Positions 1 through 64,000 of a stretch of DNA of 64,000 bases are shown piece after piece. Origin of the DNA: Streptomyces sp. NBC_00178 (lineage in GTDB: Bacteria > Actinomycetota > Actinomycetes > Streptomycetales > Streptomycetaceae); contig NZ_CP108143.1 in assembly GCF_036206005.1 (NCBI RefSeq), positions 2,232,001 through 2,296,000 on the forward strand, written 5' to 3'. Each line of letters begins with the position of its first letter. Within the stretch, counting starts at the first letter, position 1. The notes under the pieces are model-generated. The model saw only the letters and a list, made by a program, of their open reading frames with translations, did no database searches and had not been told where the DNA came from. The position numbers and the translations under genes are program-made.

Positions 1-76
1 CCGTGCCCGCCACGAGCACGGCGCAGCAGAGCAGTACCGGCAGGAGAAGGCGGCGGAGCGGGGCGGTACGGGGCAC
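1..76 (-). CDS. Secreted protein or lipoprotein, N-terminus only
   Basis: Only the first 25 codons are inside the window; the gene runs off the left edge. A GTG start at 76 follows a strong AAGGAGG ribosome site six bases upstream. The encoded start (MPRTAPLRRLLLPVLLCC, then AVLVAGT) has a basic n-region and a hydrophobic core, as in a Sec signal peptide. It could be a lipoprotein, but a clear lipobox is not yet reached. The mature protein cannot be identified. It diverges from the small membrane protein gene at 216. Confidence 0.55.
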   Translation of the reverse strand, partial: MPRTAPLRRLLLPVLLCCAVLVAGT

Positions 77-215
77 GGCGAGCCTCCTTGGCCGGCGCTT
101 CACGGTGAGTGACGCGACTCGGCACTCACGGCCAGGCTCACCCCTGCCGCGGCGGTCCGCCACCCGGTGCCCGCCGTACGGGTTTCACCCACGGCGAAGC
201 GGCAATCAGGAGTCC

Positions 216-506
216 ATGTCAACTAGACGAAGCTCAGGAAGCAGCACCGCCGCGCGGGTCATAGCCATCATCGCGGACATCATGGCGTTCATCCTCATCC
301 TGTGGATCCTGATGTACCTGCTCGACGCCAACCGGGGCAACGAGCTGGTCCAGTTCGTCCACGACTCGGCCAACTGGCTGGCCGGCTGGTCGTACGACCT
401 GTTCACCTTCGACAAGGCCTGGGCGCGTGTCGTCGCCGGTTACGGTCTGGCCGCCGTCGTCTACCTCTTCATCGGGCACGCCGTGGCGGGCCGGGTCCGC
501 CGCTGA
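216..506 (+). CDS. Small membrane protein, 96 aa, unknown function
   Basis: Encodes a 96-residue protein with a hydrophilic Ser/Arg N-terminus, a first membrane helix at about residues 13-34 (rich in Ile, Met and Leu), a polar acidic and aromatic middle, and a second helix at about residues 70-90 ending in Arg residues. The start is the ATG behind CAGGAG; longer in-frame readings upstream lack a ribosome site. I do not recognise the family beyond a typical actinobacterial two-helix protein. It is followed by a strong hairpin shared with the convergent gene at 589, so it is probably monocistronic. The role is unknown. Confidence 0.75.
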   Translation: MSTRRSSGSSTAARVIAIIADIMAFILILWILMYLLDANRGNELVQFVHDSANWLAGWSYDLFTFDKAWARVVAGYGLAAVVYLFIGHAVAGRVRR

Positions 507-520
507 CCCGCCGCCGGCGG

Positions 521-573
521 CCCTGGCTTCGGGTCCGCACCGAGCCCCGCTCGGTGCGGACCCGAAGCCAGGG
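521..573. terminator. Bidirectional hairpin terminator, 24-bp stem
   Basis: Bases 521-544 and 550-573 are perfect reverse complements around a five-base loop. It lies between two convergent genes (stops at 506 and 589), so it probably ends transcription from both sides. There is no long T tract, as is usual for high-GC actinobacteria. Confidence 0.85.
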
Positions 574-588
574 GTTACGGGACAGCCC

Positions 589-1662
589 TCAGCGGCAGCA
601 GTCCGGTTCGAGTCCCGACGGCAGGCGCTCGCCGCCGAAGACGGCGGTGGTCGCCTCGTCGCCACCGAGGGCGGCGACCGCGAGGAGCAGCGAGCCGGCC
701 GTCCAGGTGGTGAGCTCCTCCGGCCAGACGGCCTTCTCGCCCTCGAAGACGTAACCCGTCCAGTACAGCCCGCCCTCGGCGCGCAGGTGCTGGACGGACT
801 GCAGGATCTCCAGCGCCCGGTCGGACTCCCCCGTCGCCCAGAGGGCCAGGGCCAGTTCGCAGCTCTCCCCGCCGGTCACCCAGGGGTTGGGCACCACACA
901 GCGCACTCCGAGCCCGGGGACGACGAAGCGGTCCCAGCCCTCCTGGATCCTCCGCGTCGCCTCGGCCCCGGTGACCGCGCCGCCGAGGACCGGGTAGTAC
1001 CAGTCCATCGAGTAGCGGCTCTTGTCCAGGAAACGCTCAGGGTGCTCGCGGATCGCGTGACCGAGCGCCCCGGCCGCCAGCTCCCAGTCGGGCTGCGGCT
1101 CCTCGCGCTGTTCGGCCAGGGCCAGCGCACAGCGCAGCGCCTGGTGGACCGAGGAGGAACCGGTCAGCAGGGCGTCCGTGACGGGGGTGCCGTCCGCCTC
1201 GCGTTTCCAGCCGATCTGCCCGCCGGGCTGCTGGAGTCCCAGCACGAACTCCGTCGCCGCGTAGACCGTCGGCCACATCCGGTCGGCGAAGGCGTCGTCG
1301 CCGGTGGCCAGGTAGTGGTGCCAGACGCCGACGGCGACGTACGCGCAGAAGTTGCTCTCGCGGCAGTGGTCGGTGGGACGGTCCGGGTCGCCGTCCTGGT
1401 ACGCGGCGTACCAGGAGCCGTCCTCGTTCTGGTTGCGGGCCAGCCACGCGTAGGCCCGTGCGGCGGCCTCGTGCTCGCCCGCCGCGTCGAGCGCCATGGC
1501 GGCCTCGGTGTGGTCCCAGGGGTCGAGGTGGTGGCCGCGGAACCAGGGCAGCGCCCCGTCCTCCCGCTGCACGGCGAGCAGCGCGCCCACCGTCTCGGCG
1601 GCCTGCGCGGCGGTGAGGACGCCCGGCAGGACCAGGTGTTCGGTCTGCTCGGGTGTGCTCAC
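589..1662 (-). CDS. Alpha/alpha-toroid (prenyltransferase/squalene-cyclase-like) protein
   Basis: 357-residue protein, probably cytoplasmic, made of repeated helical units with Gln-Asp/Gly-Trp-type motifs (VQREDGALPWF, NQNEDGSWYA), as in the prenyltransferase/squalene oxidase toroid fold; such proteins are often annotated simply as prenyltransferase. A glycoside-hydrolase-like alpha6/alpha6 barrel is the alternative, suggested by acidic and aromatic residues along the inner face (DHTEAAMAL, MDWYYPVLGG). The GTG start overlaps the methyltransferase stop by four bases (GTGA), so the two are translationally coupled. It is the last gene of the glycosyltransferase-methyltransferase-toroid operon, so a role in modifying a glycolipid or isoprenoid glycan is plausible but unproven. 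Confidence 0.75.
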   Translation of the reverse strand: MSTPEQTEHLVLPGVLTAAQAAETVGALLAVQREDGALPWFRGHHLDPWDHTEAAMALDAAGEHEAAARAYAWLARNQNEDGSWYAAYQDGDPDRPTDHCRESNFCAYVAVGVWHHYLATGDDAFADRMWPTVYAATEFVLGLQQPGGQIGWKREADGTPVTDALLTGSSSVHQALRCALALAEQREEPQPDWELAAGALGHAIREHPERFLDKSRYSMDWYYPVLGGAVTGAEATRRIQEGWDRFVVPGLGVRCVVPNPWVTGGESCELALALWATGESDRALEILQSVQHLRAEGGLYWTGYVFEGEKAVWPEELTTWTAGSLLLAVAALGGDEATTAVFGGERLPSGLEPDCCR

Positions 1663-2390
1663 GCCTCGGCCCTGGGAAGGTGCGGCTTGGTCGCGTACGC
1701 CACGAAGCTCTTCCCGACGACCGGGTTGAGCAGCTGCTCGGCGACCCGGGTGGCCAGGGGCTTCTTCATGATGTCCCAGACCAGGAGCTTGTGATAGGCG
1801 CGCACCGGCAGCGCCTTCTCGTTGTCCACGCCGAACGCGCACTTCAGCCACCAGTAGGGGCTGTGCAGGGCGTGCGCGTGGTGGGTGCCGTAGGGCTTGA
1901 GACCGGCCTCGCGGATGCGGCCGAGCAGTTCGTCGGCCTTGTAGATCCGGATGTGGCCGCCCTCGACCTCGTGGTAGGCGTCGGAGAGCGCCCAGCAGAC
2001 CTTCTCGGGGCCGTAGCGGGGCACGGTGACCGCGATCCTGCCGCCCGGCCTCAGCACGCGGACCATCTCGGCGAGTACGCCCTTGTCGTCGGGGATGTGC
2101 TCCATGACCTCGGAGATGATCACCACGTCGAAGGACTCGTCGGGGAAGGGCAGGTTGAGCGCGTCGCCCTCCATCGCGGTCGCGGTCGCGCCCTCGGGGG
2201 CCTCCCCGGCCTCCTTCATCGCGGCGAACCACTTCGCTACCTCGCGGATCTCCTCGGCGTTCCGGTCGAGGGCCACCACCTGGGCGCCGCGCCGGTAGCA
2301 CTCGAAGGCGTGCCGGCCGGCGCCGCAGCCCAGATCGAGCACCCGGTCGCCGGCGGCGAGCGGGAAGCGGGTGAAGTCGACGGTCAGCAC
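1659..2390 (-). CDS. SAM-dependent class I methyltransferase
   Basis: 243-residue methyltransferase of the Methyltransf_11/UbiE-like type. Motif I is VLDLGCGAG (residues 17-25), followed by an acidic ribose-binding position (VVALDRN), the DALNLPFPDESFDVV stretch typical of motif II, and EVMEHIPD. The GTG start was chosen because the protein then begins shortly before motif I, as in the family, and GAAGG lies upstream; longer in-frame readings run into low-complexity shadow of the glycosyltransferase gene. It is 52 bases downstream of the glycosyltransferase and overlaps the toroid gene. The substrate is unknown; the context suggests a glycosylated lipid or isoprenoid intermediate. Confidence 0.88.
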   Translation of the reverse strand: MLTVDFTRFPLAAGDRVLDLGCGAGRHAFECYRRGAQVVALDRNAEEIREVAKWFAAMKEAGEAPEGATATAMEGDALNLPFPDESFDVVIISEVMEHIPDDKGVLAEMVRVLRPGGRIAVTVPRYGPEKVCWALSDAYHEVEGGHIRIYKADELLGRIREAGLKPYGTHHAHALHSPYWWLKCAFGVDNEKALPVRAYHKLLVWDIMKKPLATRVAEQLLNPVVGKSFVAYATKPHLPRAEA

Positions 2391-2442
2391 GGGGGCCTGC
2401 CTTCGAGGTCGGAGGTACGGGTTCCGGGGGCGGCGGGGGCGG

Positions 2443-3756
2443 TCACCTGCGGGCTCCCCGGGCGGCGATCGACCGGCGGTACAGGTCGACGGTGCCGAGG
2501 GCGGCGCGGGCCCAGGTGAAGCGGGCCAGCACCCGGGCGCGGCCCGCCCGGCCGAGGCGGGCGCGGAGTCCGGGGTCGCCGAGGAGCCGGCCGAGCGCCG
2601 CGGCGAGGGCGTCGGCGTCGCCGGGCGGCACGGCGAGGCAGGTCTCCCCGTCGGGCCCCGTGACCTCGGGGATCGCACCGCCGGTGGTGGCGACCAGCGG
2701 GGTGCCGGTGGCCATGGCCTCGGCGGCCGGGAGGGAGAAGCCCTCGTACAGCGAGGGGACGCAGGCGACCTCGGCACCGCGGACCAGGTCGACGAGTTCG
2801 GCGTCGCTGATGCCCTTGACGAACTCCACGGCTTCCTGGAGTCCGTAGCGTTCGATGGCCTGGGCGACGGGCCCGTCCTCGGCCCGCTTGCCGACGACCA
2901 CGAGGTGCGCCGCGGGGTTCTCGGTGCGGAGCTTGGCGAGTGCCTCGACGAGGTGCACGAGGCCCTTGAGGGGGACGTCGGCGCTGGAGGTGGTGACGAT
3001 CCGTCCGGGGATCTCGGCGACCGACGGGTCGGGCGACCAGAGGTCGGTGTCGGCCCCGATGTGCACGACGTGGACGCGGTCCCGGCGCACTCCGAGGTGC
3101 TCGACGATCTCCTGCTGGGAGGAGCCGGAGACGGTGAGGACGGAGGGCAGACGGCGGGCGACCCGCTTCTGCATGCGCGTGAAGGCGTACCAGCGGCGGA
3201 CGGAGAGGCGCCGCCGCCTGGAGTCGGCGGCGTCCAGGTCGAGTTGCCGGTCCACGGTGATGGGGTGGTGGATCGTGGTGACGAGGGGTGCGCCGAGGTC
3301 CCCCAGCAGGCCGTAACCGAGCGTCTGGTTGTCGTGCACGACGTCGAAGTCGCCCCGTCTGGCCAGGAGATGGCGTCGCGCCCGCAGACTGAAGGTCAGC
3401 GGCTCCGGGAAACCGCCGGTCCACATGGTGGCGACCTCCGCGGCGTCGATCCAGTCCCGGTACTCGCCGCGTCCGGGGGTGCGGAACGGGTCGGGCTGGC
3501 GGTAGAGGTCGAGGCTCGGCAGCTCGGTGAGCGGCACGCCCTCGTCGAGCACGGGGTAGGGCTGGGCGCCGATCACCTCGACGCTGTGGCCGAGCCGGGC
3601 GAGTTCGCGGCCGAGGTGGCGGACGTAGACGCCCTGGCCGCCGCAGAAGGGGTTGCCCTTGTAGGTCAGGAGTGCGATGCGCAACGGCCGGTCACCGTCG
3701 GTGTCCGACACGCCGCCGCCCGCGAAGGGGCCTGTCTCTATGGCCTCAGCGGTCAC
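2443..3756 (-). CDS. GT4-family (GT-B fold) glycosyltransferase
   Basis: 437-residue glycosyltransferase. The N-terminal domain has the GT4 glycine loop (NPFCGGQGVYV, residues 35-45). The C-terminal nucleotide-sugar domain has VVGKRAEDG and the E-x7-E signature in PSLYEGFSLPAAEAMA. The GTG start at 3756 is preceded by AGGGGG; an ATG six codons upstream has no such site. It is the first gene of a three-gene operon and is divergent from the TetR gene at 3987. The shared intergenic region carries a KstR-like palindrome, so the operon may be under that regulator. Donor and acceptor sugars cannot be read from sequence. Confidence 0.88.
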   Translation of the reverse strand: MTAEAIETGPFAGGGVSDTDGDRPLRIALLTYKGNPFCGGQGVYVRHLGRELARLGHSVEVIGAQPYPVLDEGVPLTELPSLDLYRQPDPFRTPGRGEYRDWIDAAEVATMWTGGFPEPLTFSLRARRHLLARRGDFDVVHDNQTLGYGLLGDLGAPLVTTIHHPITVDRQLDLDAADSRRRRLSVRRWYAFTRMQKRVARRLPSVLTVSGSSQQEIVEHLGVRRDRVHVVHIGADTDLWSPDPSVAEIPGRIVTTSSADVPLKGLVHLVEALAKLRTENPAAHLVVVGKRAEDGPVAQAIERYGLQEAVEFVKGISDAELVDLVRGAEVACVPSLYEGFSLPAAEAMATGTPLVATTGGAIPEVTGPDGETCLAVPPGDADALAAALGRLLGDPGLRARLGRAGRARVLARFTWARAALGTVDLYRRSIAARGARR

Positions 3757-3810
3757 ACTCGGCCCCCTTCTCACTGCGTTTTCGCCGGAGCGTAACCGGT
3801 CGCGCTAATC

Positions 3811-3833
3811 TAGAACAAGTTACAGACTTGTTC
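3811..3833. promoter_or_regulatory. KstR-type TetR operator, candidate
   Basis: Two 8-base half-sites, GAACAAGT (3813-3820) and ACTTGTTC (3826-3833), form a perfect inverted repeat with a 5-base spacer. The overlapping 14-mer from 3811 (TAGAACAAGTTACA) fits the published mycobacterial KstR consensus TnnAACnnGTTnnA at every fixed position. It lies between the divergent glycosyltransferase operon and a TetR gene whose product resembles KstR, so autoregulation is likely. Binding itself is inferred. Confidence 0.7.
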
Positions 3834-3986
3834 GTTCAACACGCATCGAATCTACCGGCAGGTAGCGTCTGCGCGACGGCCGGATCAGGTGATTCACGCC
3901 ACGACGGACGCCCTGGCCGGCCGTGCGCGCCCCGAGACCGTGGCCGGCCGGACAGGTAACCGGTTCTCCCTTCTTGGACGGGGCAG

Positions 3987-4592
3987 ATGACAGCGGAAGC
4001 CAGGCCTGCGGCAGGCGCCCTGACGGAACGGCAGGAGGCCCGCCGCCGCCGCATCCTCCAGGCCGGCGCCCAGCTGGCCGGGCGGGGCGGCTTCGAAGCG
4101 GTGCAGATGCGCGAGGTCGCCGACGCCGCCGGGGTCGCCCTCGGCACGCTGTACCGCTATTTCCCGTCCAAGGTCCATCTCCTGGTCGCGGTGATGCACG
4201 ACCAGCTCCAGCAGCTTCAGGTCACCCTGCGTCGTCGCCCGCCGGCGGGCGACGACGCGGGCCGACGGGTCTCCGAGACCCTGATGCGCGCCTTCCGCGC
4301 CCTCCAGCGCGATCCGCACCTGGCCGACGCGATGGTGCGGGCGCTCACCTTCGCCGACCGCGGGGTCAGCGCCGAGGTGGACGCGGTGTCCCGGCTGACC
4401 ACGGCGATCGTGCTCGACGCCATGGGGCTGGAGGAGCCGACGCAGGAGCAGCTGTCCGTGGTCCGCGTCATCGGGCACACGTGGCATTCGGCGCTGATCA
4501 CCTGGCTCTCGGGGCGTGAGTCGATCGCCCAGGTGGGGCGGGACATCGAGACGGTGTGCGGGCTGATCGGCCGGACGGCCGGCGCCCGCTGA
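3987..4592 (+). CDS. TetR-family regulator, KstR-like
   Basis: 201-residue TetR repressor. The N-terminal helix-turn-helix spans about residues 18-65 (RRRRILQAGAQL, MREVADAAGVALGTLYRYF, then SK). The C-terminal ligand domain has a motif of the KstR subfamily (DPHLADAMVRALTFAD, VDAVSRL), a group that in mycobacteria senses steroid or acyl-CoA thioesters. The KstR-type palindrome just upstream supports this. It faces the glycosyltransferase operon and precedes the ABC importer genes by about 130 bases in the same direction, so either could be its target. The ligand is unknown; an acyl-CoA is a reasonable guess. Confidence 0.85.
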   Translation: MTAEARPAAGALTERQEARRRRILQAGAQLAGRGGFEAVQMREVADAAGVALGTLYRYFPSKVHLLVAVMHDQLQQLQVTLRRRPPAGDDAGRRVSETLMRAFRALQRDPHLADAMVRALTFADRGVSAEVDAVSRLTTAIVLDAMGLEEPTQEQLSVVRVIGHTWHSALITWLSGRESIAQVGRDIETVCGLIGRTAGAR

Positions 4593-4720
4593 GGCGTGCC
4601 CATGTGCGGCACGCACACCGGCACCCGCCGAGGTGAGGTGGTCTGCACCATGTCGACGGCGCCCCGGTGTTCGTACGGTTCGGCCGACATCACCCGAACC
4701 ACGCCGAGGAGCCGGTCACC

Positions 4721-5956
4721 ATGCGTCGCAGAGCCGTAGGCACCGTCCAGAGAAGAACCCTGACCGCGGTCGCGCTCTGCGCCGCGGGTCTGCTCGTGGC
4801 GGGCTGCACCGCCGCCGGACAGGCGGGCAGCGAGACCGGGTCCGCCAAGGACGGCGACGGCAGCGTGAAGGTCGGCCTCGTCTACTCCCGCACGGGCCTG
4901 CTCGCCGCGTACGGGAAGCAGTACCGCGACGGGTTCATGGCGGGCCTCGACTACGCCACGAAGGGCACCGGCAAGGCGGGCGGCCACACGATCGAGGTCA
5001 CCGAGCAGGACGACGCGGGCGACCCCGGCAAGGCGGTGTCCGCGGCGAAGAACCTGATCGGCAAGGGCTACAAGGTGCTGGCGGGCACCACCGACTCCGG
5101 CGTGGCCCTGCAGATGGCCCCGCTCGCCGCCCAGAACGAGGTGCTCTACGTCAACGGCCCCGCCGCCACGGACGCCCTGACCGGGGTCAACGACTACACC
5201 TTCCGCTCGGGCCGGCAGTCCTACCAGGACATCCTCACCGCGGGCACCATGCTCGGGGACCCCAAGGGCAAGAAGGTCACCGTCCTCGCCCAGGACTCCA
5301 CCTTCGGACAGGCCAACGTCGCGGCCGTCAAGGCGGTCCTCGGCGCCCGGGGCGCGACGGTCGGATCGGTCCTCGCGCCGCCCAGCGCCACCGACCTGAC
5401 GCCCTTCGCCCGGCAGGTCAAGGCCGGCGGGCCCGACCTGGTCTTCGTCGCCTGGGCCGGTGCCACCGCGCCCGCCCTGTGGACCGCGCTCGACCAGCAG
5501 GGCGTCCTGACGGCCGGCAAGGTCGTCACGGGCCTGGCGGGCACCGCCTCGTACCCCGTGTTCGGGAAGGCGGGCGCGAAGGTCTCCTTCCTCGCGCACT
5601 ACTTCCCGGGCGCGGGCGGCGGCAACGCCGTGGAGAAGGCGATGCTGGAGCGCGTCGGGAAGGCGGGCGGCACCCCCGACCTGTTCACCCCCGACGGTTT
5701 CACCGCGGCGCAGATGGTGGTGCGCGCGGTCGAGGAGGGCGGCGCCACCGACACCGCCGCGATGGTGAAGGCCCTGGAGGGCTGGAGCTTCGACGGGGTG
5801 AAGGGCAGGGAGCAGATCCGGGCCGAGGACCACGCGCTGGTCCAGCCGATGTTCGTGGCCAGGCTGAAGGGCGCGGGAGCCGCCGCGCTGCCCGAGCTGG
5901 TCAGCACGCAGCCGGCCGACGCCGTGGCGCCGCCCGCGAAGCCCTCGGCGGGCTGA
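4721..5956 (+). CDS. ABC importer substrate-binding lipoprotein, LivJ/LivK type
   Basis: 411-residue extracytoplasmic binding protein of the branched-chain amino acid / amide type (peripla_BP_6). The signal peptide ends in the lipobox LVAGC with Cys29 as the lipidated residue. The mature domain starts with VKVGLVYSRTGLLAAYG, the usual first strand and ligand loop of this family, and continues through the EVTEQDDAGDPGKA and DSTFGQ regions. The ATG start has GAGGAG upstream. It heads a five-gene importer set with a hydrolase at the end. The ligand could be an amino acid, amide, aromatic acid or other small acid; context does not settle it. Confidence 0.9.
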   Translation: MRRRAVGTVQRRTLTAVALCAAGLLVAGCTAAGQAGSETGSAKDGDGSVKVGLVYSRTGLLAAYGKQYRDGFMAGLDYATKGTGKAGGHTIEVTEQDDAGDPGKAVSAAKNLIGKGYKVLAGTTDSGVALQMAPLAAQNEVLYVNGPAATDALTGVNDYTFRSGRQSYQDILTAGTMLGDPKGKKVTVLAQDSTFGQANVAAVKAVLGARGATVGSVLAPPSATDLTPFARQVKAGGPDLVFVAWAGATAPALWTALDQQGVLTAGKVVTGLAGTASYPVFGKAGAKVSFLAHYFPGAGGGNAVEKAMLERVGKAGGTPDLFTPDGFTAAQMVVRAVEEGGATDTAAMVKALEGWSFDGVKGREQIRAEDHALVQPMFVARLKGAGAAALPELVSTQPADAVAPPAKPSAG

Positions 5957-5959
5957 CCC

Positions 5960-6751
5960 GTGACCGCGACCGGCTCCGCCACCGAGCGGGACGAGGGGAC
6001 GCGCACGGGCGCCCCGGTGCTTCGACTGGACGGCCTGGGCTGGCGCGTCGGCGGGGCGACCATCGTCGAGGACGTCACCCTCGACGTCCGGGAGGGCGAG
6101 TTCCTCGCCTTCATCGGTCCCAACGGGGCAGGCAAGACCTCCCTGTTCAACCTGATCAGCGGGATCGTGCGGCCCACCGCGGGCACCCTCGCTCTGGACG
6201 GCGAGGACCTCACCCACGCGCCCGTCCACACCCGGGCCCGGCGCGGGATCGGCCGGACCTTCCAGACGTCCAGCCTCTGGCCCGCGATGACGGTGGCCGA
6301 GCACGTGCGGCTGGCCGCGCAGGCCGCGCACGGGGGATCGCACCGGCTGTGGCGGCGGGCCTCGGCGTACCCGGCCGAGGTGGCCGGCGTCCTGGAGCGC
6401 ACCGGGCTCGGCCACCGGGCCGGGGCCACGGCGGCCGAGCTGTCGCACGGCGAGAAGCGGAAGCTGGAGCTCGCGGTGCTGCTGGTCGGCGAGCCCCGGC
6501 TGATGCTGCTCGACGAGCCGATGGCCGGGGTGAGCGCCGAGGAGGTGCCGGCCCTCACCGAGCTCATCCGCACCCTGCACCGCGAGGAGGGCCGCACCGT
6601 GCTCATGGTCGAGCACCACATGGACGTCCTGCTGGGCCTCGCGGACCGGCTCGCCGTGATGCACCACGGCAGCCTGCTGGCCCTGGACACCCCGGCGGCG
6701 GTGACGGCCGACCCGGTCGTCCAGCAGGCCTACCTCGGGGAGGGGCTGTGA
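5960..6751 (+). CDS. ABC importer ATPase, LivG type
   Basis: 263-residue ATP-binding subunit. Walker A is GPNGAGKT at residues 53-60, the signature is LSHGEKR, Walker B is LMLLDEP, and the switch His is in VEHHMDVL. The MAGVSAEE stretch after Walker B and the overall length match the LivG/BraF branch. The GTG start lies three bases after the binding-protein stop. It overlaps the next ATPase by four bases. It acts on the cytoplasmic face as one half of a heterodimeric ATPase with the LivF-like protein. Confidence 0.92.
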   Translation: MTATGSATERDEGTRTGAPVLRLDGLGWRVGGATIVEDVTLDVREGEFLAFIGPNGAGKTSLFNLISGIVRPTAGTLALDGEDLTHAPVHTRARRGIGRTFQTSSLWPAMTVAEHVRLAAQAAHGGSHRLWRRASAYPAEVAGVLERTGLGHRAGATAAELSHGEKRKLELAVLLVGEPRLMLLDEPMAGVSAEEVPALTELIRTLHREEGRTVLMVEHHMDVLLGLADRLAVMHHGSLLALDTPAAVTADPVVQQAYLGEGL

Positions 6752-7497
6752 CGACGCCCGAGACGCCCCTGCTGGCGGTACGGGACCTGCGGGTCCTCAT
6801 CGGCGGCCGGCACATCCTGCACGGCGTGGACCTGGAGGTCGCCCGCCACGGCGTGACCGCTCTGCTCGGCCGCAACGGCGCGGGCAAGACCACGACCGTG
6901 CGCGGCATCCTCGGACTCGTGCCCCGCGCCGGGAGCGTGCGCCTCGACGGCGAGGAGACCGTGGGGATGGCCACCCACACCCTGGTCCGCCGGGGTATCG
7001 GTTACGCCCCCGAGGACCGTGGGATCTTCGCCGGCCTCACCGTCGCCGAGAACCTGCGCCTGGCGGAACGCCGCGGCGCGGACGGGCCGGCGTACGGCCT
7101 GGTCCATGAGCTCTTCCCCGAACTGAAGCGCCGAGCGGCCCAGTCGGCCGGGACCCTGTCCGGCGGCCAGCAGCAGATGGTGGCGATCGGGCGGACCCTG
7201 CTGAACGGCAACCGGCTGATCATCGCCGACGAGCCCACCAAGGGCCTGGCGCCCAAGGTGGTCACCGAGGTGACCCAGGTCCTGGAGCGCGCCGCCGAGG
7301 CCGTCCCCGTGCTCCTGGTCGAGCAGAACCTCGCCGTCGTACGCCGGCTCGCCCTGCGGTGCGTGGTGCTCGCCGACGGCCGGACGGCCCACCGGGGCGA
7401 CGCGGCCGCGCTGCTGGGCGACGCGCGCGCCACGCGCGACCTGCTCGGCGTGGGCCGCGGCCCGCTCGCCACACACACCGCGGAGGCGGATTCCTGA
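6748..7497 (+). CDS. ABC importer ATPase, LivF type
   Basis: 249-residue ATP-binding subunit with Walker A GRNGAGKT (residues 41-48), signature LSGGQQQM, Walker B LIIADEP followed by TKGLAPK, and the switch VEQN. The PEDRGIF motif and the TKGLAP sequence are typical of LivF/BraG. The GTG start at 6748 is inside GTGA, overlapping the LivG-type stop, with a GGGGAGGGG ribosome site. Its stop overlaps the start of the first permease (TGATG). It probably pairs with the preceding ATPase. Confidence 0.92.
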   Translation: MTTPETPLLAVRDLRVLIGGRHILHGVDLEVARHGVTALLGRNGAGKTTTVRGILGLVPRAGSVRLDGEETVGMATHTLVRRGIGYAPEDRGIFAGLTVAENLRLAERRGADGPAYGLVHELFPELKRRAAQSAGTLSGGQQQMVAIGRTLLNGNRLIIADEPTKGLAPKVVTEVTQVLERAAEAVPVLLVEQNLAVVRRLALRCVVLADGRTAHRGDAAALLGDARATRDLLGVGRGPLATHTAEADS

Positions 7498-8384
7498 TGT
7501 CCACCATCGTGCTGCTCACCATGACCGGACTCGGCCTGGGTGCGCTCTACTTCCTCATCGCGTCGGGCCTCTCCCTGATCTTCGGCCTGATGGACGTGCT
7601 CAACTTCGCCCACGGCGCGCTGCTGTCGATCGGCGCGTACGGCACCTGGTGGGCCGCGTCCGGCCATCTGCCCGGCGCGGGTCCCGGCGGGTGGGGCTTC
7701 GCCCTGGCCGTGCTGTTCGGGACAGCGGTGGGCACGCTGGCCGCCGTGGTCCTGGAACTCGCCGTCGTGCGCCCGCTCTACACCAGGCCGCGCGAGCAGG
7801 TGCTCGCGACGGTCGGCGTGGGGCTCGCCGTGCCCGCCCTGCTGTCCGGCATCTGGGGTTCGGACGCCCGGACCTTCCCCGGGCCCGAGGCCCTGTCCGG
7901 CACCTTCGGACTGCTGGGGGCCGAAGTGCCCGTCAACCGGCTGGTGCTGATCGCGGCCGCGGTCCTGGTGCTGCTCGCGCTGCGGGTGTTCCTCGGCCGG
8001 ACGCGGCACGGCCTCGTCGTACGCGCCGGTGTCGAGGACCGTGCCATGGTCACGGCGCTGGGCATCGACGTCCGCACAGCGTTCACCCTGGTCTTCGCGA
8101 TCGGCGGCTGCGTCGCCGCGCTCGGCGGGGCGCTCGGCGGGCTGTACTTCGGCTCGGTCGACCCCCGTCAGGGCACCTCGCTGCTGATCTTCGCGTTCGT
8201 CGTCGTGGTCACCGGAGGCATGGGGTCGGTGACCGGCGCCGCCGCGGCGGCCGTCGTCATCGGCCTGGTCCAGCAGTTCGCCAACTACTACACCGCAGCG
8301 GGCCTCGGCGACCTGGCGGTCGTCGTCCTGCTCGCCGCGCTGCTGCTGTTCCGGCCGCGCGGACTGACCGGGAGGCTCGCGTGA
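7497..8384 (+). CDS. ABC importer permease, LivH type
   Basis: 295-residue membrane permease with about eight hydrophobic helices. The LivH hallmark GLSLIFGLMDVLNFAHGAL lies near residues 25-43 and the ATPase-contact loop ARTRHG-like region (GRTRHGLVVRAGVEDRAM) is near residue 170-190. The ATG at 7497 overlaps the LivF stop and is preceded by GGAGGCGG. The gene overlaps the second permease by four bases. Together with the LivM-type protein it should form the transmembrane pore of the importer. Confidence 0.92.
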   Translation: MSTIVLLTMTGLGLGALYFLIASGLSLIFGLMDVLNFAHGALLSIGAYGTWWAASGHLPGAGPGGWGFALAVLFGTAVGTLAAVVLELAVVRPLYTRPREQVLATVGVGLAVPALLSGIWGSDARTFPGPEALSGTFGLLGAEVPVNRLVLIAAAVLVLLALRVFLGRTRHGLVVRAGVEDRAMVTALGIDVRTAFTLVFAIGGCVAALGGALGGLYFGSVDPRQGTSLLIFAFVVVVTGGMGSVTGAAAAAVVIGLVQQFANYYTAAGLGDLAVVVLLAALLLFRPRGLTGRLA

Positions 8385-9475
8385 GCACCGCCACCACACC
8401 CGCACCCGCGCCCGCCGCGGTCACCACCGCACCGGAGCCGCGCGGGGCCCGGCTGCTGCGCTGGTGGCCGGCCGGGGTCCTCGTGCTGCTGGCCGTCGCG
8501 CCCTACAGCGCGCTCCCCGCGCCCGGCCTGCTCGACGGCCCGGTCGGAAGCCCGGGGTCCCTGCAACTCCTGGCGACCTGCCTGCTGTTCGGCGCACTCG
8601 CCACCGGGTACGACCTGTTGCTCGGCCGGACCGGTCTGCTCTCCTTCGGGCACGCCCTGTACTTCGCGGCGGGCAGCTACGCCACGAACATGTTCCTGCT
8701 GGAGGCCGGGCTGCCGTTCGCGCTCGCGGCCGTGCTGGGGCTGTGCTCCGGCATCGTGCTCGCCGTGGTCCTGGGGTCGGTGAGCCTGCGGGTCACCGGC
8801 ATCGGCTTCTCGATGGTGACGCTCGCCTTCGCCCAGGCCGGCTCGATCCTCGTCTCCCGCAACCCGGGCGGTCTCACCGGCGGCGAGGAGGGCCGGGCGG
8901 CCCCGGCGGAGCTCCTGCCGTCCTGGCTGGTCGGCATCGGCAACACCGCGAACCTGTACTGGATCGCCCTCGCCTACCTCGTCCTCACCCTGGCCGTGGT
9001 CCGGTGGGCGGTGCGCTCCCCCACCGGCCGGGTCTGGGAGGGCATCAAGGAGAACGAACGCAGGGTCGAGGTGCTGGGCCTGAAACCGTACGGCTTCAAG
9101 CTGACGGCCTTCGTGCTGGCCGGGGCGCTGGCGGCGGTCGGCGGGCTCGTCCACCTGCTGCTCACCGGTGGCTCCACCCCCCAGACCACGACCTCGGACT
9201 TCACCCTGTCGCTGCTCGTGATGGTGGTGCTCGGCGGATCGGGCACCCGCTGGGGTCCGATGGTCGGCGGCATCCTCTACACCTGGGCCGACCACAGGCT
9301 CGGCGACCTGGCGGGGTCGGGCGCCGTCGCCGACCTGCCGGCGGTCCTGCGCGTGCCGCTCTCGCAGCCGCTGTTCCTGCTCGGGGTGCTGTTCGTGGCC
9401 GTGGTACACCTGCTGCCGGGCGGCCTGGCCCGCCTGCCGTCCCGTCTGAGCCGGTCCCGTGAGGAGAAACGATGA
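8381..9475 (+). CDS. ABC importer permease, LivM type
   Basis: 364-residue permease. A Pro/Ala-rich N-terminal tail precedes about nine membrane helices; the family signatures LGRTGLLSFGHALYFAAG and the cytoplasmic EAA-like loop (GIKENERRVEVLGL) are present. The start is a GTG in a GTGA overlap with the LivH-type gene. Its stop overlaps the hydrolase start by four bases (ATGA). The N-terminal tail of about 30 residues is longer than in many LivM proteins and is low complexity. Confidence 0.92.
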   Translation: MSTATTPAPAPAAVTTAPEPRGARLLRWWPAGVLVLLAVAPYSALPAPGLLDGPVGSPGSLQLLATCLLFGALATGYDLLLGRTGLLSFGHALYFAAGSYATNMFLLEAGLPFALAAVLGLCSGIVLAVVLGSVSLRVTGIGFSMVTLAFAQAGSILVSRNPGGLTGGEEGRAAPAELLPSWLVGIGNTANLYWIALAYLVLTLAVVRWAVRSPTGRVWEGIKENERRVEVLGLKPYGFKLTAFVLAGALAAVGGLVHLLLTGGSTPQTTTSDFTLSLLVMVVLGGSGTRWGPMVGGILYTWADHRLGDLAGSGAVADLPAVLRVPLSQPLFLLGVLFVAVVHLLPGGLARLPSRLSRSREEKR

Positions 9476-10359
9476 TCCCGTACGAGGAGATACGCGTCCC
9501 CGTGGCAGGGGGCGAGACGGCCGCGCTGCGCTGGCCCGCCCGCGACCCGGGAGCCGCCCCCGTGATCGTGGCCCTGCACGGCATCACGGCCAACGCCCTC
9601 TCGTGGGCCGCGGTCGCCCGCCACCTGGACGGCCGGGCCACGCTGATCGCGCCGGACCTGCGGGGCCGGGCCGCCAGTGCGGGGCTGCCCGGTCCGTACG
9701 GCATCGCCGCGCACGCGGACGACACCGCCGCCCTCGCCGCCTGGCTGGGGCTCGACGGGGTGGTGCTGGCCGGCCACTCGATGGGCGCCTTCGTGGCGGC
9801 GCTCGCGGCCGTGCGCCACCCGGAACGCTTCGGTGAACTGGTCCTCGTCGACGGCGGGTTCGGCTTCCCGGCGCCGACGCACCTGTCGGCGGACGAGCTG
9901 ATGACGGCGGTGATCGGCCCGGCCATGGACCGGCTGTCGATGACGTTCACCGACCGGGAGGCCTACCGGTCGTTCTGGCGGGCCCACCCCGCGTTCGGCG
10001 CCGACGCCTGGTCGCCGGAGGTGGACGCCTACATCCAGCGGGACCTGACGGGCGAGGAGCCCGCCATGCGCTCCAGCTGCCTCCTGGAGGCCGTGCGCAC
10101 GGACGGCGTGGGGCTGTTCCAGGACGAGGTGCTCAAAGCCGTACACGAACTCCCGCACCCGGCCGTGCTGTTGTGGGCGGAGCGCGGCCTGATGAACGAG
10201 GAGCAGGGGCTGTACGACGAGTCCCGGCTCGCGACGGCGGGGCAGCCCGGGACGGGCGTCCGGGCGGTACGCGTCGACGGGGTCAACCACTACACCGTAC
10301 TGACCGGCGACAAGGGGGCCGGGGAGGTCGCCCGGTCGCTGCTGGAGGCGGCGCGCTGA
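9472..10359 (+). CDS. Alpha/beta hydrolase closing the importer operon
   Basis: 295-residue cytoplasmic alpha/beta hydrolase. It has the oxyanion HG pair (ALHGITANALSW, residues 35-46), the nucleophile elbow GHSMG with Ser103, an acidic residue following strand 6 and the catalytic His in DGVNHYTVL. The ATG has GAGGAGAAACG upstream and overlaps the LivM stop, so it belongs to the importer operon. This suggests that the imported compound, or a derivative, is an ester, lactone or amide that is hydrolysed inside. Which one cannot be told. A hairpin follows the gene. Confidence 0.88.
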   Translation: MIPYEEIRVPVAGGETAALRWPARDPGAAPVIVALHGITANALSWAAVARHLDGRATLIAPDLRGRAASAGLPGPYGIAAHADDTAALAAWLGLDGVVLAGHSMGAFVAALAAVRHPERFGELVLVDGGFGFPAPTHLSADELMTAVIGPAMDRLSMTFTDREAYRSFWRAHPAFGADAWSPEVDAYIQRDLTGEEPAMRSSCLLEAVRTDGVGLFQDEVLKAVHELPHPAVLLWAERGLMNEEQGLYDESRLATAGQPGTGVRAVRVDGVNHYTVLTGDKGAGEVARSLLEAAR

Positions 10360-10366
10360 GCCCGCC

Positions 10367-10398
10367 GGGGCCGTACGCCCGACGGGGCGTGCGGCCCC
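10367..10398. terminator. Hairpin between convergent genes
   Basis: Bases 10367-10380 pair with 10385-10398 with one G-T wobble. It fills most of the gap between the hydrolase stop and the regulator stop, so it probably ends transcription from both sides. Confidence 0.75.
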
Positions 10399-12378
10399 TC
10401 AGCCGTCCCGGCCGCCGGACAGCAGGTGCAGTCTCAGGGCGAGTTGCAGCTCCAGGGCCCGGTCGGGCTCGTTCCAGTCGCGGCCGAGCAGCACCTGGAT
10501 GCGGTCGAGGCGCTGCACCACCGTGTTGACGTGCACGTGCAGTTCGTCCTTGGCCCGGATGAGGCTGCCGCCGGCCCCGAAGTACGCGCGGAGCGTCCGC
10601 ACGAGGTGGGTGCCGCGCCGCTCGTCGTAGCGGAGCAGCGGGCCCAGCACGGCGCTCACGAAGCCGTCCACGTCCTTGGCGTTGCCCAGCACGACGCCCA
10701 GGAAGCCGAGTTCGTCGACGCAGGCGCCCTCGCCCCCGCGCCCGAGCACGCGCATGGCGCGCAGGCAGCGGGCCGCCTCCGCGTAGGCGGCGGCGAGTGC
10801 GCGGGCACCCTGGGCGGGGCCCGTCGCGGCGACGGTCACGGGGGCCTGGACGAGGTGGCCGAGCTGCGCCGCCGCCGCGCGCGCGGCGTCCCCGGCGTCG
10901 GCGGCGGAGCGGCCTTCGCCGTCGATCAGCAGGACGACGGTGCCCGCGTGTTCGGCGCTCACCCCGTGGATGTCGCCGCCGAAGAGGTAGCGCATGGCCG
11001 CGCCGCCGAGCTTCTCGCGTGCGGCGGCCTCGGCCACCAGCAGCAGGTGCGGCCGGTCGAGGTCGATGCCCAGGCGCCGGCCGCGTTCCGCCAGGCCGGC
11101 GGGGTCGCGTTCCGGGTCCCCGAGCAGGTCGCTGATCAGCTCGCCGCGTATCCGGTTCTCGGTCTCGGCGACGGTGCGGCGCAGCAGCAGGAGGAGGCCG
11201 GTGACGACGGCGGCGCGTTCGAAGAGCCGCCGGTCGGAGTCGTCGAGCCGGTCGGGCCGGTGCAGGACGAGGCTGGCGAGCAGTTCCTGGCCCGCCAGCA
11301 CGGCGCAGACCCACCGGCCGTCGCGGTGCACCGCCCTCGCCCCGTGGCGGGACTCCTCGGCGGCGGCGTCGAGCCAGCCCGCGTCCATGCTGTCGGCGGC
11401 GAACGCGGAGCCGTCGGGCCGCACGGCGGCCAGCGGGCGCCCGCCGGGGTCGTGGATGGTCAGGGGCCACTCCAGCAGGCCGGCCACGGACACGGCGACG
11501 TCCGTCACGTCACCGCCGCGCAGCACGAGGTCGGTGAGCCGGTCGTGGGCCTCCTCGGCCCGCTGCATGGCCGCCGAGTGCGCGCGCACGGCGGCGTTGG
11601 CCCCGGCCAGTTCGGCGTTCGCGCCGGCGAGTTCGGCCAGAGCGGTCCTGGTGTCGTCGAGGGCCCGGGCGGTGTCGATGGCGATCGCGGCATGCGCGGC
11701 GAGCGAGCAGAGCAGGGCCACCTCGTCGGGGCTGAACACCCGCGCCGCGCGGTCGGCGGCGAAGAGCACGCCGATGACCTTGCCCGTACCGCCCCGGCTG
11801 GAGCCGAGCAGCAGGGGAACACCGAGGATCGCGACGAGCCCCTCGTCGAGCACACCGGCGTTGATGTTGCGGGTGTGGCGGAAGCGTTCGTCGGTGCGGT
11901 AGTCGGGGGTCGCGTACGGGCTGGCGGTCTGGGCCACGAGCCCGCCGAGTCCCTCGCCCAGTTCGAGCCGGAGCCGCTGGAACAGCACGGAGACCGAACC
12001 GTCGGTCACCCGCATGTAGGTGTCCCCGGCCTCCTCGTCGGGGAGCGTGAGGTAGGCGGTGTCGGTGCCTAGCAGCATCCTGGCCCGCCGCACGATCGCC
12101 TTGAGGACGTCGTCCAGGTCCCTGGAGGCGGCCAGGTCGCCCGCCGTGTCGAACAGCGCGGTGAGCTGGAGTTCCCTGCGCCGGTGCTGGCGCAGGGCGC
12201 TCCTGATCCGCAGCGCGGTGGCGGCCGCCCGCTCCACCTCGGCCAGTTCGGCGGCGGGCACGCCGGCGGCCCGCGCCCGGGAGGTGACGGCGCCCAGTTC
12301 CTCGGCCGGGGCGTCGTCGGCCAGCAGGTCGAAAAGGCGGGCCGTCAGGTGCGCGGCGGAGGGGGAGGGTTCAGACAT
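10399..12378 (-). CDS. GAF-PucR transcriptional regulator
   Basis: 659-residue regulator. The N-terminal 90 residues are helical, followed by a GAF-type sensor (about residues 90-250, with TAYLTLPDEEAGD and GLGGLVAQTASPYATPDY), a helical linker, a middle GGDEF-like/PucR region, and a C-terminal PucR helix-turn-helix (LIRAKDELHVHVNTVVQRLDRI cut here as the last 60 residues). This layout matches regulators of catabolic genes. The ATG at 12378 gives the usual N-terminus. It lies 41 bases downstream of the 3-hydroxybutyrate dehydrogenase gene on the same strand, so it is probably cotranscribed and may control PHB or hydroxybutyrate use. Confidence 0.85.
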   Translation of the reverse strand: MSEPSPSAAHLTARLFDLLADDAPAEELGAVTSRARAAGVPAAELAEVERAAATALRIRSALRQHRRRELQLTALFDTAGDLAASRDLDDVLKAIVRRARMLLGTDTAYLTLPDEEAGDTYMRVTDGSVSVLFQRLRLELGEGLGGLVAQTASPYATPDYRTDERFRHTRNINAGVLDEGLVAILGVPLLLGSSRGGTGKVIGVLFAADRAARVFSPDEVALLCSLAAHAAIAIDTARALDDTRTALAELAGANAELAGANAAVRAHSAAMQRAEEAHDRLTDLVLRGGDVTDVAVSVAGLLEWPLTIHDPGGRPLAAVRPDGSAFAADSMDAGWLDAAAEESRHGARAVHRDGRWVCAVLAGQELLASLVLHRPDRLDDSDRRLFERAAVVTGLLLLLRRTVAETENRIRGELISDLLGDPERDPAGLAERGRRLGIDLDRPHLLLVAEAAAREKLGGAAMRYLFGGDIHGVSAEHAGTVVLLIDGEGRSAADAGDAARAAAAQLGHLVQAPVTVAATGPAQGARALAAAYAEAARCLRAMRVLGRGGEGACVDELGFLGVVLGNAKDVDGFVSAVLGPLLRYDERRGTHLVRTLRAYFGAGGSLIRAKDELHVHVNTVVQRLDRIQVLLGRDWNEPDRALELQLALRLHLLSGGRDG

Positions 12379-12419
12379 GGGCGGCCATCGTTCTTCCGGC
12401 TTGCGGGGGCGGTCGGGTG

Positions 12420-13205
12420 TCAGTTGGCGGTCCAGCCGCCGTCCATGGCCAGCGAGCTCCCGGTGACGTGGGCCGTCCCCGGGCCGCACAGCCACAGGAC
12501 CGCACCGGCCACGTCGTCCGGCTCGATCAGGGACTTGAGGGCGCTGCGCTCCAGGAGCACCTTGCCGACGACCTCCTGCTCGGAGATGCCGTGGCTGCGG
12601 GCCTGGTCGGCGATCTGGTTCTCGACCAGCGGCGTGCGGACGTAGCCCGGGTTGACGCAGTTGCTCGTCACGCCGTGCGGCGCCGCTTCGAGTGCGACCA
12701 CTTTGCTGAGCCCCTCCAGTGCGTGCTTGGCCGAGACGTACGCCGACTTGTAGGGGCTGGCGCGCAGCCCGTGTACGGACGAGATGTTGACGACGCGGCC
12801 CCAGCCGCGTTCGTACATCCCCGGGAGCGTACGGCGCAAGATGCGGAACGGTGCTTCCACCATGACGCGGTGGATCAGCGCGAAGCGGTCCGGCGGGAAC
12901 TCGTGCACGGGGGCCACGTGCTGGAGCCCGGCGTTGTTGACGACGATGTCGGCGTCGGCGGGCAGCGCGTCCACCGCCTCGGGCACCGAGAGGTCGGCCA
13001 CCCAGGCCGTCCCCCCGATCCGTTCGGCCAGGCTCCTGGCGGCCTCCCCCTGCTTGTCCACCACGTGCACGTGCGCGCCGGCGGCGGCGAGCGCCTGTGC
13101 GCAGGCCAGTCCGATGCCGCTCGCGGCCCCGGTGACCAGGGCGGTGCGCCCGGCGAGGGAGGCGGGGGCGGGAGGTTCGTGCTGCGGGGTCCGGGAAGTC
13201 TGCAT
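12420..13205 (-). CDS. 3-hydroxybutyrate dehydrogenase (SDR)
   Basis: 261-residue classical short-chain dehydrogenase. The cofactor motif is TGAASGIG (residues 25-32), then NNAG, the catalytic Ser in NISSVHGL and YxxxK in AYVSAKH. The region VTSNCVNPGYVRTPLVENQI with IADQA and the length (about 260) match bacterial 3-hydroxybutyrate dehydrogenases, which oxidise D-3-hydroxybutyrate to acetoacetate with NAD. The ATG start lacks a strong ribosome site; a GTG three codons upstream is possible. It heads an operon with the PucR regulator and is divergent from the secreted PHB depolymerase, which supplies its substrate. Confidence 0.88.
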   Translation of the reverse strand: MQTSRTPQHEPPAPASLAGRTALVTGAASGIGLACAQALAAAGAHVHVVDKQGEAARSLAERIGGTAWVADLSVPEAVDALPADADIVVNNAGLQHVAPVHEFPPDRFALIHRVMVEAPFRILRRTLPGMYERGWGRVVNISSVHGLRASPYKSAYVSAKHALEGLSKVVALEAAPHGVTSNCVNPGYVRTPLVENQIADQARSHGISEQEVVGKVLLERSALKSLIEPDDVAGAVLWLCGPGTAHVTGSSLAMDGGWTAN

Positions 13206-13480
13206 GGGCGTCACCGTAAGGACGTCGCCGCCGCCATCACACGGGGTCGGTGCACACACCCCCGGGCGGCGGCATGGTGGCGGCGTACATGGTGCGGGTG
13301 GCGGCCCCGGAGCGGGCGGCCCGCCCCTGGTCCGGGGCGTGGCGGAGGTGCGGGGGCCCGCGCAAGGGGAGCGCCGCACACAGCGGTGCGCGGCGCGTGG
13401 CCGCCTGCCACATGGGCGGCGCCGCCCCCGGCTCGTAGGTTCCGGCAGCATCCCGCACGTCCGACCAGGGAGGCCCCACC

Positions 13481-14968
13481 GTGCGTCCACCGAACCCCCG
13501 CCCGCCGATCCTGCGCCGCCTGCTCCGCCGCGTCGCCCCCCTCGCCGTCCTGGCGCTGCTCGCCGTGAACCCGGCGCCTGCGTCGGCCGCTCCGGCGGCC
13601 ACCGCCGCCGCGGGCCTCCAGCAGGTCACCGGCTTCGGCTCGAACCCCGGCAACCTGCAGATGTTCGCGTACACGCCCGACGACGTGCCCGCCGGGCGGC
13701 CGCTGGTCGTGGCCCTGCACGGCTGCACCCAGACGGCGAACGCCTACTACACCAACTCGGGCTGGCCGAAGTACGCCGACCTGTGGGGCTTCGACGTGGT
13801 CTTCCCGCAGACCACCTCGGCGAACAACTCGCTGTCGTGCTTCGGCTGGTTCGACCCCGCCGACAGCACCCGGGGCAGGGGCGAGGCGGCGTCCGTCGTG
13901 CAGATGGTCGAGTACGCGAAGCAGACGTACGGCTCGGACGGCCGCCGCGTGTACGTCACGGGGCTCTCGGCGGGCGGCGGGATGACCGCCGACCTGCTGG
14001 CCGCCTACCCGGACGTGTTCGCGGGCGGGTCCGTGGCCTCCGGGCTGCCGGCGCAGTGCGCCACCAGTCAGGCCGCCGCCTCCGGCTGCCAGACCGGACC
14101 GCAGAAGCTGACGCCCGCGCAGTGGGGCGACAAGGTCCGCGGCTCCTACCCGGGCTGGACCGGTCCGTGGCCCAGGGTCGCGATCTGGCAGGGCACGTCC
14201 GACTACACGGTCTATCCCGCCAACGCCACGGCGCTGCGCGACCAGTGGACGAACGTGTGGGGGCTCGGCCAGACCCCGTCCCGCACCGAGACCCTGCCGG
14301 GGAACACCACCCGGAGCGTCTACGACGACGCGTCCGGGCGGCCCGCGGTGGAGACCTTCTCGGTGTCCGGCATGGGGCACGGCCTGCCGGTCGGCCCGGG
14401 GTCGGGCACCGAGCAGTGCGGGTCGACGGCCGCGTACTTCCTGAACACCATCTGCTCGACGTACCACACCGGCGTGTTCTGGGGGCTGGACGAGGACGCC
14501 CCGGGCGGTGGGACCGGGCTGCCCGCCCCCACCGGACTGAAGGTCGCCGGGGTCACCGACAGCACCGCGTCGCTGGCGTGGAACACGGTCGGTTCGGCGG
14601 CCTCGTACCTCGTGTACCGGGACGGCGCGAAGGTCGCCACGACCACCGCGGCGTCGTACACGGACACCGGGCTGAAGGCCGGCACCTCCTACCGCTACAC
14701 CGTGGCCGCGGCCGACTCCGGAGGCACGGCGGGGGCCGCGTCCGCCGCGGTCACCGCGACGACGTCGGGCGGCACGGCGCCCGCCCGGTGCTTCACGGCC
14801 ACGAACTACGCCCACGTCACGGCGGGCCGGGCGCGCACCTCCGGCGGGCACGCCTACGCGAACGGTTCCGGGCAGGACATGGGCCTCTACAACGTGTTCG
14901 TGACCCACACGCTCCGGGAGTCGCCCACCGGGTACTTCGTGATCGCGGACTCGGGCTGCCAGGCCTGA
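13481..14968 (+). CDS. Extracellular poly(3-hydroxybutyrate) depolymerase
   Basis: 495-residue secreted esterase. A signal peptide ends near ASA (about residue 36). The catalytic domain has an oxyanion HGCTQTANAYY region, nucleophile GLSAGGG, and His in GMGHGLPV, as in type 2 PHB depolymerases. A fibronectin type III domain follows (about 345-430) and then a C-terminal domain beginning CFTATNYAHV, like the substrate-binding domain of these enzymes. The GTG start has GGGAGG upstream. It releases hydroxybutyrate from external PHB. It is divergent from 3-hydroxybutyrate dehydrogenase, so both may answer to the PucR regulator. Confidence 0.9.
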   Translation: MRPPNPRPPILRRLLRRVAPLAVLALLAVNPAPASAAPAATAAAGLQQVTGFGSNPGNLQMFAYTPDDVPAGRPLVVALHGCTQTANAYYTNSGWPKYADLWGFDVVFPQTTSANNSLSCFGWFDPADSTRGRGEAASVVQMVEYAKQTYGSDGRRVYVTGLSAGGGMTADLLAAYPDVFAGGSVASGLPAQCATSQAAASGCQTGPQKLTPAQWGDKVRGSYPGWTGPWPRVAIWQGTSDYTVYPANATALRDQWTNVWGLGQTPSRTETLPGNTTRSVYDDASGRPAVETFSVSGMGHGLPVGPGSGTEQCGSTAAYFLNTICSTYHTGVFWGLDEDAPGGGTGLPAPTGLKVAGVTDSTASLAWNTVGSAASYLVYRDGAKVATTTAASYTDTGLKAGTSYRYTVAAADSGGTAGAASAAVTATTSGGTAPARCFTATNYAHVTAGRARTSGGHAYANGSGQDMGLYNVFVTHTLRESPTGYFVIADSGCQA

Positions 14969-14981
14969 CCGGTCCTGTCTC

Positions 14982-15491
14982 TCAGGCCGGGTCCTCGTAG
15001 TCGCCCCTGATCTGCCGGGGCAGCTCGCAGCCGTCCTCCACGGCGGTGAGGGACACGATCTGGTCGGGGCCGAAGCCCTTCATCGTGTAATGCCTGGCGA
15101 AGAGCTTCCAGCCCCGCTTGGCGAGGGTGCGGTAGGTGACGTCCTTCTCCGCGTGACTGGAGACGATCTCCCAGTCGTGCTGCCGCAACCGCGTCACCGT
15201 CGCGTCGAACGCGCCGGCGGCCCCGGCCGCCGGCGCTTCGCCCAGCCAGGGCGCCACGCACGACCGGTAGTCGCCCGTCGGCAGCCCGGCCGTGGAGGTG
15301 TCCCCGTCCGGCAGCCCCCCGGCCCGGGCGAGCGACGCTATCTCCGTCGCCGCCGACTCCCTGGTGTACGGGACGAGCGGCACCGGGGAGGCCGCCGGCG
15401 CGGCCTCGTCGTGCCCGACGAGTCCGCAGCCCGTCATCGTCATGAATCCGGCCACCGCCGCGGCCGCGGCCGCCGTACCTCTTGTGCGCAC
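14982..15491 (-). CDS. Small lipoprotein, unknown function
   Basis: 169-residue protein whose signal peptide ends at a lipobox-like MTGCG, so it is probably lipid-anchored outside the membrane. The mature part is mixed and has Cys residues (YRSCVAPW, EDGCELP) that could form a disulfide. The GTG start is chosen because it gives the full signal peptide and GGGAAG lies upstream. It is convergent with the PHB depolymerase, stopping only 13 bases after it. I do not recognise the family. Its divergent neighbour is the cobalamin-type leader at 15640, but a shared role is not shown. Confidence 0.7.
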   Translation of the reverse strand: MRTRGTAAAAAAVAGFMTMTGCGLVGHDEAAPAASPVPLVPYTRESAATEIASLARAGGLPDGDTSTAGLPTGDYRSCVAPWLGEAPAAGAAGAFDATVTRLRQHDWEIVSSHAEKDVTYRTLAKRGWKLFARHYTMKGFGPDQIVSLTAVEDGCELPRQIRGDYEDPA

Positions 15492-15639
15492 TGGTGCTTC
15501 CCACCCGGTCGTGTCCGGCCACGGGCGGGCGCCCAGGTGACCCCGCCGGAGTCTGGCACGGGCTCTGACCTGCTGGGAAGCCCTCGTGACCGGGGGATGC
15601 GGGCGTCCGCCCGGAGGGGGCGCGGACCGCCCCGGTAGA

Positions 15640-15758
15640 GTGAGTGACTCGTCATCCTGCCCGTACAGGGGGAAGCCGGTGCGAATCCGGCGCCGGTCCT
15701 TCCCCGCGCGCCCGGTTCCGCCCGGCAGGGGAAACCCGTTCGAGAGGCCCAGCCCGTC
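15640..15758 (+). promoter_or_regulatory. Cobalamin-riboswitch-like leader
   Basis: The core at about 15667-15701 (GGGGGAAGCCGGTGCGAATC, then CGGCGCCGGTCC) matches the conserved P3-P6 part of the cobalamin riboswitch (GGGAA..CCGGTG..AATCCGG..GGTCC). A downstream GGCAGGGGAAACCC resembles the B12-box region, but less well, and the usual GCCACTG block is not evident. It lies directly before the ECF transporter operon. The diverged 3' half means it could be a variant class or partly degenerate. B12 repression of the operon is the expected outcome. Confidence 0.75.
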
Positions 15759-17018
15759 ATGTCCGTACGCCGCCGCGCGGCAGCGCTCGCGATCACCGCC
15801 GTGCTCTGTGGAGCGGCCGCCCCGGCGGCGCTCGCCGCGCCGAGTCCGACCCCCTCCCCCTCGGCGCCCGCCCTCCCGGCCGGCCTGTACGGGACCAAGG
15901 ACCCGACGTACGACGGGGTGTGGCGCCAGTCGATGGCCTTCCTCGCCCAGCGCGTCGAGCTGGTGACCCCGGCCGTGAAGTCGGTGGACTGGCTCGTGGG
16001 CCAGCAGTGCGCGAGCGGGGCCTTCGCCTCGTACCGCGACGCCTCCGAGCCCTGCGACGCGAAGACCGTCGCGGACACCAACGCCACGGCGGCCGCGGTC
16101 CAGGCCCTGGTCGAGCTCGCCGCGCACCGCGACGTCGTGGACAACGGCGTCAGCTGGCTGAAGTCCGTGCAGAACGAGGACGGCGGCTGGGGCTACAACC
16201 CGGGCAGCCCGAGCGACGCCAACTCCACCGCCGTGGTGACGGGCGCCCTGGCCAGGGCGGGCGTGCCGCTGGCCGACCTCACCAAGGACGGCGGGAAGAC
16301 CCCGTACACCGCGCTGCAGTCCTTCGCGCTGCCCTGCGGGGGCGAGGACGGCGGGGCGTTCGCCTACCAGCCCGACAAGAACGGCAAGCTCACGGCCAAC
16401 GCGGACGCCACGGCGGCCGCGGTGATCGGCGCGATGGGCAAGGGCATGGCCGCGGGCAACTCCAACGCCGTGAAGGCGCCCGTCTGCACCGACGGCACCG
16501 GCCTGACGCCGGAGCAGTCCGCACAGAACGGCGCCCACTACCTCGCCGGCGCACTCGCCGTCTCCGGCCGTCTCGACCTGCCGCCGATGCCGGGCGCCGA
16601 GGACTCGGCCCCGCAGCCCGACTTCGGCAACACGGCGGACGCGGTCGTGGCGCTCGCGGCCTCCGGCCACAAGGACAAGGCCGCCAAGGCGGTCGCCTAC
16701 CTGGAGAAGAACGCCCAGGGCTGGGCCCGCGAGGGCGGCCCCGCCGCCTCCGCCCAGCTGGTGCTGGCCGCCCACGCGACCGGGACCGACGCGCGGAACT
16801 TCGGCGGTGTCGACCTCGTGAAGCAGCTCAACGCGACGGGCCCGGCGCCGGCTGCCACCGCCGTGCCCTCCCCCACGGCCACCTCGCCCGAGAAGCCCGC
16901 GGACACGAGCAGCGACGACGAGGGCCTCGGCCTCTGGTGGATCATCGGCATCGGTCTCGCCTTCGGCGCGGGCATCGGCTTCCTGCTGAGCGGCCGCCGG
17001 AAGAACCAGCAGCTGTGA
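15759..17018 (+). CDS. Surface-anchored alpha-toroid protein, transcobalamin-like candidate
   Basis: 419-residue exported protein: signal peptide (ends near ALAA), helical toroid repeats with motifs such as SVQNEDGGWGY, a Ser/Thr/Pro linker, then a C-terminal membrane helix (about 394-412) and a short basic tail, so it is held at the outer membrane face. Databases usually call such proteins prenyltransferases, but the eukaryotic B12 carriers intrinsic factor and transcobalamin share the alpha/alpha toroid. With a cobalamin-type leader and an ECF transporter downstream, capture of B12 outside the cell is a good inference. Its stop overlaps the next gene by four bases. Confidence 0.75.
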   Translation: MSVRRRAAALAITAVLCGAAAPAALAAPSPTPSPSAPALPAGLYGTKDPTYDGVWRQSMAFLAQRVELVTPAVKSVDWLVGQQCASGAFASYRDASEPCDAKTVADTNATAAAVQALVELAAHRDVVDNGVSWLKSVQNEDGGWGYNPGSPSDANSTAVVTGALARAGVPLADLTKDGGKTPYTALQSFALPCGGEDGGAFAYQPDKNGKLTANADATAAAVIGAMGKGMAAGNSNAVKAPVCTDGTGLTPEQSAQNGAHYLAGALAVSGRLDLPPMPGAEDSAPQPDFGNTADAVVALAASGHKDKAAKAVAYLEKNAQGWAREGGPAASAQLVLAAHATGTDARNFGGVDLVKQLNATGPAPAATAVPSPTATSPEKPADTSSDDEGLGLWWIIGIGLAFGAGIGFLLSGRRKNQQL

Positions 17019-17704
17019 GGCGCCCGCTGGGTACGGCGGTGCTGCTCCTGCTGGTCGGCGCCGTGCTCGCCGTACTCGGCGCGGGCGGTGCCCAGGCCGC
17101 CGGCTACCGCTACTGGTCCTTCTGGGAAGGGGACGGCGGCACGGGCTGGACCTACGCCACCCAGGGCCCGTCGCTGGTCCGCCCGGACGACGGCGCCGTG
17201 CAGGGCTTCCGCTTCTCGGTGAGCGAGGACTCCCAGGACTCGGCCCGCCCCCGCCGCGCCCCGGACTTCGGGGCGGTCTGCGCGGACACCCCGGCGAAGG
17301 ACGGCCGCAAGCGGGTCGCCGTGGTCATCGACCCGGGCACCCCCGCGGACGCTCCGGACGGCGAGCGGCCGCCCGCCCTGCGCGCCGCGTGTGCCCAGGT
17401 GGCACCGGACGCGAGCACCGCGGAGGCGCTGGCCTCCGTCGCCAGACCCCTGCGGTACGACAGCGCCGCGATGCTCTGTGCGATATCCGGCTATCCGCGG
17501 TCGGGCTGCGGTGAGCAGGTCGCGGACGGCGGCCGGGACGAGGTGACCGGTGCGGCCGAGCCGTCCGCCGCCGGTTCAGGTGACGGCGATGGTGACGGCG
17601 ATGGTGACAACGGCGGCGGCGCGTCGGTGGGAGTGCTCACCGGCGTGGGCGCGGTGCTCGTGCTGGGTCTCGCCGCAGTGCTCAGGGCCCGCCGCCGCCG
17701 ATGA
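17015..17704 (+). CDS. Secreted, C-terminally anchored protein of the ECF operon
   Basis: 229-residue protein with a signal peptide (cleavage near AQA), a compact domain beginning YRYWSFWEGDGG and containing five or so Cys residues (FGAVCAD, LRAACAQ, AMLCAISGY, SGCGEQ) that could form disulfides, an Asp/Gly repeat linker, and a C-terminal helix with an Arg tail. It is translationally coupled on both sides (GTGA and ATGA overlaps). It is not recognised by name. Its fixed place between a toroid protein and ECF components suggests it is a partner in substrate capture at the cell surface. Confidence 0.7.
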   Translation: MRRPLGTAVLLLLVGAVLAVLGAGGAQAAGYRYWSFWEGDGGTGWTYATQGPSLVRPDDGAVQGFRFSVSEDSQDSARPRRAPDFGAVCADTPAKDGRKRVAVVIDPGTPADAPDGERPPALRAACAQVAPDASTAEALASVARPLRYDSAAMLCAISGYPRSGCGEQVADGGRDEVTGAAEPSAAGSGDGDGDGDGDNGGGASVGVLTGVGAVLVLGLAAVLRARRRR

Positions 17705-18846
17705 CCCGTTCCACCGGCCCCGCCCGGCTCCGCCATGCCCTGAGCGCCCCGGGCGCCACGCGCGGCAACGCGACACCGGCGGGGGCCTGGTGGCTGTGGG
17801 CACTGGGGCTGGCGACCGCCGCGTCCCGCACCTCCCATCCGCTGCTGCTGGGTCTGCTGGTGGGCGTGGCCGGCTATGTCGTGGCCGCGCGCCGCACGGA
17901 CGCGCCGTGGGCCCGCTCCTACGGGGCGTTCATCCGGCTCGGGCTGTTCGTGGTCGCGGTGCGGCTGGTCTTCTCCGTCGTCCTCGGCTCCCCGGTGCCC
18001 GGCGCGCACCCGCTGTTCACGCTGCCCGAGGTGCCGCTGCCCGGCTGGGCGCAGGGGGTCAGGCTCGGCGGGCGCGTCACCGCCGAACAGCTGGTCTTCG
18101 CGCTGTACGACGGGGCGAAGCTGGCCACCCTGCTGATCTGCGTCGGCGCGGCGAACGCGCTGGCCAATCCGGCGCGGCTGCTGAAGTCGCTGCCGGGCGC
18201 CCTGTACGAGGTGGGGGTCGCCGTCGTCGTGGCCATGACCTTCGCGCCGAACATGGTCGCCGACGTGGCCCGCCTGCGGACGGCCCGCCGGCTGCGCGGC
18301 CGTCCCACCGGCGGCATCGGCGCGGTGCTCCAGATCGGCCTTCCGGTGCTGGAGGGCGCGCTGGAGCGGTCGGTGGCCGTGGCGGCATCGATGGACGCGC
18401 GGGGGTACGGGCGCACCGCCCGGGTCCCGCGCGCCGTGCGGCGTACCACCCATGTGCTCACCCTCGGCGGGCTGCTGGGGGTGTGCGCGGGCACCTACGG
18501 ACTGCTGGCCGCCCAGGGCGCGGTGTACGGACTGCCGCTGCTGCTGGCCGGGCTGGCGGCGGCGATGGCCGGGCTCAGGCTCGGCGGGCGCCGCTCGGTC
18601 CGCACCCGCTACCGGCCCGACCGCTGGGACGTACGCGCCTGGCTCGTCGCGGGGTCGGGCGTCGCCGTGGCCGCCGCGATGATCTGGGCGGGCGCCGCGG
18701 ACCCGGAAGCCCTGCACCCCGGTGTCGTACCGCTGACGGCTCCCGTACTGCCCCTGTGGCCCGCCGCCGCCGTCCTGACCGGGCTGCTGCCCGCCGTCGT
18801 GGCGCCGCTGCCCCCTTCCCTCCCGGACTCCAAGGAGAGCGCGTGA
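17701..18846 (+). CDS. ECF transporter T component (EcfT/CbiQ-like)
   Basis: 381-residue membrane protein. Hydrophobic helices alternate with a cytoplasmic region carrying two short Arg-containing coupling motifs (TARRLRGR and MDARGYGR), the hallmark by which T components contact the two ATPases. It is longer than the usual 200-270 residues because of extra C-terminal helices. The ATG overlaps the preceding stop; its own stop overlaps the ATPase start. It forms the energy-coupling module with the fused ATPase at 18843. Confidence 0.88.
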   Translation: MTRSTGPARLRHALSAPGATRGNATPAGAWWLWALGLATAASRTSHPLLLGLLVGVAGYVVAARRTDAPWARSYGAFIRLGLFVVAVRLVFSVVLGSPVPGAHPLFTLPEVPLPGWAQGVRLGGRVTAEQLVFALYDGAKLATLLICVGAANALANPARLLKSLPGALYEVGVAVVVAMTFAPNMVADVARLRTARRLRGRPTGGIGAVLQIGLPVLEGALERSVAVAASMDARGYGRTARVPRAVRRTTHVLTLGGLLGVCAGTYGLLAAQGAVYGLPLLLAGLAAAMAGLRLGGRRSVRTRYRPDRWDVRAWLVAGSGVAVAAAMIWAGAADPEALHPGVVPLTAPVLPLWPAAAVLTGLLPAVVAPLPPSLPDSKESA

Positions 18847-20558
18847 TCCGGTTCGAGCAGGTCTCGGTGCGGTACGAGGGTGCCGCGCACCCCACCCTGT
18901 CCGGGGTCGACCTCACGGTGCCCGAGGGCGAACTCGTGCTCGTCGTCGGCCCGTCCGGGGTCGGGAAGTCGACCCTGCTGGGCGCGGTGTCCGGTCTCGT
19001 GCCGCATTTCACGGGCGGGGTGCTGTCCGGGCGGGTCACGGTCGGCGGCCGTGACACCCGCACCCACAAGCCGCGCGAACTCGCGGACCTCGTCGGCACG
19101 GTGGGCCAGGACCCGCTGGCCCACTTCGTCACCGACATCGTCGAGGACGAGCTGGCGTACGGCATGGAGTCGCTCGGCCTCCCCCCGGACGTCATGCGGC
19201 GGCGCGTCGAGGAGACGCTGGACCTGCTGGGCCTGGCCGACCTGCGCGACCGGCCGATCGCCACGCTCTCCGGGGGCCAGCGGCAGCGGGTCGCGATCGG
19301 CTCGGTCCTCACCCCGCACCCCCGCGTGCTGGTCCTCGACGAGCCGACGTCCGCACTCGACCCGGCGGCCGCCGAGGACGTCCTCGCGGTGCTCCAGCGG
19401 CTGGTGCACGACCTGGGCACGACGGTGCTGATGGCCGAACACCGGCTGGAGCGCGTCGTGCAGTACGCCGACCAGGTCCTCCTGCTGCCCTCGCCGGGTG
19501 CCGCCCCGCTGATGGGGCCTCCGGCGGAGGTCATGACCCTGTCGCCGGTCCGGCCGCCGGTCGTGGACCTGGGCCGGCTGGTGGGCTGGGACCCGCTGCC
19601 GCTGTCGGTGCGCGACGCGCGGCGCAGGGCGGCGGACCTGCGCGAGCGGCTGACCGGCGTCGAACCGCCGCCGCCCGCCGGGCCGGTGGCCTCCGCCGTC
19701 GCCCCGCTGCCCGCGCCCGTCCCCGCCCGCCCCGGGTTCCTGGACCGTCTGCTCGGCCGTCGCACGCCCGACGCCCCTGCGGGTCCCCCTCCCGGCGCTC
19801 CCGTCACCCGGACCGAGGGACTCGGGGTCCGGCGTGGACGGGTCCAGGCGCTGCGCGGGGTGACGCTCTCCTTCGCACCGGGCGAGACCGTGGCCCTGAT
19901 GGGCCGCAACGGCGCGGGCAAGTCCACGCTGCTGACCACGCTCGTCGGGATGACCGAGCCCACGACGGGTTCGGTGCTGGTCGGCGGCGTGTCCCCGTCC
20001 CGTACGCCGCCCCGCGACATGGTGCGCCGGGTCGGGCTCGTGCCGCAGGAGCCACGCGACCTGCTGTACGCGGACACGGTCGCCGCCGAATGCGCGGCCG
20101 CGGACTCCGACGCGGGCGCGCCGGGCGGCACCTGCCGCGCCCTGGTCTCCGAGCTGCTGCCCGGTGTGCCGGACGACGTCCACCCCCGTGATCTGTCCGA
20201 GGGGCAGCGGCTGGCGCTGGCCCTCGCCCTGGTGCTGACCGCCCGGCCTCCGCTGCTCCTGCTGGACGAGCCGACGCGCGGCCTCGACTACGCGGCGAAG
20301 GCCCGGCTGGTCGGGGTGCTGCGCCGGCTGGCCGCCGGGGGCCACGCCATCGTGCTGGCCACCCACGACGTGGAACTGGCCGCCGACCTGGCGCACCGGG
20401 TGGTGATACTCGCCGACGGGGAGGTCGTCGCGGACGGCCCGACCCGGCAGGTCGTGGTCTCGTCCCCGGCGTTCGCCCCGCAGACCGCGAAGATCCTGGC
20501 GCCGCTGGCGTGGCTGACCGTGGCACAGGTGCGTGCCGCGCTGGACGGTCCGTCGTGA
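18843..20558 (+). CDS. Fused double ECF ATPase (EcfA-EcfA')
   Basis: 571-residue protein with two complete ATPase domains in tandem. Domain 1 has Walker A GPSGVGKS (residues 36-43), LSGGQRQR and VLVLDEP. Domain 2, after a Pro/Ala-rich linker near residue 280-320, has GRNGAGKS, a variant signature LSEGQR and LLLLDEP. In many bacteria the two ECF ATPases are separate genes; here they are joined. The second signature departs from LSGGQ, so the two sites may be unequal. Start GTG overlaps the EcfT stop. It powers uptake in the cytoplasm. Confidence 0.92.
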   Translation: MIRFEQVSVRYEGAAHPTLSGVDLTVPEGELVLVVGPSGVGKSTLLGAVSGLVPHFTGGVLSGRVTVGGRDTRTHKPRELADLVGTVGQDPLAHFVTDIVEDELAYGMESLGLPPDVMRRRVEETLDLLGLADLRDRPIATLSGGQRQRVAIGSVLTPHPRVLVLDEPTSALDPAAAEDVLAVLQRLVHDLGTTVLMAEHRLERVVQYADQVLLLPSPGAAPLMGPPAEVMTLSPVRPPVVDLGRLVGWDPLPLSVRDARRRAADLRERLTGVEPPPPAGPVASAVAPLPAPVPARPGFLDRLLGRRTPDAPAGPPPGAPVTRTEGLGVRRGRVQALRGVTLSFAPGETVALMGRNGAGKSTLLTTLVGMTEPTTGSVLVGGVSPSRTPPRDMVRRVGLVPQEPRDLLYADTVAAECAAADSDAGAPGGTCRALVSELLPGVPDDVHPRDLSEGQRLALALALVLTARPPLLLLDEPTRGLDYAAKARLVGVLRRLAAGGHAIVLATHDVELAADLAHRVVILADGEVVADGPTRQVVVSSPAFAPQTAKILAPLAWLTVAQVRAALDGPS

Positions 20559-21409
20559 GCGCCCGGTCCCCGCGCGCGGTGCGGCTGGGTCCCCGGGCCG
20601 TCGCCGCGCTCGTGCTGGTGGGCGCGGTCGGTCTGGTCGCGTTCGGCTGGCCGCTGCTGGCCGGTGCGGATTCGGGCCTGGCCCACGCCGAGGACGCGCC
20701 GTGGCTGTTCGCCGCGCTCCTGGCGCTGCTGGTCGCCGTGGTCGTCGCGACGATCGCCGACTCCGGTCTGGACGCCAAGGCCGTCGCGATGCTGGGGGTG
20801 CTGGCCGCCGTGGGCGCGGCGCTGCGCCCGCTGGGCGCGGGGACGGCCGGCCTGGAGCCGATGTTCTTCCTGATGGTGCTGAGCGGGCGGGTGCTGGGGC
20901 CCGGATTCGGCTTCGTGCTGGGTTCGGTGACGATGTTCGCCTCGGCGCTGCTGACCGGCGGGGTCGGGCCGTGGATGCCGTTCCAGATGCTGTCGATGGG
21001 CTGGTTCACGATGGGCGCGGGGATGCTGCCCGGCCACGGACGCCTGCGCGGCCGGGGCGAACTGCTGATGCTCGCGGTGTACGGCTTCGTGGCGGCCTTC
21101 GCGTACGGCACGGTGATGAACCTGTACGGCTGGACGATCGTGCCGGGCCTCGGATCCGGCATCTCCTTCGTCGCGGGCGACCCGCTGCACGAGAACCTGG
21201 TCCGCTTCCTGGCGTACTGCACCGCGACGTCGCTCGGCTGGGACCTGGGCCGGGCCGTGCTCACGGCGGCCCTGACCCTCGCCGTCGGCCCCGCTCTCCT
21301 GCGGGCTCTGCGCCGGGCGACACGCCGCGCGGCCTTCGACGCGCGGCCCGCCTTCGAACGGCCGCCGGCCGAGGCGCAGGCGCAGGACGTGCGGGAGGCC
21401 GGGGGCTGA
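20555..21409 (+). CDS. ECF transporter S component, probable cobalamin type
   Basis: 284-residue membrane protein with six or more helices and a conserved-looking core (PMFFLMVLSGRVLGPGFGF, GPWMPFQMLSMGW). This is the expected layout of an ECF substrate-binding subunit. It is the last gene of the leader-controlled operon and overlaps the ATPase gene by four bases. The substrate is inferred from the cobalamin-type leader; thiamin or another vitamin would be the alternative if the leader call is wrong. The C-terminal tail is polar and acidic. Confidence 0.82.
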   Translation: MSARSPRAVRLGPRAVAALVLVGAVGLVAFGWPLLAGADSGLAHAEDAPWLFAALLALLVAVVVATIADSGLDAKAVAMLGVLAAVGAALRPLGAGTAGLEPMFFLMVLSGRVLGPGFGFVLGSVTMFASALLTGGVGPWMPFQMLSMGWFTMGAGMLPGHGRLRGRGELLMLAVYGFVAAFAYGTVMNLYGWTIVPGLGSGISFVAGDPLHENLVRFLAYCTATSLGWDLGRAVLTAALTLAVGPALLRALRRATRRAAFDARPAFERPPAEAQAQDVREAGG

Positions 21410-21447
21410 GACGAGCCGCCCCGGCCCCCCGCCCGCGAACAGGGTGG

Positions 21448-23499
21448 CTACACCGGGCTGCCGGCGGTCCCGGCGCGTTCGGGGACCGGTGGTCCGGCGG
21501 CCTCCGCGGGCTCAGGGCCCGGGGACTCGTCCGCCGCGGCGCCGGACCGCAGCCGCCGCGGCCCGCACAGGACGTACGTCAGGCCGAATCCGGCGGCCAC
21601 CACGGCGCCGCCGCCGACCGCGTCCAGCACCCAGTGGTTGCCGGTGGCCACGATCGTGGAGACCGTGAACAGCGGGTGCAGCATGCCCAGGACCTTCATC
21701 CACACCTTGGGGGCGAGGAGGAGGATCACGACACCGCACCAGAGCGACCAGCCGAAGTGCAGGGACGGCATGGCCGCGTACTGGTTGGTCACCGCGGTCA
21801 GCGCCCCGAAGTCGGGGCTGTCCAGGTTCTGCACCCCGTGGACCGTGTCGATGAAGCCGAGTCCCGGCATCAGGCGCGGCGGGGCCAGCGGGTAGAACCA
21901 GAACCCGGCCAGGGCGAGGACCGTCGCGAAGCCGATGGAGCTGCGGACCCAGCGGTAGTCCGAGGGCCGCCGCACGTACAGCACCCCGAGGATCGTGAGC
22001 GGCACGATGAAGTGGAAGGTCGAGTAGTAGTAGTCGAAGAAGTCGCGCAGCCACGGGACGCCGACGACCGTGTGGTTGGCCCAGTGCTCGATGTCGATGT
22101 GCAGCCACCGCTCGGCGGCGTGGATCTGCCGCCCGTGCTCCTCCGCGGTGGGCCGTCCGGCCGTGGCGGCCAGCCTCACCTTCGCGTACGCCGAGTAGAC
22201 GACCCTGATGAGCAGGAGTTCCAGCAGCAGGTTGGGGCGGCTGAGCACACGGCGCCAGAACGGGAACAGGGGTACCCACGCGAAGCGCGGCTCCACCGGC
22301 CGGGCGTGGTCCGTGGGGACCGGGCGCGCCCAGTGCGGGGAGGTCCGGGACAGGAACGGCGCCACGCAGGCCGCGCCGAGCGCCGCGACCAGCAGCACGT
22401 TGTCGCGTACGGGCAGCAGCACGCCGACGTTCGGCAGCAGCATCTTCCCGGGCAGGGTGAGCACGAGCACCACCACGGCCGGCCAGACGAGCCGGTCGGA
22501 GGCCCGTGTGCCGACCCGGCCCACGACGGCGAGCAGCACCCAGAGCAGCTGGTGCTGCCAGGCGGTCGGCGACACGGCGACGGCGACGCAGCCCGTGACG
22601 GCGACGGCCAGGAGCAGCTGCCCGTCCCGGGCGTAACGCACGGCGCGGCGCAGGCCCACGATGACCACGGCGGCGGCCAGGACGAGGAACAGGGCGGTCT
22701 CCAGCGGCCCCTGGAGACCGAAGCGGAGCAGAGCGCCGTGCAGGGACTGGTTGGCCAGGCTGTCGGGCCGCTCGCCCAGCCCGGCACCCGCGAGATGGTG
22801 CACCCAGTACGTCCACGAGTCCTGCGGCATCACCGCCCAGGCCAGCGCCGTACAGGCGGCGAAGGTGGCGCCCCCGGTGGCAGCGGCCCTGCGTCTCCCG
22901 GTCAGCCAGAACAGCGCGGCGAAGAGCAGGACGGCGGGCTGGAAGGCCGCCGCGATGCCGGTCAGCACTCCCGGGAGCCGCTCGCCCCGTGCGACGAAGC
23001 AGGCGAGGAGCACCAGCAGGACGGGCAGGATGCTGGTCTGACCGAGGAACAGGGTGTTGCGGACGGGCAGCGACACCATGAGCAGCGCGATCGCGAAGGG
23101 GGCTGCCAGGAACGCGGTGCGCCGGCTCACCGGGGCGGGCAGCGCGCGGACGGCGACGAATCCCAGCGCCACGACGAGCAGCAGCGACCCGAAGGTCCAG
23201 ACGACCCCGAGGGCGTCCTCGGCGGAGGCCGTGAGCGGCTTCAGGACCAGCCCGGCGAACGGCGTCCCGGTGAACCGGCCCGGGTCGTAGAGGGAGCCTG
23301 CCATGTGCAGGACCCCGCTCGCCCCGGTCCAGGTCTCGAAGTCGGTGAGGCGCTCGCCGGGCGGCCTGCGCAGCACCACGGCGACCTGCCGGACCGCCAG
23401 GACGGCGACCAGTACCCAGAGGACGGCCCGGGCCGCCGCGGCCCTCGTCCCGGGATCCGCGGCCGCGTCCCCCCGCACACTGTGTTCAGCATTCGTCAC
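21448..23499 (-). CDS. GT87-like glycosyltransferase fused to a PAP2 phosphatase/transferase
   Basis: 683-residue polytopic membrane protein. The first half (to about residue 400) has many helices and an early acidic loop (RLTDFETWTGA) as in polyprenyl-phosphate mannosyltransferases of family GT87. The second half has PAP2 motifs: YVRRPSDYR, MPSLHFGWS and TGNHWVLDAVGG, as in inositolphosphorylceramide-synthase-like enzymes. It probably works on lipid-linked sugars or phosphatidylinositol at the outer face. The GTG start gives a GGGAGG site 13 bases upstream. It is a single gene, convergent with the ECF operon. Confidence 0.85.
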   Translation of the reverse strand: MTNAEHSVRGDAAADPGTRAAAARAVLWVLVAVLAVRQVAVVLRRPPGERLTDFETWTGASGVLHMAGSLYDPGRFTGTPFAGLVLKPLTASAEDALGVVWTFGSLLLVVALGFVAVRALPAPVSRRTAFLAAPFAIALLMVSLPVRNTLFLGQTSILPVLLVLLACFVARGERLPGVLTGIAAAFQPAVLLFAALFWLTGRRRAAATGGATFAACTALAWAVMPQDSWTYWVHHLAGAGLGERPDSLANQSLHGALLRFGLQGPLETALFLVLAAAVVIVGLRRAVRYARDGQLLLAVAVTGCVAVAVSPTAWQHQLLWVLLAVVGRVGTRASDRLVWPAVVVLVLTLPGKMLLPNVGVLLPVRDNVLLVAALGAACVAPFLSRTSPHWARPVPTDHARPVEPRFAWVPLFPFWRRVLSRPNLLLELLLIRVVYSAYAKVRLAATAGRPTAEEHGRQIHAAERWLHIDIEHWANHTVVGVPWLRDFFDYYYSTFHFIVPLTILGVLYVRRPSDYRWVRSSIGFATVLALAGFWFYPLAPPRLMPGLGFIDTVHGVQNLDSPDFGALTAVTNQYAAMPSLHFGWSLWCGVVILLLAPKVWMKVLGMLHPLFTVSTIVATGNHWVLDAVGGGAVVAAGFGLTYVLCGPRRLRSGAAADESPGPEPAEAAGPPVPERAGTAGSPV

Positions 23500-23783
23500 G
23501 CTGCGCCGATCCTCCCAGTTCGTGCACTGTCCCCTCGGCCCGGGTATGTGCGGATGAAGCCTTGCATTGCCCTATGAGGTAGACACAATCAACCCCCTCT
23601 TCGCCTGAGTGTCACTACGCATAGGGCGAAAGAATGCGGGGAGACTGCCCGCCGGACCCGGGAGCGTCGGCCGGTCAGCACCTCTGTGCGCAGGGTGACG
23701 CCGCCGCGCCGGCGTCCTCGGCGCCGGCGCGGACCGGCGTAAAACGGGTCGTCATCCCGTCGCGCCACGCCGAGAATGACCCG

Positions 23784-24260
23784 ATGACCTGGACCGTGGC
23801 CCCCGAACACTTCGCCCGTCCCGACGCGCTCCAGCTGCGCCGGGACTACTACGACGAGGTGGCGAGCCGCTACTGGGGCCGCCCGGCCACCCGCGCCGAG
23901 ATCGACGAGGGCATGACGGACGACGGCGTGGAGCTGCTCGCCCCGCCCACCGGGGAGTTCCTGGTCGGACGGTACGACGACCGGCCGGCGAGCTGCGCGG
24001 GCCTGCGCCGGGCCGGCGAGGGCGTGGCGGAGCTGACCCGGGTGTACGTGCGCCCCGGGTTCCGCTCCACGGGCGGCGGCGGGCTGCTGCTCGCGGGCAT
24101 CGAGAGCGCGGCGCGGGCGCTGGGGGTGCGGCGGATCAGGCTCGACACGCGCACCGACCTGGTCGAGGCCCGCGGACTGTACGCGAAACACGGGTACCGC
24201 GAGGTCCCGGCGTTCAACCAGGGGCCGTACGCGGAACACTGGTTCGCCAAGGACCTGTGA
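23784..24260 (+). CDS. GNAT-family acetyltransferase
   Basis: 158-residue GNAT protein. The acetyl-CoA binding motif A appears as ELTRVYVRPGFRSTGGGGLLL (residues about 83-103, with the R-x-x-G-x-G/A-like loop slightly changed), and motif B as LYAKHGYREVPAFN. The ATG start has a weak site; an upstream GTG-led start is possible but adds low-complexity residues. It stands alone, upstream of and convergent with the MFS-MarR gene at 24342. The substrate (amine of a small molecule or protein) is unknown. Confidence 0.85.
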   Translation: MTWTVAPEHFARPDALQLRRDYYDEVASRYWGRPATRAEIDEGMTDDGVELLAPPTGEFLVGRYDDRPASCAGLRRAGEGVAELTRVYVRPGFRSTGGGGLLLAGIESAARALGVRRIRLDTRTDLVEARGLYAKHGYREVPAFNQGPYAEHWFAKDL

Positions 24261-24341
24261 GGGCCCGGGCCGCACAGCCCGACGGGCTCGCGGGTGCGTC
24301 CGGGCGGCCTCCCGGCCCCGGGCTCCCGCAGGGGCGTGCGG

Positions 24342-26387
24342 TCAGCCGGCCCAGTGGTCGCGGCGCGGCTCGGGCATGTGCGGCCGTTCCCTGCTCGACC
24401 CGCTCACCTCGGCCGTCAGCTCCGTCACCAGGCGGACCAGGTCGGTGGGCCGGTCGGGGCCCCACCAGTCGCCCAGCAGTTCGGCCAGTGACTCCTCGCG
24501 GGCGTGCGACAGCCGTACCACCGCCTCGGCGCCCGGCTCGGTGAGGACCAGTTGCATGCCTTCCCGCCGGGCCAGCCCCCGCTCCTCGATCTGCCGGGCG
24601 GCGGAGGTGATGACCCGGAGCGGCACGGGGGCGACGTCCGCGAGCAGGGACGGTTCGACGGTGCCGTGCCGTTTGATGCGGAGCAGGAGCCAGCTCGCGG
24701 CGGGCTGCAGGTCGTAGCCCGCTCTGGCGGTGATCTTCTCGTAGATCTCCCGGCGTCCCTCACGGCTGGCGAGCACCGACAGCGCACGGGCGCACTCGTC
24801 GTAGGAGGACCGCTCCACCGGGTTCGTGGCCAGGGTCTCGCTCGCGTCGGGTGCGGTGACCGAGCCGCGCAGCGGTTCCTCCTTGAGGAACCAGGCGAGG
24901 ACGAACGCGACCAGGACGATGGGAGCGGCGTAGAGGAAGACGTCGGTGATCGAGGTCGAGTACGCGCCGAGGACGGACCGGCGCAGGTCCTCGGGGAGCC
25001 GGCCGATGGCCCGCGGGTCGGCGGAGAGCGACCCGACGTCGACACCGGCCGGCAGGTCGCGGCCGGTGAGGGCCTTCTCCAGCTGGCCCGTCAGCCCGCT
25101 GGCGAAGATGGTGCCGAAGATGGCCACGCCGAACGATCCGCCGATCGACCGGAAGAACGTCACCCCGGACGTGGCGACGCCGAGGTCCTCGTACGTGACG
25201 GCGTTCTGCACGACCAGCACCAGCACCTGGATGACCATCCCGAGCCCTGCCCCGAAGACGAAGAAGCACAGGCTCGTCGCCCAGGTGGAGCTGGTCTCGG
25301 ACAGCCGGCCGAGCAGCAGCAGGCCGACCGCGGCGACCGCGGTCCCGGCGATCGGGAACACCTTCCAGCGCCCCGTACGGCTGACGATCTGGCCGGAGGC
25401 CGTCGAGGTCACCAGCAGGCCGAGGACCATCGGCAGCAGGTGGACACCGGACAGGGTCGGGCTGATGCCGTGCACGATCTGGAGGAACGTCGGCAGGTAG
25501 GCGAGCGCGCCGAACATGGCGAAACCGACGACCAGGCTGATCGCGGAGACGAGCGTGAAGGTCCTGATCCGGAACAGCTTGAGCGGCAGGACGGGTTCGG
25601 CCGCCCGGCGCTCCACCGCGACGAACGCGCCGATCAGCACCACGGAGAGGACCGCGAGGCCGACGATCTGGCCGGAGCCCCAGGCCCACGTGGTTCCGCC
25701 GAGTGAGGCGACGAGGACCAGTGAGGTGGCGGCCGAGGCGATCAGCAGCGTGCCCAGGTAGTCGATGGTGTGCTTGGTGCGCCGGACGGGGATGTGCAGG
25801 CTCACCGCGATGACCATGAGCGCGACCACACCGATCGGCAGGTTGATGTAGAAGACCCAGCGCCAGCTGAGGTGCTCGGTGAAGAAGCCGCCGAGGAGGG
25901 GTCCCAGCACGCTGGTCACGCCGAACACCGCACCGAAGAGACCCTGGTACTTGCCCCGTTCGCGCGGTGCGACGATGTCGCCGACGATCGCCGTCGACAG
26001 CACGATCAGCCCTCCGCCGCCGAGCCCTTGCAGGGCGCGGAAGCCGATCAGCTGCGGAAGGTTCCCGGCCACCCCGCAGAGGGCGGAACCGATGAGGAAG
26101 ATGACGATGGCCGCGAGGAAGAGCTTCTTGCGTCCGTACTGGTCGCCGAGCTTGCCCCAGAGCGGCGTCGCGGCGGTGGCCGCCAGGATGTACGCGGTGA
26201 CGACCCAGGAGAGGTGCTCCAGGCCGCCCAGCTCGCTGACGATCGTCGGCAGGGCGGTGGAGACGATGGTCTGATCGAGTGCGGCGAGCAGCAGACCCAG
26301 CAGCAGGGCGCCGATGGACACCAGTACATTCCGCCGCGACCGCCCCTCACCCGGTGCGAGGGGCGGCGGGTTCAGCTGCTGGGCCAT
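24342..26387 (-). CDS. DHA2-type MFS exporter fused to a MarR-like domain
   Basis: 681-residue protein. Residues about 20-510 are a 14-helix DHA2 drug exporter ([33 protein letters not shown], motif [12 protein letters not shown]). The last 170 or so residues are soluble and look like a MarR winged helix ([42 protein letters not shown]). The start ATG has GAGGAG. A cytoplasmic regulator-like domain on an exporter could sense drug or DNA, or be a structural add-on. Its expression is not shown to be autogenous. It is divergent from the peptidoglycan-binding protein at 26526. Confidence 0.9.
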
Positions 26388-26525
26388 GGACGTCTCCTCG
26401 GGTCCGGTTCACCCCATCCTGGCCGCAACATGCCGTTACGGCCTGCCGAGCAGCGGTACGGCCGTTGGGCTTCTCCGCGGCGACCTGCATAATCGCAGGC
26501 AGTTCAAAGGGGAGGGGAACCCACG

Positions 26526-27494
26526 ATGACCGGACATATGTGCCCGGAGTGCGGCGGCGAGCGGGAAGCGAGACCCGGCGCCGGGTGCGTCTGCGGTGAC
26601 CGCGCCGCGTCCGGGGAGGCCCGGCGGGCCGCCCGATCGGCGGAGACGGCGGCGGCCGAGGACTTCGACCCGTTGCGGATCCGCCCGTACGTGACGCTGC
26701 ACAGCGACGACGCGCACACCCACGACGACGCGGACACGGCGGCGTTGCCGGTGCTCCCGGAGGAGGCGCCCGCCCCGGCCCCGCATCCGGTGCCCGGCCC
26801 GCTGCCCGATGCCGTGGCCGCGGACGGGAGCCGCCGGCGCAGCGCGGCCGCCTATGCGGGCGACGGCCCCGATCCCGTGCAGCCCCGCCGGCGGAGGCCG
26901 TTCGCCGTGGTCGCGGTCGGTGCCGCCGTCGCGGCCGTGGTGGGTACGGCCGCCTTCGCGGGCGGCCTGTTCGACGACCGCGGCGGTGACGACGCGGCCC
27001 TGCCCGAGGTCACGGCGGAGGTCCAGGACGCATCGGAGGCACCGGCGGTGTCCGTGTCGGAGTCTCCGTCGGCCTCACCCTCGGCCACGGCGTCCCGCTC
27101 CGCGTCCGCGTCCGCGTCGCCCTCGGCGTCCCCCACCCCGTCACAGAGCCCGTCCGCGTCCCGGTCCGCCGCCGCGCCGACGACGGCCCCGCCCCCCTCG
27201 GCGTCCGCGACATCGGCGCCCCCCACGCTCGCGGCACCGCCGCCGGCCCAGGCACCGGACGGCACGCTGCGGCCCGGCGACACCGGCGCGGAGGTCGGGG
27301 AGCTCCAGCGCCGCCTCCAGGAGATCTGGGTCTACCGGGGACCGGACGACGGCAGGTACTCGGACCGGGTGGAGCAGGCGGTCGCGGAGTTCCAGCGATG
27401 GATGTCGGTCCGGAACGACCCCTCGGGGGTCTACGGACCGGAGACCCGCCAGGCGCTGGAGTCGCGGACGACGGGCCAGGGGCGCCACTCCTGA
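26526..27494 (+). CDS. Membrane protein with zinc-ribbon-like N-terminus and peptidoglycan-binding domain
   Basis: 322-residue protein. The N-terminal MCPECGG and GCVCGD supply four Cys, like a zinc ribbon on the cytoplasmic side. A single membrane helix lies near residues 123-145, followed by a long Ser/Ala/Pro linker and a C-terminal PG_binding_1 domain (LRPGDTGAEVGELQRRL, ending YGPETRQALES). So it spans from cytoplasm to cell wall. The ribosome site AGGGGAGGGG precedes the ATG. This type is common in Streptomyces, often near DHA2 exporters. Its role may be sensing or anchoring; that is a guess. Confidence 0.85.
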   Translation: MTGHMCPECGGEREARPGAGCVCGDRAASGEARRAARSAETAAAEDFDPLRIRPYVTLHSDDAHTHDDADTAALPVLPEEAPAPAPHPVPGPLPDAVAADGSRRRSAAAYAGDGPDPVQPRRRRPFAVVAVGAAVAAVVGTAAFAGGLFDDRGGDDAALPEVTAEVQDASEAPAVSVSESPSASPSATASRSASASASPSASPTPSQSPSASRSAAAPTTAPPPSASATSAPPTLAAPPPAQAPDGTLRPGDTGAEVGELQRRLQEIWVYRGPDDGRYSDRVEQAVAEFQRWMSVRNDPSGVYGPETRQALESRTTGQGRHS

Positions 27495-27539
27495 CGGAGG
27501 GGGTGCGGGGCGCCGTCGCGCGAGGTTCGAGGGCCGGGA

Positions 27540-27569
27540 TTGGCGTTTCGGGCGCGGTTTTTGTATCGT
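27540..27569 (+). promoter_or_regulatory. Candidate sigma70-type promoter for the HAD gene
   Basis: TTGGCG (27540-27545) and TATCGT (27564-27569) are separated by 18 bases and lie about 110 bases before the ATG at 27677. The match is moderate. No mapped start supports it. Confidence 0.4.
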
Positions 27570-27676
27570 GGTGGAACAAAGTAGCCTCCGCCCGTTCTCC
27601 CTGACCGGCGGGCGGGGCTGCTTGTCTCTCTTCACCCGCAGCAGTGAGCTGTCCCCCCGCGCTCTGGAGCACGCCG

Positions 27677-28339
27677 ATGCCCGCCACCGTCCTCGAAGCC
27701 CGTGCCCTCCTGCTGGACATGGACGGCACCCTCGTGAACTCCGACGCGGTGGTGGAGCGCTGCTGGCGGCGCTGGGCGCTCGCGCAGGGGCTCGACCCCG
27801 TCGCGGCCCTCAAGGTGGTGCACGGCCGCCAGGGCTACGCCACGATGGCCGCCCTGCTGCCGGACCGGCCGATGGAGCAGAACTACGCCGAGAACCGGAT
27901 CATGCTCGCCGAGGAGACCGCCGACACCGAGGGCGTGGTGCCCGTCGCCGGAGCCCCGGCCTTCATGGCGTCCATCGCCTCCCTGCCGCACGCGCTGGTG
28001 ACGTCGGCCGACGAGGCACTCGCTCAGGCCAGGATGACGGCCGCCGCCCTGCCGATGCCGGCGACCCGGGTCACCGCGGAGCTGGTCGGTGCGAGCAAGC
28101 CGGACCCCGAGGGCTTCCTGAAGGGCGCGGCCGAGCTGGGCTTCGCCCCGGCGGACTGCGTCGTCTTCGAGGACTCCGAGGCAGGCATCACCGCGGGCCG
28201 GGCGGCCGGCATGCGCGTCGTGGGCATCGGCCCCCGCGCGGCGGCCCTCTCCCCCGACGCCCACGTGGACGACCTGACGCGGCTGCGGGTCGAAGCGGGC
28301 GCGGACGGGACGATCCTGCTGCACTTCGACGCCCGCTGA
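27677..28339 (+). CDS. HAD-superfamily phosphatase (sugar-phosphatase-like)
   Basis: 220-residue HAD hydrolase. Motif I is LLLDMDGTLVNSD with the nucleophile Asp near residue 15, the cap domain follows, then motif II (VTSADEAL), motif III Lys in GASKPDPEGF and motif IV FEDSEAGI. This is the HAD-IA / glycerol-3-phosphate or 2-deoxyglucose-6-phosphatase type. The ATG at 27677 has GGAG; a GTG 11 codons upstream lacks a site. It is alone, with its own candidate promoter and a strong hairpin behind it. The substrate is a small phosphate ester, not identified. Confidence 0.88.
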   Translation: MPATVLEARALLLDMDGTLVNSDAVVERCWRRWALAQGLDPVAALKVVHGRQGYATMAALLPDRPMEQNYAENRIMLAEETADTEGVVPVAGAPAFMASIASLPHALVTSADEALAQARMTAAALPMPATRVTAELVGASKPDPEGFLKGAAELGFAPADCVVFEDSEAGITAGRAAGMRVVGIGPRAAALSPDAHVDDLTRLRVEAGADGTILLHFDAR

Positions 28340-28390
28340 CCCCGGGCGGCCACGCCCGCACGACGGTCGCGGCTCCCGCACCGGTCACCG

Positions 28391-28430
28391 ATCGCCGGTG
28401 ACCGCCCCCGACGGGGCGGTCACCGGCGAT
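28391..28430. terminator. Hairpin terminator, 18-bp stem
   Basis: Bases 28391-28408 and 28413-28430 are perfect reverse complements around a four-base loop. It lies 50 bases behind the HAD gene. Confidence 0.85.
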
Positions 28431-28764
28431 TCGGCGTTCCCCCGTACGCACCGCGACGGCGAACACCAGTGCCGGGAAACCCCGCGAGGACTCCGGGAGT
28501 GAACCACCCGGCCGGTGAGCATCAATACGCCGGCGGGCCGCGCCGCGGCTCGCATCCGCGCCGCCGATCCGCCCATCCGTCAGTCCTTTTGTCCGAACAG
28601 ACTTCGGACGGGACGTCAGAACGATCGTCCTGCCTCTTGATGTGACGTGCGCATGTCGCCACTCTGTTACCTGGCGACCACCCCACCGAAACCCGGCGCC
28701 GCCACGATGGCCTGGCTCCACAGGTCGCCGCCCGCCAAGGTTCCCCCACATCAAGGGAGTTCGC
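28431..28764. other. Intergenic region before the nuclease gene
   Basis: About 330 bases without a supported gene. Between 28591 and 28609 there is an inverted repeat, GTCCGAA and TTCGGAC around a five-base spacer, which could be an operator or small hairpin. A TTGATG at 28637 could be part of a promoter for the nuclease gene, but the -10 element is not clear. Confidence 0.45.
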
Positions 28765-29424
28765 ATGTCCGGTATCTACGCGCGTCGCAGCCACGGTCGC
28801 CGCATAGCCGTCGTCGTCGCCTCGGCCGCGCTCGCCGCCTCGTCCGGGCTCCTCACCGCCCCGGCCGCCCAGGCCGCGATGCCCACCCCGGTCAGCGCCT
28901 CGACCGCCCGCACCTACCTGGGCCAGCTCACGGTCTCCGCCGAGGGCTCCTCCTCCGGCTACAGCCGCGACAAGTTCCCGCACTGGATCACCCAGTCCGG
29001 CGCCTGCGACACCCGCGAAGTCGTCCTCAAGCGCGACGGCACCGGCGTCGTCCAGAGCTCCACCTGCGCCGCGACGAGCGGCAGTTGGTACTCGGAGTAC
29101 GACGGGGCCACCTGGACCGCCGCCTCCGACCTGGACATCGACCACATGGTCCCGCTCGCCGAGGCCTGGCGGTCCGGGGCCAGCGGCTGGACCACCGCCC
29201 AGCGCCAGTCCTTCGCCAACGACCTGACCCGCCCTCAGCTCATCGCCGTCACCGACAACGTCAACCAGTCCAAGAGCGACCAGGACCCCGGTGAGTGGCT
29301 CCCGTCGCGCACGGCGTACCGCTGCACCTACGCCCGCGCCTGGGTGCACGTGAAGCACTACTACGGCCTGAGCGTCGACTCCACCGAGAAGAGCGCCCTG
29401 CAGTCCGTGCTGAACGGCTGCTGA
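28765..29424 (+). CDS. Secreted HNH-family nuclease (GmrSD C-terminal-like)
   Basis: 219-residue secreted protein. The signal peptide ends near AQA (about residue 38). The catalytic region DLDIDHMVPLAEAW carries the D-H-x-x-P-L motif of HNH nucleases such as the GmrSD/DUF1524 group, followed by FANDLTRPQLIAV and the NQSKSDQDP stretch that supplies the remaining His/Asn-like ligands. Four Cys may form disulfides. The ATG has GGGAG upstream. It likely digests external DNA for nutrition or defence; similar secreted nucleases are common in Streptomyces. It is independent of its neighbours. Confidence 0.88.
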   Translation: MSGIYARRSHGRRIAVVVASAALAASSGLLTAPAAQAAMPTPVSASTARTYLGQLTVSAEGSSSGYSRDKFPHWITQSGACDTREVVLKRDGTGVVQSSTCAATSGSWYSEYDGATWTAASDLDIDHMVPLAEAWRSGASGWTTAQRQSFANDLTRPQLIAVTDNVNQSKSDQDPGEWLPSRTAYRCTYARAWVHVKHYYGLSVDSTEKSALQSVLNGC

Positions 29425-29515
29425 CCCGCCCCGCCCGGGGCGGAAGGGTCCCGCCCTCCTCCGTCGTTCCGTACCCTTCGGAGCCATCGGTCACGGCGAC
29501 GCGAGGAGGGCACAC

Positions 29516-31192
29516 ATGAGCGGGCTGCGCCTGGGACCACTGCTGCGGTACGTCGACTGGGAGACGGGCTCACGGGCGACGGTCTGGGTGGAGACGACCA
29601 GGCCCTGCACGGCGGAGGTCCGCTGCGCGGACGGGGCGGCGGGCACCTCGCCCACGTTCGCCGTACAGGGGCACCACTACGCCCTGGTCGTCGTGGACGG
29701 TCTGACCCCCGGCTCGACGACGGCCTACGAGGTGCTGCTCGACGGGCGCCGGGCGTGGCCGCCCGAGGACTCCCGCTTCCCGCCGAGCACCATCAGCACT
29801 CCCGCCGTGCCCCGGCCCGAGGACGCGGGTCCGGTGCGGGTCGCCTTCGGCTCCTGCCGCTGGGCCGCCCCTCCCGCCGACGGCCACGACCCGGTCGGCC
29901 CCGACGCGCTGGACACGCTGGCCGTCCGCCTCGCGGCCGACCCCGGGGCGACCCGCCCCGACGTCCTCCTGCTGCTCGGCGACCAGGTGTACGCCGACGA
30001 GACGTCGAAGGCCATCCAGCGGCGCATCGCCGCCCGCCGCGATCTGGCCGAGGCACCGGGCGCGGAGGTCGCGGACTACGAGGAGTACACCCACCTCTAC
30101 GACGAGTCCTGGCGCGACCCGGACGTGCGGTGGCTGCTGTCCACCGTCCCCAGCTGCATGATCTTCGACGACCACGACGTCGTGGACGACTGGAACACCA
30201 GCGCCGCCTGGGTCCGCGACATGCGCGCCACACCGTGGTGGCACGAGCGGATCGTCAGCGGCCTCATGTCGTACTGGGTCTACCAGCACATCGGCAACCT
30301 CTCCCCCGAGGCCCTGGAGGCCGACCCGGTCTACGCGGCCGTGCGCGCGGTTCCCGACGGCACCGAGACCCTGCGCGAGCACGCGGCGGCCTCCGACGCC
30401 GAGCCCGCCCGGACCCGGTGGAGCTACCGGCGCGTCTTCGGCCGCGTGCGACTGGTCATGGTGGACACGCGGGCGGCCCGGGTCCTCGACGAGCAGGACC
30501 GGGCGATGCTGCGCGACGAGGAGGCCCGCTGGCTGCGCGCGGAGATGCTCGACCGCCCGGACTCCTACGACCACCTCCTGATCGGCACCTCGCTGCCGTG
30601 GCTGCTGCCGCACCTGATCCACGACGCGGAGACCTGGAACGCGGCGCTGTGCCGGGGCGAGCGGGGCGGCCGCTGGGCGCGTCTTGGGGAGAAGGTCCGC
30701 CGCGCCTGCGACCTGGAGCACTGGGCGGCCTTCCCGGAGTCCTTCCGCCGGCTGTCGGAGCTGCTGCGGGAGGCGGGGACGGGTCCCGCCGCTCCCGCGA
30801 CGGTCTGCGTGCTCTCGGGCGATGTGCACCACGCGTACATCGCGGAGCCCAGGTGGCCCGCCTCCACCCCGGGCGGCAGTCCCTCCGCACGCGTCCTCCA
30901 GCTGACCTGCTCCCCCGTCCACAACTCCGTCCCGGCGTCGATCCGCCTCGGATTCCGCTTCGGCTGGAGCCGGGCGGGCCGGTGGCTCGGGCGGGTGCTC
31001 GCGGCCCACGGGCGCACGGGAGGCCCGCCGATGCCGTGGCGCAGGACGGGCGGCCCCTGGTTCGGCAATCAGCTGATGACCCTTAGTCTGCGTGGCCGGA
31101 AAGCGACTCTGACATTGGTGCAGGCCACCTCCGGTCCCGCCGGAGCCCAGCTGGAGACCACCTTGGAGCGCTCTCTCACCCCGGAAGAGTGA
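29516..31192 (+). CDS. PhoD-like alkaline phosphatase/phosphodiesterase
   Basis: 558-residue metallophosphatase. It has an N-terminal Fn3-like strand domain (about residues 1-100, no signal peptide), then the PhoD catalytic core with AFGSCRWA, LLLLGDQVYADE, FDDHDVVDDWN and the LSGDVHHAYIAE motif. Metal ligands are visible in GDQVYAD, DDHD and GDVHH. There is no twin-arginine or Sec signal, so the protein may be cytoplasmic, unlike classical secreted PhoD. The ATG has GAGGAGG upstream. The substrate may be a phosphodiester; the gene is monocistronic by context. Confidence 0.88.
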   Translation: MSGLRLGPLLRYVDWETGSRATVWVETTRPCTAEVRCADGAAGTSPTFAVQGHHYALVVVDGLTPGSTTAYEVLLDGRRAWPPEDSRFPPSTISTPAVPRPEDAGPVRVAFGSCRWAAPPADGHDPVGPDALDTLAVRLAADPGATRPDVLLLLGDQVYADETSKAIQRRIAARRDLAEAPGAEVADYEEYTHLYDESWRDPDVRWLLSTVPSCMIFDDHDVVDDWNTSAAWVRDMRATPWWHERIVSGLMSYWVYQHIGNLSPEALEADPVYAAVRAVPDGTETLREHAAASDAEPARTRWSYRRVFGRVRLVMVDTRAARVLDEQDRAMLRDEEARWLRAEMLDRPDSYDHLLIGTSLPWLLPHLIHDAETWNAALCRGERGGRWARLGEKVRRACDLEHWAAFPESFRRLSELLREAGTGPAAPATVCVLSGDVHHAYIAEPRWPASTPGGSPSARVLQLTCSPVHNSVPASIRLGFRFGWSRAGRWLGRVLAAHGRTGGPPMPWRRTGGPWFGNQLMTLSLRGRKATLTLVQATSGPAGAQLETTLERSLTPEE

Positions 31193-31226
31193 CGGCTACT
31201 TTCAGCCAAACGACCGAATGTTGAAC

Positions 31227-31256
31227 TTGTAAGCACTAATGAGGCATTCCTAACCT
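31227..31256 (+). promoter_or_regulatory. Candidate promoter for the DoxX-type gene
   Basis: TTGTAA (31227-31232) and TAACCT (31251-31256) with an 18-base spacer stand 48 bases before the ATG at 31304. An alternative TTGAAC at 31221 partly overlaps. The region is visibly AT-richer than its surroundings. Confidence 0.4.
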
Positions 31257-31303
31257 GATGGGCCCCACTCGGTTCACGTCCCCAACCGAAGGAGCTCGTC
31301 ACC

Positions 31304-31765
31304 ATGTCCGTACGCCTGAACCAGGCCCAGCCCTACGCACTCGGTCTCTTCCGCGCAGTCGTCGGATTCCTCTTCGCCTGCCACGGGGCAGCGGCCCTGT
31401 TCGGGATACTCGGCGGTGCCATGGGCGGCGGCACCGTCCCGGCCGGCGCCTGGCCGGGCTGGTACGCCGCCGTCATACAGCTCGTCGGCGGCACCCTGGT
31501 CGCCCTCGGCCTCGGCACCCGTGGCGCCGCGCTCGTCGCCTCCGGGTCGATGGCGTACGCCTACTTCAAGGTCCACCAGCCCGAGTCGCTGTTCCCCCTG
31601 CAGAACGGCGGCGAGGCCTCGGCGGTCTTCTGCTGGGCGTTCCTGCTGATCGTCTTCACCGGCCCCGGCGCCCTCGCCCTGGACCGGCTGTTCTCCTCCC
31701 GGGCGGCCGACGCCGTCCGGCTCGCCGGATCCCGGGCCGAGAAGACCCGGCCCGTCTCCGTCTGA
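31304..31765 (+). CDS. DoxX-family membrane protein
   Basis: 153-residue membrane protein with four helices (about residues 10-30, 45-70, 78-95 and 105-125). The motif LGLFRAVVGFLFACHGAAALFG at the start and a VQLVGG-like second helix (VIQLVGGTLVALGL) are typical of DoxX. DoxX proteins are linked to membrane redox or oxidative-stress complexes. The start is the ATG after GAAGGAG. It is followed by a very strong hairpin, so it is transcribed alone. Confidence 0.85.
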   Translation: MSVRLNQAQPYALGLFRAVVGFLFACHGAAALFGILGGAMGGGTVPAGAWPGWYAAVIQLVGGTLVALGLGTRGAALVASGSMAYAYFKVHQPESLFPLQNGGEASAVFCWAFLLIVFTGPGALALDRLFSSRAADAVRLAGSRAEKTRPVSV

Positions 31766-31770
31766 GCTCC

Positions 31771-31826
31771 CGCGCCGTGTGTGCTCCGGCCCCTCCCCCG
31801 CGAGGGGCCGGAGCACACACGGCGCG
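31771..31826. terminator. Strong hairpin terminator, 25-bp stem
   Basis: Bases 31771-31795 and 31802-31826 pair perfectly around a six-base loop, directly after the DoxX-type gene. Confidence 0.88.
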
Positions 31827-32007
31827 GACGGCCCGAGCGCCGCACACCGCCACCCGCCGGGAGCCACGTGACCTGCACAACATCATCCGCACATCGGCGA
31901 TTGCCTGGCGAAGCACAGGCGTACGCTGTACAGCTGAGCCTGCCGCTCCTGCCGCTCCCCTGCGACGCCGCGGTGTTGACGCGAAGAACCGGGAACGGGG
32001 AGTAGAA

Positions 32008-32667
32008 GTGCTGGAGAGTGTGGGCGCGCTGACAGGCAGCCCATGGATCTACGTGGTGGTCGCCCTCTCGGTGCTCCTGGACGTCTTCCTGCCCGTCCTG
32101 CCGAGCGGTGTGCTCGTGATCAGCGCGGCCACGGCGGCCGCGGCGAGCACGACGACGGTCACCGCGGCCGCCGGGGAAGCCACCCGGCACGTGCCGTCGC
32201 TCCTCGTCCTGACCCTCTGCGCGGCCGCCGCCTCGGTCCTCGGCGACCTCGTCGCCTACCGGCTGGCCTGGCGCGGCGGGGACCGCCTCGAACGTGCCAT
32301 CGCCCGCTCCCGCCGCCTCACCTCCGCGCAGGAGCGCCTCGGCACGGCCCTGAGCCGCGGCGGTGGCGCCCTCGTCGTCATCGCACGCTTCGCGCCGGCC
32401 GGGCGCTCGGTCGTCTCGCTGGGCGCGGGCGCGGCGCACCGCAGGGTGAAGGAGTTCCTGCCGTGGTCGGCCGTGGCGGGTGTCGCCTGGGCGGTCTACA
32501 GCGTGGGCCTCGGCTACTTCGGGGGCCAGTGGCTGGGCGCGGGCTGGCTCGGCACGGCCGTCTCCGTCCTCGCCCTGTTCGTCGCGGGCGCCCTCGCGGC
32601 CGTCGTCATCCGTCGCCCCCGGGACGCGGCGGCCCTCACCTCGGCGGGAGCCGCGGCCGGGACCTGA
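32008..32667 (+). CDS. DedA-family membrane protein
   Basis: 219-residue membrane protein of the DedA/VTT type. It has the N-terminal amphipathic helix, a helix pair, and the family region (VIARFAPAGRSVVSLGAGAAHRRV with the F/R-F-x-P-x-R motif, then WSAVAGVAWAVYSVGLGYFGG). The protein is likely a lipid scramblase or undecaprenyl-phosphate/phospholipid flippase type. The GTG has GGGGAG upstream. It stands alone between the terminator at 31771 and the DUF2277 gene on the other strand. An extra hydrophobic stretch with Thr/Ala low complexity lies near residues 30-60. Confidence 0.88.
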   Translation: MLESVGALTGSPWIYVVVALSVLLDVFLPVLPSGVLVISAATAAAASTTTVTAAAGEATRHVPSLLVLTLCAAAASVLGDLVAYRLAWRGGDRLERAIARSRRLTSAQERLGTALSRGGGALVVIARFAPAGRSVVSLGAGAAHRRVKEFLPWSAVAGVAWAVYSVGLGYFGGQWLGAGWLGTAVSVLALFVAGALAAVVIRRPRDAAALTSAGAAAGT

Positions 32668-32685
32668 GACGGCGGGCGCCCACGG

Positions 32686-32907
32686 TCAGACCCGCGCGGC
32701 GCCCCTCACCTCCAGGCCGTCCAGCAGCCGCCGGGTGGCCTCGGCGATCTCCTCGACGGCACGGTCGAAGACCTCCTGGTTGTGCGCTGCGGGAGCGCGG
32801 AAGCCCGACACCTTGCGCACGTACTGCAGGGCGGCGGCTCTCATCTCCTCCTCGGTGGCCTCTTCGGGGAGGGCGGGCGGTCGGAGCGTCTTGATACTGC
32901 GGCACAT
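32686..32907 (-). CDS. DUF2277 family small protein
   Basis: 73-residue protein beginning MCRSIKTLRPP, the DUF2277 signature, then EEEMRAAALQYVRKVSGFRAPA, helical throughout. The ATG at 32907 has GGAG five bases upstream. No function is assigned to the family. It is convergent with the DedA gene and precedes (on the same strand, 74 bases after) the DUF1254 gene's stop, so cotranscription with the genes at 32982-34857 is possible. Confidence 0.88.
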   Translation of the reverse strand: MCRSIKTLRPPALPEEATEEEMRAAALQYVRKVSGFRAPAAHNQEVFDRAVEEIAEATRRLLDGLEVRGAARV

Positions 32908-32981
32908 GACTCCAGTGTGCGGCGTGCCACTGACAACGCGCCCCTCGGCGCACACGCGACGGGCCGCCGACGGGCCGGGCG

Positions 32982-34355
32982 CTACCCCTCGGGGCCTTCC
33001 CGCAGCCGCTCGACCGGCGGGATCACGTAACTCCCGTCGAGGACGCCGCGCTCGGGAAGGTACAGGCGCGTCACCGGACGGAAGGCCCCGGCCGGCACGG
33101 GAAGCCAGTTCGCCGCCCGGTCCGCCTCCGCCGGCCGCCGCGCGGACAGGTACAGGGTCAGCGAGCCGTCCTCGGCGTACACCAGGCCGGGGGTCCGGCT
33201 CCCGACGACGTAGCGCTCCTCGGGATTCGGGGCCAGGCCGCCGCCGGGACCGTACACGGTCACCGACCAGAAGGCCCGGACGGGCGGCGGCTCCGCGAAG
33301 CGGAGGGTGTAGCCGTGCGCCCCGTCGAACGGCCGTCCCCGGGAGTCGTGCGGTGTGTGGGCGTCGACGGCCTCGTAACCGTGGGACGGCTGTCCGGGCC
33401 ATCGCGCCGCCACCGCCCGGAGCAGGTACGAGGCCTGCCGGTCGGGCACCTGCCACTCGGGCGGGCCGAGCGTGCCGACGCCGAAGTGGTCCAGGTTGTA
33501 GTCGCGCAGGTGCGGCTCCGTGTGCCAGGAGCCCTGCGGGCCGCCCGCCTCCGCCGACCGCAGTGCCTCCTCCACCCGCGACCGGCCGAGCGCGAGTCCC
33601 CGTGTCAGCGCGCGCACGAGCCCGGGCGGGGCCGAGACGTACGGGGAGACGCCCTCCTCCAGGAGGCCGAGCGGCTGGAAGCGGTCCTGGTGGGCGCGAT
33701 CGGCCGCGGCGGGCGGGAAGTCCGCCATCCACACCCTGAGCTCCTCGAAGAAGCGCAGTTCCTCGGGCACCCCGGTCTCGGCCGACGGGAGCCCGGTCCG
33801 GTGGGCGCGGTCCCCCAGGTGCGTGAGGGTGAGCTCCTGCTGGAGCGACCGGATCCGCGCCATGTCGTGCGGGCCGTCGCAGGCGAGCCCGCCGACGAGG
33901 GACACGACGGAGGTGGGTGCGTCGATCACCCCGGACAGCCCCTCGGGCACGGTGCCGGCCCATCCGGGCGGAACGACCAGCCAGTCCCCCTCCTCCGTAC
34001 CCGTGGCCCGGGTGCCCAGGTAGGCGAAGACGTTGCTCCAGGCGTCCACGAACCGCAGGACGAAGTAGGCGCCCGGGGTGTCCGGCACGTGGAGCCGTAC
34101 CGGCCCCCCGGACAGATCGAGCTGTGCGAGCGCGTCGACGAGGTCGGCGGGCGCGTAGGGCGCGTGGGCACCGGGTACGGCCGGCCCGTCCGCGTGGGCG
34201 AAGGCGTTGAAGGGCGTGGGCCCGGCCGCCCCGCGGCCCCCCTGGAGGCAGGCCCGGATCCTCCACAGCCGGTGGACCAGCGGCGCCCCGTAGACATACG
34301 CGTCCGCGGCCAGGGCCGTCCTGCCCTCCGTCATCGCGTACGTCTCACGGGTCAC
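32982..34355 (-). CDS. DUF1254/DUF1214 protein
   Basis: 457-residue protein with the DUF1254 N-terminal region (DAYVYGAPLVHRLWRIR, PADLVDALAQLDLSGGPVRL, DTPGAYFVLRFVDAWSNVFAYLG) and the DUF1214 C-terminal region (RAFWSVTVYG, YVVGSRTPGLVYAEDGSLTLYL, NWLPVPAG, FRPVTRLYLP). Some members are secreted; no signal peptide is seen here. The GTG at 34355 is used because AGGGGG lies before it and it touches the stop of the upstream gene; an ATG seven codons in is the alternative. The function is unknown. It is coupled to the DUF7144 gene. Confidence 0.85.
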   Translation of the reverse strand: MTRETYAMTEGRTALAADAYVYGAPLVHRLWRIRACLQGGRGAAGPTPFNAFAHADGPAVPGAHAPYAPADLVDALAQLDLSGGPVRLHVPDTPGAYFVLRFVDAWSNVFAYLGTRATGTEEGDWLVVPPGWAGTVPEGLSGVIDAPTSVVSLVGGLACDGPHDMARIRSLQQELTLTHLGDRAHRTGLPSAETGVPEELRFFEELRVWMADFPPAAADRAHQDRFQPLGLLEEGVSPYVSAPPGLVRALTRGLALGRSRVEEALRSAEAGGPQGSWHTEPHLRDYNLDHFGVGTLGPPEWQVPDRQASYLLRAVAARWPGQPSHGYEAVDAHTPHDSRGRPFDGAHGYTLRFAEPPPVRAFWSVTVYGPGGGLAPNPEERYVVGSRTPGLVYAEDGSLTLYLSARRPAEADRAANWLPVPAGAFRPVTRLYLPERGVLDGSYVIPPVERLREGPEG

Positions 34356-34356
34356 G

Positions 34357-34857
34357 TCAGTAGGCCCCCTTCGGCCGGTCCGTGCCGTCCGCACGGTCGG
34401 TGTGGTGCGTGTGGTGCGTGTGGTCCGTGCACAGGGCCCAGATCACGAACGCGTCGATCGCGATCGAGACGATCGCCCAGACCGGCTGGTAGGGCAGCCA
34501 GATGAAGTTGGCGATGATGTTCAGGGCGGCGAGACCGACACCCGCGCCACGGGCCCAGACGGAGCCCTTCAGGATGCCCAGGCCGACGATCACGAGGATC
34601 ACGCCGAGGACCAGGTGGATCCACCCCCACGACGTCACGTTGAAGGCGAACGTGTAGTTGTTGACGACCGCGTAGACGTCGTCCGTGGCGATGCCCGCGA
34701 TCCCCTTGAAGACGGACAGCAGCCCGTCGACGAGCAGCAGCACCCCGGCGAACATCGTGCCGCCGGCCGCCCAGCCGCCTCCGCCCTGCCCGGTGCCGGT
34801 GCCGGTGCCGGTGCCGGTGGGCCGGGGGTTTCCGGGGGTGGGAGCTGACTGAGCCAT
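34357..34857 (-). CDS. DUF7144-type small membrane protein
   Basis: 166-residue membrane protein. A Gly/Thr repeat-rich N-terminal tail (GTGTGTGTG) is followed by four helices (about residues 33-60, 75-98, 105-120, 122-142) with the family features GIAGIATDDVYAVVNNYTFAF and WGWIHLVLGVILVIVGLGIL. The tail ends in a His/Thr repeat (HTHHTHHTD). The ATG has GGAGGATCC. The family is common in actinobacteria with no known role. The stop is one base before the GTG of the DUF1254 gene, so they are one operon. Confidence 0.85.
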   Translation of the reverse strand: MAQSAPTPGNPRPTGTGTGTGTGQGGGGWAAGGTMFAGVLLLVDGLLSVFKGIAGIATDDVYAVVNNYTFAFNVTSWGWIHLVLGVILVIVGLGILKGSVWARGAGVGLAALNIIANFIWLPYQPVWAIVSIAIDAFVIWALCTDHTHHTHHTDRADGTDRPKGAY

Positions 34858-34990
34858 GGATCCTCCACTCGGCAGACGAACGGCCCGGCAGGTCGGCGGG
34901 CAGGACCGACCCTGTGCCAAGGGCGCCCCCGCGACGAGCCGGAGGCCCCCGTTCGGGTGACGCGGTCCGGCCGTCGACGGGGCGTCGGAC

Positions 34991-35206
34991 TCACCCCCAG
35001 GTGTCGAGGTCACCGCCCCGCCACTCGATCAACTCCGGCTGGTCGAGGTCGATGTCACCGGCGCCCGGGGCGAACCCGGCCTGCCGCAGCAGGGAGGCGA
35101 CCTCCCCGCGCCCGTGCGCCAGCCCGACGATCCGGCCGTGCACCGTGACGCGCCGGCCTCCCGTCGACGAGGGCGGATAGACGATCACGGGGCGGTGTCC
35201 GGACAT
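34991..35206 (-). CDS. Small conserved protein, 71 aa
   Basis: 71-residue soluble protein (MSGHRPVIVYPPSSTGGRRV, with a C-terminus ending IEWRGGDLDTWG). A GGAGG ribosome site lies very close to the ATG. It resembles small conserved proteins of Streptomyces without an assigned function. It is 130 bases from the DUF7144 gene on the same strand and divergent from the flavoprotein-like gene. Coding character is good (G/C at third positions). I do not recognise the family. Confidence 0.72.
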   Translation of the reverse strand: MSGHRPVIVYPPSSTGGRRVTVHGRIVGLAHGRGEVASLLRQAGFAPGAGDIDLDQPELIEWRGGDLDTWG

Positions 35207-35373
35207 GCCTCCACGGTCCCCCGTGCCCCGCCCGCGCGCATCCCGGACCGTGTCGGGGGCGCGGGATCCCCGCGCAAGGCGCACCCCCGCAGGGGGAACC
35301 CGTCTGCCGTACGGCCGCGGGCTCTGCTGTACTGCTGGCAGTGTGGGTACGGCCGGGCGAGCGGGGGAAGAGC

Positions 35374-36003
35374 ATGGACGCGGGCAGCCGTGGGGTACTG
35401 GCCGTCGTGGGTGCGGCGGCGGACGGGGTCGAGAGGCTGCGGACCGGCCTGGTCGAGCCGGCCATGGCGCTCGGCTGGACCGTGGCCGTGACCCTGACCC
35501 CGAACGCCGGACGGTGGCTGCGGGCGAACGGTGAGGTGGACCGCCTGGAGCGGCTGACGGGCCTGCCGGTGCGCGACACACCACGCCTGCCGGCCGAGCC
35601 CCGGCCCCACCCGGTCGCCGACTGCTACGCCGTCGCCCCCGCCAGCGCCGACTTCGTCGCCAAGCTCGCGACGGGCATCGCCGACAACCAGGCCCTGACG
35701 CAGGTGGGCGAGGCGCTGGGCACCGTCGGCGTACCCGTCGTGCTCTTCCCCCGGGTGAACGCCGCACACGCGCGGCACCCGGCCTGGGACGGACACCTCG
35801 CGGCGCTGCGGAGGGCGGAGGTCGAGGTCGTCCAGGGCGCCGGCGTCTGGACGCTCCACGAGCCGCGCGAGGGACCCGCGGTGCGCGAGCTCCCCTGGTC
35901 CGCCGTGCTGGACGCCGTCACGCGGCTGACGGCCCCCGCCCGGGACCCTGACGGGACGCGTGCGGCCGGGAATCCGCCACCCGGGCCCTTGGACCGCCCT
36001 TAG
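35374..36003 (+). CDS. Flavoprotein (DFP-like) domain protein
   Basis: 209-residue protein resembling the flavoprotein family of Cys decarboxylases. Features include GVLAVVGAAADGVERL, VAVTLTPNAGRWL, the PASADFVAKLATGIADNQALT region with an Asn that binds flavin in relatives, and PVVLFPRVNAAHARHPAW with the NxA-like/His stretch. The ATG at 35374 is chosen for the GGGGGAAG upstream; a GTG 11 codons before adds an unstructured stretch. No partner gene for coenzyme A synthesis is near, so it may act on another thiol or peptide. Function is open. Confidence 0.8.
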   Translation: MDAGSRGVLAVVGAAADGVERLRTGLVEPAMALGWTVAVTLTPNAGRWLRANGEVDRLERLTGLPVRDTPRLPAEPRPHPVADCYAVAPASADFVAKLATGIADNQALTQVGEALGTVGVPVVLFPRVNAAHARHPAWDGHLAALRRAEVEVVQGAGVWTLHEPREGPAVRELPWSAVLDAVTRLTAPARDPDGTRAAGNPPPGPLDRP

Positions 36004-36013
36004 GGTCGCACGC

Positions 36014-36526
36014 ATGGGTACTGCCATAGCCACCATGGTCACGGCCGTCGTCGGGGTGCTGGGCACGCTCTCCGCCCCGCTGGTGACCACCTGGGTGACA
36101 CGACGTCAGCAACTGGCGGACAGTCAGGTCGACGAGGTGAGGCGGAACTTCGAGGACCGGCGCACCGCGTACACCGCGATGAACCGGGCGTCCCGCACCT
36201 TCCACACCATGCTGAAGGACGCCCTGCACCGCCTGCGCGACGGCGTCTACACCGAGGACGAACGCACGCGGGTCGAGGAGGCCAGGCGCGACTACCGGGA
36301 CCGCTACGCCGAGTCGCAGATGATCGTCCCCGAAGTCGTGCTCGCGGCGTCCCGTGAGGTGAACGTCGTCCTGGCCGCCGTCGACGCCGCCGCCAAGCGC
36401 ATCGACCGCGGCCTCGCCCGGGACGGCGAGAGCGCGGAGCAGGCGCTCATCGACCTGAAGGCCGCGGAGCCCGCGCTCACGGCGATGCGCCGGATCATGC
36501 GCGAGGACCTGGGAGTTGCCGACTGA
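36014..36526 (+). CDS. Helical membrane-anchored protein, unknown
   Basis: 170-residue protein with a single N-terminal membrane helix (about residues 2-25), then a charged helical region (NFEDRRTAYTAMNRASRTFH, VEEARRDYRDRYAESQM) that looks like a coiled coil or four-helix domain. It has no recognised family. The ATG has only a weak ribosome site (AGGGT, seven bases upstream). It begins 11 bases after the flavoprotein-like gene, so they may be cotranscribed. Confidence 0.72.
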   Translation: MGTAIATMVTAVVGVLGTLSAPLVTTWVTRRQQLADSQVDEVRRNFEDRRTAYTAMNRASRTFHTMLKDALHRLRDGVYTEDERTRVEEARRDYRDRYAESQMIVPEVVLAASREVNVVLAAVDAAAKRIDRGLARDGESAEQALIDLKAAEPALTAMRRIMREDLGVAD

Positions 36527-36644
36527 CGACGCCCACGAACGCCCCCACGGGCCGCGCGCCGAACGGCGCCCGGACCGCCGTACTCGGGTGGATCTGAGTA
36601 CGTGCACCCTGTTCCCCGGGGCGGCGGGCCGCGACGCTGTTGCC

Positions 36645-37079
36645 ATGTCCACACGAACCCCGAGAACGACGACTTTCCGGCTGCTGCCCGCCCTCGCCCT
36701 CGCCGGCGTCGCCGCGGCCTCCTGGGCCGCCTGGCTGGGCTGGGACCAGCACCGCGATGTCCACCCGGACGGCTCGACGACGGGCCCGTACGAGGCGTGG
36801 CAGGTGATCGGGCTGGTGCTGACCTTGCTGGTGGCGGTGTACTGGACGGCCTCCCGAGGCCAGGTCGTGACGGCTGTGGCCGGGATCGGCGCAGGACTGA
36901 CGGCGTCCGCCGCCTACGACTGGTCGGACGACTCCAGCGGCCTCTTCGCGGTCGGAGTGGCCATGATCCTCATCGGGAGCGTCCTCGTCACCACCGCCGT
37001 GTCGCTCGCCGCCGCCGCCCTGCACGGGCACCTGCGCGACCGGAATCGCGGCGGCGGACGGACCGGGGCCGGATCCTGA
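36645..37079 (+). CDS. Four-helix membrane protein, unknown
   Basis: 144-residue protein with helices near residues 12-30, 52-68, 72-92 and 98-124. The ATG has no clear ribosome site, so the start is less certain. The protein ends in an Arg/Gly tail. Nothing in it points to a function. It is followed by a long imperfect hairpin (37120-37180) and sits directly before the toxin-like gene. Confidence 0.65.
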   Translation: MSTRTPRTTTFRLLPALALAGVAAASWAAWLGWDQHRDVHPDGSTTGPYEAWQVIGLVLTLLVAVYWTASRGQVVTAVAGIGAGLTASAAYDWSDDSSGLFAVGVAMILIGSVLVTTAVSLAAAALHGHLRDRNRGGGRTGAGS

Positions 37080-37119
37080 CGGACGCCCCCGCCCCCTGCT
37101 CCTCCTCCGGCCCACACCT

Positions 37120-37180
37120 CCACACGCGGGGCCCGGGGCCCGGCCGCCGGCCGGTGCCCCGGGCCCCGCGCCGCGTGTGG
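37120..37180. terminator. Long GC-rich hairpin
   Basis: Bases 37120-37138 pair with 37157-37180 apart from a short five-base bulge in the right arm. It separates the small membrane protein gene from the toxin-like gene and probably ends transcription there. Confidence 0.7.
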
Positions 37181-37291
37181 AACCGGTGCACCCGGCTCCC
37201 CAACGGGCGCGCTTGGGCCCGGCTTTGGGCCCACGGGCCCATCTGGCGACCGCCCGGGTGACCTAGTCTCGGCGCGGGGGGTGGGACGGGT

Positions 37292-39949
37292 ATGTCCTTC
37301 TATGTTGGTGCCACCGGTACGGGCGGAGCGGTTCGCCGCGCCATGCCGCAGCAACTCGTGGTCGCACGCTGGCTCGTGTACGTCCTGTTCGGGGCCACGA
37401 TCGTCGGCGGCATCGGGCTGCTGCTCGCCGCGGCGCAGGTCGACGCACTGGGCGGCCTGGTGCTCGGCACCCTGCTGTACGCGGCGGCGCCCGGCGTCGC
37501 CGGGTGGGTGCTCGCGCGCCGGGCGTGGACGGGCGGCAAGGGGGTCCGCCGAGGGCTCGTCGCCGTACAGGTGTGGCTCGTCCTCGGGGCACTCGCCAAC
37601 GTGCGGGACGGCTCGCTGCAGGGGCTCACCCAGCTCATGCTGCCCGTCGTGATCCTGGTCTTCCTGTGCACGAAGGACACGCGGGAGTGGTTCGGCTCGG
37701 CGCCGTCCGAGCGTCAGGAGCAACCGCCCTTCTCCCTCCCCCACATGCTCACCTGGCGCCGCGACCGGGGGCAGTCGGCGGTGGAGTACACCGGCCTGGT
37801 CGTCGTGGTCGCGGCCATCATCGCTGCCCTGGTGCTGAGCGGCGTCGGCGCGCAGATCTCCGGCAGGCTGCAGGAGGCGATCTGCTCCCTGGTCGGGCAG
37901 TCCTGCCCGGCGGGCGGCAGCACGACCCAGGCGGACGGGAACACCGAGGAGGGCACGGCCGGCGGTTCCACCCAGGGCGCCGACGGAGGCGCCACGGGCG
38001 GCACCACGGGCGGCGGTTCCGGCGGTACGACCGGCGGCGCGGGCGGCAGCACCGGGGGAACGACCGGCGGTTCCACGGAGGGCTCCACCGGTGGCGGGGA
38101 GACGGGCGGGGGCACCCAGGACGGCCCCGGCGGCGGACCGCCCGGCTCCGAGGACGACGAGGCCGGGGACCCGACCGACCCGTACGAGCCCATCGGCGAC
38201 AGCAGCAGGAAGGACGACGGCGACGGGGGCGACGGCGACGACAAGAAGGAGGAGTGCTCCGGCTTCTGGGGCTGCACCGTCGACCAGCTGGGGCAGGTCG
38301 GCGAGGGCATCTTCGTCGACGGCATCTGGGGTGACCTCACGGACACCTGGGACACGATCATCCACCCGATCGACAGCATCACGGGCTTCGCGGACTACGG
38401 CAAAGTGCTCGGCGACACCTGGACCGAGGGCACCAAGAACGCCGGCGACAAGTGGGACAAGGGCGATTACTGGGACGCGCTGACCGACTGGGGCGGGAGC
38501 GGTGTCGACGTCGTGGTGAAGCCGCTGGACGACATGTTCATCGGCGACGACGTACGGGAGACCTGGAACAGGGGCGAGGAGACGCAGGCCGTCAGCAACG
38601 TCGTCTGGAACGTCGGCTCGCTGTTCATCCCCGGCTACGGCGAGGCGAAGGCCGCGGCCAAGCTCGGCAAGCTCGGCCGCCTGGGCAAGATCGCGGGAGC
38701 GATCACCGAGGCCGTCGACAAGGCGAAGGACGTGACGAAGCGCGCCCGCAAGGCCGCGGACGCGGGTGACGTCAAGGGCGCGCGGGACGCGGCCGACGAG
38801 GCCCAGGACATCGCCGACGACGCGAAGAAGAAGGTCGAGGAGGCGGGCGAGTGCAAGCTCGCCGCCTTCGGCGGCGCCCGTCTCGTACCGTACGGCGGCG
38901 GGATCCCCCGGCCGCTGGGCGGCCCGGGCGGCGGCACCCTCGTCCTCGCGGCGGCGCCCGGGACGGTCCGTGTGGGCTTCGTCGCCGAGAACGGGACGGA
39001 GCCCTGCACGGGCGCCGAGGCGGACGACGCCCGCGAGGCGCAGAAGGAGGCGGACGACGCCGACAGGGCGGCCGACGCCGCCGAACTCGGCGACGTGGCC
39101 GCACGGCTCAAGCAGACGATCCTGGACGCGCGCGACAAGCAGAAGACGCCCAAGTCGGACCGCCTCACGCTCAACGAGAAGGGCATCGACAACCTGGTCG
39201 CCAAGGCCAAGGACGATCCCGACTACAGCAAGGGCGAGTTCAGCAAGCAGGAGCTGGCCGCCGCGTTGAAGGATCTCGACGGCATGCTCAACAACAAGGC
39301 GATCGACACCCAGACGCGGGGGTCCCTGGCGTCCGAGGTGCTCAAGGCGGGCGACCGCCACAAGCTCGCAGAGTCGATGGCCGAGGTACGGGCCGCCCAG
39401 CGAGCGGTCTCCGAGGCGGCCGACGGCACCAAGGTGTACGGCGCGGTCGGCGCCAAGAAGGGCCGGCAGTCCGTCGACATGGGCGACGGTACGACGGCCG
39501 ACGTCAGCGGCGTGGACGACGTGGACGTCCTCTACAAGGGGAAGGACGGCAACGTCCACGCCGTGGAGGTGAAGAACACCGCCAACGCGGCGACCAAGTA
39601 CACCGTCCCCGCCCAGGCGAAGCGGCTGGCCGAATGGGCCAAGCAGGAGGGCAGCACACCGCCCCGGGTCGCGCGCTACGAGATCGAGCAGCAGAAGGAC
39701 TGGCACAAGATCTTCGACGGCTACCAGACGGACAGGAGGAACAACGTCACCCCGGGAGGCACACCGGCGCAGACCTTCGCGGAGAACGGCCTCGGCGTAC
39801 GCATCGCGGGGCAGGACTTCACACCGCAGCAGATCAAGGCGATGGACGACGCGTGGAACGCCAAGAGCGACGCGGACAAGCAGGCGGCCCTGGGCTCCGG
39901 CAAGATGAACGACCCCAAGAGCGCGATGGAATACCTGGGAGTCAAGTGA
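37292..39949 (+). CDS. Polymorphic toxin: membrane helices, pilin-like segment, nuclease-like C-terminus
   Basis: 885-residue protein. Four hydrophobic helices (about 24-48, 53-75, 86-103, 112-126) precede a Flp-pilin-like segment (RGQSAVEYTGLVVVVAAI, residues about 159-176), then a Gly/Thr/Ser-rich linker to about 290, an acidic Asp patch, a pretoxin-like body (DTWDTIIHPIDSITG, FIPGYGEAKAAAKLG) and an Ala/Asp/Lys helical region. The last 140 residues have VDDVDVLYKG and VHAVEVKN, the D...ExK layout of restriction-endonuclease-fold nucleases. The ATG lies after GGGGGGTGGGACGGGT. It overlaps its likely immunity gene by four bases. A role in killing neighbours is inferred. Confidence 0.78.
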   Translation: MSFYVGATGTGGAVRRAMPQQLVVARWLVYVLFGATIVGGIGLLLAAAQVDALGGLVLGTLLYAAAPGVAGWVLARRAWTGGKGVRRGLVAVQVWLVLGALANVRDGSLQGLTQLMLPVVILVFLCTKDTREWFGSAPSERQEQPPFSLPHMLTWRRDRGQSAVEYTGLVVVVAAIIAALVLSGVGAQISGRLQEAICSLVGQSCPAGGSTTQADGNTEEGTAGGSTQGADGGATGGTTGGGSGGTTGGAGGSTGGTTGGSTEGSTGGGETGGGTQDGPGGGPPGSEDDEAGDPTDPYEPIGDSSRKDDGDGGDGDDKKEECSGFWGCTVDQLGQVGEGIFVDGIWGDLTDTWDTIIHPIDSITGFADYGKVLGDTWTEGTKNAGDKWDKGDYWDALTDWGGSGVDVVVKPLDDMFIGDDVRETWNRGEETQAVSNVVWNVGSLFIPGYGEAKAAAKLGKLGRLGKIAGAITEAVDKAKDVTKRARKAADAGDVKGARDAADEAQDIADDAKKKVEEAGECKLAAFGGARLVPYGGGIPRPLGGPGGGTLVLAAAPGTVRVGFVAENGTEPCTGAEADDAREAQKEADDADRAADAAELGDVAARLKQTILDARDKQKTPKSDRLTLNEKGIDNLVAKAKDDPDYSKGEFSKQELAAALKDLDGMLNNKAIDTQTRGSLASEVLKAGDRHKLAESMAEVRAAQRAVSEAADGTKVYGAVGAKKGRQSVDMGDGTTADVSGVDDVDVLYKGKDGNVHAVEVKNTANAATKYTVPAQAKRLAEWAKQEGSTPPRVARYEIEQQKDWHKIFDGYQTDRRNNVTPGGTPAQTFAENGLGVRIAGQDFTPQQIKAMDDAWNAKSDADKQAALGSGKMNDPKSAMEYLGVK

Positions 39950-40563
39950 CCGCCGAAGCCGACGGGACGCCGCTGCTGCCGCCAGTGCTGCAGGCCTACC
40001 CGTACCCCTGGGACAACGCCTTCATCTGGACGTCGGAGAAGGAGGACGAGGAGACCCTCGCCTACGCGCGGGCGGTACTGGAAGCCTGCCTGCCGCCCCG
40101 ACCGCTCGCCGAACCCGAGCCGCCGGCGGAGGTGGCGGTGCACGACTCCTCCGAGGACGGCTATCCGGAGTGGACCGAGATCCGCACGGTGCTGCGGGAG
40201 CGCATGCCGTACGCGCGACACGTGACGGCCGAGCGCATGGCCGACGCCGAGGCCGAGTGCGCCCGCCGGGGGCTCACCACGGCGGACTTCGAAGAGGTCT
40301 GGACCCGCCGCATCACGGCCTGGATCGCCGAGCAGACGCTGTACTGGTGCGGCCTCATGGTCGACGACGAAGCCGCCCTCACACCGTGGCTGATGGACCT
40401 CGCGGAGCGGTACGCCGAACGCGGGACGGCGGCCGCGACGGCGGTGGGGGCACTCACCTGCACCAGGTCGGCCCCGGAGAGCCGCGCGGCACTGGCGAGG
40501 CTCGCCGCGCACGAGGGGCTGCCGACGGAGATCCGCGAGCTGATCGAGGACGGGCGGAGCTGA
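39946..40563 (+). CDS. Probable immunity protein for the upstream toxin
   Basis: 205-residue acidic, soluble, helical protein with no signal peptide. A GTG overlaps the toxin stop (GTGA) and GGGAG lies six bases before it, so the two are translationally coupled; such an arrangement is standard for toxin-immunity pairs. It has acidic stretches (WTSEKEDEETLAY, HDSSEDGYPEW) suited to blocking a basic nuclease surface. I do not recognise its family among named immunity families. It is the last chromosomal gene before the tRNA-Val island. Confidence 0.68.
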   Translation: MTAEADGTPLLPPVLQAYPYPWDNAFIWTSEKEDEETLAYARAVLEACLPPRPLAEPEPPAEVAVHDSSEDGYPEWTEIRTVLRERMPYARHVTAERMADAEAECARRGLTTADFEEVWTRRITAWIAEQTLYWCGLMVDDEAALTPWLMDLAERYAERGTAAATAVGALTCTRSAPESRAALARLAAHEGLPTEIRELIEDGRS

Positions 40564-40689
40564 GAGCCCGGCGTCGGGCGGGCACCGTCGGGGCATCTGC
40601 GGCGCTACTGGACGCTGGACCTGTGCGGATGCCCGGCATCGGTGGGACAGGCGAAGACGTTCAGGAGGCGGTCGGGGCCGACCGTGGGC

Positions 40690-40852
40690 TTAGGTCGGAC
40701 AGGCGTCGCGCAGGTCCTCCGCCGTGTCCCGTTCCTCGACGGGCATCCAGCTGCCGTCATGGCCGTCCCACTCGCTGCTGCCGACGGTGAGCAGCAGGCC
40801 ATGGGCGCCGCGCAGGCTTCGCAGTGCACCGGAGAGGGATCGGCGTGTGCCA
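40690..40852 (-). pseudogene. Possible 3' remnant of a small gene cut by the att site
   Basis: On the minus strand about 50 codons read well and end at a stop at 40690 (GAHGLLLTVGSSEWDG, SWMPVEERDTAEDLRDACPT). Upstream the frame runs straight into the tRNA-derived att repeat, so the gene's front is missing or replaced. Codon use is normal for the host. The family is not recognised; a damaged second immunity gene is one idea. It could also be a chance open frame. Confidence 0.3.
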
Positions 40853-40893
40853 GGGCGCGGACGGTTTCGAACCGCCGACAAATGCTTTGTAAG
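40853..40893. repeat. Distal att site (copy of tRNA-Val 3' half)
   Basis: 41 bases matching 43192-43232 at all but two positions (28 identical, AA/TC, 11 identical). It covers the T arm, acceptor 3' strand and anticodon part of the tRNA, with no CCA after it. This is the displaced end left by site-specific integration. Confidence 0.85.
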
Positions 40894-40976
40894 TTCGCTC
40901 GGCTCAGCTGTATGAGGTCTGCTATCAGGTACTGCCATGCCGCTAGTAACCGCGTAACGCTGCCCTCGTCCACCGG

Positions 40977-40987
40977 CGTTGATGTCA
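40977..40987. repeat. Short direct repeat near element ends, copy 1
   Basis: CGTTGATGTCA occurs here, just inside the distal att site, and again at 43127-43137, just inside the tRNA end. A third partial, inverted copy lies at 43143-43153. These may be arm-type integrase binding sites; that is inference. Confidence 0.45.
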
Positions 40988-41026
40988 ACCGTGGAGATGC
41001 GCCGTATGAGTAGCCCTGCTAGCCAG

Positions 41027-42613
41027 TCAGTACTTCTTTACGCCTACGTGGTCAACGATGAAGCGACGATTTTCGGGGTCTAGGGCGAAGTGAATGCGTC
41101 CGCAATCACTGTGTGAAACCCCGTCCCGCACCTTCACATGCGGCAGGGTGTCATACTGCCTACCCTCGTAGGAGGCCCACCGCATCTTCGGATCCTTCTT
41201 AATGGTCAGATCGCTCGTTGCCACTCTCAGCCCATGCTGGGTGGAGAACCACTCGTCAAGGCGCGGCATAGACGGCTGCGGCTGCTCATAGAGGTCCGCT
41301 GCCGCCTTGGCAAGCAAGATCAACTGATCAGTCATTTCTTCATGGAAGCGGTACTGATCTGACTTCCAGCTCCGCTCACCGTTGGGCGAAAACACGATCC
41401 GGCCCTCCGACGCGGCCTCCAGCGCTCGGTATGTGGGAGCAGAGACGCCCTTCTGCAAGCCAGGGATAGTCGCCCACGGATCCACCGGTGCTGAAGGGAC
41501 ACCAATGGAGACGCGTTCCTGCTCATAGAGCTTGCGCCACCGCGTGGCATCCTCTTCGAACTTAGCCGCGTCAGCAGCCTTGGCCACGTGCTCATCCGCC
41601 CGGGCCGCCTCCGATATGGCCAGCCCTTCCCAGTCGCTGACGCTTTCTTCCAGCTCACGTACGCGCTGCTCCAGTGCCGCCCGCTCCGCCGCCGCGTCAC
41701 CAAGGCGACGCGCCTCCTCCACTTGGGCAGCCGCCCTTCGGGCAGCAGTCGCGCGCGCCGACTGACGCGCCGCGTCCCACCCCCGGTCGGAGCCGCGCGC
41801 AAGCACGGACAGGTCCGCCAGAGTCCGCATCCAGTGCTCGACCATTCCTTCGACGGCGATCTCGGGCCGGGAATAGCGCGGATGGGACAGCCGGAGCTCG
41901 GGCCAGACCAGAAGAGCCCCGCCATCGGGGACCTGCAGTTCAGGAAGTTCCCGCGAAAGAGCGCGGCTGGTTGCGTAGTTGAGAGTGACGACCTGAGCCA
42001 GGCCGGCAAGCTGAGAAGACGCCCGCCTGGCGAGCTGCCACGCTGACTCGTCCCGTGGCTGAATAACCAGAGCGGGCAGCCGGGTGGCGGCCGCCAGCGA
42101 CTCAGCTAGCACCGAAACCTCCTCACTCTGGCGGATCGGTTCGAACCGACCGGTCACCACCTGGTTCAGAGTGCGCAGACTAAGCGCTTCGTCCCCGCAT
42201 ACCCTGCCCAACACATTCGGCCGGTACAACGACGGGTCTTGGATCGGAGCTAGCCAACCACTCGGGATCTCCTGTCCCATCATGACCCGCAACGACACCT
42301 GATCGGAGACCTTGGCCAGCGTCACCTGCGTGACGAACCGTGCGCCACTGTCGATCGGATGCGACAGACGTACCCGCAGCGCCTGAGCAACGTCGCCTGT
42401 TTCAACCCACCAGTGCACCTGCCTCTGCTCACGGCCGGGCGGCTTGGCAGCCAGCAGCGCCTCTCCTGTGACGACCAGGTCCGCTGCCGTAGGCCCGCCG
42501 CTAGGAGGGCTGTTCAGCCACGATGCAAGATGCTCACGCAGTTGCCCAAGCACGTCAAAGGAAGCTCCACGCGTCGACGACACGTCAAAATCGACCGCAT
42601 ACAGAGGCTGCAT
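41027..42613 (-). CDS. Element cargo protein, 528 aa, coiled coil with toxin-like C-terminal domain
   Basis: 528-residue soluble protein. The first 270 residues are a mixed alpha/beta region (YAVDFDVSS, HWWVETGD, LALVIQPRDE-like PALVIQPRDES, GGALLVWPELRLSHP), then a coiled coil of about 90 residues rich in Ala, Arg and Glu (ERAALEQRVRELEESVSDWE), and a C-terminal domain (from about 430) ending RIHFALDPENRRFIVDHVGV, which resembles RelE/HigB-like mRNA-toxin endings. The ATG at 42613 has CAGGAG. It is the only intact gene of the element. A phage-defence or toxin role is a reasonable guess but unproven. Codon use differs from the host. Confidence 0.65.
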   Translation of the reverse strand: MQPLYAVDFDVSSTRGASFDVLGQLREHLASWLNSPPSGGPTAADLVVTGEALLAAKPPGREQRQVHWWVETGDVAQALRVRLSHPIDSGARFVTQVTLAKVSDQVSLRVMMGQEIPSGWLAPIQDPSLYRPNVLGRVCGDEALSLRTLNQVVTGRFEPIRQSEEVSVLAESLAAATRLPALVIQPRDESAWQLARRASSQLAGLAQVVTLNYATSRALSRELPELQVPDGGALLVWPELRLSHPRYSRPEIAVEGMVEHWMRTLADLSVLARGSDRGWDAARQSARATAARRAAAQVEEARRLGDAAAERAALEQRVRELEESVSDWEGLAISEAARADEHVAKAADAAKFEEDATRWRKLYEQERVSIGVPSAPVDPWATIPGLQKGVSAPTYRALEAASEGRIVFSPNGERSWKSDQYRFHEEMTDQLILLAKAAADLYEQPQPSMPRLDEWFSTQHGLRVATSDLTIKKDPKMRWASYEGRQYDTLPHVKVRDGVSHSDCGRIHFALDPENRRFIVDHVGVKKY

Positions 42614-42810
42614 CCACACTCCTGTGCACAGCGCGCACTGATCACAACGCCTTTGGCGCAACCGTAGTGCGTGGCCGGCCGCAACTGAACAGATCGATAC
42701 CCATCAGCATGACCTGGCCTCAAGAGATGGATGGTTCACCGCCCCGCGCGCGACCCAGCAACATCAACAGACTCATGCGGAGACGGTGCTTCGCCACCCG
42801 CTCTCAAGGT

Positions 42811-43119
42811 AGCGACCTAGCCCTGCTGCCGACTGGAGGCACCGGCCGACCGATCGAGCCACGCAGCCTGTACCGCTCGTTCACCCGGGTCGCTGGCACC
42901 GCTGGACTCAGCGTGGTCCGGCTGCACGATGCCCGGCACGGCTGCGCGACCCTGCTGACCGCCGCCGGCGTCCCGCCTAGCGTCGTGACGGAGATCCTCG
43001 GACACAGTCAGATCGCGGTCACGATGAACATCTATGCCCACGTCGTCCAGGACACGCAGCGCGAGGCCGTGAGTCACCTCGACCGCATGCTGAAGCGGCA
43101 GCGTCCCGACCGTGGGTGA
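42811..43119 (+). pseudogene. Tyrosine integrase, C-terminal fragment
   Basis: About 100 codons match the end of actinobacterial tyrosine recombinases: GRPIEPRSLYRSF, then the catalytic H-x-x-R in LHDARHGCATLL, the second His in ILGHSQIA and the nucleophile Tyr in MNIYAHV. The N-terminal core-binding domain and the first catalytic Arg (usually in a TGLR motif) are missing, and the upstream frame is not integrase-like. So it is a broken gene, cut by deletion, left beside the tRNA att site. Confidence 0.8.
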
Positions 43120-43126
43120 CCGCGCC

Positions 43127-43137
43127 CGTTGATGTCA
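43127..43137. repeat. Short direct repeat near element ends, copy 2
   Basis: CGTTGATGTCA, identical to 40977-40987. It lies between the integrase stop and the tRNA, with a partial inverted copy (GATGTCAACGG) at 43144-43154. Confidence 0.45.
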
Positions 43138-43152
43138 GAAGTAGATGTCAAC

Positions 43153-43180
43153 GGCCCCCAACCATGATCGGTTGGGGGCC
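43153..43180. terminator. Terminator for tRNA-Val and/or integrase
   Basis: Bases 43153-43163 and 43170-43180 pair perfectly with a six-base loop. It is 7 bases beyond the tRNA 3' end (minus strand) and 34 bases after the integrase stop (plus strand), so it can serve both. Confidence 0.8.
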
Positions 43181-43187
43181 TTCGTAC

Positions 43188-43262
43188 TGGTGGGCGCGGA
43201 CGGTTTCGAACCGCCGACATCTGCTTTGTAAGAGCAGCGCTCTACCCCTGAGCTACGCACCC
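43188..43262 (-). tRNA. tRNA-Val (anticodon UAC)
   Basis: On the minus strand the acceptor GGGTGCG pairs with CGCGCCC, followed by discriminator A and an encoded CCA (43190-43188). D-arm GCTCAGGGGTAGAGC, anticodon loop CTTACAA with anticodon UAC, and T-arm GGCGGTTCGAAACCGTC are all intact. It is the integration site of the small element at lower coordinates. The T and acceptor 3' parts are part of the att repeat. Confidence 0.95.
43192..43232. repeat. Proximal att site within tRNA-Val
   Basis: The 41-base copy inside the functional tRNA, matching 40853-40893 except two central bases. It restores the tRNA 3' half after integration. Confidence 0.85.
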
Positions 43263-43484
43263 GTGGATGAGCCAACAGGTTACATGGCCCAGGCCCCTCG
43301 GCGGCAATCCCGTTCCTCGCCCTGCGGGCGGGCCCGGCCCGTCCTCCGTACGGGCGTGCGGACGGCCGTCGCCGGGGTACGGGGGCTAGCCCCACCCCGG
43401 AGACGGTAGGCGTCCGGATCGTTCCGGGGGCGGTGCTTTCATACGGTGGAGCCACATCGGCCGCGCTCTCAGGGGGACTCGATC

Positions 43485-44258
43485 ATGACCATCCGTACAC
43501 GACGCACCAAGGCACTCATGGCCGTCGGCGGGGCCGCAATCCTCGTCACGGCACTCAGCGGCTGCGGCAGTACGGACGCGGAGGACGCCCCCGCCGAGCA
43601 CAAGTCTTTCGCCTTCGGCGGGAAGAACCTCACCATCGACGCCTCCAACTCGACCCTGGAGCTCGTGCCCGCCGACGTGGACCGGATCGAGGTGACCCGT
43701 CGCGTCGACGGGTGGGTCTTCCTGGGCAGCGGCCCCGATCCCGTGTGGAAGCTCGACGGGGACAAGCTGACGCTCGACGTGAAGTGCAGCGCGATGATCA
43801 GCAACTGCGAGGCCCGGCACGAGGTCAAGGTGCCGCGTGGAGTGGCCCTCTCCGTGGAGGGTGACAACGGCAAGGTGACCGCGGCCGGGTTCACGACGCG
43901 GCTGAAGATCTCCGCCGACAACGGCGGGATCACCGTGCGGGACGCCTCCGGACCGCTGGAGCTGGAGAGCGACAACGGGTCCGTCGTGGCCGAGCGCGTC
44001 TCGGGGGGCTCCGTGGTCGCACACGCGGACAACGGGTCGATCCAGCTCGGTTTCGCCTCCGTACCGGATCTCGTGGACACCGTCAGCGACAACGGCAGCA
44101 TCGACATCGACCTCCCTGCGGGGACGGACACGTACGCGGTGTCCGCCCGGGCCGACAACGGTGACGTCTCCGTGAGGGTGCCCCGCAGCGACAGCAGCCG
44201 GCATGTGGTGAAGGCGCGCAGCGACAACGGTGAAGTCACCGTCCGAAGCGCGAACTAA
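43485..44258 (+). CDS. DUF4097-type beta-solenoid lipoprotein
   Basis: 257-residue lipoprotein. The signal peptide ends at LSGC (Cys27). The mature part has a repeated motif with D-N-G (EGDNGKV, SADNGGI, ESDNGSV, HADNGSI, SDNGSI, ADNGDV, SDNGEV), the short beta-helix repeat of DUF4097/adhesin-like proteins. It sits on the outside of the membrane; the role is unknown, though such proteins often lie with sensor systems. The ATG at 43485 has GGGGG. An ATG 13 codons upstream exists but adds no signal features. It lies 220 bases past the tRNA. Confidence 0.85.
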   Translation: MTIRTRRTKALMAVGGAAILVTALSGCGSTDAEDAPAEHKSFAFGGKNLTIDASNSTLELVPADVDRIEVTRRVDGWVFLGSGPDPVWKLDGDKLTLDVKCSAMISNCEARHEVKVPRGVALSVEGDNGKVTAAGFTTRLKISADNGGITVRDASGPLELESDNGSVVAERVSGGSVVAHADNGSIQLGFASVPDLVDTVSDNGSIDIDLPAGTDTYAVSARADNGDVSVRVPRSDSSRHVVKARSDNGEVTVRSAN

Positions 44259-44328
44259 CCGGCCCGTGTGTTCGTCCTTACTGGTGCGAGAATGAACCGG
44301 GCGGGGCGAATCGGCACGGGAGAGGGAT

Positions 44329-45696
44329 GTGACGGCGACACACACGCGGCCGCAGGCGAAAGCGAGTGTTGGTCCCGCCGTGAGGGACGTCCTGATGCTG
44401 GCGCTGCTGCCGGTTCCGCTGATCGTCGCGGCCCTGCCGGGCGCGTTCGCCGGTGGGGGGACCCGGCGCTGGTTCGGGGGCCGCGGGGAGAATCAGCGGG
44501 CCGACGCCCAGGCCGCGAAGGACGCGGCTGCCTCCGCCTTCTACGAGCTCGACACCGCCCAGCGTGATCTCCAGATCTCGATCGAGACGATCACCGCCGT
44601 CGACAGTTCACCCCGCGCCCGCAAGGTGGCGGACGATTTCGCGGCCCTCGGGCGCCGCATCGACCAGGTCAGCCACACCTACATCACCGCCGTCGACGCC
44701 CACGACCTGGACCGGGACGATCTGGAGCCCTCGGCCGCGGCCGGCGCGAAATCTCAGCTGACCCGTGCCAAGGACGAGCTGGTGCGGGTGAAGGGCGAGC
44801 TCGACCGGTTCGCCGAAGGGCTCGGGACGCTGCTCAACAGCGCGGAGACCCAGCTCGCGCGTCTCGCGCCCGCGGTGGAGCGGGCCCGGCAGGCGTTGCT
44901 CGCCGCGAGCAATGCCCTGGACGCCGTGCGCGCGTCCGGGCTGCGCGCGGACGATCTGGCCGCCCGCCTGGCCGCCCTCGCCCCGGAGCTGACCAAGCTC
45001 AACCAGGGCGCGGGAAAGCACGGCGTCGCCGAAACCCTTCAGCGCGCGGACCAGGTTCTGCGCGATGCCGAAGCGGTGCGCGCGGAGGCGGACCGCCTCC
45101 CGGAACACGCCGCCGAGATCGATCGCAGGCTCGTGTCCCTGCGCACCCGCGCCCAGGCGCTGACGACCCGCTCCGGCCAGGTCGAGCCGGTACTCAGTGA
45201 GCTCCGGAGGCGTTTCTCCGCGGCCTGCTGGCAGGACCTGCAGCCGGTTCCCGAGCAGGCGGCGGCCAACGTCCGGCAGGCGGAGGCGAAGCTGGCCGAG
45301 GCCGCCGAGGCGCGTGCCGAGCAGCGCTGGGCGGATGCGACGTCCCGGCTCAGCACGGTCCGGGCGCTGCTGAACACGACGGACGAGGCCGTGTCCGCCG
45401 CGGGTGACCGGTTGCAGCGGCTCGACGCGGTGGCGAAGAATCCGCAGGCGGAGATCGACCGCACCCGGTTCGCCCTCAGGGACGCCCAGCGCCTTGCCAT
45501 GGCCGGGCGCAACACGCCCGATCCGCGCCATGCCCGTCCGCTGGACGATGCCGTGGCCCGGCTGGAGCAGGCGATCGCGGGGCTGGAGGGGCGTCATCCC
45601 GACTACTGGCACTTCCTGACCGAGACCGAGGCCGTACGGCAGACCGCGACCCGGGTCGTCTCCGCGATCCGCGGGGAGCTGGGCGGCGGTTCCTGA
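44329..45696 (+). CDS. Coiled-coil protein with one N-terminal membrane helix
   Basis: 455-residue protein. A hydrophobic helix lies near residues 19-42, and the rest is charged heptad-rich helix (TRAKDELVRVKGELDRFAEG, AEIDRRLVSLRTRAQAL, ANVRQAEAKLAEAAEARAEQ), so it is probably an elongated rod on one membrane face. A short Arg/Gly segment (TRRWFGGRGEN) follows the helix. The GTG has AGAGGG. No family name is certain. It could scaffold an envelope or cell-division complex, but nothing here shows it. It is 70 bases after the lipoprotein gene. Confidence 0.8.
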   Translation: MTATHTRPQAKASVGPAVRDVLMLALLPVPLIVAALPGAFAGGGTRRWFGGRGENQRADAQAAKDAAASAFYELDTAQRDLQISIETITAVDSSPRARKVADDFAALGRRIDQVSHTYITAVDAHDLDRDDLEPSAAAGAKSQLTRAKDELVRVKGELDRFAEGLGTLLNSAETQLARLAPAVERARQALLAASNALDAVRASGLRADDLAARLAALAPELTKLNQGAGKHGVAETLQRADQVLRDAEAVRAEADRLPEHAAEIDRRLVSLRTRAQALTTRSGQVEPVLSELRRRFSAACWQDLQPVPEQAAANVRQAEAKLAEAAEARAEQRWADATSRLSTVRALLNTTDEAVSAAGDRLQRLDAVAKNPQAEIDRTRFALRDAQRLAMAGRNTPDPRHARPLDDAVARLEQAIAGLEGRHPDYWHFLTETEAVRQTATRVVSAIRGELGGGS

Positions 45697-45812
45697 CCAC
45701 GCCGCCGGCCGTGTCCTGACCGCGCCGTCGGCCGTGTACCGGACGGCCGCCGGTCGTGTACCGGACGCGCGTGCCGACCGAGGCCGCGCCGTGCCGGCCG
45801 TGTCCTGACCAC
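45697..45812. repeat. Short degenerate repeats after the coiled-coil gene
   Basis: GGCCGTGTCCTGACC occurs at about 45707 and 45796, and related GGCCGTGTACCGGACG / GGTCGTGTACCGGACG copies lie between them. The arrangement suggests local duplication. No gene is supported here. Confidence 0.6.
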
Positions 45813-46005
45813 AGATCCCAGCCGTTCGCTGCGGCCGCTTCCGTCCCCTCCGGCCCGCGTCGCTCGCACCGGCGAAACCGTCCACAGCGCCTCCGAAGAG
45901 CAACCGTCCGATTTGTCCTCGGCCGTGGATGGGCCGACCCTTGAGGTACGCAGCGGCTTCCGCTGACGCGTTCCGGTGGCCGCACGCGGCCTGAAGGAGG
46001 CCGTC

Positions 46006-46578
46006 ATGGCCACACACGTCCTGCATTCCGCCGGTCGACGCCACAAGGCCATCCGGCTCGACGAACACCTGCCCGTCGACCATCGGCTCAGCCGGTTCTA
46101 CCGGGTGGGTGCCGGGCTCATGGGCCTCGTACTCGTCGTCTTCGGCATCCTGGGGCTCATCGACCGCATCGGCTTCTTCGACACGGGCGGGGACACGGTC
46201 GCCGGGCTCAACACGAACGGCACGCTGAGCGTCCTGTCGATCTGCATCGGGATGCTGCTCTTCATCGGGATGGTCATCGGCGGGAACCTCGCGTCGACCC
46301 TCAACATGGTCATCGGCATCGCCTTCGTCCTCAGCGGATTCGTGAATCTGGCGCTGCTGGACACGGACGCGAACTTCCTGGCCTTCGAGATGCAGAACGT
46401 GATCTTCAGCTTCATCGTCGGGCTGCTGCTGATGACGTTCGGCATGTACGGGAGAGTGAGTGGCGGGCTGCCCCACGACAACCCGTACTGGCGGGCCCGG
46501 CACCCCGAGCAGGCCACGCAGGAGCAGCGACGCCGCCGCACGCCGATGCCCGAGGTGACGAACGGTCCGAGGCTCTAA
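46006..46578 (+). CDS. DUF4383 membrane protein
   Basis: 190-residue membrane protein with four helices (about residues 37-57, 75-97, 103-125, 133-152). Features typical of DUF4383 include the short loop GLNTNGTLSVLSICIGMLL and the helix with ASTLNMVIGIAFVLSGF. It has a basic N-terminus and an Arg-rich C-terminus (QEQRRRRTPMPE). A strong GAAGGAGG precedes the ATG at 46006, so the start is secure. It is 10 bases before the FmdB-type gene and probably cotranscribed. Function is unknown. Confidence 0.88.
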   Translation: MATHVLHSAGRRHKAIRLDEHLPVDHRLSRFYRVGAGLMGLVLVVFGILGLIDRIGFFDTGGDTVAGLNTNGTLSVLSICIGMLLFIGMVIGGNLASTLNMVIGIAFVLSGFVNLALLDTDANFLAFEMQNVIFSFIVGLLLMTFGMYGRVSGGLPHDNPYWRARHPEQATQEQRRRRTPMPEVTNGPRL

Positions 46579-46587
46579 TCTGGGGCC

Positions 46588-46803
46588 ATGCCTCGTTACG
46601 AGTACCGCTGCCGCCCCTGCGGCGAGACGTTCGAAGTCAGCCGTCCGATGGCCGAGTCCTCCGCTCCGGCGTCCTGCCCCGCCGGGCACGCGGACACCGT
46701 GAAGCTGCTCTCCGCCGTCGCCGTGGGCGGCTCCTCCGGCTCCGCCGCTCCCGCCCCGTCGGGCGGAGGCGGCGGGTGCTGCGGCGGCGGCTGCTGCGGC
46801 TGA
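46588..46803 (+). CDS. FmdB-type zinc ribbon protein
   Basis: 71-residue protein beginning MPRYEYRCRPCGETFEVSRP, the FmdB/CxxC signature, with a second Cys pair position at SCPAGHAD. The C-terminal tail is GGGGGCCGGGCC-type, rich in Gly and Cys, as in actinobacterial members. The ATG has little ribosome site (GGGGCC) and lies close to the DUF4383 stop. FmdB proteins bind zinc and may regulate transcription or act in redox control. The run of Cys at the C-terminus may bind a metal. Confidence 0.88.
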   Translation: MPRYEYRCRPCGETFEVSRPMAESSAPASCPAGHADTVKLLSAVAVGGSSGSAAPAPSGGGGGCCGGGCCG

Positions 46804-46841
46804 CCCACCGGCGTGGACGTGGACGGCCGGCGGGCGCCCGT

Positions 46842-46916
46842 ACCCCGGTCCGGCAGCCACGCCCCGGCCCGGGCCGGTTCGCACGCCCGCACCCCGGTCC
46901 GGCAGCCACGCCCCGG
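46842..46916. repeat. 26-bp direct repeat after the FmdB-type gene
   Basis: The 26-base unit at 46842-46867 recurs identically at 46891-46916 (starting ACCCCGGTCCGGCAGCC). A partial third copy follows near 46936. The region to 46971 has no supported gene. Confidence 0.8.
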
Positions 46917-46971
46917 GCCGGCACCGCGCCCGCAGCCCCGTCCGGCACCCCCCGTCGGGCGCGCCGGACGC

Positions 46972-47631
46972 TCACGTCCGGCGTGACAGCGTCAGCCCGT
47001 CCGCCACGGTGAGCAGGACGCTCTCCATACGGGTGTCGGCCGCCACGTGGTCGTTGAACTGCCTGATCGCCGCTGCGGCCCCCGTGGCCAGCGGGTCCGC
47101 GACGCGGCCGCCGTAGAGCACGTTGTCGGTGACGACGAGGCCGCCCGCGCGCAGCCTGGGGACCAGTTCCTCCCAGTACGGGATGTAGTTCTCCTTGTCC
47201 GCGTCGAGGTAGGCCATGTCGATGTGCGGTTCGGCGGGCATGGCCCGCAGCGTGTCGAGTGCGGGCGCGATCCGCAGGTCGATGCGGTCGGCGACACCCG
47301 CCGTGCGCCACGCCTCCACTCCGTACGCCGTCCACTCCTCCGAGATGTCGCAGGCGATCAGCTTCCCGACGGGCGGCAGGGCCTGGGCCATGGACAGGGC
47401 CGAGAAGCCGGTGAACGTCCCGACCTCCACGATGTGGCGGGCTCCCGTCAGCCGGACGAGGAAGGCGAGCAGCGGCCCCTGCTCCTGCGCGGACTGCATG
47501 CGGGCCTGGCCGGGCAGGTCGGCGTAGGTGGTCTCGACGAGGTCGCGCTGCACCGCGTCCAGCGGGGGGTTGTGGGCCAGCATGTAGGCGTACAGCTCGT
47601 CCGTGATCTTGGTTTCGTTGCCCTTGGTCAT
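46972..47631 (-). CDS. SAM-dependent O-methyltransferase (CCoAOMT-like)
   Basis: 219-residue methyltransferase with motif I EVGTFTGFSALSMA, the acidic AYLDADKENYIPYWE (metal-binding Asp), and VVTDNVLYGGRVADP, the CCoAOMT/SafC signature. These enzymes methylate catechol hydroxyls and use Mg. The ATG at 47631 has GGAGG upstream; a longer start 32 codons upstream adds a disordered stretch. It stands alone, with about 200 bases before the HAD gene. The substrate is not known. Confidence 0.9.
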   Translation of the reverse strand: MTKGNETKITDELYAYMLAHNPPLDAVQRDLVETTYADLPGQARMQSAQEQGPLLAFLVRLTGARHIVEVGTFTGFSALSMAQALPPVGKLIACDISEEWTAYGVEAWRTAGVADRIDLRIAPALDTLRAMPAEPHIDMAYLDADKENYIPYWEELVPRLRAGGLVVTDNVLYGGRVADPLATGAAAAIRQFNDHVAADTRMESVLLTVADGLTLSRRT

Positions 47632-47834
47632 GTGCGCATCCTCCGGTCGCGACGGCCCGTCCAGCTTGTCCCAGCCGGCCCTGAAGATCGAGTCACGTCG
47701 TCCCGGCTCGCTCATCGGGCCCGCCATCCGAGTACGTTCACCAGGTCCACGCCCACGTTCAGGTCGCAGAATCCGGTCTTCGTCCCGTGGCCCTGCCGCA
47801 CCCCTGTCGTCTGCAACGAGTGGGCGAGTCGCGC

Positions 47835-48713
47835 TCAGCGCCCCGCACGCACCGGATCGGAGGCGCGCAGGAAGCGGCGCAGGATCTCCTCCCCCGCCCC
47901 AACGCCCCGCTCCCTGAGCACTTCGGTGTTGGGCGCCCCCCAGCCGCTGTCGGCGAGCTCGCCGTGGCCCGGGCGCCAGGCGCGGTCGGCCGCGAGCAGC
48001 AGGTCGGCGTCCAGGAGCGAGTCACCGGCGGCGAGGGTCTTCGCGGCGCCGCAGCGGCGAGCCACCTCGCGCATCGCGGCGCTCTTGGTGAGCGGCTTCG
48101 GTACGGCGTAGATCTTGCGGCCTTGGAGGGAGACGGTCCAGCCCTTGGGGTCGGCCCAGTCCGCGAGTTCCTTGACCCAGCCCTCGGGCAGCGCGCCGCG
48201 GTCGACGACGAGGTAGGCGAAGAGGTCCTCGGCGACCCGCTCCTTGAGCAGCCAGGAGGGGTGGCTCGCGGCCTGGAGGTGGGCCCGGACCTCGGCGAGC
48301 GAGGCGCATTCCTCGGCGAGCCGGCGGGTGACCCGCTCCTGCCATCGCGGGTCGGAGACGCCGTCGACCAGGATGTGGCCGCCGTTGGCGCAGATCGCGT
48401 ACCGGGGGGCGGGTCCGGGCAGGTGGATGCGGCCGTACTGCTCGCGGGTCCGGGTGGTGGTCGGTACGAACACGGTGGTGCGGGCCAGTTCGCCCATCAG
48501 GGCGGCGGCCGTCTCCGTCATGTAGGAGAGGGGCGCCCGGCCGTAGACCTCCACGCAGAGCAGGCGCGGCGCCCGCTCGTCCGGCATGTCGAGCTGGAGC
48601 GCCGCCGCCGAGTAGATGAGCGTGCGGTCGAGGTCACTGGCGACCAGCGTCACGGGGGCGTCCGGCCCTGCGGGTCCGTGCGGGGCGGCGGGCGCGTCCG
48701 GGGTGTCGGTCAC
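47835..48713 (-). CDS. HAD hydrolase of the Ter-associated biosynthetic module
   Basis: 292-residue HAD hydrolase. Motif I is ASDLDRTLIYS, with a large cap domain and motif IV in LAAGDSLLDADLL. Its partners are a PRTase/StiP fusion and a CitE-like lyase on the same strand; this trio occurs in the tellurite-resistance (Ter) gene neighbourhoods of actinobacteria, where it may build a nucleoside-like metabolite. The GTG overlaps the upstream stop by four bases, so it is translationally coupled. It is the last gene of the operon. Confidence 0.88.
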   Translation of the reverse strand: MTDTPDAPAAPHGPAGPDAPVTLVASDLDRTLIYSAAALQLDMPDERAPRLLCVEVYGRAPLSYMTETAAALMGELARTTVFVPTTTRTREQYGRIHLPGPAPRYAICANGGHILVDGVSDPRWQERVTRRLAEECASLAEVRAHLQAASHPSWLLKERVAEDLFAYLVVDRGALPEGWVKELADWADPKGWTVSLQGRKIYAVPKPLTKSAAMREVARRCGAAKTLAAGDSLLDADLLLAADRAWRPGHGELADSGWGAPNTEVLRERGVGAGEEILRRFLRASDPVRAGR

Positions 48714-51220
48714 TTCGCCGTCACCGCCGTGCCGTCGGCGCCGGTCGCGCCGCGGGTGTACTTGGGATGGATCAACCCGACGCAGGTGTAAGGGAGTTCG
48801 TCGACCTCCTCGACGGGGACGCCGCGCTGTTCGGCGAGCAGGCGTACGTGGTCGAGGTCGGCGCCGGCTCCCCGCTTCGCGAGGATCTTCCAGGGGACGC
48901 GGCGCAGCAGCACCCGGGTCGTCTCGCCCACACCGGGCTTGACCAGGTTCACGTCGTGGATGCCGTACTCCTCGCTGATCCTCTCGACGGCGGCCCAGCC
49001 GTCCCAGGTCGGGGCACGGTCGGCGCCGAGCATCTCCTTGGCCTCGGCGTCCACCGCGTCGGCGACCTCGTCGAAGCGGGCGACGACGGTGTCGATGAAC
49101 AGGCCGGACACGTCGGAGTCCGCGAGTTCGCGGTAGAACTTCGCGCCGTGGAAGTCGTGCGGGCCCACCAGGTCGGAGCGCAGGACGGTGCGGGAGATCA
49201 GCCCGGACACCGTGGAGTTGAGGCAGGCCGACGGGATGAGGAAGTCCTCGCGCGTGCCGTAGGTCCGGACGCAGCCGCCCGGGTCGGCCAGTACGGCGAT
49301 GTCCGGGTTGAAGCCGCCGAACTCCTCCAGGGCAGCGGCGAGTTCACGGGTGATGGCGCCCTTCCCCGTCCAGCCGTCGACGAAGACGACGTCGGCCGGG
49401 TCATGGTGGGCGGCGAGCCAGCGCAGCGCGTTGGCGTCGATGCCGCGGCCCCGGACGATGGAGACGGCGTAGTGCGGCAGGTCGAGGCCGTGCCGGTGGA
49501 GGGCCCAGCGGCGCATCAGGACGCCGACGGGCGTGCCGGCCCGGGCGAGGGAGACGAGGACGGGCGTCCTGTCGCCGGAACCCGGCCGGGAGGAGGGGGC
49601 CTCCGCGAGGATCGTCTCGGTGACCGTGCCGACGGCGCGGGCGATGCGGGCCGCCGAGGTGTCCAGGGCCGCCTTGAACAGTTCCTGGTACTGCGGGGTG
49701 GGCTGGTATTCGACGGGCAGCGACTCGGCGTAGTGCGCGCCGCCGCTCTGGATCGCCTCCTCCCGCTCCTCGGTCGGTGCTTCCAGGGCCGTGTCCGAGA
49801 GGTCCTGGAGCAGCCAGCCGACATCTTCCGCCGCGTAGGAGGAGAAGGCGGGGCCCCGGAGGGGTTCGGGCAGCATGGCGGCTTCCTGCCTGTGGGAGGT
49901 CGGGACGTACGAGGGGACGACGGCGAGCAGCACGCGGTCGGTGTGCGCGGCGAGCGTGGCGAGCAGTCCTCCGGGGGCGTGCAGGGCCTCGGTGTCGGCG
50001 GCGGAGTCGACGACGGCGACGACCGCGTCGAAGCCGCCGCCCGCGACGTTGTAGGCGTAGCGGTCGCCGGGGCCGTCGGCGGGGTCGTCGTGGGCCGGGA
50101 AGACGAGGCGGCTGCGGATCGCGTAGCCCGGGTCGTCCACGGCGAGGACGGGCGAGCGGGTGGTGGTGGAGTAGCGCACGTCGGCGGTGGTGGCGTCCTC
50201 CAGCGCGGTGCCGAGCCGCAGCGGCGCGTACATCAGCTCCTCGAAGCCGAGGACGAGCACGCGCCGGGCGTCGCCGAGCGCGTCGGCGACGCGTCCGGCC
50301 ATGGCGGGCAGTGCCGCTTCCAGGGCCGCGCGGTGGGCGGGGGTGAAGCCGTGGCGTCCGCCGTCGGGTACGCCGGCGGGCCAGTCGAGTCCGACGCGCA
50401 CGGGCGCGGTCCGGGGCGCGGGGGCCCCGGGTGCGGCCGGCTCGCTCTCGTGCGCGGCGACGAGGCTGCGGCCCTTCTCCAGTACGCCGTCCGGGAGGCG
50501 CACGGTGCCCCGGGCGCGGGCGACCAGGTCGACGCGGGCGCCGATCTCGGCGGCGAACTCGGCGAGCCTCCCCTGGTCGGCCTCGGAACGCATGTCGACC
50601 AGCGCGACGATGACGTAGCGGTCCCGCGGGAAGCGCGCGTGCAGGGCCCGGATGGTGTTGAGCACGGTGTTGCCGGTCGAGAACTCGTCGTCCACCAGGA
50701 CGAGCGGCGCACCGTCCTCGGTGTTCCGCAGGAGGTCGGGGTTCTCGGGCAGCAGCAGGTGGGAGGTGGCGTGGGAGTGCGCCTCCTCGAAGCCGCCGGC
50801 CTGCGCGACGCCGGTGACGGGCCGGCGCGTCGAGTGGAGGTACGGGGCGGTCCCGAGCCCGTCGGCCACGGCGTGCCCGAGTCCGGTCGCCGTCTCCGCG
50901 TAGCCGAGGACGACCGCCCGGCGGGCCTCGGCCTCGCCGAGCAGGTTCCTCACCCGTTCGCCCAGCTCGAAGCCGGTGCCGTAGACGACGGACGGGCGCT
51001 GGGGCACGTGCTTGCCCAGGACGTTCGACACGAGCAGATGGGCCCGCTTCGGGTTGCGGCGCAGGGCGAGGCCCAGCAGCTCCCGGAGTTCCCCGTCGCC
51101 GACGATCTCGATCCCGAGCCGCTCCGCGACCCAGTCACCCGACCACTCCACGTCCACTGCGTCTTCTTCCGGTATGTGCACGGCTTCTTCCCGTGAATGC
51201 TCGGCTGTGTGCTCGGCCAT
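48710..51220 (-). CDS. PRTase / StiP-type fusion protein of the Ter module
   Basis: 836-residue protein. The N-terminal half is a phosphoribosyltransferase (about 30-260) with the PRPP motif LVDDEFSTGNTVLNTIRA. The middle is a TRSP-like/linker region. The C-terminal half (from about 500) has LVSLARAGTPVGVLMRRW and VFVDGWTGKGAITRELA, as in cysteine-protease StiP / PELOTA-type domains of Ter clusters. These two are separate genes in many genomes. The ATG at 51220 lacks a strong ribosome site, 9 bases after the CitE-like stop, so coupling is likely. It may make a ribosylated compound. Confidence 0.85.
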   Translation of the reverse strand: MAEHTAEHSREEAVHIPEEDAVDVEWSGDWVAERLGIEIVGDGELRELLGLALRRNPKRAHLLVSNVLGKHVPQRPSVVYGTGFELGERVRNLLGEAEARRAVVLGYAETATGLGHAVADGLGTAPYLHSTRRPVTGVAQAGGFEEAHSHATSHLLLPENPDLLRNTEDGAPLVLVDDEFSTGNTVLNTIRALHARFPRDRYVIVALVDMRSEADQGRLAEFAAEIGARVDLVARARGTVRLPDGVLEKGRSLVAAHESEPAAPGAPAPRTAPVRVGLDWPAGVPDGGRHGFTPAHRAALEAALPAMAGRVADALGDARRVLVLGFEELMYAPLRLGTALEDATTADVRYSTTTRSPVLAVDDPGYAIRSRLVFPAHDDPADGPGDRYAYNVAGGGFDAVVAVVDSAADTEALHAPGGLLATLAAHTDRVLLAVVPSYVPTSHRQEAAMLPEPLRGPAFSSYAAEDVGWLLQDLSDTALEAPTEEREEAIQSGGAHYAESLPVEYQPTPQYQELFKAALDTSAARIARAVGTVTETILAEAPSSRPGSGDRTPVLVSLARAGTPVGVLMRRWALHRHGLDLPHYAVSIVRGRGIDANALRWLAAHHDPADVVFVDGWTGKGAITRELAAALEEFGGFNPDIAVLADPGGCVRTYGTREDFLIPSACLNSTVSGLISRTVLRSDLVGPHDFHGAKFYRELADSDVSGLFIDTVVARFDEVADAVDAEAKEMLGADRAPTWDGWAAVERISEEYGIHDVNLVKPGVGETTRVLLRRVPWKILAKRGAGADLDHVRLLAEQRGVPVEEVDELPYTCVGLIHPKYTRGATGADGTAVTAK

Positions 51221-51228
51221 GTCCGTGA

Positions 51229-52389
51229 TCAGTCCGTCAGGCCAGCGGCCAGGAGCTCCACGAACCCGACGTCCTCCCGCGCCACGCCGAAGACCTCGGC
51301 CCGCTGCAGGGTCCGTTCCGCCCAGGCGCGGTGCGGTTTCACTTCGTTCATCTTGTTCGTGTACGCCGAGCGCAGCACCCCGCCGCCGCCCCGTTCGGGC
51401 CGCAGGATGTCCTGGGCGTCGCTGTACTCCTCGTGGCTGACGACGGACAGCGCGTGGACGGGCAGCACGTGGGAGGGGTGGATGCAGGTCTTGCCGAGCA
51501 GTCCGTTGGCCCGGTCCAGTTCGATCTCGCGCAGCAGCCCGTCGAGGTCGTGCTCGATCAGGGCGGTGCGCAGCTTCTCGGCCTGTCCCACGAAGGGGCT
51601 GCGGCGCAGCTGGGGCTTGAACATCCGCTCCTGGAGGCGGAAGTACTCCCAGACGGGTCCCGTGATGGTGAAGCCGGTGCCGTCCGCCCTGCCGAGGACG
51701 TTGACGACGTCGCCGATGACCGCGCCGACGATCTGGACGTCGTACGCCGTCATGTCGGGTGCGCGGCGCAGCCCGTAGGCGGAGCAGAAGTCGGTGACCC
51801 CGAGCCGGAGCGCCAGGATCCGCTCCCGGTACTTGTCCACGGTGCGGGCGATCCCCCGCAGGGTCTCGCTCCTGGTCTCCAGGTGCAGCAGTTCGGGGGA
51901 TTCGAGGACGGGCATGGCGAAAAGCCGGTGCCCGCTCTCCGCCTCGGCCTCGGTGAGGGCTTCGAGGAACAGCTCGCCCCGCTCCTCCGTGAACTTCGGA
52001 AGTACGAATCCGGACAACAATCGGACGGAGCTGCCGAGCCGGCGCACGAGGTCGGAGATCTGCTGCGGCTCGCGGACCCTGATGAAGAGCAGTGGCACGT
52101 CGACGGCCCGCTCCTCGAGTGCGGCGAACTGCCGGACGAGGTTGGCCTCGGCGTCCACCACTTCGGCGTCGTCGATGGAATCCTCCAGGCAGAGGACCAT
52201 GGAGACGACCCCGAGGCTCACCTGCTTGACGATGTCGTCGGCGAGCCTGGGCCGTGTGGCCGGGCTGTAGAGAGTGGCTCCCAGGGCCGCGGACAGCACC
52301 TGGGCCGAGGAGCCCGCAGTGAAGGCGCACGGCTCTCTGAAGAACAGGCCCTCTCGGACAGCGGGCGAGATGTGCCCGAAATGACGCAT
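51229..52389 (-). CDS. CitE/HpcH-like lyase of the Ter module
   Basis: 386-residue protein of the HpcH/HpaI aldolase/citrate lyase beta type. Metal and substrate residues show in MVLCLEDSIDDAEV, LFIRVREPQQI, RLGVTDFCSAYGLRR and GKTCIHPSHVLPVHAL. It heads the operon with the PRTase fusion and HAD hydrolase. The ATG at 52389 has GGGGGA. It is divergent from the TerD-type gene at 52609; the 219-base gap probably holds promoters for both. Its product is thought, from work on Ter neighbourhoods, to be part of a small-molecule pathway, but the reaction is unknown. Confidence 0.88.
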   Translation of the reverse strand: MRHFGHISPAVREGLFFREPCAFTAGSSAQVLSAALGATLYSPATRPRLADDIVKQVSLGVVSMVLCLEDSIDDAEVVDAEANLVRQFAALEERAVDVPLLFIRVREPQQISDLVRRLGSSVRLLSGFVLPKFTEERGELFLEALTEAEAESGHRLFAMPVLESPELLHLETRSETLRGIARTVDKYRERILALRLGVTDFCSAYGLRRAPDMTAYDVQIVGAVIGDVVNVLGRADGTGFTITGPVWEYFRLQERMFKPQLRRSPFVGQAEKLRTALIEHDLDGLLREIELDRANGLLGKTCIHPSHVLPVHALSVVSHEEYSDAQDILRPERGGGGVLRSAYTNKMNEVKPHRAWAERTLQRAEVFGVAREDVGFVELLAAGLTD

Positions 52390-52608
52390 GTGTTTCCCCC
52401 GTACTGCCAGATAGACCGGACATCGTATGGCCGGTAATAGTACGTTCGGACAGGTGTCGCCGGTTCCCCGCGCATATGAACTTCGGGTAACCCCGGTGTA
52501 TCCCGTACCCGCGCGGCGCGCCTTCGTGCCTGGCCCGGGCGCCGCCTGGCCTACTGGTTCGTACCCCCGCGTTGTCCGGGTGCCCCACCAGCAGGCAGGA
52601 TGACCGCC

Positions 52609-53490
52609 ATGACGCACGCGATGCTGAAGGGCTCGAACGTCCCTCTCGACGCCATGGCCGTACGGGCCGTGCTGCACTGGACGCCCGGCGCGGGCGTGCC
52701 GGACGTGGACGCCTCCGCGCTTCTGCTGGGTTCCTCCGGTCGGGTGCGTTCCGACGAGGACTTCGTCTTCTACAACCAGCCGCGGCACCCCTCCGGCGCC
52801 GTGCGACGGCTGCCCAAGCGGAGCTCGCCCGAGGGGCTCACGGACACCATCGAGGCGGACCTCTCCGCCCTCGACCCGTCCGTGGACCAGGTGATCATCG
52901 CGGCGTCCTGCGACGAAGCCGCTTTCGAGAACGTACGTGACCTGCGGATATCGCTGTACGACGCGGCGTCGGCGGACGGCGGGCCGCTCGCGGTCTTCGA
53001 CGTGCGCGCGGAGACCGGCGAGGAGACGGCCGTCATCTGCGGCGAGCTCTACCGGCGCGGCGAGGGCTGGAAGTTCCGTGCCGTGGGCCAGGGCTACCCC
53101 ACGGGGCTCGTCGGGCTGGCCACCGCGTTCGGCATCTCCGTGGACGAGGCCGAGGCGGCCGCCGAGCCGGGACCCGCGGCCGAGCCCGGAACCGCCGCCG
53201 GGAGCGACGCGTCCACCCGGACCCTGCCGGAGCCCGGCGCGCCCGAGGCCGACAGCCAGGCCACGGTGCAGCACCAGCAGCCCGCCTACGGCTACCCGCA
53301 GCCGTCCTCGGCGGGCCCGGGCTCCTACGGCTACCCCCAGCCCTCGACGGCGGGCGGGCCCGCGTACGGCTACCCGCAGCCCTCGGACCGGCCGGCCTAC
53401 GGCTACCCGCAGCCGGCGGCGGCCGCCGCACACGCGGCCGACCCGAATTTCGTGCTGCCCCCGCAGGGCCCGCAGTTCCTCCGGTCCTGA
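52609..53490 (+). CDS. TerD-domain stress protein with YGYPQP repeat tail
   Basis: 293-residue protein. The TerD domain spans about residues 1-175 ([65 protein letters not shown]). The C-terminal 120 residues are low complexity with four YGYPQP units. The ATG at 52609 is preferred because the family starts here; an ATG three codons upstream is also possible. TerD proteins bind calcium and are linked to tellurite and oxidative stress. It is divergent from the CitE-like operon and convergent with the next TerD-like gene. Confidence 0.9.
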
Positions 53491-53523
53491 ACCGGCGCCG
53501 CGGATGCCCTCGACGGTGCGCAC

Positions 53524-54258
53524 TCAGGCCCGCGTCTTGTAGCCGCGCCCCCACTGCATGCCGAAGCCGTACATGCGGTCCAGTTCCGACTGGAAGCCGT
53601 AGACGAACTTGACCTCGCGCCGCACGACCAGCTCGCCCTTGGTGTTGTCCACGGTGAACACCGCGCACGAACGGGCCTGCGGCGCGCGCTCGTCCAGCTC
53701 GATCTCGATGCGCGGGCCGTTGCCCGGGTAGAGCGTCACCTTGGCGTGCGTACGGTCGAAGGCCGGGGTCTGGTCGTAGATGTAGACGAAGAACAGCAGG
53801 CGCTTGATCTCGTCGCGCTTGTCGAGGTTCACGTAGACGGTCTCGCCCGACGGCGCCCCGAAGCGGTCGTCCCCGCTGAGCCGGATGTACGGCGCCGCGT
53901 TCAGGTCGCCGATCAGGTTGCCCAGCGGCTGCACCACGCCCTTGGTGCCGTCCGCGAGTTCGTACATGCAGCCGAGGTCGAGGTCGACGTTGACCATGCC
54001 CTGGGTGTGGGCCTGGACCACGTCGGGCTTGAAGAGTTTCAGCGGGCGCAGCAGCCGGCCGCTCTGCCGCGACCTCCCCCCGATGTCCGAGGTGCGCATG
54101 CGCCACGACAGGTTGACGCGCAGGTTGCCCGACAGCGCGCCCTGCTTCGTCAGCGAGACCGTCGCGTTGCGCCGGGAGAGCACGATCGAGTTCGTCGCGG
54201 AGCTACCCGACTCGAACTGCGCCGCGCGACCCGGAAACAGGCCGTCCCAGAAGGCCAT
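53524..54258 (-). CDS. TerD-like stress protein, long variant
   Basis: 244-residue protein related to TerD. It begins MAFWDGLFPGRAAQFE, with GALSGNLRVNLSWRM, VNVDLDLGCMYELADGTKGVV, PYIRLSGDDRFGAPSGETVYV and ELDRMYGFGMQWGRG at the end. The calcium-binding loop is replaced by a DLDLGCMYE-type stretch, so the metal site differs. The ATG at 54258 has GGGGGTTGGG in front; another ATG four codons upstream has none. It is convergent with the TerD gene at 52609 and followed (upstream on the strand) by a hairpin and the TerC-type gene. Confidence 0.8.
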   Translation of the reverse strand: MAFWDGLFPGRAAQFESGSSATNSIVLSRRNATVSLTKQGALSGNLRVNLSWRMRTSDIGGRSRQSGRLLRPLKLFKPDVVQAHTQGMVNVDLDLGCMYELADGTKGVVQPLGNLIGDLNAAPYIRLSGDDRFGAPSGETVYVNLDKRDEIKRLLFFVYIYDQTPAFDRTHAKVTLYPGNGPRIEIELDERAPQARSCAVFTVDNTKGELVVRREVKFVYGFQSELDRMYGFGMQWGRGYKTRA

Positions 54259-54327
54259 CCCAACCCCCATGCATCCGTAGTACTTCCCGACCCCGCGCCC
54301 TGTACGGCCCGTGCGCCCCGCACGTCA

Positions 54328-54392
54328 CTGCGGGGCGGCCACCGGGCCGGTTCCGGGTGTTCCCGGAACCGCCGACGTGGGCCGCCCCGCAG
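54328..54392. terminator. Nested hairpin after the TerC-type gene
   Basis: An outer 13-bp stem (54328-54340 with 54380-54392) encloses an inner 10-bp stem (54348-54357 with 54362-54371, loop TGTT). It lies 28 bases past the TerC-type stop on the minus strand, so it probably ends that transcript. Confidence 0.82.
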
Positions 54393-54419
54393 AGAGAGCG
54401 TTCCTCAATCCCTGCCGGG

Positions 54420-55568
54420 TCACACCCCGGAGGAGACTTCCGCCTTGGAATCGGAGCCGCCGCCGTCGCCGCCGGCCGCAGCGATCGCCTTGTTGCGCCG
54501 GACCGAGGACCAGAACGACCAGGCGATCAGGACGACGCCGACGAGACCGGTGATGATCTCGTTGATCTCGTACCGGATGGTGACGAGCAGGATGATCGAC
54601 AGGGCGCCGATCGCGTAGTGCGCGCCGTGCTCCAGGTAGACGTAGTCGTCCAGGGTGCCCTGGCGCACCAGGTACACGGTCAGCGAACGGACGTACAGGG
54701 CGCCGATGCCGAGGCCGAGGGCCATCAGCACGATCTCGTTGGTGATGGCGAAGGCGCCGATGACGCCGTCGAACGAGAAGGACGCGTCGAGGACCTCGAG
54801 GTAGAGGAACATGAAGAACGCGGCCTTGCCGGCCAGTGCCACCGCGGCGACCGGCTTCCCGGACCTCTTGGCCTCTTCCTCCGCCTCGTGCTCGCGCTCC
54901 TCCTCCTCCTCGAGCTTGTTCTCGAAGAATCCGGACAGGCCGCCGACCACGAGATAGGTGATCAGACCGGCGACACCGGAGAGCAGCACGGTCGACGTCT
55001 TGTCGGCGTGCCCGCCACCGTGCTGGTGGGCCTGGGTCGCGAACGTGAGCGCGCTGACCAGCAGGACGATGAGCGCGACGCAGACCGACAGCATGTCGAC
55101 CTTGCCGAGCTTCGCGAGCGGACGCTCGATCCAGCGCAGCCACTGGATGTCACGGTCCTCGAAGATGAAGTCGAGGAAGATCATGAGCAGGAACATGCCA
55201 CCGAAGGCGGCGATCGACGGATGGGCGTCCGTGACCAGTTCCTTGTACCTGTCGGGGTCGTTGAAGGAGAGGTCGACGGCCTCGATCGGGCCCAGCTTGG
55301 CGCTGATGGCGACGATCACGACGGGGAAGACCAGCCGCATACCGAAGACGGCGATGAGAACACCGATGGTGAGGAAGATTCTCTGCCAGAAGGCATTCAT
55401 CTTCTTCAGGATCCCGGCGTTGATCACCGCGTTGTCGAAGGACAGCGAGATCTCGAGGACCGACAGGATCGCGACGACGCCGAATGCCTGCCACCCCCCG
55501 TAGAACACCGCTGCGACCAGGCCGAGCGCGGTGAACGCGATCGACCAGCCGAAGGTTTTCAGAAGCAC
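54420..55568 (-). CDS. TerC-type membrane protein (DUF475)
   Basis: 382-residue membrane protein with nine or so helices and two related halves. Each half has an acidic motif: SLSFDNAVINAG near residue 41 and DASFSFDGVIGAFA near residue 270, the TerC metal-site hallmark (F-D-N / F-D-G). A Glu-rich, charged cytoplasmic loop (EEEEEREHEAEEEAKRSGK) lies between. A His cluster (HQHGGGH) is outside. It probably exports or handles a metal such as Mn during stress. The GTG start has GGGG. It ends the TerD-TerD-TerC operon. Confidence 0.88.
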   Translation of the reverse strand: MLLKTFGWSIAFTALGLVAAVFYGGWQAFGVVAILSVLEISLSFDNAVINAGILKKMNAFWQRIFLTIGVLIAVFGMRLVFPVVIVAISAKLGPIEAVDLSFNDPDRYKELVTDAHPSIAAFGGMFLLMIFLDFIFEDRDIQWLRWIERPLAKLGKVDMLSVCVALIVLLVSALTFATQAHQHGGGHADKTSTVLLSGVAGLITYLVVGGLSGFFENKLEEEEEREHEAEEEAKRSGKPVAAVALAGKAAFFMFLYLEVLDASFSFDGVIGAFAITNEIVLMALGLGIGALYVRSLTVYLVRQGTLDDYVYLEHGAHYAIGALSIILLVTIRYEINEIITGLVGVVLIAWSFWSSVRRNKAIAAAGGDGGGSDSKAEVSSGV

Positions 55569-55616
55569 TGGCTACCCCATCGTGTATGTAACGGGTCCCC
55601 CGCGCCGTGCGCGGCT

Positions 55617-56192
55617 TTACGAAACGTTGACCCCGAAGTCTAGAGCGATGCCCCGGAGCCCTGACGCGTACCCCTGTCCCACCGCACGGAATTTCCACTC
55701 CCCGCCGTAGCGGTAGAGCTCACCGAAGATCATCGCCGTCTCCGTGGAGGCGTCCTCGGTGAGGTCGTAGCGTGCCAGTTCCTGACCGTCCGCCTGGTTC
55801 ACCACACGGATGAAGGCATTGCTGACCTGTCCGAATGTCTGCCCACGATTGTCGGCTTCATGGATCGAGACCGGAAAAAGAATCTTGTCGCAGTGCGCGG
55901 GGACCTGCGTCAGGTTCACGATGACGGACTCGTCGTCGCCGTCACCCTCACCGGTGAGGTTGTCGCCGGTGTGCTCGACGGACCCGTCGGGGCTGGTGAG
56001 GTTGTTGTAGAACACGAACCACTCGTCGCCGAGGACCCGGCCCGACTGGCACAGCAGCGCGCTGGCGTCGAGGTCGAAGTCGGCTCCCGTCGTGGATCGT
56101 GCGTCCCAGCCGAGCCCGACCAGCACCTGCGTGAGATTGGGTGCGGCCTTGGAGAGGGAGACGTTGCCTCCCTTGGCGAGCGTGACGCCCAT
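55617..56192 (-). CDS. TerD stress protein, paralogue 1
   Basis: 191-residue cytoplasmic TerD protein ([20 protein letters not shown]). The [10 protein letters not shown] strand and the [13 protein letters not shown] loop carry the acidic calcium ligands; the C-terminus is [17 protein letters not shown]. The ATG has GGGGAGG. It lies between TerD paralogue 2 and the TerC-type gene on one strand, with an unusual hairpin set before it. Paralogue 1 has CQSGR after the strand where paralogue 2 has TNTEGK, so the two are not identical. Role: stress tolerance, probably calcium-dependent. Confidence 0.92.
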
Positions 56193-56241
56193 GGTGTGTC
56201 CTCCCCGAGTCGATGGACGGTCGTTCTGGCGGCAGGCGCCT

Positions 56242-56302
56242 GCCGGACGCGGGGCGCTCTGCCCAGAGCGTCCGGCGCCGCACGTGGTGCGACGCCGGAC
56301 GC
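56242..56302 (-). promoter_or_regulatory. Alternative-hairpin element between TerD genes
   Basis: GCCGGACGC (56242-56250), its complement GCGTCCGGC (56268-56276) and GCCGGACGC again (56294-56302) occur in a row. The middle copy can pair with either flanking copy but not both, as in an attenuator. A small CGCTCTG / CAGAGCG hairpin also lies inside the first pair (56255-56270). The transcript runs from high to low coordinates, so it could tune read-through between TerD paralogue 2 and paralogue 1. Function is inferred. Confidence 0.55.
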
Positions 56303-56340
56303 GGTGGAGCCGGAGGGTCCGGAGCTTCCCCCGGACCGGA

Positions 56341-56916
56341 TCAGACGTTGACGCCGAAGTCCTGCGCGATGCCGCGCAGACCCGAGGCGTACCCCTGGCC
56401 GATGGCGCGGAACTTCCACTCCGCGCCGTTGCGGTAGAGCTCACCGAAGACCATCGCGGTCTCCGTCGAGGCGTCCTCGCTCAGGTCGTAGCGCGCGAGT
56501 TCGCTGTTGTCGGCCTGGTTCACCACGCGGATGTAGGCGTTGCGCACCTGGCCGAAGCTCTGCTGGCGGGTCTCGGCCTCGTAGATCGAGACCGGGAAGA
56601 CGATCTTGTCGACGTCGGCCGGGACACCGGCGAGGTTGACCTTGATGACCTCGTCGTCGCCCTCGCCCTCACCGGTGAGGTTGTCACCGGTGTGCTCGAC
56701 GGAGCCGTCGGGGCTCTTGAGGTTGTTGAAGAAGACGAAATTCCCGTCGCTGCCGACCTTGCCCTCGGTGTTCGTCAGCAGAGCGCTGGCGTCGAGGTCG
56801 AAGTCACCGCCGGTGGTCGTACGGGCATCCCAGCCGAGACCGACGATGACCGCGGTCAGGTTCGGCGCGGCCTTGGTCAGCGAGACGTTGCCGCCCTTGC
56901 TGAGGCTGACTCCCAC
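56341..56916 (-). CDS. TerD stress protein, paralogue 2
   Basis: 191-residue TerD protein ([19 protein letters not shown] start) with [44 protein letters not shown] and [16 protein letters not shown]. The GTG start at 56916 has GGAGGACTC upstream, giving the same length as its neighbour. It is the first gene of the TerD-TerD-TerC operon; the upstream region has a TAGGAT -10-like element at 56993-56998. High identity to paralogue 1 suggests an old tandem duplication. Confidence 0.92.
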
Positions 56917-57131
56917 GAGTCCTCCAAAAGTTTTGAGAGGGCCGGCAGACACCAGCACCCCCGTCGTGCGTTGGCATCGGATCAACGAATGGATCCTAGT
57001 GACCGGTTCCCGGCCAAAACAGGCTTTTGGCCGGTCGCCGCCAGGAGATCCCCGGATCCGGCAGGGCACAAACCCCGGATCCCGCACATCACGGACCCCG
57101 TCGCCGCGGGAGGCGGGCCGGGCCCCCCGGG

Positions 57132-57590
57132 TCAGATCGAGTCGAGCGCCTTGACGTAGTCCTTCAGGTCACGCGCGTCGGGGAGGCCGTTGACGACGGT
57201 CCAGCGGACCACGCCCTCCTTGTCGATGACGAAGGTGCCGCGCACCGCGCAGCCCTTCTCCTCGTCGAAGACGCCGTAGGCGCGCGACGCGGCGCCGTGC
57301 GGCCAGAAGTCCGACAGCAGCGGGTACTCCAGGCCCTCCTGCTCGGCGAAGACGCGCAGGGTGTGGATCGAGTCGTTGGAGACGGCGAGCAGCTGGGTGT
57401 CGTCGTTCTCGAACCGCGGCAGCTCGTCGCGGAGCGCGCAGAGCTCGCCCGTGCAGACGCCGGTGAAGGCGAACGGGTAGAAGACCAGCACGACGTTCTT
57501 CTCGCCGCGGAAGTCGGCGAGCCGCACGGTCCGCCCGTGGTTGTCCTTCAGCTCAAGATCCGGAGCCTGTGTACCGACCTCGATCGCCAT
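57132..57590 (-). CDS. ahpE: AhpE-type 1-Cys peroxiredoxin
   Basis: 152-residue peroxiredoxin. The peroxidatic Cys is in [13 protein letters not shown], with the active-site Thr and Pro in FYPFAFTG and the partner Arg in [10 protein letters not shown]. The VCTGELC motif, length and place match mycobacterial AhpE, which reduces peroxides and peroxynitrite with mycothiol. The ATG at 57590 is used because a GAAGGG site lies 9 bases upstream; an ATG three codons before is too close to it. It lies downstream of the DUF3052 gene on the same strand, as in mycobacteria. Confidence 0.9.
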
Positions 57591-57713
57591 GAAACGCATC
57601 CCTTCACCGGCGTGACGACTTTCCCGGCATGGGCCGTCCGGGTGACACCCACCCTACGCAGCGGCCCTCCGGAACACGGTCAGGCCCCACCGGCGCGTAC
57701 GAAGGCCCCCGGC

Positions 57714-57745
57714 GGCGTGATGCCGTCCGGGGGCCCCGGTGGTGT
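57714..57745. terminator. Hairpin between DUF3052 and ahpE
   Basis: Bases 57714-57722 pair with 57737-57745, with a further short inner pair. It lies 12 bases past the DUF3052 stop and before ahpE, so it may separate the two transcripts. Confidence 0.55.
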
Positions 57746-57756
57746 TGGAAGAGTCC

Positions 57757-58194
57757 TCAGCGCTTGGCCTTGGCCCCCTTGGGGGTGACCAGACGGCTGC
57801 CCGTCCAGTCCTTGCCCGCGCTGATGCTCTTGGTCTGGGCGAGACCAGCTGTCTGGGCAGCCTCGTTGATGTCGCTCGGTTCGACGTATCCGTCGCGGCC
57901 GGTCTTGGGGGTCAGCAGCCAGACCGCCCCACCGTCCTCGATCAGACCGATGGCATCCACCAGCGCGTCCGTAAGGTCGCCGTCCTCGTCACGGAACCAG
58001 AGCAGGACGACGTCGGCGACGTCGTCGTAGTCCTCGTCGACGAGATCCTGGCCGATTGTGGCCTCAATGCCCTCACGGAGCTCCTGCTCGACGTCGTCGT
58101 CGTAGCCGATCTCCTGGACCACCTGTCCGGGTTCGAACCCAAGCCTCGCGGCCGTGTTGGTCCGTTCCTCCGCGTGGTCCGCGGTCGCGCTCAC
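57757..58194 (-). CDS. DUF3052 protein
   Basis: 145-residue acidic protein (ARLGFEPGQVVQEIGYDDDV, VVLLWFRDEDGDLTD, AVWLLTPKTGRDGYVEPSDI) of the DUF3052 family, found beside aceE and ahpE in actinobacteria. The GTG at 58194 has CAGGAGG, better than the ATG six codons upstream. It is divergent from aceE and 166 bases upstream of ahpE. Function is unknown; it may act near pyruvate metabolism, judging from conserved position. Confidence 0.88.
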   Translation of the reverse strand: MSATADHAEERTNTAARLGFEPGQVVQEIGYDDDVEQELREGIEATIGQDLVDEDYDDVADVVLLWFRDEDGDLTDALVDAIGLIEDGGAVWLLTPKTGRDGYVEPSDINEAAQTAGLAQTKSISAGKDWTGSRLVTPKGAKAKR

Positions 58195-58676
58195 GGGTTG
58201 CCTCCTGATCATGTTTCGGAAAATGCTTCAGCCACGCGCGTGCGCGGGGCATTGGCCGTAGTCCACACGGGCTCGGCGAATCGCGCAAGTACCCGGCGTC
58301 CGAGACCGCCTGAACGGTGACGTTCCCTGCCACGTCGCCGCTGTGTCCGGCATGTCTCCTGCGGGCCCGGAAAAGGAGTCCGGACCCTTTACGTCCTTCC
58401 TCAGCTTATGCCGTTTCGCTCCGCCATTCGGATTCGAACGGGCTTCGGGAACGCGTGGACGGGCCGGGCGTATGGTTGCGGTTCGGGCCGGACCGTCCCC
58501 GCGATGCTGATACTCGTGCCCTGGACGCGGCCTCGGCGAACCTTGTGTTACCCCACAGTAGAGGTGACGTTTGGATCCTCGCGGTACACGATGGAGGCGG
58601 CGTACAGCAGCCGCCCCGGGGGTACGTTCCCCGCAACCAGGCCCTGAAGAGCACCACCGAACAGCGAAGGAACAGC
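58195..58676. other. Divergent intergenic region between DUF3052 and aceE
   Basis: About 480 bases with promoters expected for both genes. A TAGAGG at about 58558 could be a -10 for aceE but no good -35 is evident. A short open frame (58408-58647) has no ribosome site and no protein-like composition. No riboswitch or operator is clear. Confidence 0.4.
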
Positions 58677-61418
58677 GTGGCTTCCGGATCAGATCGCAAC
58701 CCGATCATCATTGGCGGCCTTCCGAGCCAGGTCCCGGACTTCGATCCCGAAGAGACCCAGGAATGGCTCGACTCCCTCGACGCCGCCGTCGACGAGCGGG
58801 GCCGTGAGCGGGCCCGCTATCTGATGCTCCGGCTCATCGAGCGCGCGCGGGAGAAGCGCGTCGCCGTGCCGGAGATGCGCAGCACCGACTACGTCAACAC
58901 CATCGCCACGAAGGACGAGCCCTTCTTCCCCGGCGACGAGGAGATCGAGCGCAAGGTCCTCAACGCGACCCGGTGGAACGCCGCGGTGATGGTCTCCCGC
59001 GCCCAGCGTCCCGGGATCGGGGTCGGCGGCCACATCGCCACCTTCGCCTCGTCCGCCTCGCTGTACGACGTGGGCTTCAACCACTTCTTCCGCGGCAAGG
59101 ACGACGGCCGCGGCGGCGACCAGATCTTCTTCCAGGGCCACGCCTCCCCCGGCATCTACGCCCGCGCCTTCCTGCTGGACCGGCTCAGCGAGGCCCAGCT
59201 CGACGGCTTCCGCCAGGAGAAGTCCAAGGCCGGGCACGCGCTGTCCAGCTATCCGCACCCGCGGTCGATGCCGGACTTCTGGGAGTTCCCGACGGTCTCG
59301 ATGGGCCTCGGCCCCCTCGGCGCGATCTACCAGGCGCGGATGAACCGCTACATGGAGGCGCGCGGCATCGCCGACACCTCCGACTCGCACGTCTGGGCCT
59401 ACCTCGGCGACGGCGAGATGGACGAGCCGGAGTCGCTCGGCCAGCTCTCCATCGCCGCCCGCGAGGGCCTGGACAACCTCACCTTCGTGGTGAACTGCAA
59501 CCTGCAGCGCCTGGACGGGCCCGTACGCGGCAACGGCAAGATCATCCAGGAGCTGGAGTCCCAGTTCCGCGGCGCCGGCTGGAACGTCATCAAGCTGGTC
59601 TGGGACCGCTCCTGGGACCCGCTGCTCGCGCAGGACCGGACGGGCATCCTGGTCAACAAGCTGAACACGACTCCCGACGGCCAGTTCCAGACGTACGCCA
59701 CCGAGACCGGCGCGTACATCCGGGAGCACTTCTTCGGTGACGACCCGCGGCTGCGCGACATGGTCAAGGACATGTCCGACCACCAGATCCTGCACCTCGG
59801 GCGCGGCGGGCACGACCACCGCAAGGTCTACGCGGCGTACGCGGCGGCCAAGGCCCACAAGGGCCAGCCGACCGTGATCCTGGCGCAGACGGTCAAGGGC
59901 TGGACCCTCGGCCCGAACTTCGAGGGCCGCAACGCGACCCACCAGATGAAGAAGCTCACGGCGGACGACCTCAAGCGCTTCCGTGACCGTCTGCACATCC
60001 CGATCGCCGACAAGCAGCTCGAGGACGGCAACCCGCCGTACTACCACCCGGGCCGCGACTCGGAGGAGATCCAGTACATGCACGACCGCCGCCAGGGTCT
60101 GGGCGGCTACGTCCCGACGCGGGTGGTGCGGGCGAAGCCGCTGCCGCTGCCCGACGACAAGGCGTACGCGACCGCGAAGAAGGGTTCGGGTCAGCAGTCG
60201 ATCGCCACGACCATGGCGTTCGTCCGCATCCTGAAGGACCTCATGCGGGACAAGGAGATCGGCAAGCGTTTCGTGCTGATCGCGCCCGACGAGTACCGCA
60301 CCTTCGGTATGGACGCGTTCTTCCCGAGTGCGAAGATCTACAACCCGCTCGGCCAGCAGTACGAGTCGGTGGACCGTGAGCTGCTCCTCGCGTACAAGGA
60401 GTCGCCGACCGGCCAGATGCTGCACGACGGCATCTCCGAGGCGGGCTGCACCGCCTCGCTGATCGCCGCGGGTTCCGCGTACGCCACGCACGGCGAACCG
60501 CTGATCCCGGTGTACGTCTTCTACTCGATGTTCGGTTTCCAGCGCACCGGTGACCAGTTCTGGCAGATGGCCGACCAGCTCTCGCGCGGCTTCGTGCTGG
60601 GCGCGACGGCCGGGCGCACGACGCTGACCGGTGAGGGTCTCCAGCACGCGGACGGCCACTCGCAGCTCCTCGCGTCGACGAACCCCGCCTGTGTCTCCTA
60701 CGATCCGGCGTTCGGGTACGAGATCGCGCACATCGTGAAGGACGGTCTGCGCCGGATGTACGGCGGCGCCCCCGAGGAGAACGAGGACGTCTTCTACTAC
60801 CTCACCGTCTACAACGAGCCGATCCAGCACCCCGCCGAGCCCGCCGACGTGGACGTCGAGGGCATCCTCAAGGGTGTGCACCGCCACCACGCGGGCGAGG
60901 CCGGCCGCATCCCGGCCCAGATCCTGGCGTCCGGTGTCGCGGTCCCGTGGGCGGTCGAGGCGCAGCGGATCCTCGCCGAGGAGTGGGACGTGAAGGCGGA
61001 CGTCTGGTCGGCGACCTCCTGGAACGAGCTGCGCCGTGAGGCCGTGGAGGTGGAGCGCCACAACCTGCTCCACCCGGAGGAGGAGCAGCGCGTCCCCTAC
61101 GTGACGCGGAAGCTGTCCGGCTCCGAGGGCCCGTTCGTCGCGGTCTCGGACTGGATGCGTTCCGTGCCGGACCAGATCGCGCGCTGGATCCCGGGCACCT
61201 ACCAGTCGCTGGGCGCGGACGGATTCGGCTTCGCCGACACCCGTGGTGCGGCGCGGCGCTACTTCCACATCGACGCGCAGTCGATCGTGCTGGCCGTGCT
61301 CACCGAGCTGGCCAAGGAAGGCAAGGTCGACCGTTCGGCGCTGAAGACGGCGCTCGACCGGTACGAGCTGCTGGACGTGGCCGCGGCGGGCCCCGGCCCG
61401 GCGGGCGGCGACGCGTAA
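58677..61418 (+). CDS. aceE: Pyruvate dehydrogenase E1 component (homodimeric)
   Basis: 913-residue thiamin-diphosphate enzyme. The TPP motif is [20 protein letters not shown] (GDG near residue 243) to [14 protein letters not shown]. The C-terminal part has [39 protein letters not shown] and [21 protein letters not shown]. Length and motifs match AceE. It decarboxylates pyruvate and acetylates the E2 lipoyl domain. The GTG start has AAGGA. It is alone on its strand, with a hairpin after it. The E2 and E3 genes are elsewhere, as is common in Streptomyces. Confidence 0.97.
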
Positions 61419-61433
61419 CAGCCCCGGCGCGGG

Positions 61434-61475
61434 GCCGGAGGGCGGCGGGGCTTCACGGCCTCGCCGCCCTCCGGC
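61434..61475. terminator. Terminator after aceE
   Basis: Bases 61434-61447 and 61462-61475 form a perfect 14-bp stem with a 14-base loop. It is 15 bases after the aceE stop and also lies behind the convergent gene at 61516. Confidence 0.82.
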
Positions 61476-61515
61476 GTCCCCCGGGGCGCCCACCCCGCGG
61501 AACGCACGGCTCCGG

Positions 61516-61944
61516 TCAGTTCTCCCAGATCTTGAACGCCCTCACCGTGTAGGGCGAGCGGGGTACCCAGGTGCCGCTGCCCGGGTACGTCTCGAACTCA
61601 CCGGTCTCCGCGCATTCCCCCGACTGGTAGGTCGTGACGGGACGGCCGGTGCGGTTGACGAGTGCCTGGGCATGCCGGCCGGCCGGGAGGGGGACGCAGC
61701 TCTCGATGTCGACGGTGGACAGCTCGTGGGCCTGGGTGGCTCCCGAGAAGCCCGGCTTCGTCCAGAGGCATAGCTCGCCCGCGCCGCAGGGCGCGAGTCC
61801 CGCGGGCGCGGCCTGCGCGGCGTTGCGGGAGCGCTCGTGACCCGGGGGCCCGTGGTGGACGGCGGGCGCGGCGCCCGAGGCCAGGGCCGTGGCCGGGACG
61901 AGCGCGGTGGCCGCCAGGGCGGCGGCGAGGACGGTCGTACGCAT
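61516..61944 (-). CDS. Secreted peptidase-inhibitor-like protein (family I36)
   Basis: 142-residue secreted protein. The signal peptide ends near ALASGA (about residue 24). The mature C-terminal domain has Cys pairs and the crystallin-like beta layout of inhibitor family I36 (CGAGELCLWTKPGFSGATQA, ESCVPLPAG, YQSGECAETGEF). The ATG at 61944 has GGGGG. Members inhibit metalloproteases or act as surface proteins. It is convergent with aceE and separate from the MFS gene, with its own hairpin beyond the other end. Confidence 0.82.
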   Translation of the reverse strand: MRTTVLAAALAATALVPATALASGAAPAVHHGPPGHERSRNAAQAAPAGLAPCGAGELCLWTKPGFSGATQAHELSTVDIESCVPLPAGRHAQALVNRTGRPVTTYQSGECAETGEFETYPGSGTWVPRSPYTVRAFKIWEN

Positions 61945-62052
61945 GGTGGATCAACCCCCGTGGTCGAGCGGGCCGGACGGCTCGCATGTCCGCACTCTGA
62001 CCTGCGGGGCGGCGGCCCGGGAAGGGGCGTGGCCGTGGACCACCCTGATAGG

Positions 62053-62088
62053 CGACAGCCCCGCCGGAACCGTCCGGCGGGGCTGTCG
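62053..62088. terminator. Hairpin terminator, 16-bp stem
   Basis: Bases 62053-62068 pair with 62073-62088, loop ACCG. It lies 65 bases beyond the MFS exporter stop on the minus strand and ends that transcript. Confidence 0.85.
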
Positions 62089-62152
62089 GATGCGCTGGGT
62101 TGACGCCCGGGGAACCGGGTCCCGCCGGGGCGGGCCGGCGTGTGGCGCGCCG

Positions 62153-63763
62153 TCAGATGTGTCCTGCGCCCATCCCTGCCTCGGCGTTCGCGCCGCGCTT
62201 GGTGAGGGTGGCGACGAGTGCGGCGACCACGGCGACGATGCCCGCGACCATGAAGGCGGAACTCATTCCGGACACGAACGTGTCATGGGCGACGTCCGAG
62301 ATCTTCGCCGCGATCTCCGGCGGGGTGCCCGGGGCGATCGGCGGCATGCCGACCTTGATGGCGGAGGATGCCTGGTCCAGCTGGTCCGGGGTGGCCGGCG
62401 GGAGCTCGGCGGACTTCCAGTTGTCGCCGAGCGTCGCGTCGACCCGCGAGGCCATCACGGCGCCCAGCACGGCGGTGCCGAGGCTTCCGCCGACCTGCAT
62501 GGCGGCCTGCTGGAGCCCGCCCGCGACGCCGGAGAGCTCCATCGGCGCGTTGCCCACGATGACCTCGGTGGCCCCGACCATGACCGGCGCGAGACCGAAG
62601 CCGAGGAGCGCGAACCAGAGGGACATGGTCAGCGTGCCGGTGCCGACGGTCAGCTGCGACATGCCGAACATGGCGACGGCGACGGAGACCATTCCGCCGA
62701 CGAGCGGCACGCGGGGACCGAACCGGGTGATGGCGGCGCCGGCGAGCGGCGAGCCGACGATCATCATCCCGGTCAGCGGCAGCAGGTGCAGGCCGCTGTC
62801 GACCGGGCTCATCCCGTGGACGTTCTGGAGGTAGAAGGTGACGAAGAACAGGCCGCCCATGAAGGCGAACGCCATCAGCACCATCAGGACCACACCGGCC
62901 GAGAGCGGCACCGAGCGGAACATGGCCAGCGGGATAAGCGGCTCGCGCACGTTCTTCTGGGAGAGCGCGAACACGACGAACAGGACGAGCGAGGCGCCCA
63001 GGAAGCCGAGGGTCCTCGCGTCGCCCCAGCCCCACTCGGAGCCCTTGATCAGCGACCAGATCAGGCAGAACATCGCCTGGGACAGCAGGACGATGCCACC
63101 GATGTCGAAGGACCTCGGCGCGTTGGCCGCGCGGTGGTCCCTGAGGATCACGAGTCCGAAGACGAGCGCGATCACGCCGACGGGCACGTTGATGAAGAAC
63201 ACCGACTGCCAGCTGACGTGCTCCACGAGCACACCGCCGAGGATGGGCCCGCCCGCGGTCGAGGCGCCGATCACCATGCCCCAGATGCCGATCGCCATGT
63301 TCAGCTTCTCGGCGGGGAAGGTGGCCCGCAGCAGGCCGAGCGCCGCGGGCATCAGCAGCGCGCCGAAGAGGCCCTGCAGCACGCGGAAGACGATCACCAG
63401 GAACACGCTGTCGGACAGGCCGATGGCCGCGGAGGCGGCGGCGAATCCCGCGATCCCTATCAGGAACGTCTGACGGTGGCCGAAGCGGTCGCCGAGTTTG
63501 CCGGCGGTGATCAGGGAGACCGCGAGGGCGAGCATGTAGCCGTTGGTGATCCACTGGACGTCGGCGAGCGAGGCGCCGAGGTCCTGCTGGATGACGGGGT
63601 TGGCGATCGCGACGATCGTGCCGTCCAGCGCCACCATCATCACGCCGATGGCGACGGCGAAGAGCGTCAGCCACGGGTGGCCGCGCAGCCCTTTCGCCGG
63701 TGCGGGGACGACGGTGTCCTGAGGCTCCCGCGGCGCCTTCTCGACTGTGGTCTGACTAGTCAT
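62153..63763 (-). CDS. DHA2-family MFS drug exporter (EmrB/QacA type)
   Basis: 536-residue exporter with 14 helices. Motif D1 (LDGTIVAIANPVIQQDL), motif A (GKLGDRFGHRQ), motif C (GGPILGGVLVEH) and a large loop near residue 460 match EmrB/QacA. It likely expels drugs or endogenous metabolites. No ribosome site precedes the ATG at 63763; a good promoter ends about one base before it, so the mRNA is probably leaderless. A palindrome in the promoter and a divergent TetR gene suggest induction by a ligand. Confidence 0.93.
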   Translation of the reverse strand: MTSQTTVEKAPREPQDTVVPAPAKGLRGHPWLTLFAVAIGVMMVALDGTIVAIANPVIQQDLGASLADVQWITNGYMLALAVSLITAGKLGDRFGHRQTFLIGIAGFAAASAAIGLSDSVFLVIVFRVLQGLFGALLMPAALGLLRATFPAEKLNMAIGIWGMVIGASTAGGPILGGVLVEHVSWQSVFFINVPVGVIALVFGLVILRDHRAANAPRSFDIGGIVLLSQAMFCLIWSLIKGSEWGWGDARTLGFLGASLVLFVVFALSQKNVREPLIPLAMFRSVPLSAGVVLMVLMAFAFMGGLFFVTFYLQNVHGMSPVDSGLHLLPLTGMMIVGSPLAGAAITRFGPRVPLVGGMVSVAVAMFGMSQLTVGTGTLTMSLWFALLGFGLAPVMVGATEVIVGNAPMELSGVAGGLQQAAMQVGGSLGTAVLGAVMASRVDATLGDNWKSAELPPATPDQLDQASSAIKVGMPPIAPGTPPEIAAKISDVAHDTFVSGMSSAFMVAGIVAVVAALVATLTKRGANAEAGMGAGHI

Positions 63764-63770
63764 GCGCTGG

Positions 63771-63799
63771 AGATTATGTCAGCCACTGACAGTCGACAA
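63771..63799 (-). promoter_or_regulatory. Exporter promoter with TetR-type palindrome in the spacer
   Basis: On the minus strand, TTGTCG (63794-63799) and TAATCT (63771-63776) have an ideal 17-base spacer. Inside it lies TGTCAG-CCA-CTGACA (63777-63791), a perfect palindrome. A repressor bound there would block polymerase. The -10 is seven bases before the ATG of the exporter. Confidence 0.78.
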
Positions 63800-63878
63800 A
63801 CCAATTCACAAGACGGTAACCGTCATGTAGCTCACAGGTAGGCTGATCTGCGCAAAGCAGTGGAAAGAGGTCCAGCAC

Positions 63879-64000
63879 GTGACACGCAGGCAGACACCGG
63901 GCCCCCCTCCTCCCGGGGCCCCGGCCGGATTGCGCGAGCGCAAGAAGGCGCGCACCCGTGAGGCTCTGCTGCGGGCCGCTCTCGGACTCTTCGCCGCCCA
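63879..64000 (+). CDS. TetR-family regulator, N-terminus only
   Basis: Starts at GTG 63879 (TRRQTPGPPPPGAPAGL, then RERKKARTREALLRAALGLF) and runs off the right edge. The first part of a TetR helix-turn-helix (RERKKARTREALLRAAL) is clear. AGAGG lies in front of the start. It is divergent from the DHA2 exporter, so it is the probable repressor that binds the palindrome at 63777. Only about 40 residues can be seen. Confidence 0.85.
   Translation, partial: MTRRQTPGPPPPGAPAGLRERKKARTREALLRAALGLFAA

Follow-up and report, generated by a model that had tools for sequence, protein, structure and literature searches.

The window, i.e., the whole 64-kb stretch of DNA that was analysed, is part of a 7.38-Mb Streptomyces genome. 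At its end lie two divergent genes, one for an exporter and one for a regulator, with start codons (63763 and 63879, respectively) that are 115 bp apart:

62153–63763, minus strand: exporter gene encoding a 536-aa DHA2/EmrB-type MFS transporter, assigned from its open reading frame and profile scores
63879–64000, plus strand: start portion of a TetR-family gene (222 aa, GTG start) that extends beyond the end of the window, assigned from PF00440 and PF17754, both over their cut-offs

The exporter scores 296 bits against TIGR00711, which describes the DHA2/EmrB efflux family and has a cut-off of 230, and it is therefore a member of this family. Its best named match in the profile search is TcmA, and a designation as TcmA (NF000025) was rejected, as the score of 757 bits falls below the curated cut-off of 999. 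The TetR protein combines a TetR_N domain (PF00440) with a C-terminal domain of the MftR type, TetR_C_14 (PF17754), and its designation as MftR (TIGR03968) was likewise rejected, at 82 bits and far below the equivalog cut-off of 225. No possible start codon lies between an upstream in-frame stop and the exporter ATG, and the next one downstream, a GTG at codon 40, falls inside the first transmembrane segment as read by eye, so that the start codon at 63763 is not in doubt. Two further genes lie close to the exporter. A large gene on the plus strand (58317–61418) has a translation that reads as the E1 component of pyruvate dehydrogenase, and just downstream of the exporter, on the minus strand (61516–61944), a 142-aa cysteine-rich protein is encoded, the translation of which has a signal-peptide-like start and the look of a peptidase inhibitor.

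The DNA immediately before the exporter start is organised as follows:

63794–63799, minus strand: exporter -35 element, TTGTCG here and TTGTCA in most relatives, from the sequence and its relatives
63777–63791, no strand: predicted operator site 1, TGTCAG-NNN-CTGACA, which takes up the promoter spacer, from an inverted-repeat search and conservation
63771–63776, minus strand: exporter -10 element, TAATCT here and TANNNT in every orthologue scored
63764–63770, minus strand: CCAGCGC, the sole bases separating the -10 element from the ATG, a gap of 6 or 7 bases in 136 of 136 loci

Read along the minus strand, the order is TTGTCG, ACTGTCAGTGGCTGACA, TAATCT, CCAGCGC and ATG. The original prediction had a -35 and a -10 element 17 bases apart, a palindrome between them and the -10 element seven bases before the ATG, and each part of this arrangement is found exactly on the minus strand, with the hexamers at 63799–63794 and 63776–63771, a spacer of exactly 17 bases (63793–63777), the palindrome at 63791–63777 and CCAGCGC at 63770–63764. 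The palindrome, TGTCAG-TGG-CTGACA, has perfect arms (6/6) and abuts the -10 element. When at most one mismatch is allowed, it is the sole match to TGTCAGNNNCTGACA in the 64-kb window, where shuffled sequences give a mean of 0.08 matches. A scan for sigma-70 promoters returned none at the exporter start, with a scanner that demands 9 of 12 E. coli-like matches and does not apply the Streptomyces rule, which is TANNNT together with a loosely conserved -35 element (PMC4895711). Because the criteria of the scanner are E. coli-like, its empty result is not counted against the exporter promoter.

To see how far this arrangement is kept, relatives of the TetR protein were collected, with 80 named genome contigs and sampled genomes as the sources, and the upstream DNA of each exporter was anchored on the ATG. 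The divergent TetR/exporter pair was compared over 136 distinct Streptomyces loci, this locus included. In all of them the palindrome lies in a spacer of 17 or 18 bases, the exporter starts with ATG, and the gap between a TANNNT hexamer and this ATG is exactly 6 or 7 bases. The first 98 distinct sequences all have the left arm TGTCAG and an ATG start; the spacer is 18 bases long in 86 of them and 17 in 12, and the gap from the -10 element to the ATG is 6 bases in 54 and 7 in 44. The arm columns of site 1 are 99–100% identical, with the exception of one A/T position, whereas the mean identity over 129 fourfold-degenerate columns in the exporter gene is 75%, and 3.9% of these columns reach at least 97%. 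Related sequences share descent, so the locus counts are not independent, and it is the contrast with synonymous sites that serves as the control. One locus from another genus of the family (L166) was outside the scored set, its alignment having begun at residue 13; by eye, the DNA upstream of its exporter reads TATTGT, 6 bases and ATG.

That the palindrome and the hexamers are chance matches in a sequence of unusual composition might be argued from the shortness of the six-base arms and from the several inverted repeats of such size in the stretch. This reading is extremely improbable, given an invariance across the genus that is far above that of synonymous sites and that persists in other families. 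Judged by this comparison, the operator and the promoter hexamers are not due to chance, being kept nearly unchanged, base by base, throughout the genus. The earlier proposal of a TetR operator that blocks the promoter thus has strong comparative support, from arms that are invariant or nearly so where fourfold-degenerate positions are 75% identical.

The short distance between the -10 element and the ATG bears on how the exporter mRNA would be translated. The 20 bases before the ATG form a duplex with the anti-Shine-Dalgarno sequence of only -0.8 kcal/mol, and in the relatives the same 20 bases give -1.9 kcal/mol against -2.9 kcal/mol for shuffles, i.e., a weaker pairing than for shuffled sequence. 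A Shine-Dalgarno core precedes the exporter ATG in 1 of 98 relatives, in agreement with the earlier statement that a ribosome site is lacking. Transcription is predicted to start, very probably, at the ATG or within 1–2 bases of it. The class of leaderless mRNAs is defined by a 5' leader shorter than about 9–10 bases, and membership in it is here predicted from the gap between the -10 element and the ATG. About 21% of primary starts in S. coelicolor yield leaderless mRNAs (PMC4895711), and in the Streptomyces leaderless mRNAs, as here, TANNNT is placed for a start at AUG, which makes up 76% of leaderless starts (PMC4895711).

The exporter mRNA could instead have a leader, with its promoter further upstream and with the hexamers near the ATG being operator or coincidence. 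That the pump can be made in this way is seen in four relatives from two other families (L170, L172, L192 and L195), which keep the TetR/pump pair and, between the -35 and -10 elements, a palindrome of this type, and in which the distance from the -10 element to the exporter start is 28–56 bases by eye. To exemplify, L170 has TTGACA-AGTGTCATCGAGTGCCA-TAATTT, with L172 alike, and L192 has TTGTCA-TCTGTCAGCTCCTGACA-TAAATT, with L195 alike. The leaders of these four carry Shine-Dalgarno sequences of the GAGGGG or AGGGGG type. They lie, however, between the same -10 element and the start codon, and such a leader is absent in Streptomyces, where TANNNT stands 6–7 bases from the ATG in 136 of 136 loci with no ribosome site. 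A longer mRNA is for these reasons quite unlikely, and the leaderless exporter transcript, as originally proposed, is strongly supported by the comparison, since the distance from the -10 element to the ATG stays at 6–7 bases in Streptomyces. The leader is absent in two genera of the family to which this genome belongs, and because the four relatives from two other families retain a leader with a Shine-Dalgarno sequence, the leaderless exporter looks specific to Streptomycetaceae. In the simplest reading, an old promoter-operator block has persisted while the Streptomycetaceae line has lost the leader, for which the four outgroup genomes are suggestive.

The other half of the intergenic region contains a second palindrome and the candidate signals of the tetR gene:

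63811–63825, no strand: putative operator site 2, with the core palindrome GACGGTAACCGTC (63812–63824), from conservation at a fixed distance
63793–63798, plus strand: candidate tetR -35 element, TCGACA here and TTGACA in 91 of 136 loci, from conservation
63817–63822, plus strand: candidate tetR -10 element P2, TAACCG here and TAACTG in 91 of 136 loci, within site 2, from conservation
63839–63844, plus strand: alternative candidate tetR -10 element P1, TAGGCT, conserved in most relatives with a longer intergenic region
63862–63870, plus strand: tetR Shine-Dalgarno sequence GGAAAGAGG, from the sequence and its relatives

Site 2 sits in an imperfect 21-bp palindrome (63808–63828), and the distance between the centres of sites 1 and 2 is 34 bp here and in 97 of 98 relatives. 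In the relatives site 2 reads TGACAGTTACYGWC, with a half-site in common with site 1. When it is scored against the pattern TGWCRGNNNCYGWCA, at least 13 of 15 positions match in 90 of 98 relatives, and a best score of at least 13 is reached in about 2% of shuffles. In the present genome both arms have changed in step with respect to the commonest form, from CAG/CTG to CGG/CCG, so that the palindrome is kept. Site 2 may thus be a second, degenerate operator over the tetR promoter region.

Both predicted operators are located between tetR and the exporter gene, and the palindromes overlap both promoter regions, of which the tetR promoter is the less certain. The candidate tetR -35 element overlaps the exporter -35 element on the opposite strand, and TAACTG (P2) comes 18 bases after the TTGACA block on the plus strand. 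By consensus P2 is a weak candidate, because TAACTG is without the usual final T. In most species, including this one, the tetR start lies some 56 bases beyond the P2 hexamer and is preceded by a Shine-Dalgarno sequence. Six species (L186, L187, L194, L197, L198 and L199) have a shorter intergenic region, in which tetR can start only at an ATG 6–7 bases after P2; for L198 an upstream TTG is listed as well, but this TTG lies before the promoter. In these six, tetR may be leaderless too, and because of them P1 is not taken as the only tetR promoter. One group within Streptomyces (L105, L107, L108, L110, L112, L113 and L118) carries an 11-bp tandem duplication (GTAGCTCACAC / GTAGCTCACAG) between site 2 and the tetR -10 element, which shifts P1 about one helical turn away from site 2.

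Several observations tie the operators to the adjoining TetR gene. The TetR protein was found in 265 of 296 Streptomyces genomes (about 90% of those sampled), and in 20 genomes without it a close homologue of the pump was absent, with only paralogues of 44–47% identity in four of them. Five of five tested Streptomyces TetR proteins with less than 200 bp to a divergent neighbour repressed that neighbour (PMC3511530). In the whole genome, the relaxed pattern TGWCRGNNNCYGWCA occurs in 11 places, of which only two are of the TGWCAG type, and from these numbers a wide regulon for the operator is not indicated. One of the two is this locus and the other lies beside another TetR gene, where (L124:1431–1545; G000 C1 near 3909745) a gene for a 190-aa TetR protein is divergent from an NAD-dependent epimerase-like gene and the intergenic region has two operators of the same class, TGGCAGTGCCTGACA and TGACAGGCACTGACA. 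At the gene of a paralogous TetR protein with 37% identity (L008), the operator was not found. A likeness also exists to MftR of mycobacteria, which has the same C-terminal domain family (PF17754) and an operator with identical arm spacing: the footprinted MftR operator contains GGCA-N5-TGCC within the palindrome T-N2-GGCA-N5-TGCC-N2-A (PMC8728441), to be compared with the TGNCA-N5-TGNCA geometry here. MftR differs in that it controls mycofactocin genes, and the present protein is far below the MftR cut-off.

A possible further input to this DNA is suggested by S. coelicolor, where binding of ScbR and ScbR2 to the SCO2373 ('tcmA') promoter was seen in EMSA and TTACTGACTCGTGAATTGGTTTGTCA was the site predicted for it (PMC4595836). 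This sequence aligns with the DNA that separates site 2 from the exporter -35 element:

63794–63819, minus strand: segment matching the predicted ScbR/ScbR2 site of SCO2373 at 22 of 26 positions by eye, with the EMSA in S. coelicolor performed by others

Since the SCO2373 promoter segment fits the conserved block (63819–63794 here), SCO2373/SCO2374 are the probable orthologous pair, an equivalence that is drawn from the 26-base promoter segment together with annotation. The expression of SCO2373 changes little in an scbR mutant (fold change 0.906) and is listed with a fold change of 1.325 in the ScbR2 table (PMC4595836). In the main texts searched, neither a TetR operator nor a transcription start is reported for SCO2373/SCO2374. 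With ScbR and ScbR2 binding at the probable orthologous promoter, part of the conservation may be due to a regulator other than TetR.

Consider, then, the case where the spacer palindrome mainly serves such a regulator, for instance a ScbR/ScbR2-type gamma-butyrolactone receptor, and where the TetR protein has its target elsewhere or controls nothing but its own gene. In addition to the EMSA result, this case is favoured by four ScbR-type regulators over the family cut-off that are encoded in this genome. Yet the predicted ScbR site lies between the operators and excludes the site 1 palindrome, and the ScbR motifs, with a TTTSTT core, are unlike TGTCAGNNNCTGACA. Sites 1 and 2, furthermore, share a half-site and adjoin this TetR gene, and none of the 20 genomes that lack it yielded a close homologue of the pump. 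Control of site 1 mainly by another regulator is, from this evidence, unlikely.

With good though not complete confidence, the intergenic DNA is read as controlling an autoregulated TetR/exporter divergon in which the pump mRNA is leaderless; binding, repression, ligand release and the exact start of transcription are inferred. The proposed sequence of events is that a TetR dimer would bind operators of the TGWCAG-NNN-CTGWCA type. When bound to site 1, it would occupy the spacer between the exporter -35 and -10 elements and keep RNA polymerase out; when bound to site 2, 34 bp away, it would cover the tetR promoter region and limit its own synthesis. A ligand, probably a substrate of the pump, would free TetR from the operators, and polymerase would then start the exporter mRNA at the ATG or within 1–2 bases of it, to be translated without a leader. 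The original prediction is supported in its two main points, the operator that would block the promoter and the leaderless transcript, and was incomplete in what it left out, namely site 2, the overlap of the divergent -35 elements and the published binding of ScbR and ScbR2.

The closest known systems are of the same design. In the Tn10-type tetR/tetA system the repressor and efflux genes are also divergent, and two 15-bp palindromic operators cover both promoters (summarised in PMC3511530); the present locus differs in operator sequence, in having a DHA2 pump and in the predicted leaderless pump mRNA. TcmR of Streptomyces glaucescens is, by the title of Guilfoile and Hutchinson 1992 (cited in PMC2277422), a TetR-family repressor that is divergent from the DHA2 exporter TcmA and binds an intergenic operator, whereas the exporter here is below the TcmA cut-off and belongs to a near-universal chromosomal pair. 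A more far-reaching account, which is tentative and on balance somewhat doubtful, holds that the promoter-operator block predates Streptomycetaceae, in which the pump leader with its Shine-Dalgarno sequence was lost under an unchanged promoter, that the divergent promoters share -35 DNA, that TetR and gamma-butyrolactone receptors read adjoining DNA, by which the pump would be tied to antibiotic-stage signalling, and that tetR is leaderless in one species group.

The divergon is accordingly a known and ordinary kind of switch, the mechanism of which is not new, and it is more conserved and richer than first described. A near-universal, uncharacterised Streptomyces pump becomes a defined and testable switch, with named operators, a predicted transcription start and a published hint of input from hormone receptors. 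Across families, this repressed promoter is followed by a leader in some and lacks one in others, which makes a natural case for asking why Streptomyces has many leaderless mRNAs.
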